A DNA stretch of 5,185 bases from assembly GCA_003554345.1 (NCBI GenBank), contig PWGE01000373.1, forward strand, positions 1 through 5,185, written 5' to 3'. Of this stretch, positions 1-5,185 are shown piece after piece. The notes below the pieces were generated by a model. The model did not search any database. It worked only from the letters and a program-made list of their open reading frames with translations, and was not told where the DNA came from. The translations under genes were made by a program, and so were the position numbers. Each line of letters begins with the position of its first letter. Position 1 is the first letter of the stretch. The stretch comes from T1SED10-198M sp003554345 [NCBI: Candidatus Sumerlaeota bacterium] (GTDB lineage Bacteria > Sumerlaeota > T1SED10-198M).

Positions 1-214
1 AATTAGAAGTTCTATAAGTGTAAATCCTCTCATCTGCATGGTGGGATTTATTATACTCAACATTTGATTGAAAGGCAAATATTATTAAAATGGTCAGGTA
101 CATGGTATTCAACCAAAGGCAGGAGAGAGGTGGCGTCAATACTTTCCGCAAAGATAAGAAAAGTTGCTGATAAAGGTAAAGCAGTGAATATCCGGTTGTT
201 ATCCCTGTCCCGGC

Positions 215-241
215 AAGAAGAAGTTTGCATCTGTTCTTCTT
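215..241. repeat. 8-bp perfect inverted repeat (hairpin)
   Basis: AAGAAGAA at 215-222 is the exact complement of TTCTTCTT at 234-241, with an 11-base loop. The arms are low-complexity, so chance occurrence is plausible. No T-tract follows, so it is not a standard intrinsic terminator. Its role is unknown. Confidence 0.4.
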
Positions 242-405
242 CCCAAAAGCAGTGTGGTCTCTTTCCTATAACCTGTCCTTAAAATATGATAAAAAAAAAT
301 ATGAGACTTGCCGAAAGCCGGCATGGAAATAAATTCATGAAGAGATTTACGGCGAATAGTCGTTTAATTGTTTCAGTTATCTTGCCAGAAACTAAAAACA
401 AAGAT

Positions 406-422
406 GAACTTTTCTTAAGTTC
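406..422. promoter_or_regulatory. Inverted repeat upstream of the M14 gene, possible operator
   Basis: GAACTT (406-411) and AAGTTC (417-422) form a perfect 6-bp dyad with a 5-base centre, about 64 bases before the carboxypeptidase start. The 17-bp size and position fit a dimeric regulator site, but no regulator gene is nearby. A small leader hairpin or chance are equally possible. Confidence 0.25.
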
Positions 423-475
423 GTGTATTATTTATTCCAGCAAATGACCTGAAAAAAGATGGGGTTTAAAGAACC

Positions 476-481
476 AGGAGG
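476..481 (+). promoter_or_regulatory. Ribosome binding site deciding the M14 start
   Basis: A full AGGAGG lies four bases before ATG 486. The in-frame ATG at 459 has no Shine-Dalgarno sequence upstream, and starting there would put nine residues, including acidic Glu, before the signal peptide. The site therefore favours 486. Confidence 0.75.
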
Positions 482-485
482 AATT

Positions 486-1859
486 ATGTTTGGCAGAATT
501 TTTTTACGGAAGGAGGTCTTATTATTTTTTATGGTTTTATGGAGCATGTCACATATAAACGCTCAGCCTGTAATATCAGCTTCTGAGCAACAAATGCGTC
601 TTGATCTCAACGGAAGCAGGGTTCAACAAAATGGTGATGCCTGGAATATTGAACTAAGAATGGCGGCCGATAATGATGTTCATCCAGATCTAGTGTACAG
701 GCGGTGGTGGTATTGTCGTCTGGATAATCTGGACCTTGAAAAGGAAGAGAAACTCAATATAGAGATAACGAATGCCGGTTATCGGGACATCATATTGCCA
801 GTTTGGAGCCTGGATGGCGCTCCTTTTGAGAGAGTGCCTTCCTCTGCTTTGCCTCAGCGAAGTGGTTCTGGTCCCTATACTCATTCCTTTACCCTTAAAG
901 TTCCGCCGGGGGTGCAAACCGTCCGGCTGGCGAAGTATTTTCCTTATACCGTGGATGATAAAGATGCATTTGTTGATTCTATATATGACGATTCCCGGAC
1001 GAAGGTATATGTCAGCGGATACAGTTATGAAGGAAGACCTATCCATCGCCTCGACATAACAAACCATGAGATGGATGATGAGGATAAATCCAGAGTCTGG
1101 ATTCATGCTCTGGTACATCCAGGAGAAACACCGTCTGCATATGTCGTGGAAGGACTGGTGGATTTCTTGCTTTCAGATAACCCTCACGCTCGTAAGTTGC
1201 TGGATAATGTGATCTTTAATATTGTACCCATGGTGAATCCTGATGGAGTGGCGGCAGGCAATTATCGGACGAACACACGTATGACGGAAAAAAATCCTCA
1301 CGGTGCTAATCTTGAAGAAGAATGGTCAGAACCGTGGGATTCAACAGAACCAGAAGTGACGGCATTACGAAAGGATATTGAAAAATTTATGGGGTCCCTT
1401 GATAAGCCGGGTTCAAATCCCATTGAAATCTTACTCAATGTCCATGCCTCTCATATGCGTAAATACCCCTTTCACTTTTTACATGAACCTTCCTGGGAAG
1501 AGCCGGGAGATTATGGGGTGAATCAGATGGTTCATAATCTGGGCGTAAAATGGATAGAACATTTCAAGGCAAGAAGCCCTTTTGTGGCTCATGGCAGAAC
1601 ATCTAAAAGCACTCTGGGCGAGGAAGAACGCCCTTATGTAGAGGGTATGATGTTTGATCGATGGAGCAGGCACGAAGAATGGGTGGAATATCCTCATTAC
1701 AATCAGCCGGTGATGGCGATTACCTATGAAACTACATATATCAAAGGTCCTGATAAGAAAACCTGGAATACTCCTGACGACTTTCGGAATAATGGCCGGG
1801 AAATGGCATTGGCAATAGGAGATTATTTCGGCTTGTTTGAAGACAAGGAAAAGAAATAA
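486..1859 (+). CDS. Secreted M14-family zinc carboxypeptidase (subfamily D-like)
   Basis: Predicted exported metallopeptidase of 457 residues. Residues 1-26 form a Sec signal peptide (basic Arg/Lys, hydrophobic core, cleavage after INA before Gln). About residues 30-165 match the beta-sandwich N-domain of cytosolic-carboxypeptidase-like M14D proteins (WWYCR, PVWSLDG, AKYFPYT). The catalytic domain follows: zinc ligands H211 and E214 in HPGE, then VNPDG and NYRTN with R261 (the Arg127 equivalent), third ligand H320 in NVHASH, and catalytic E415 in ITYETTY. The C-terminal TPDDFRNNGREMA is also typical. Oddity: where bacterial homologues read GANLNREW, this protein reads GANLEEEW (residues 274-280), losing the Asn144/Arg145 pair that binds the substrate carboxylate. 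About seven extra residues lie just before it. The family trims C-terminal amino acids; the substrate here is unknown and could be a periplasmic or extracellular peptide. No partner gene is adjacent. Family assignment is firm; normal carboxypeptidase activity is not. Confidence 0.93.
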   Translation: MFGRIFLRKEVLLFFMVLWSMSHINAQPVISASEQQMRLDLNGSRVQQNGDAWNIELRMAADNDVHPDLVYRRWWYCRLDNLDLEKEEKLNIEITNAGYRDIILPVWSLDGAPFERVPSSALPQRSGSGPYTHSFTLKVPPGVQTVRLAKYFPYTVDDKDAFVDSIYDDSRTKVYVSGYSYEGRPIHRLDITNHEMDDEDKSRVWIHALVHPGETPSAYVVEGLVDFLLSDNPHARKLLDNVIFNIVPMVNPDGVAAGNYRTNTRMTEKNPHGANLEEEWSEPWDSTEPEVTALRKDIEKFMGSLDKPGSNPIEILLNVHASHMRKYPFHFLHEPSWEEPGDYGVNQMVHNLGVKWIEHFKARSPFVAHGRTSKSTLGEEERPYVEGMMFDRWSRHEEWVEYPHYNQPVMAITYETTYIKGPDKKTWNTPDDFRNNGREMALAIGDYFGLFEDKEKK

Positions 1860-1875
1860 TGATGTTTGTTTCATA

Positions 1876-1890
1876 TCTCTGAAAATAGAA
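1876..1890 (+). repeat. Tail motif, copy 1 (partial)
   Basis: TCTCTGAAAATAGAA begins 17 bases after the M14 stop codon. It matches the core of the recurring tail motif CTCCTCTGAAAATAGAAC seen at 2143, 2319, 2669 and 4870. No hairpin precedes this copy. Confidence 0.65.
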
Positions 1891-1999
1891 TCCTTGAAAA
1901 GATGTTTTACATCGATGATACGGGAATGAAGTCAAGATAAGTCCGGAAAGAATAAAAAACCAGAAAAATTGGCATCGATGGACATGATATGCAGGAGAT

Positions 2000-2097
2000 C
2001 AGAAAAAAAATCATCTCATCAGATCCAGAAAAAGAGATTTAACAAGGATTGAGAGGATGAAATAGGATGCCAGAAAAAAGATGATGTTATCAGATCC
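2000..2097. repeat. Imperfect 27-bp direct repeat, 71-bp offset
   Basis: Segments 2000-2026 and 2071-2097 both begin CAGAAAAAA and end ATCAGATCC, agreeing at 23 of 27 positions by my alignment. Between them lies an AGGAT cluster (2045-2049, 2054-2058, 2064-2068) spaced 9 and 10 bases apart. This style of degenerate AGGAT repeat is familiar from intergenic DNA of many environmental bacteria. Its function is unknown. Confidence 0.6.
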
Positions 2098-2119
2098 TGG
2101 AAACAGAATAGTATCTTTT

Positions 2120-2137
2120 TTTCGTGCTTTTCGTGGT
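2120..2137. repeat. TTCGTG short-period repeat
   Basis: TTTCGTGCTTTTCGTGGT contains TTCGTG twice at a 9-base period (2121 and 2130), directly before tail copy 2. It looks like a short piece of a widespread intergenic repeat type. I see no regulatory role. Confidence 0.5.
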
Positions 2138-2142
2138 ATATT

Positions 2143-2160
2143 CTCCTCTGAAAATAGAAC
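2143..2160 (+). repeat. Tail motif, copy 2
   Basis: A full CTCCTCTGAAAATAGAAC copy without a preceding CGCCAGC hairpin. It lies 82 bases before the GGGAGCGCCGAT block at 2225. The tail at 4971 lies 81 bases before the same block at 5052, so tail and block belong to one composite unit. Confidence 0.8.
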
Positions 2161-2224
2161 TCTATAAAATACAAGGTACTTTAATAAAAATACTTAAACC
2201 TTACTATTGACTTGCTGCTTCCCA

Positions 2225-2277
2225 GGGAGCGCCGATCTCCGACTTACAGTTCACTCTGGCGGAATCGGCATCTTATT
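2225..2277. repeat. GCCGAT...ATCGGC hairpin module, copy 1
   Basis: This 53-bp module recurs at 5052-5105. Arms 2231-2236 (GCCGAT) and 2264-2269 (ATCGGC) pair perfectly, followed by a bulged C (2237) and a second helix TCCG (2238-2241) with CGGA (2260-2263). The loop holds ACTTACAGT and the start of CACTCTGGCGGA, a string that also occurs in the 2414 and 2607 repeats. In the other copy the 2238-2263 T-A pair is C-G, which supports a conserved fold. Confidence 0.8.
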
Positions 2278-2290
2278 CTCATCATTGGTG

Positions 2291-2338
2291 ACACCAGCCC
2301 TCGCGCTGGCGTGAATAACTCCTCTGAAAATAAAACTC
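2291..2338 (+). repeat. CGCCAGC-type hairpin A plus tail copy 3
   Basis: ACACCAGC (2291-2298) pairs with GCTGGCGT (2305-2312) apart from one A/C mismatch, with a 6-base loop. It is followed by GAATAA and the tail CTCCTCTGAAAATAAAAC (2319-2336). The same order of CATNATTGGTG-type lead, hairpin and tail occurs at 2638-2686 and, truncated, at 2761-2804. A remnant of the right arm and tail sits at 4958-4987. Confidence 0.75.
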
Positions 2339-2342
2339 TTTT

Positions 2343-2364
2343 GAGACGCAAAATATTGCGTCTC
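2343..2364. repeat. GAGACGC palindrome (REP-like hairpin)
   Basis: GAGACGCAA (2343-2351) and TTGCGTCTC (2356-2364) form a perfect 9-bp stem with a 4-base loop, followed by TAC. From general knowledge, GAGACGC/GCGTCTC palindromes of this type recur between genes in many Bacteroidota and cyanobacterial genomes and behave like repetitive extragenic palindromes. No T-tract follows, so I do not call it a terminator. Only one copy is present here. Confidence 0.7.
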
Positions 2365-2413
2365 TACCCTGAGATAATTTGACGTGTCTTTCAAAATGTT
2401 TCTCATGGTCTTC

Positions 2414-2485
2414 CTGAAAGTTCACTCTGGCGGATTTGCGACTCCGCGTGATGCATTCTTTTCTGGGTTCTCTCTTTTTCAAAAA
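2414..2485. repeat. Dispersed block containing a 51-bp exact repeat, copy 1
   Basis: Positions 2435-2485 match 5135-5185 base for base, an offset of exactly 2700. The match begins TTTGCGACTCCGCG and ends TTTTTCAAAAA. The 23 bases at 2414-2436 (starting CTGAAAGTTCACTC, ending GCGGATT) recur exactly at 2607-2629. The block is T-rich on this strand and opens spurious hydrophobic reading frames. Confidence 0.85.
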
Positions 2486-2500
2486 ATCATTCCTCTGCTT

Positions 2501-2574
2501 TTTGCGTTCTTTCTTAACCTTTGCGGTCTTTATTCCCTATTTCTTTTCCGTGGTATCACTTTGCGGGCTTTGCG
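2501..2574. repeat. TTTGCG short-period repeat cluster
   Basis: TTTGCG occurs at 2501, 2520, 2560 and 2569, embedded in CT-rich DNA. The last two copies are 9 bases apart. It resembles the degenerate CTTTGCG tandem repeats common between genes in many environmental bacteria. I see no open gene or regulatory signature. Confidence 0.5.
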
Positions 2575-2606
2575 TGATACTTTTCTTTTTCTGGATTTTT
2601 TTTATT

Positions 2607-2629
2607 CTGAAAGTTCACTCTGGCGGATT
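2607..2629. repeat. 23-bp exact repeat, second copy
   Basis: This is identical to 2414-2436. Its 16-bp core AGTTCACTCTGGCGGA also occurs at 2248-2263 inside the GCCGAT module, giving three copies in 380 bp. Here it leads directly into hairpin B. Confidence 0.85.
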
Positions 2630-2641
2630 CATCATTTATGG

Positions 2642-2686
2642 CGCCAACTCCTGAGTTGGCGTGAGGAACTCCTCTGAAAATAGAAC
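2642..2686 (+). repeat. CGCCAAC-type hairpin B plus tail copy 4
   Basis: CGCCAACTC (2642-2650) and GAGTTGGCG (2653-2661) are perfectly complementary, in practice an 8-bp stem with a 4-base loop. TGAGGAA follows and then the complete tail at 2669-2686. The arm sequence differs from hairpins A and C (CAAC/GTTG instead of CAGC/GCTG) but pairing is kept, which points to selection or an insertion mechanism acting on the fold. Confidence 0.8.
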
Positions 2687-2771
2687 TATTAGGGTCTGTC
2701 TGATTCCGTAGTCCTCTAGCTCCTATTGCTCATATTGGTCCATGTCAGTTTATTTGTTTTCATTATTGGTG

Positions 2772-2804
2772 GCGCCAGCTACTTGCGCTGGTGTGAATAA
2801 CTCC
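2772..2804 (+). repeat. CGCCAGC-type hairpin C with truncated tail
   Basis: GCGCCAGC (2772-2779) pairs with GCTGGTGT (2787-2794) using two G-T pairs, with a 7-base loop. GAATAACTCC follows, and the tail is then lost. The lead CATTATTGGTG (2761-2771) matches the lead of hairpin A. Confidence 0.65.
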
Positions 2805-2850
2805 CCAGTCTTGATTTGCCGACTTTTCAATTAAAAGTTTTTTCGAGCCT

Positions 2851-2878
2851 TTGATAGCCTTTCTCGGTATGATATAAT
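2851..2878 (+). promoter_or_regulatory. Near-consensus sigma70 promoter of the GYF_2-RDD gene
   Basis: TTGATA (2851-2856), a 16-base spacer and a perfect TATAAT (2873-2878) preceded by TG at 2870-2871 give an extended -10. AT-rich DNA at 2822-2843, just upstream, could act as an UP element. Transcription should begin near 2885 and would leave a leader of about 126 bases before ATG 3011. This is the strongest promoter in the window. It assumes a standard housekeeping sigma factor. Confidence 0.7.
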
Positions 2879-2884
2879 ATATAA

Positions 2885-3010
2885 TTGAAAAATAGATGCG
2901 TTAAGGGCTGTTAACGAAGAATATATAAATAGTTCCTCTGGATATTTACTTCATCTGAACCTGAACCAGGTATTTCTCAGCTTTAAAAAGTATGGGGAAA
3001 AGTGATAATT
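2885..3010 (+). other. Putative structured 5' leader of the RDD gene
   Basis: Two small hairpins lie downstream of the predicted start: CGTTAA/TTAACG (2899-2904 with 2911-2916, 6-base loop) and ACCTG/CAGGT (2959-2963 with 2967-2971, 3-base loop), the latter flanked by CTGA and TCAG. I recognise no known riboswitch consensus, and there is no leader peptide longer than a few codons. GGGGA at 2994-2998 is the only Shine-Dalgarno-like sequence and sits rather far (12 bases) from the ATG. Confidence 0.3.
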
Positions 3011-3754
3011 ATGACCGATACTCAGAAAGAATGGTACTATATCATAGATGATGAAGAAAAGGGACCGGTCACTGAAAGCGGGTTAATGGAAAAGTTTGAA
3101 AAGGGGGAATTAAACCGGGGTGTTCCTATCTTTTGCGAATCTATGAAAAGATTTGCCCCGGCCTCAAAAGTCGAACCGTTTAAAAGTTACTTCCTGAGAA
3201 AATCCTCTCCTTCTCAATTATCTGATAGCCCTTATACCACAATAATGGGCTCTTCTTCAGGGGAGAGAAGAGGGGCATTCATTCATCGTCCCTGGCTCCG
3301 GTGGTGGGCAAGGATATTTGATTATCTTTTATTTGGTTTTGTCAGCGCGCAGGTTGTTTCATTCATGGCACCCCAGTTCTTAGAATTAGAAGAGATTGTG
3401 CTGGCTATGATGGTTGTTTTTGTGTGGGTATTTATGGAAGCCCTCTTGCTTTCTACGTGGGGCACCACCCCGGGTAAATGGCTTTTGAAAATTACCCTCC
3501 GCGATTCCAGTAATAATATACTCTCATTTAATGAGGCTCTGAAACGCAGTTTTTATGTATGGTCTGCAGGAATGGGTATTGGTTATCCCATACTTTCTTT
3601 TGTCACGCTTCTATTTGGATATCGAACCCTCCGTACAGAAGGTATGACTCGCTGGGATGAGGCTGGTGGATTAGTAGTGACCCATCAAAAGGTGGGCATA
3701 TTTCGTGCCGTGCTTACTATTGGCCTCTTCATCGCCTTAATATTACACCTGTAA
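3011..3754 (+). CDS. GYF_2 domain - RDD family membrane protein
   Basis: Predicted 247-residue inner-membrane protein. Residues about 7-57 are a GYF_2 (DUF4339) domain: EWYY, KGP at 17-19, then an amphipathic stretch and a Phe-Ala-Pro turn. This fold is thought to bind short proline-rich or peptide partners on the cytosolic side. A Ser-rich linker (65-85) leads to an RDD domain (about 94-226) with its hallmark RWWARIFD (Arg97, Arg101, Asp104), GTTPGKWLLKI (151-161) and RWDEAGGLVV (214-223). Hydrophobic segments near 103-119, 128-148, 186-203 and 230-247 are probable membrane helices. RDD proteins are mostly uncharacterised; a few are linked to ion or Na+/H+ transport, so transport is only a guess. 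ATG 3011 is chosen over GTG 3002 because GTG sits only three bases after GGGGA. The gene stands alone behind its own strong promoter. Confidence 0.9.
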   Translation: MTDTQKEWYYIIDDEEKGPVTESGLMEKFEKGELNRGVPIFCESMKRFAPASKVEPFKSYFLRKSSPSQLSDSPYTTIMGSSSGERRGAFIHRPWLRWWARIFDYLLFGFVSAQVVSFMAPQFLELEEIVLAMMVVFVWVFMEALLLSTWGTTPGKWLLKITLRDSSNNILSFNEALKRSFYVWSAGMGIGYPILSFVTLLFGYRTLRTEGMTRWDEAGGLVVTHQKVGIFRAVLTIGLFIALILHL

Positions 3755-3936
3755 TTATCTGACCTGTTTTCTGGAGAAATGTCAGGTGTCTTCTGTATTT
3801 CTGATCATGGGTAAGATTGCGCTAAGGGGTTTTTACACCCTAACCTGGAGTATGATTATTATCGGACTAAGATCTTATAACGCTATTATAATATTCCCCG
3901 GTCATTATTTATAATCCGGGAAATGAATATTGATTT
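3755..3936. other. Convergent intergenic gap
   Basis: This 182-bp gap lies between the ends of the RDD gene and the oppositely oriented GLUG gene. It holds the hairpin at 3894-3923 and a weaker inverted pair, ACCTG (3762-3766) with CAGGT (3783-3787), neither with a classic T-run immediately after. I see no gene here. Confidence 0.6.
3894..3923. terminator. Possible bidirectional terminator hairpin
   Basis: CCCGG on the left (3897-3901) pairs with CCGGG (3916-3920). Outer T-A pairs extend the stem past a bulged C, and an inner ATTA (3904-3907)/TAAT (3912-3915) helix closes the top. It lies 14 bases beyond the GLUG stop and 140 beyond the RDD stop. A short T-run (3934-3938) follows on the + strand only after ten bases, and no good T-run follows on the - strand. 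The call is therefore based mainly on position and fold. Confidence 0.35.
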
Positions 3937-4830
3937 TTAATGTTGGAAAAGGCGTAAGTGAGGATAACTCATTCCACCCTCTATTATCCAGGTATTGTTA
4001 AAATCCCAGTTTTTAAAAGACTCCTGTTGACTCATTTCTTCAGGTGAAAGAGCTTCGCCTTTTCCTCTGTCAGGTTGGCGGGAAACGTCTCTATTGTAAT
4101 AGCAATTTTCGATTTCACCCACACAGACACCGACAATACCGCCGCTATAATTTCCGGTAACTTCTCCTGCGGCGTAACAATTTTTCAGATGCGCTCTTCG
4201 GTTACGGCCTACCAGACCTCCTGTAATTCTGTCGGCTTGCTGAATGTCAACACGGGCAAAACTGTTCTCAATAAGGGCGTATGGAGGGTCTTCCGATGCA
4301 GGGTCATCACTTACGTAACCAGCCAGTCCTCCGACAATCCGGTCTCCTTCGATGGAACCGGTGGCATAGCTGGTAGATATCTGGCTGCCGGGGTCCATGA
4401 AAGCCACCAGTGATGCAGTTGCCAGTTTACCTGTAACATTTACGTCTTCCAGTCCTGTTCCTGTGATCTTTCCTTCTTCCCCGAGATAGGCAAAAAGAGC
4501 TACTGCCCTGTACCGGGGTTTATGGATGGTGAGATTTCGAATAATGTATCCGTCACCGTTATATGTCCCCTGAAAAGCCTGGTTTGCATGGTGGTGTAAT
4601 TCCTGCCAGGATCCAATGGGTTCCCATTCCTTTTCCGCGAGGTCAATATCAGATATTTGCCTGAAATGGCTGTCCAGATGATTCCTCACATTATCCAGAT
4701 GTTCGGCTGTTTCTATGAGATAGGGATCTTCTGAGGTGCCGCTTCCTCCTGCAAATTCTGCACCATTTAAAAAGAGAAAGAGAAAGAATATAGCAGAAAA
4801 TGTGATAATCCTGACAATTTTTAATTTCAT
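3937..4830 (-). CDS. Secreted GLUG-repeat protein
   Basis: Predicted exported protein of 297 residues. Residues 1-24 or 1-27 form a signal peptide (Lys/Arg start, very hydrophobic ITFSAIFFLFLFL, then NGAEFA). The mature part begins FAGGSGTSEDPYLI and continues with HLDNVRNHL and DIDL, a common start of extracellular beta-helix proteins. FQGTYNGDGYIIRNLTI (86-102) is the usual next element. GLUG-type turns follow: a degenerate one at about 139-160, then GGLAGY (167-172), GGLVGRN (204-210) with LKNCYAAGEV, and GGIVGV (230-235) with IENCYYN. The C-terminus (SPEEM, WDF, YPHL) is typical of the family. No cell-wall anchor, sorting domain or membrane segment is seen after the signal, so it is likely periplasmic or released. 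The family often has adhesin- or surface-like roles; no substrate can be assigned. The gene is monocistronic in this window and convergent with the RDD gene. Confidence 0.88.
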   Translation of the reverse strand: MKLKIVRIITFSAIFFLFLFLNGAEFAGGSGTSEDPYLIETAEHLDNVRNHLDSHFRQISDIDLAEKEWEPIGSWQELHHHANQAFQGTYNGDGYIIRNLTIHKPRYRAVALFAYLGEEGKITGTGLEDVNVTGKLATASLVAFMDPGSQISTSYATGSIEGDRIVGGLAGYVSDDPASEDPPYALIENSFARVDIQQADRITGGLVGRNRRAHLKNCYAAGEVTGNYSGGIVGVCVGEIENCYYNRDVSRQPDRGKGEALSPEEMSQQESFKNWDFNNTWIIEGGMSYPHLRLFQH

Positions 4831-4834
4831 CGAA

Positions 4835-4842
4835 CTCTCCCT
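4835..4842 (-). promoter_or_regulatory. Ribosome binding site of the GLUG gene
   Basis: Read on the - strand, AGGGAGAG lies four bases before the ATG at 4830-4828. This supports that start, as does the signal peptide directly behind it. I found no convincing sigma70 promoter further upstream. Confidence 0.65.
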
Positions 4843-4869
4843 GCATATTTTATGCTGTTTCTTTTTTTA

Positions 4870-4887
4870 CTCCTCTGAAAATAGAAA
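4870..4887 (+). repeat. Tail motif, copy 5
   Basis: CTCCTCTGAAAATAGAAA lies 40 bases upstream of the GLUG start codon. On the gene's strand it reads TTTCAGAGGAG, which contains a Shine-Dalgarno-like AGAGGAG, though too far from the ATG to serve it. Confidence 0.75.
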
Positions 4888-4893
4888 TATCCT

Positions 4894-4928
4894 GAGGATT
4901 CAGAATTCAGGAGACAGGAGTCAGAATG
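4894..4928. repeat. Tandem heptamer array
   Basis: Five heptamers run in register: GAGGATT, CAGAATT, CAGGAGA, CAGGAGT, CAGAATG. CAG recurs at 4901, 4908, 4915 and 4922, exactly seven bases apart. Similar CAGGAGT/CAGAATT arrays are known as degenerate tandem repeats between genes in diverse bacteria. No function can be seen. Confidence 0.7.
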
Positions 4929-4957
4929 GGAAAGAACAACAAAAACAAGTTCTCGTC

Positions 4958-4987
4958 CTGGCATAAATAACTCCTCTGAATCTAAAC
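4958..4987 (+). repeat. Remnant hairpin arm plus tail copy 6
   Basis: CCTGGCATAAATAACTCCTC resembles the right arm, spacer and tail start of hairpin A (GCTGGCGTGAATAACTCCTC). The left arm is missing and the tail has drifted (GAATCTAAAC). It is best read as a decayed copy. Confidence 0.55.
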
Positions 4988-5051
4988 TTTTCAAAATAAA
5001 ATATACATTGGTAAAAAACCTTGTACTTCACTATTGTATTGCCGCTTTCCT

Positions 5052-5105
5052 GGGAGCGCCGATCCCCGACTTACAGTCCGCCTATGGCGGGATCGGCATC
5101 TTATT
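5052..5105. repeat. GCCGAT...ATCGGC hairpin module, copy 2
   Basis: Arms GCCGAT (5058-5063) and ATCGGC (5092-5097) pair, with bulged C5064 and an inner CCCG (5065-5068)/CGGG (5088-5091) helix, the same architecture as copy 1. An alternative perfect CCGCC/GGCGG hairpin (5078-5082 with 5086-5090) is possible in this copy only. It lies 81 bases after tail copy 6. Confidence 0.8.
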
Positions 5106-5134
5106 ATGAAAGGTCACTCTGTCAGATTTACCTC

Positions 5135-5185
5135 TTTGCGACTCCGCGTGATGCATTCTTTTCTGGGTTCTCTCTTTTTCAAAAA
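5135..5185. repeat. 51-bp exact repeat, copy 2 (cut by window end)
   Basis: Identical to 2435-2485. The match is still perfect at the last base of the window, so its true length is unknown. Here it follows the GCCGAT module after a short spacer, whereas in the first copy about 137 extra bases intervene. Confidence 0.85.

What the first reader, a model, noticed from the sequence alone, without database searches (positions are those of the whole stretch)
2143..2804. Modular family of hairpin-plus-tail intergenic repeats
Seen: an 18-bp tail (CTCCTCTGAAAATAGAAC) occurs in full or part six times (1876, 2143, 2319, 2669, 4870, 4971). In three of these (2319, 2669 and the 4971 remnant), and before the truncated tail at 2795, it follows a CGCCA(G/A)C-type hairpin or its arm. 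The three intact hairpins differ in arms but keep pairing. Tail-to-GCCGAT-module distance is 82 and 81 in the two composite copies. Inference: a non-autonomous mobile repeat (REP/BIME or MITE-like) or a family of small structured RNAs, spread by something not in this window.
Basis: partly seen in the sequence, partly recalled or inferred. Interest (0 to 1): 0.6.

Follow-up and report, generated by a model that had tools for sequence, protein, structure and literature searches.

The report
Mobile repeats landing at Shine-Dalgarno sites
The repeats in this stretch belong to a large family of small, gene-free mobile DNA units shared between distant bacterial groups; in one of those groups they often sit exactly behind the ribosome-binding signal of genes and bring a replacement signal with them, so the gene should stay readable.

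Summary
The 18-nt 'tail' is one end of a cassette-like unit: 142 copies within 2 mismatches in this genome, reversed control 0. Units sit head to tail, share both ends and carry different cargo. The same 18-mer occurs 172 times in an Anaerolineae genome with other cargo and, within 1 mismatch, in 13 of 297 relatives of it; of 39 genomes of the window's own phylum one has a chance-like match. On the minus strand a unit reads GGAG|TT..hairpin..TGAAAAT-cargo-TATTTTCAGAGGAG|. In Chloroflexota it lies between a gene's Shine-Dalgarno (SD) and start codon: 41 of 84 outward ends in the Anaerolineae genome against 26 of 290 other noncoding GGAGs; 15 of 26 elsewhere. One syntenic empty site reads stop-SD-spacer-ATG. 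Best reading: non-autonomous elements that insert 3' of GGAG, rebuild the SD and so make a new target. The window's genome lacks SD placement (6 of 69; control 99 of 607). No mobilising enzyme was identified; a RAYT-type REP is unlikely but not excluded.

The parts
1874..2142 (-). unit 1: degenerate 3' end (1874-1891, TATCTCTGAAAATAGAAT on +) with cargo class C (GATGTTTTACATCGATGATACGGG...), ending at the alternative 5' end TTTCGTGCTTTTCGTGGTATATT
   Evidence: the same module recurs in other contigs
2143..2318 (-). unit 2: 3' end 2143-2160 (RC GTTCTATTTTCAGAGGAG), cargo class A with GCCGAT..ATCGGC (2231-2269), 5' hairpin 2292-2311
   Evidence: the 199-nt stretch from here has 71 blastn matches in the genome, itself included
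2319..2668 (-). unit 3: 3' end 2319-2336, cargo class B with palindrome GAGACGCAAAATATTGCGTCTC (2343-2364), 5' hairpin 2642-2661
   Evidence: (13 units of the largest class-B cluster in the fetched contigs)
2669..2800 (-). unit 4: 3' end 2669-2686, cargo class D (TATTAGGGTCTGTCTGATTCCG), 5' hairpin 2773-2793
2801..2804 (-). flank of array 1 on its 5' side: CTCC (RC GGAG; context GACTGGGGAG), the supposed target
   Evidence: compare 24 terminal ends of this genome
4870..4970 (-). unit 5: 3' end 4870-4887 and cargo class E (TCAGGAGTCAGAATGGGAAAGAAC...); 39 nt upstream of the start of the GLUG-motif gene (3937-4830, minus strand)
4971..5185 (-). unit 6, degenerate 3' end (4971-4988, 5 mismatches) and a class A cargo; runs to the contig end
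2279..2336 (.). junction of units 2 and 3: TCATCATTGGTG, variable-arm hairpin, GTGAATAA, then CTCCTCTGAAAATA
   Evidence: alignment A1 and pair counts

Best explanation
The window holds two arrays of a non-autonomous mobile element. Functionally it reads on the minus strand: GGAG | TT(A/G)TYCAYG - hairpin - CACCA - TGAAAATA - cargo (about 20-250 nt, no gene seen) - TATTTTCAGAGGAG |. A unit inserts directly 3' of a GGAG. Its own 3' end GAGGAG is a copy of that target, so the GGAG in front of the downstream sequence is restored and the next unit can insert behind it; repeated insertion gives head-to-tail arrays of one orientation. In Chloroflexota the GGAG is often the gene's Shine-Dalgarno (SD), so the unit slides between SD and start codon and its own GAGGAG should take over as SD. 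Shown: copy number, shared ends, cargo exchange, SD placement in Chloroflexota, SD at or near the joint in most relatives, one syntenic empty site. Inferred: that the movement is single-stranded, of the IS200/IS605 kind, by a trans-acting HUH enzyme not yet identified; that the unit's GAGGAG is the SD used; and that the arrays of the window's genome grew by the same rule, with older unit ends as targets.
For: Copies and chance: (142 and 172; reversed control 0). Shared ends with different cargo. SD placement: G041 41 of 84 outward-facing ends against 26 of 290 other noncoding GGAG of the same loci (Fisher p 1.2e-14); further Chloroflexota 15 of 26 (p 1.1e-8, measured against the same G041 control); spacing peaks at 6 nt. 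The most uniform family (47 units of exactly 86 nt, mean identity 97.0%) abuts start codons in 33 of 59 against 21 of 106 for other units. Joint: of 11 joined flank pairs, 6 read GGAG/GGGG-spacer-start, such as CGAAGGAG|AGACACGATG and CAGAGGAG|CACAACATG. In 15 of 18 relatives' loci where the joint could be placed, a GGAG ends at it or within 6 nt. Empty site: between LEREFGRK* and MEHRRP..VIGPLILIT, G341 has only TAG-TCAAAGGAGACAAC-ATG, while G278 has the unit. In one occupied locus (L239) the native SD reads AAAAAAG where a relative has AAAAGGAG. 5' flanks in the window's genome: 18 of 24 within one mismatch of CTCC, 7 exact. Hairpin pairing kept through changes. ssDNA fold of a G278 unit: a hairpin after GGAG|TTGTCCA and a long stem ending TATTTTCA|GAGGAG, with GGA of the flank paired to TCC at the hairpin foot (z-score only -1.05).
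Against: In the window's genome outward-facing ends are not at start codons (6 of 69, below the 99 of 607 of other noncoding GGAGs), so SD targeting is not general. No transposase between these ends was found: of 27 Y1 and 5 TnpB loci of element-bearing Chloroflexota none has both ends, and one (L304, G045) has a unit end about 0.9 kb away on one side. G000 has one truncated Y1 with a unit on its upstream side and no TnpB. A GGAG on both sides cannot be told from a 4-bp target duplication. Of 11 joined flank pairs, 2 have a start codon but a degraded SD, one has its own GGAGG and start 12 nt on, and 2 have neither. Three of 18 relatives (L253, L255, L275) have no GGAG at the joint. Only one clean syntenic empty site was found, and the occupied copy there also has a second, older-looking insert; at least six relatives (L251, L256, L257, L274, L277, L278) carry other palindromes or tandem repeats in front of their SD (by eye). 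A test that units farther from the gene are more diverged failed (p 0.14 and 0.87).
Confidence: 0.7

Rival explanations
1. RAYT-mobilised REP/BIME or REPIN elements.
For: Extragenic, many copies, palindrome at the unit's end, tetranucleotide in front. The single Y1_Tnp remnant of G000 lies 116 nt behind a unit (3076-3292 of L102; Y1 match from 3408), and its other side is cut off by the contig end. Y1 genes exist in 10 of 11 element-bearing Chloroflexota. Head-to-tail REP pairs are also described (PMC3733652, passages). My odds went from 0.12 to 0.15 after I re-measured the Y1 neighbourhood.
Against: The G000 Y1 lacks its N-terminal part (profile positions 51-121 of 121 matched), and a GTAGGGGC..GCCCC palindrome of another kind lies between it and the unit. 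The tetranucleotide is GGAG, 6-8 nt from the hairpin, not GT[AG]G at its foot. None of 27 Y1 loci has both ends.
Confidence: 0.15
2. Not mobile: a conserved cis-regulatory 5' leader (promoter/SD or structured RNA) that spreads only by recombination between copies.
For: SD placement in Chloroflexota; hairpin covariation; the end sequence is kept across phyla.
Against: Empty syntenic site; copy number differs from 0 to 144 within one mismatch among 298 related genomes; cargo varies freely; no SD placement in G000; head-to-tail arrays.
Confidence: 0.1
3. Integron-like cassettes exchanged by a tyrosine recombinase at a folded attC-like junction (outer arms TATTTTCA/TGAAAATA, inner hairpin).
For: Junction palindrome with variable inner arms; cassette exchange; G041 has an integron integrase of 363 bits, cut-off 265.
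Against: No match in G000 at E <= 0.001 and none over the cut-off in G278. The 20 kb fetched around the G041 integrase hold only a few scattered unit ends. No RYYYAAC/GTTRRRY core by eye; no gene in the units; dispersed over the genome.
Confidence: 0.06
4. MITE of a cut-and-paste IS with TIR TGAAAATAGRAC/GTYCTATTTTCA, inserted into an older REP-like hairpin repeat.
For: In some copies the inverted arms extend to about 15 nt around the cargo (L199).
Against: The flanks of that inverted repeat are near-constant (CTCCTC on one side, TGGTG-hairpin on the other) and move with it, so they are not a variable target site. I did not search for an IS with such TIRs.
Confidence: 0.1

Closest known systems
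IS200/IS605-type single-strand elements and their non-autonomous derivatives
   Same: Insertion 3' of a short target that stays in place and flanks the left end; similar tetranucleotide at the right end; hairpins near the ends; no terminal inverted repeats (plan of the family: PMC6006769, passages, and general knowledge).
   Different: Target GGAG = Shine-Dalgarno; no tnpA/tnpB between these ends found; exchangeable cargo; dense head-to-tail arrays.
REP / REPIN (RAYT-associated; PMC6006769, PMC3116915, PMC3733652)
   Same: Short extragenic palindromic repeats in >100 copies, arms vary while pairing holds, tandem clusters.
   Different: GGAG instead of GT[AG]G, hairpin 6-8 nt away, no RAYT between the ends, units of 86 to some 400 nt with cargo.
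BOX elements of pneumococcus (PMC3049150)
   Same: Modular, variable size, intergenic.
   Different: BOX has boxA/boxC ends with repeated boxB; no SD targeting in the passages I read; here the ends are shared across phyla with different cargo.
Integron gene cassettes / attC
   Same: Exchangeable units between folded palindromic junctions.
   Different: No attC core sequences seen, no genes, not an array beside an integrase.

Membership tests
REP/REPIN (RAYT-associated) | GT[AG]G tetranucleotide 0-2 nt 5' of the hairpin foot (PMC6006769, passages) | tested here: not met
   GGAG, 6-8 nt from the hairpin
REP/REPIN (RAYT-associated) | RAYT/Y1 gene flanked by the same palindrome | tested here: inconclusive
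   one truncated Y1 in G000 with a unit 116 nt upstream, another palindrome in between and the other side lost at the contig end; none of 27 Y1 loci of element-bearing genomes has both ends
REP/REPIN (RAYT-associated) | inverted doublets (REPIN, BIME) | tested here: not met
   units follow each other in one orientation; head-to-tail REP pairs do exist (PMC3733652), so this weighs little
MITE | terminal inverted repeats | tested here: not met
   unit termini TTATTCACG.. / TTGTCCATG.. and ..CAGAGGAG are not inverted repeats
MITE | target-site duplication | tested here: inconclusive
   GGAG on both sides; the unit's own copy is constant while the flank varies
IS200/IS605-type element | insertion 3' of a fixed short target that stays in place | tested here: met
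   (Chloroflexota, with the exceptions told above); weaker in G000
IS200/IS605-type element | subterminal hairpins near both ends | tested here: inconclusive
   5' hairpin clear and covarying in G000; 3' stem predicted in one G278 unit, z-score -1.05
IS200/IS605-type element | tnpA with or without tnpB between matching ends | tested here: not met
IS200/IS605-type element | guide tetranucleotide pairing with the target | tested here: inconclusive
   one G278 locus folds with GGA of the flank paired to TCC at the hairpin foot; other families only by eye
integron cassette | attC core RYYYAAC/GTTRRRY and array beside intI | tested here: not met
   sequence by eye; G041 intI region; no intI match in G000
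Rfam RNA family | score over gathering cut-off | tested here: not met
   window; four loci, E<=0.1: one match of 27.8 bits against 81, outside the unit

The most novel reading that the evidence does not exclude
A so far undescribed, cross-phylum class of non-autonomous elements that lands in the Shine-Dalgarno sequence and carries a replacement SD at its 3' end. It would be harmless to the host, would stack in 5' leaders as head-to-tail arrays, would replace the native SD (which then decays), and would swap its cargo freely while its two ends pass between phyla.
Probability: 0.55. Interest if true: 0.85.

Novelty: new variant of a known kind. Interest (0 to 1): 0.7.

Why it matters
If true, a mobile element has made the translation start signal its docking site and repairs that signal as it lands. 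That would explain why it can be so abundant next to genes, and it would give a new source of 5' leader evolution: genes whose ribosome-binding site is of transposon origin. The target rule (insertion 3' of GGAG) is directly testable, and the exact 18-nt end shared by two phyla points to one unidentified enzyme that can be looked for.

Tried and rejected
RAYT origin: Y1_Tnp searched in G000 and G041 and in 11 further genomes bearing the motif. The scan of the Y1 and TnpB loci for unit ends allowed 2 mismatches and found no locus with both ends. Of its 5 loci with a left-end match, 4 (L285, L289, L293, L207) look unrelated by eye and one (L304) is a real-looking single unit end. TnpB: none in G000 or G041 at E <= 0.001, five in G278.

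Integron: an integrase exists in G041 but no array of this kind beside it.

Viral carriers: three exact-pattern scans of viral contigs (18 to 21 nt) found nothing. The single hit in G039 of the own phylum shows no hairpin end and looks like coding sequence (by eye), so I count it as chance. Of 16 contigs, six belong to the Anaerolineae genome and one (L037) carries window-type units; the other nine showed no unit anatomy by eye.

Age order within arrays: tested on the 14-nt end, no gradient. Empty sites by comparing flanks within a genome were not clean, because the backgrounds are themselves repeats.

Sampling and dropped rows. The 80 G000 contigs were taken mostly because they carry copies (one search's list shows only the first 100 of 142 places). 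The 75 G041 loci (238,285 bases) come mostly from the exact matches listed first. In one search, 82 of 193 left ends in G000 and 59 of 149 in G041 could be paired with a right end; the rest were not measured. A looser first count of start-codon contacts (G041 52 of 104, G000 11 of 98, random control 18% in G000 and 24% in G041) was replaced. In one search I kept 24 of 35 terminal right ends (at most 4 mismatches and at least 30 nt of flank). In 'facing unique DNA' rests on pattern rules, so some diverged internal junctions count as outward.

Literature: searches (held PMC library only) listed no description of SD-targeting repeats that I could recognise from titles and abstract starts. I read passages of PMC3733652, PMC6006769, PMC3049150, PMC3116915 and PMC2775950, none in full.

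Full report
What is in the window. The contig is one of 454 of a 2.55-Mb metagenome-assembled genome (G000, 87.7% complete). Its genes are an M14 peptidase (459-1859, +), an RDD/GYF_2 protein (3002-3754, +) and a GLUG-motif protein (3937-4830, -). Between and beside them lie two arrays, 1874-2800 and 4870 to the contig end.

It is a genome-wide family of cassette-like units. The 18-mer occurs 142 times with at most 2 mismatches in G000; the reversed control has none. I took 80 contigs (0.52 Mb), mostly because they carry copies. In them the 18-mer is one constant end, CTCCTCTGAAAATA(G/A)A(A/C)C. It is followed by one of several cargo classes and then by a second constant end, TTTTCATNATTGGTGGCGC-hairpin-GCGTGAATAA, or by an alternative end TTTCGTGCTTTTCGTGGTTTATT. 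The next unit starts at once with CTCC. Of 193 left ends, 82 could be paired with a right end; these units have a median of 222 nt, and by a loose cut their cargo falls into 12 clusters of two or more units (some related) and 4 single ones. The hairpin is real: on 33 sequences 88.6% of cells pair, 58 cells have both sides changed against 19.3 (sd 4.5) in shuffles, and sliding the partner leaves at most 44.2% paired. The 33 are 31 of the 45 distinct junctions plus two from the window; candidates had been screened for a stem or closeness to the consensus, and the arms fall into only a few types, so the number of independent changes is small.

Spread. In 40 genomes of the same phylum (own one included) the 17-mer TAACTCCTCTGAAAATA has 85 matches in G000, one chance-like match in G039 and none in 38 others; the 199-nt composite matches none of 40 relatives, 39 of the phylum. 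An exact scan of the species-genome contigs for a 20-mer gave 16 stretches, six of them from one Anaerolineae genome, WFQU01. That genome (G041) holds 172 copies of the 18-mer, control 0. There the cargo and the hairpin differ, yet the 18-mer, TTTTCAT, TGGTG and ATGATAA|CTCC are the same. G041 did not appear among the 40 genomes of G000's phylum, so the two are of different phyla; the tool names no taxon for G000. Among 298 genomes around G041, 14 (itself included) have the motif with at most one mismatch; the reversed pattern has one hit in each of 4 genomes. I read one locus from each of the 13 others (two from G319). In 8 of these 14 loci both ends of a unit can be recognised by eye.

The functional strand is the other one. 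In G041 the reverse complement of the 'tail' reads TATTTTCAGAGGAG, often followed by a short spacer and a start codon. Counting only ends that face unique DNA, 41 of 84 have a start codon of a long frame 3-15 nt away, with a peak at 6 nt; of 290 other noncoding GGAG sites in the same loci, 26 do (Fisher p 1.2e-14). In the further genomes it is 15 of 26 (p 1.1e-8 against the G041 control, as no control was drawn from those genomes). By eye some of the 11 misses lie before short frames (for example L241, 50 codons). So in Chloroflexota the unit often ends exactly where a Shine-Dalgarno belongs.

Insertion site. For ten single or double units of G278 and one of G324 I joined the flanks. Six read GGAG or GGGG, spacer, start codon: L235, L237, L238, L241, L243, L244 (such as CGAAGGAG|AGACACGATG, CAGAGGAG|CACAACATG, AAAGGGAG|GGTTATG). 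Two have the start codon but a degraded SD (L239, L249). L242 has its own GGAGG and a start 12 nt on; L236 and L240 have neither. I searched eight of them in 40 relatives of G278 (loci of the best matches only). In 18 relatives' loci the joint could be placed, and in 15 a GGAG ends at it or within 6 nt; L253, L255 and L275 have none. The clearest case has the same two genes in G278, G196 and G341..LEREFGRK* and MEH(R/K)..IGP.. (I read the first as mutL by eye). G341 has only TAG-TCAAAGGAGACAAC-ATG between them. G278 has a palindrome ending AAGGGAG and then the unit. G196, and G298 with a similar arrangement, have other repeats at the same place, each followed by GGAG. In L239 the native SD behind the unit reads AAAAAAG where a relative (L277) has AAAAGGAG, which is what one expects if the unit's GAGGAG has taken over; this is one case. 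At least six of the relatives that lack the unit carry other palindromes or tandem repeats in front of their SD (by eye), so the place attracts several repeat families.

How it most likely works. The anatomy GGAG | TTGTCCA-hairpin-CACCA..-stem with cargo-GAGGAG | (single-strand fold; z-score only -1.05) is that of a small element with a hairpin near each end, a target tetranucleotide kept on its 5' side and a similar one as its own 3' end. In that fold GGA of the flank pairs with TCC at the hairpin foot, where IS200/IS605 elements keep their guide (PMC6006769, passages). By established knowledge this is the plan of IS200/IS605 transposition; I infer a single-strand insertion by an enzyme acting in trans. 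It also explains the arrays: each unit's own GAGGAG is a fresh target. In line with this, the most uniform family of G041 (47 units of 86 nt, 97.0% identity) abuts start codons more often (33 of 59) than other units (21 of 106). A direct test for increasing age away from the gene was negative.

What does not fit. In G000 outward ends are not at start codons (6 of 69; control 99 of 607), and neighbours on that side more often show their 3' end (32 against 17, rough gene calls). The 5' flank still resembles GGAGT (18 of 24 within one mismatch of CTCC, 7 exact) and often continues to resemble an old unit end. I read this as old arrays growing on old unit ends, but another target rule in G000 is possible. 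No mobilising gene was identified. The single Y1 gene of G000 is truncated; a unit ends 116 nt upstream of its match, a GTAGGGGC palindrome lies between, and the contig ends just after it. Y1 and TnpB genes elsewhere do not lie between the ends, and the integron integrase of G041 is not beside an array of this kind.

Comparison. REP elements carry GT[AG]G at the hairpin foot (PMC6006769, passages) and are tied to RAYT genes, often as inverted doublets (PMC3116915, passages), though head-to-tail pairs are known too and GTAG repeats occur in Chloroflexi (PMC3733652, passages). The units here have GGAG, 6-8 nt from the hairpin. BOX elements (PMC3049150, passages) share the modular build. Searches of the held literature listed no report of repeats that insert at Shine-Dalgarno sequences that I could recognise. 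I therefore file it as a new variant of small non-autonomous mobile repeats, with an unusual target and a way to leave the host gene readable.

Noticed in passing
window 2435-2485 and 5135-5185: A 51-nt stretch is 100% identical at both places and the contig ends in the second copy; several contigs of this genome end within a few hundred bases of such repeats, so the repeats probably broke the assembly.
   Followed up: partly
L037 (PWHR01000077.1) about 49-490: A contig filed in a Thermoplasmata archaeon MAG carries window-type units (about 79-100% identity to stretches of G000 contigs) and, by eye, a GLUG-type protein frame; it looks like a misbinned contig of a relative of the window's organism.
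   Followed up: partly
L102 3420-3704 (G000 C235): Truncated Y1_Tnp/RAYT-like gene without its N-terminal half; a unit of the family lies 116 nt upstream of the match and a GTAGGGGCGGACC..GGTCCGCCC palindrome lies between; the contig ends just after the gene.
   Followed up: partly
L230 879-2129 (G041 C156): Integron-type integrase (363 bits, cut-off 265) in an Anaerolineae genome; no cassette array recognised in the kilobases around it.
   Followed up: partly
L237, L251, L261, L278 (gene ending LEREFGRK and the following gene): The same SD between two genes has received different repeat inserts in three genomes (G278, G196, G298) and none in a fourth (G341): a landing hot spot for several repeat families.
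   Followed up: partly
cargo in G278, G041, G319, upstream DNA in G315 (L277), and window cargo C/E: Cargo is often made of degenerate roughly 10-nt repeats, some folded back on themselves (GCGGATTAAC, GACCGCCGACC, TTTCGTG..). Similar repeats occur in front of SDs without the conserved ends.
   Followed up: no
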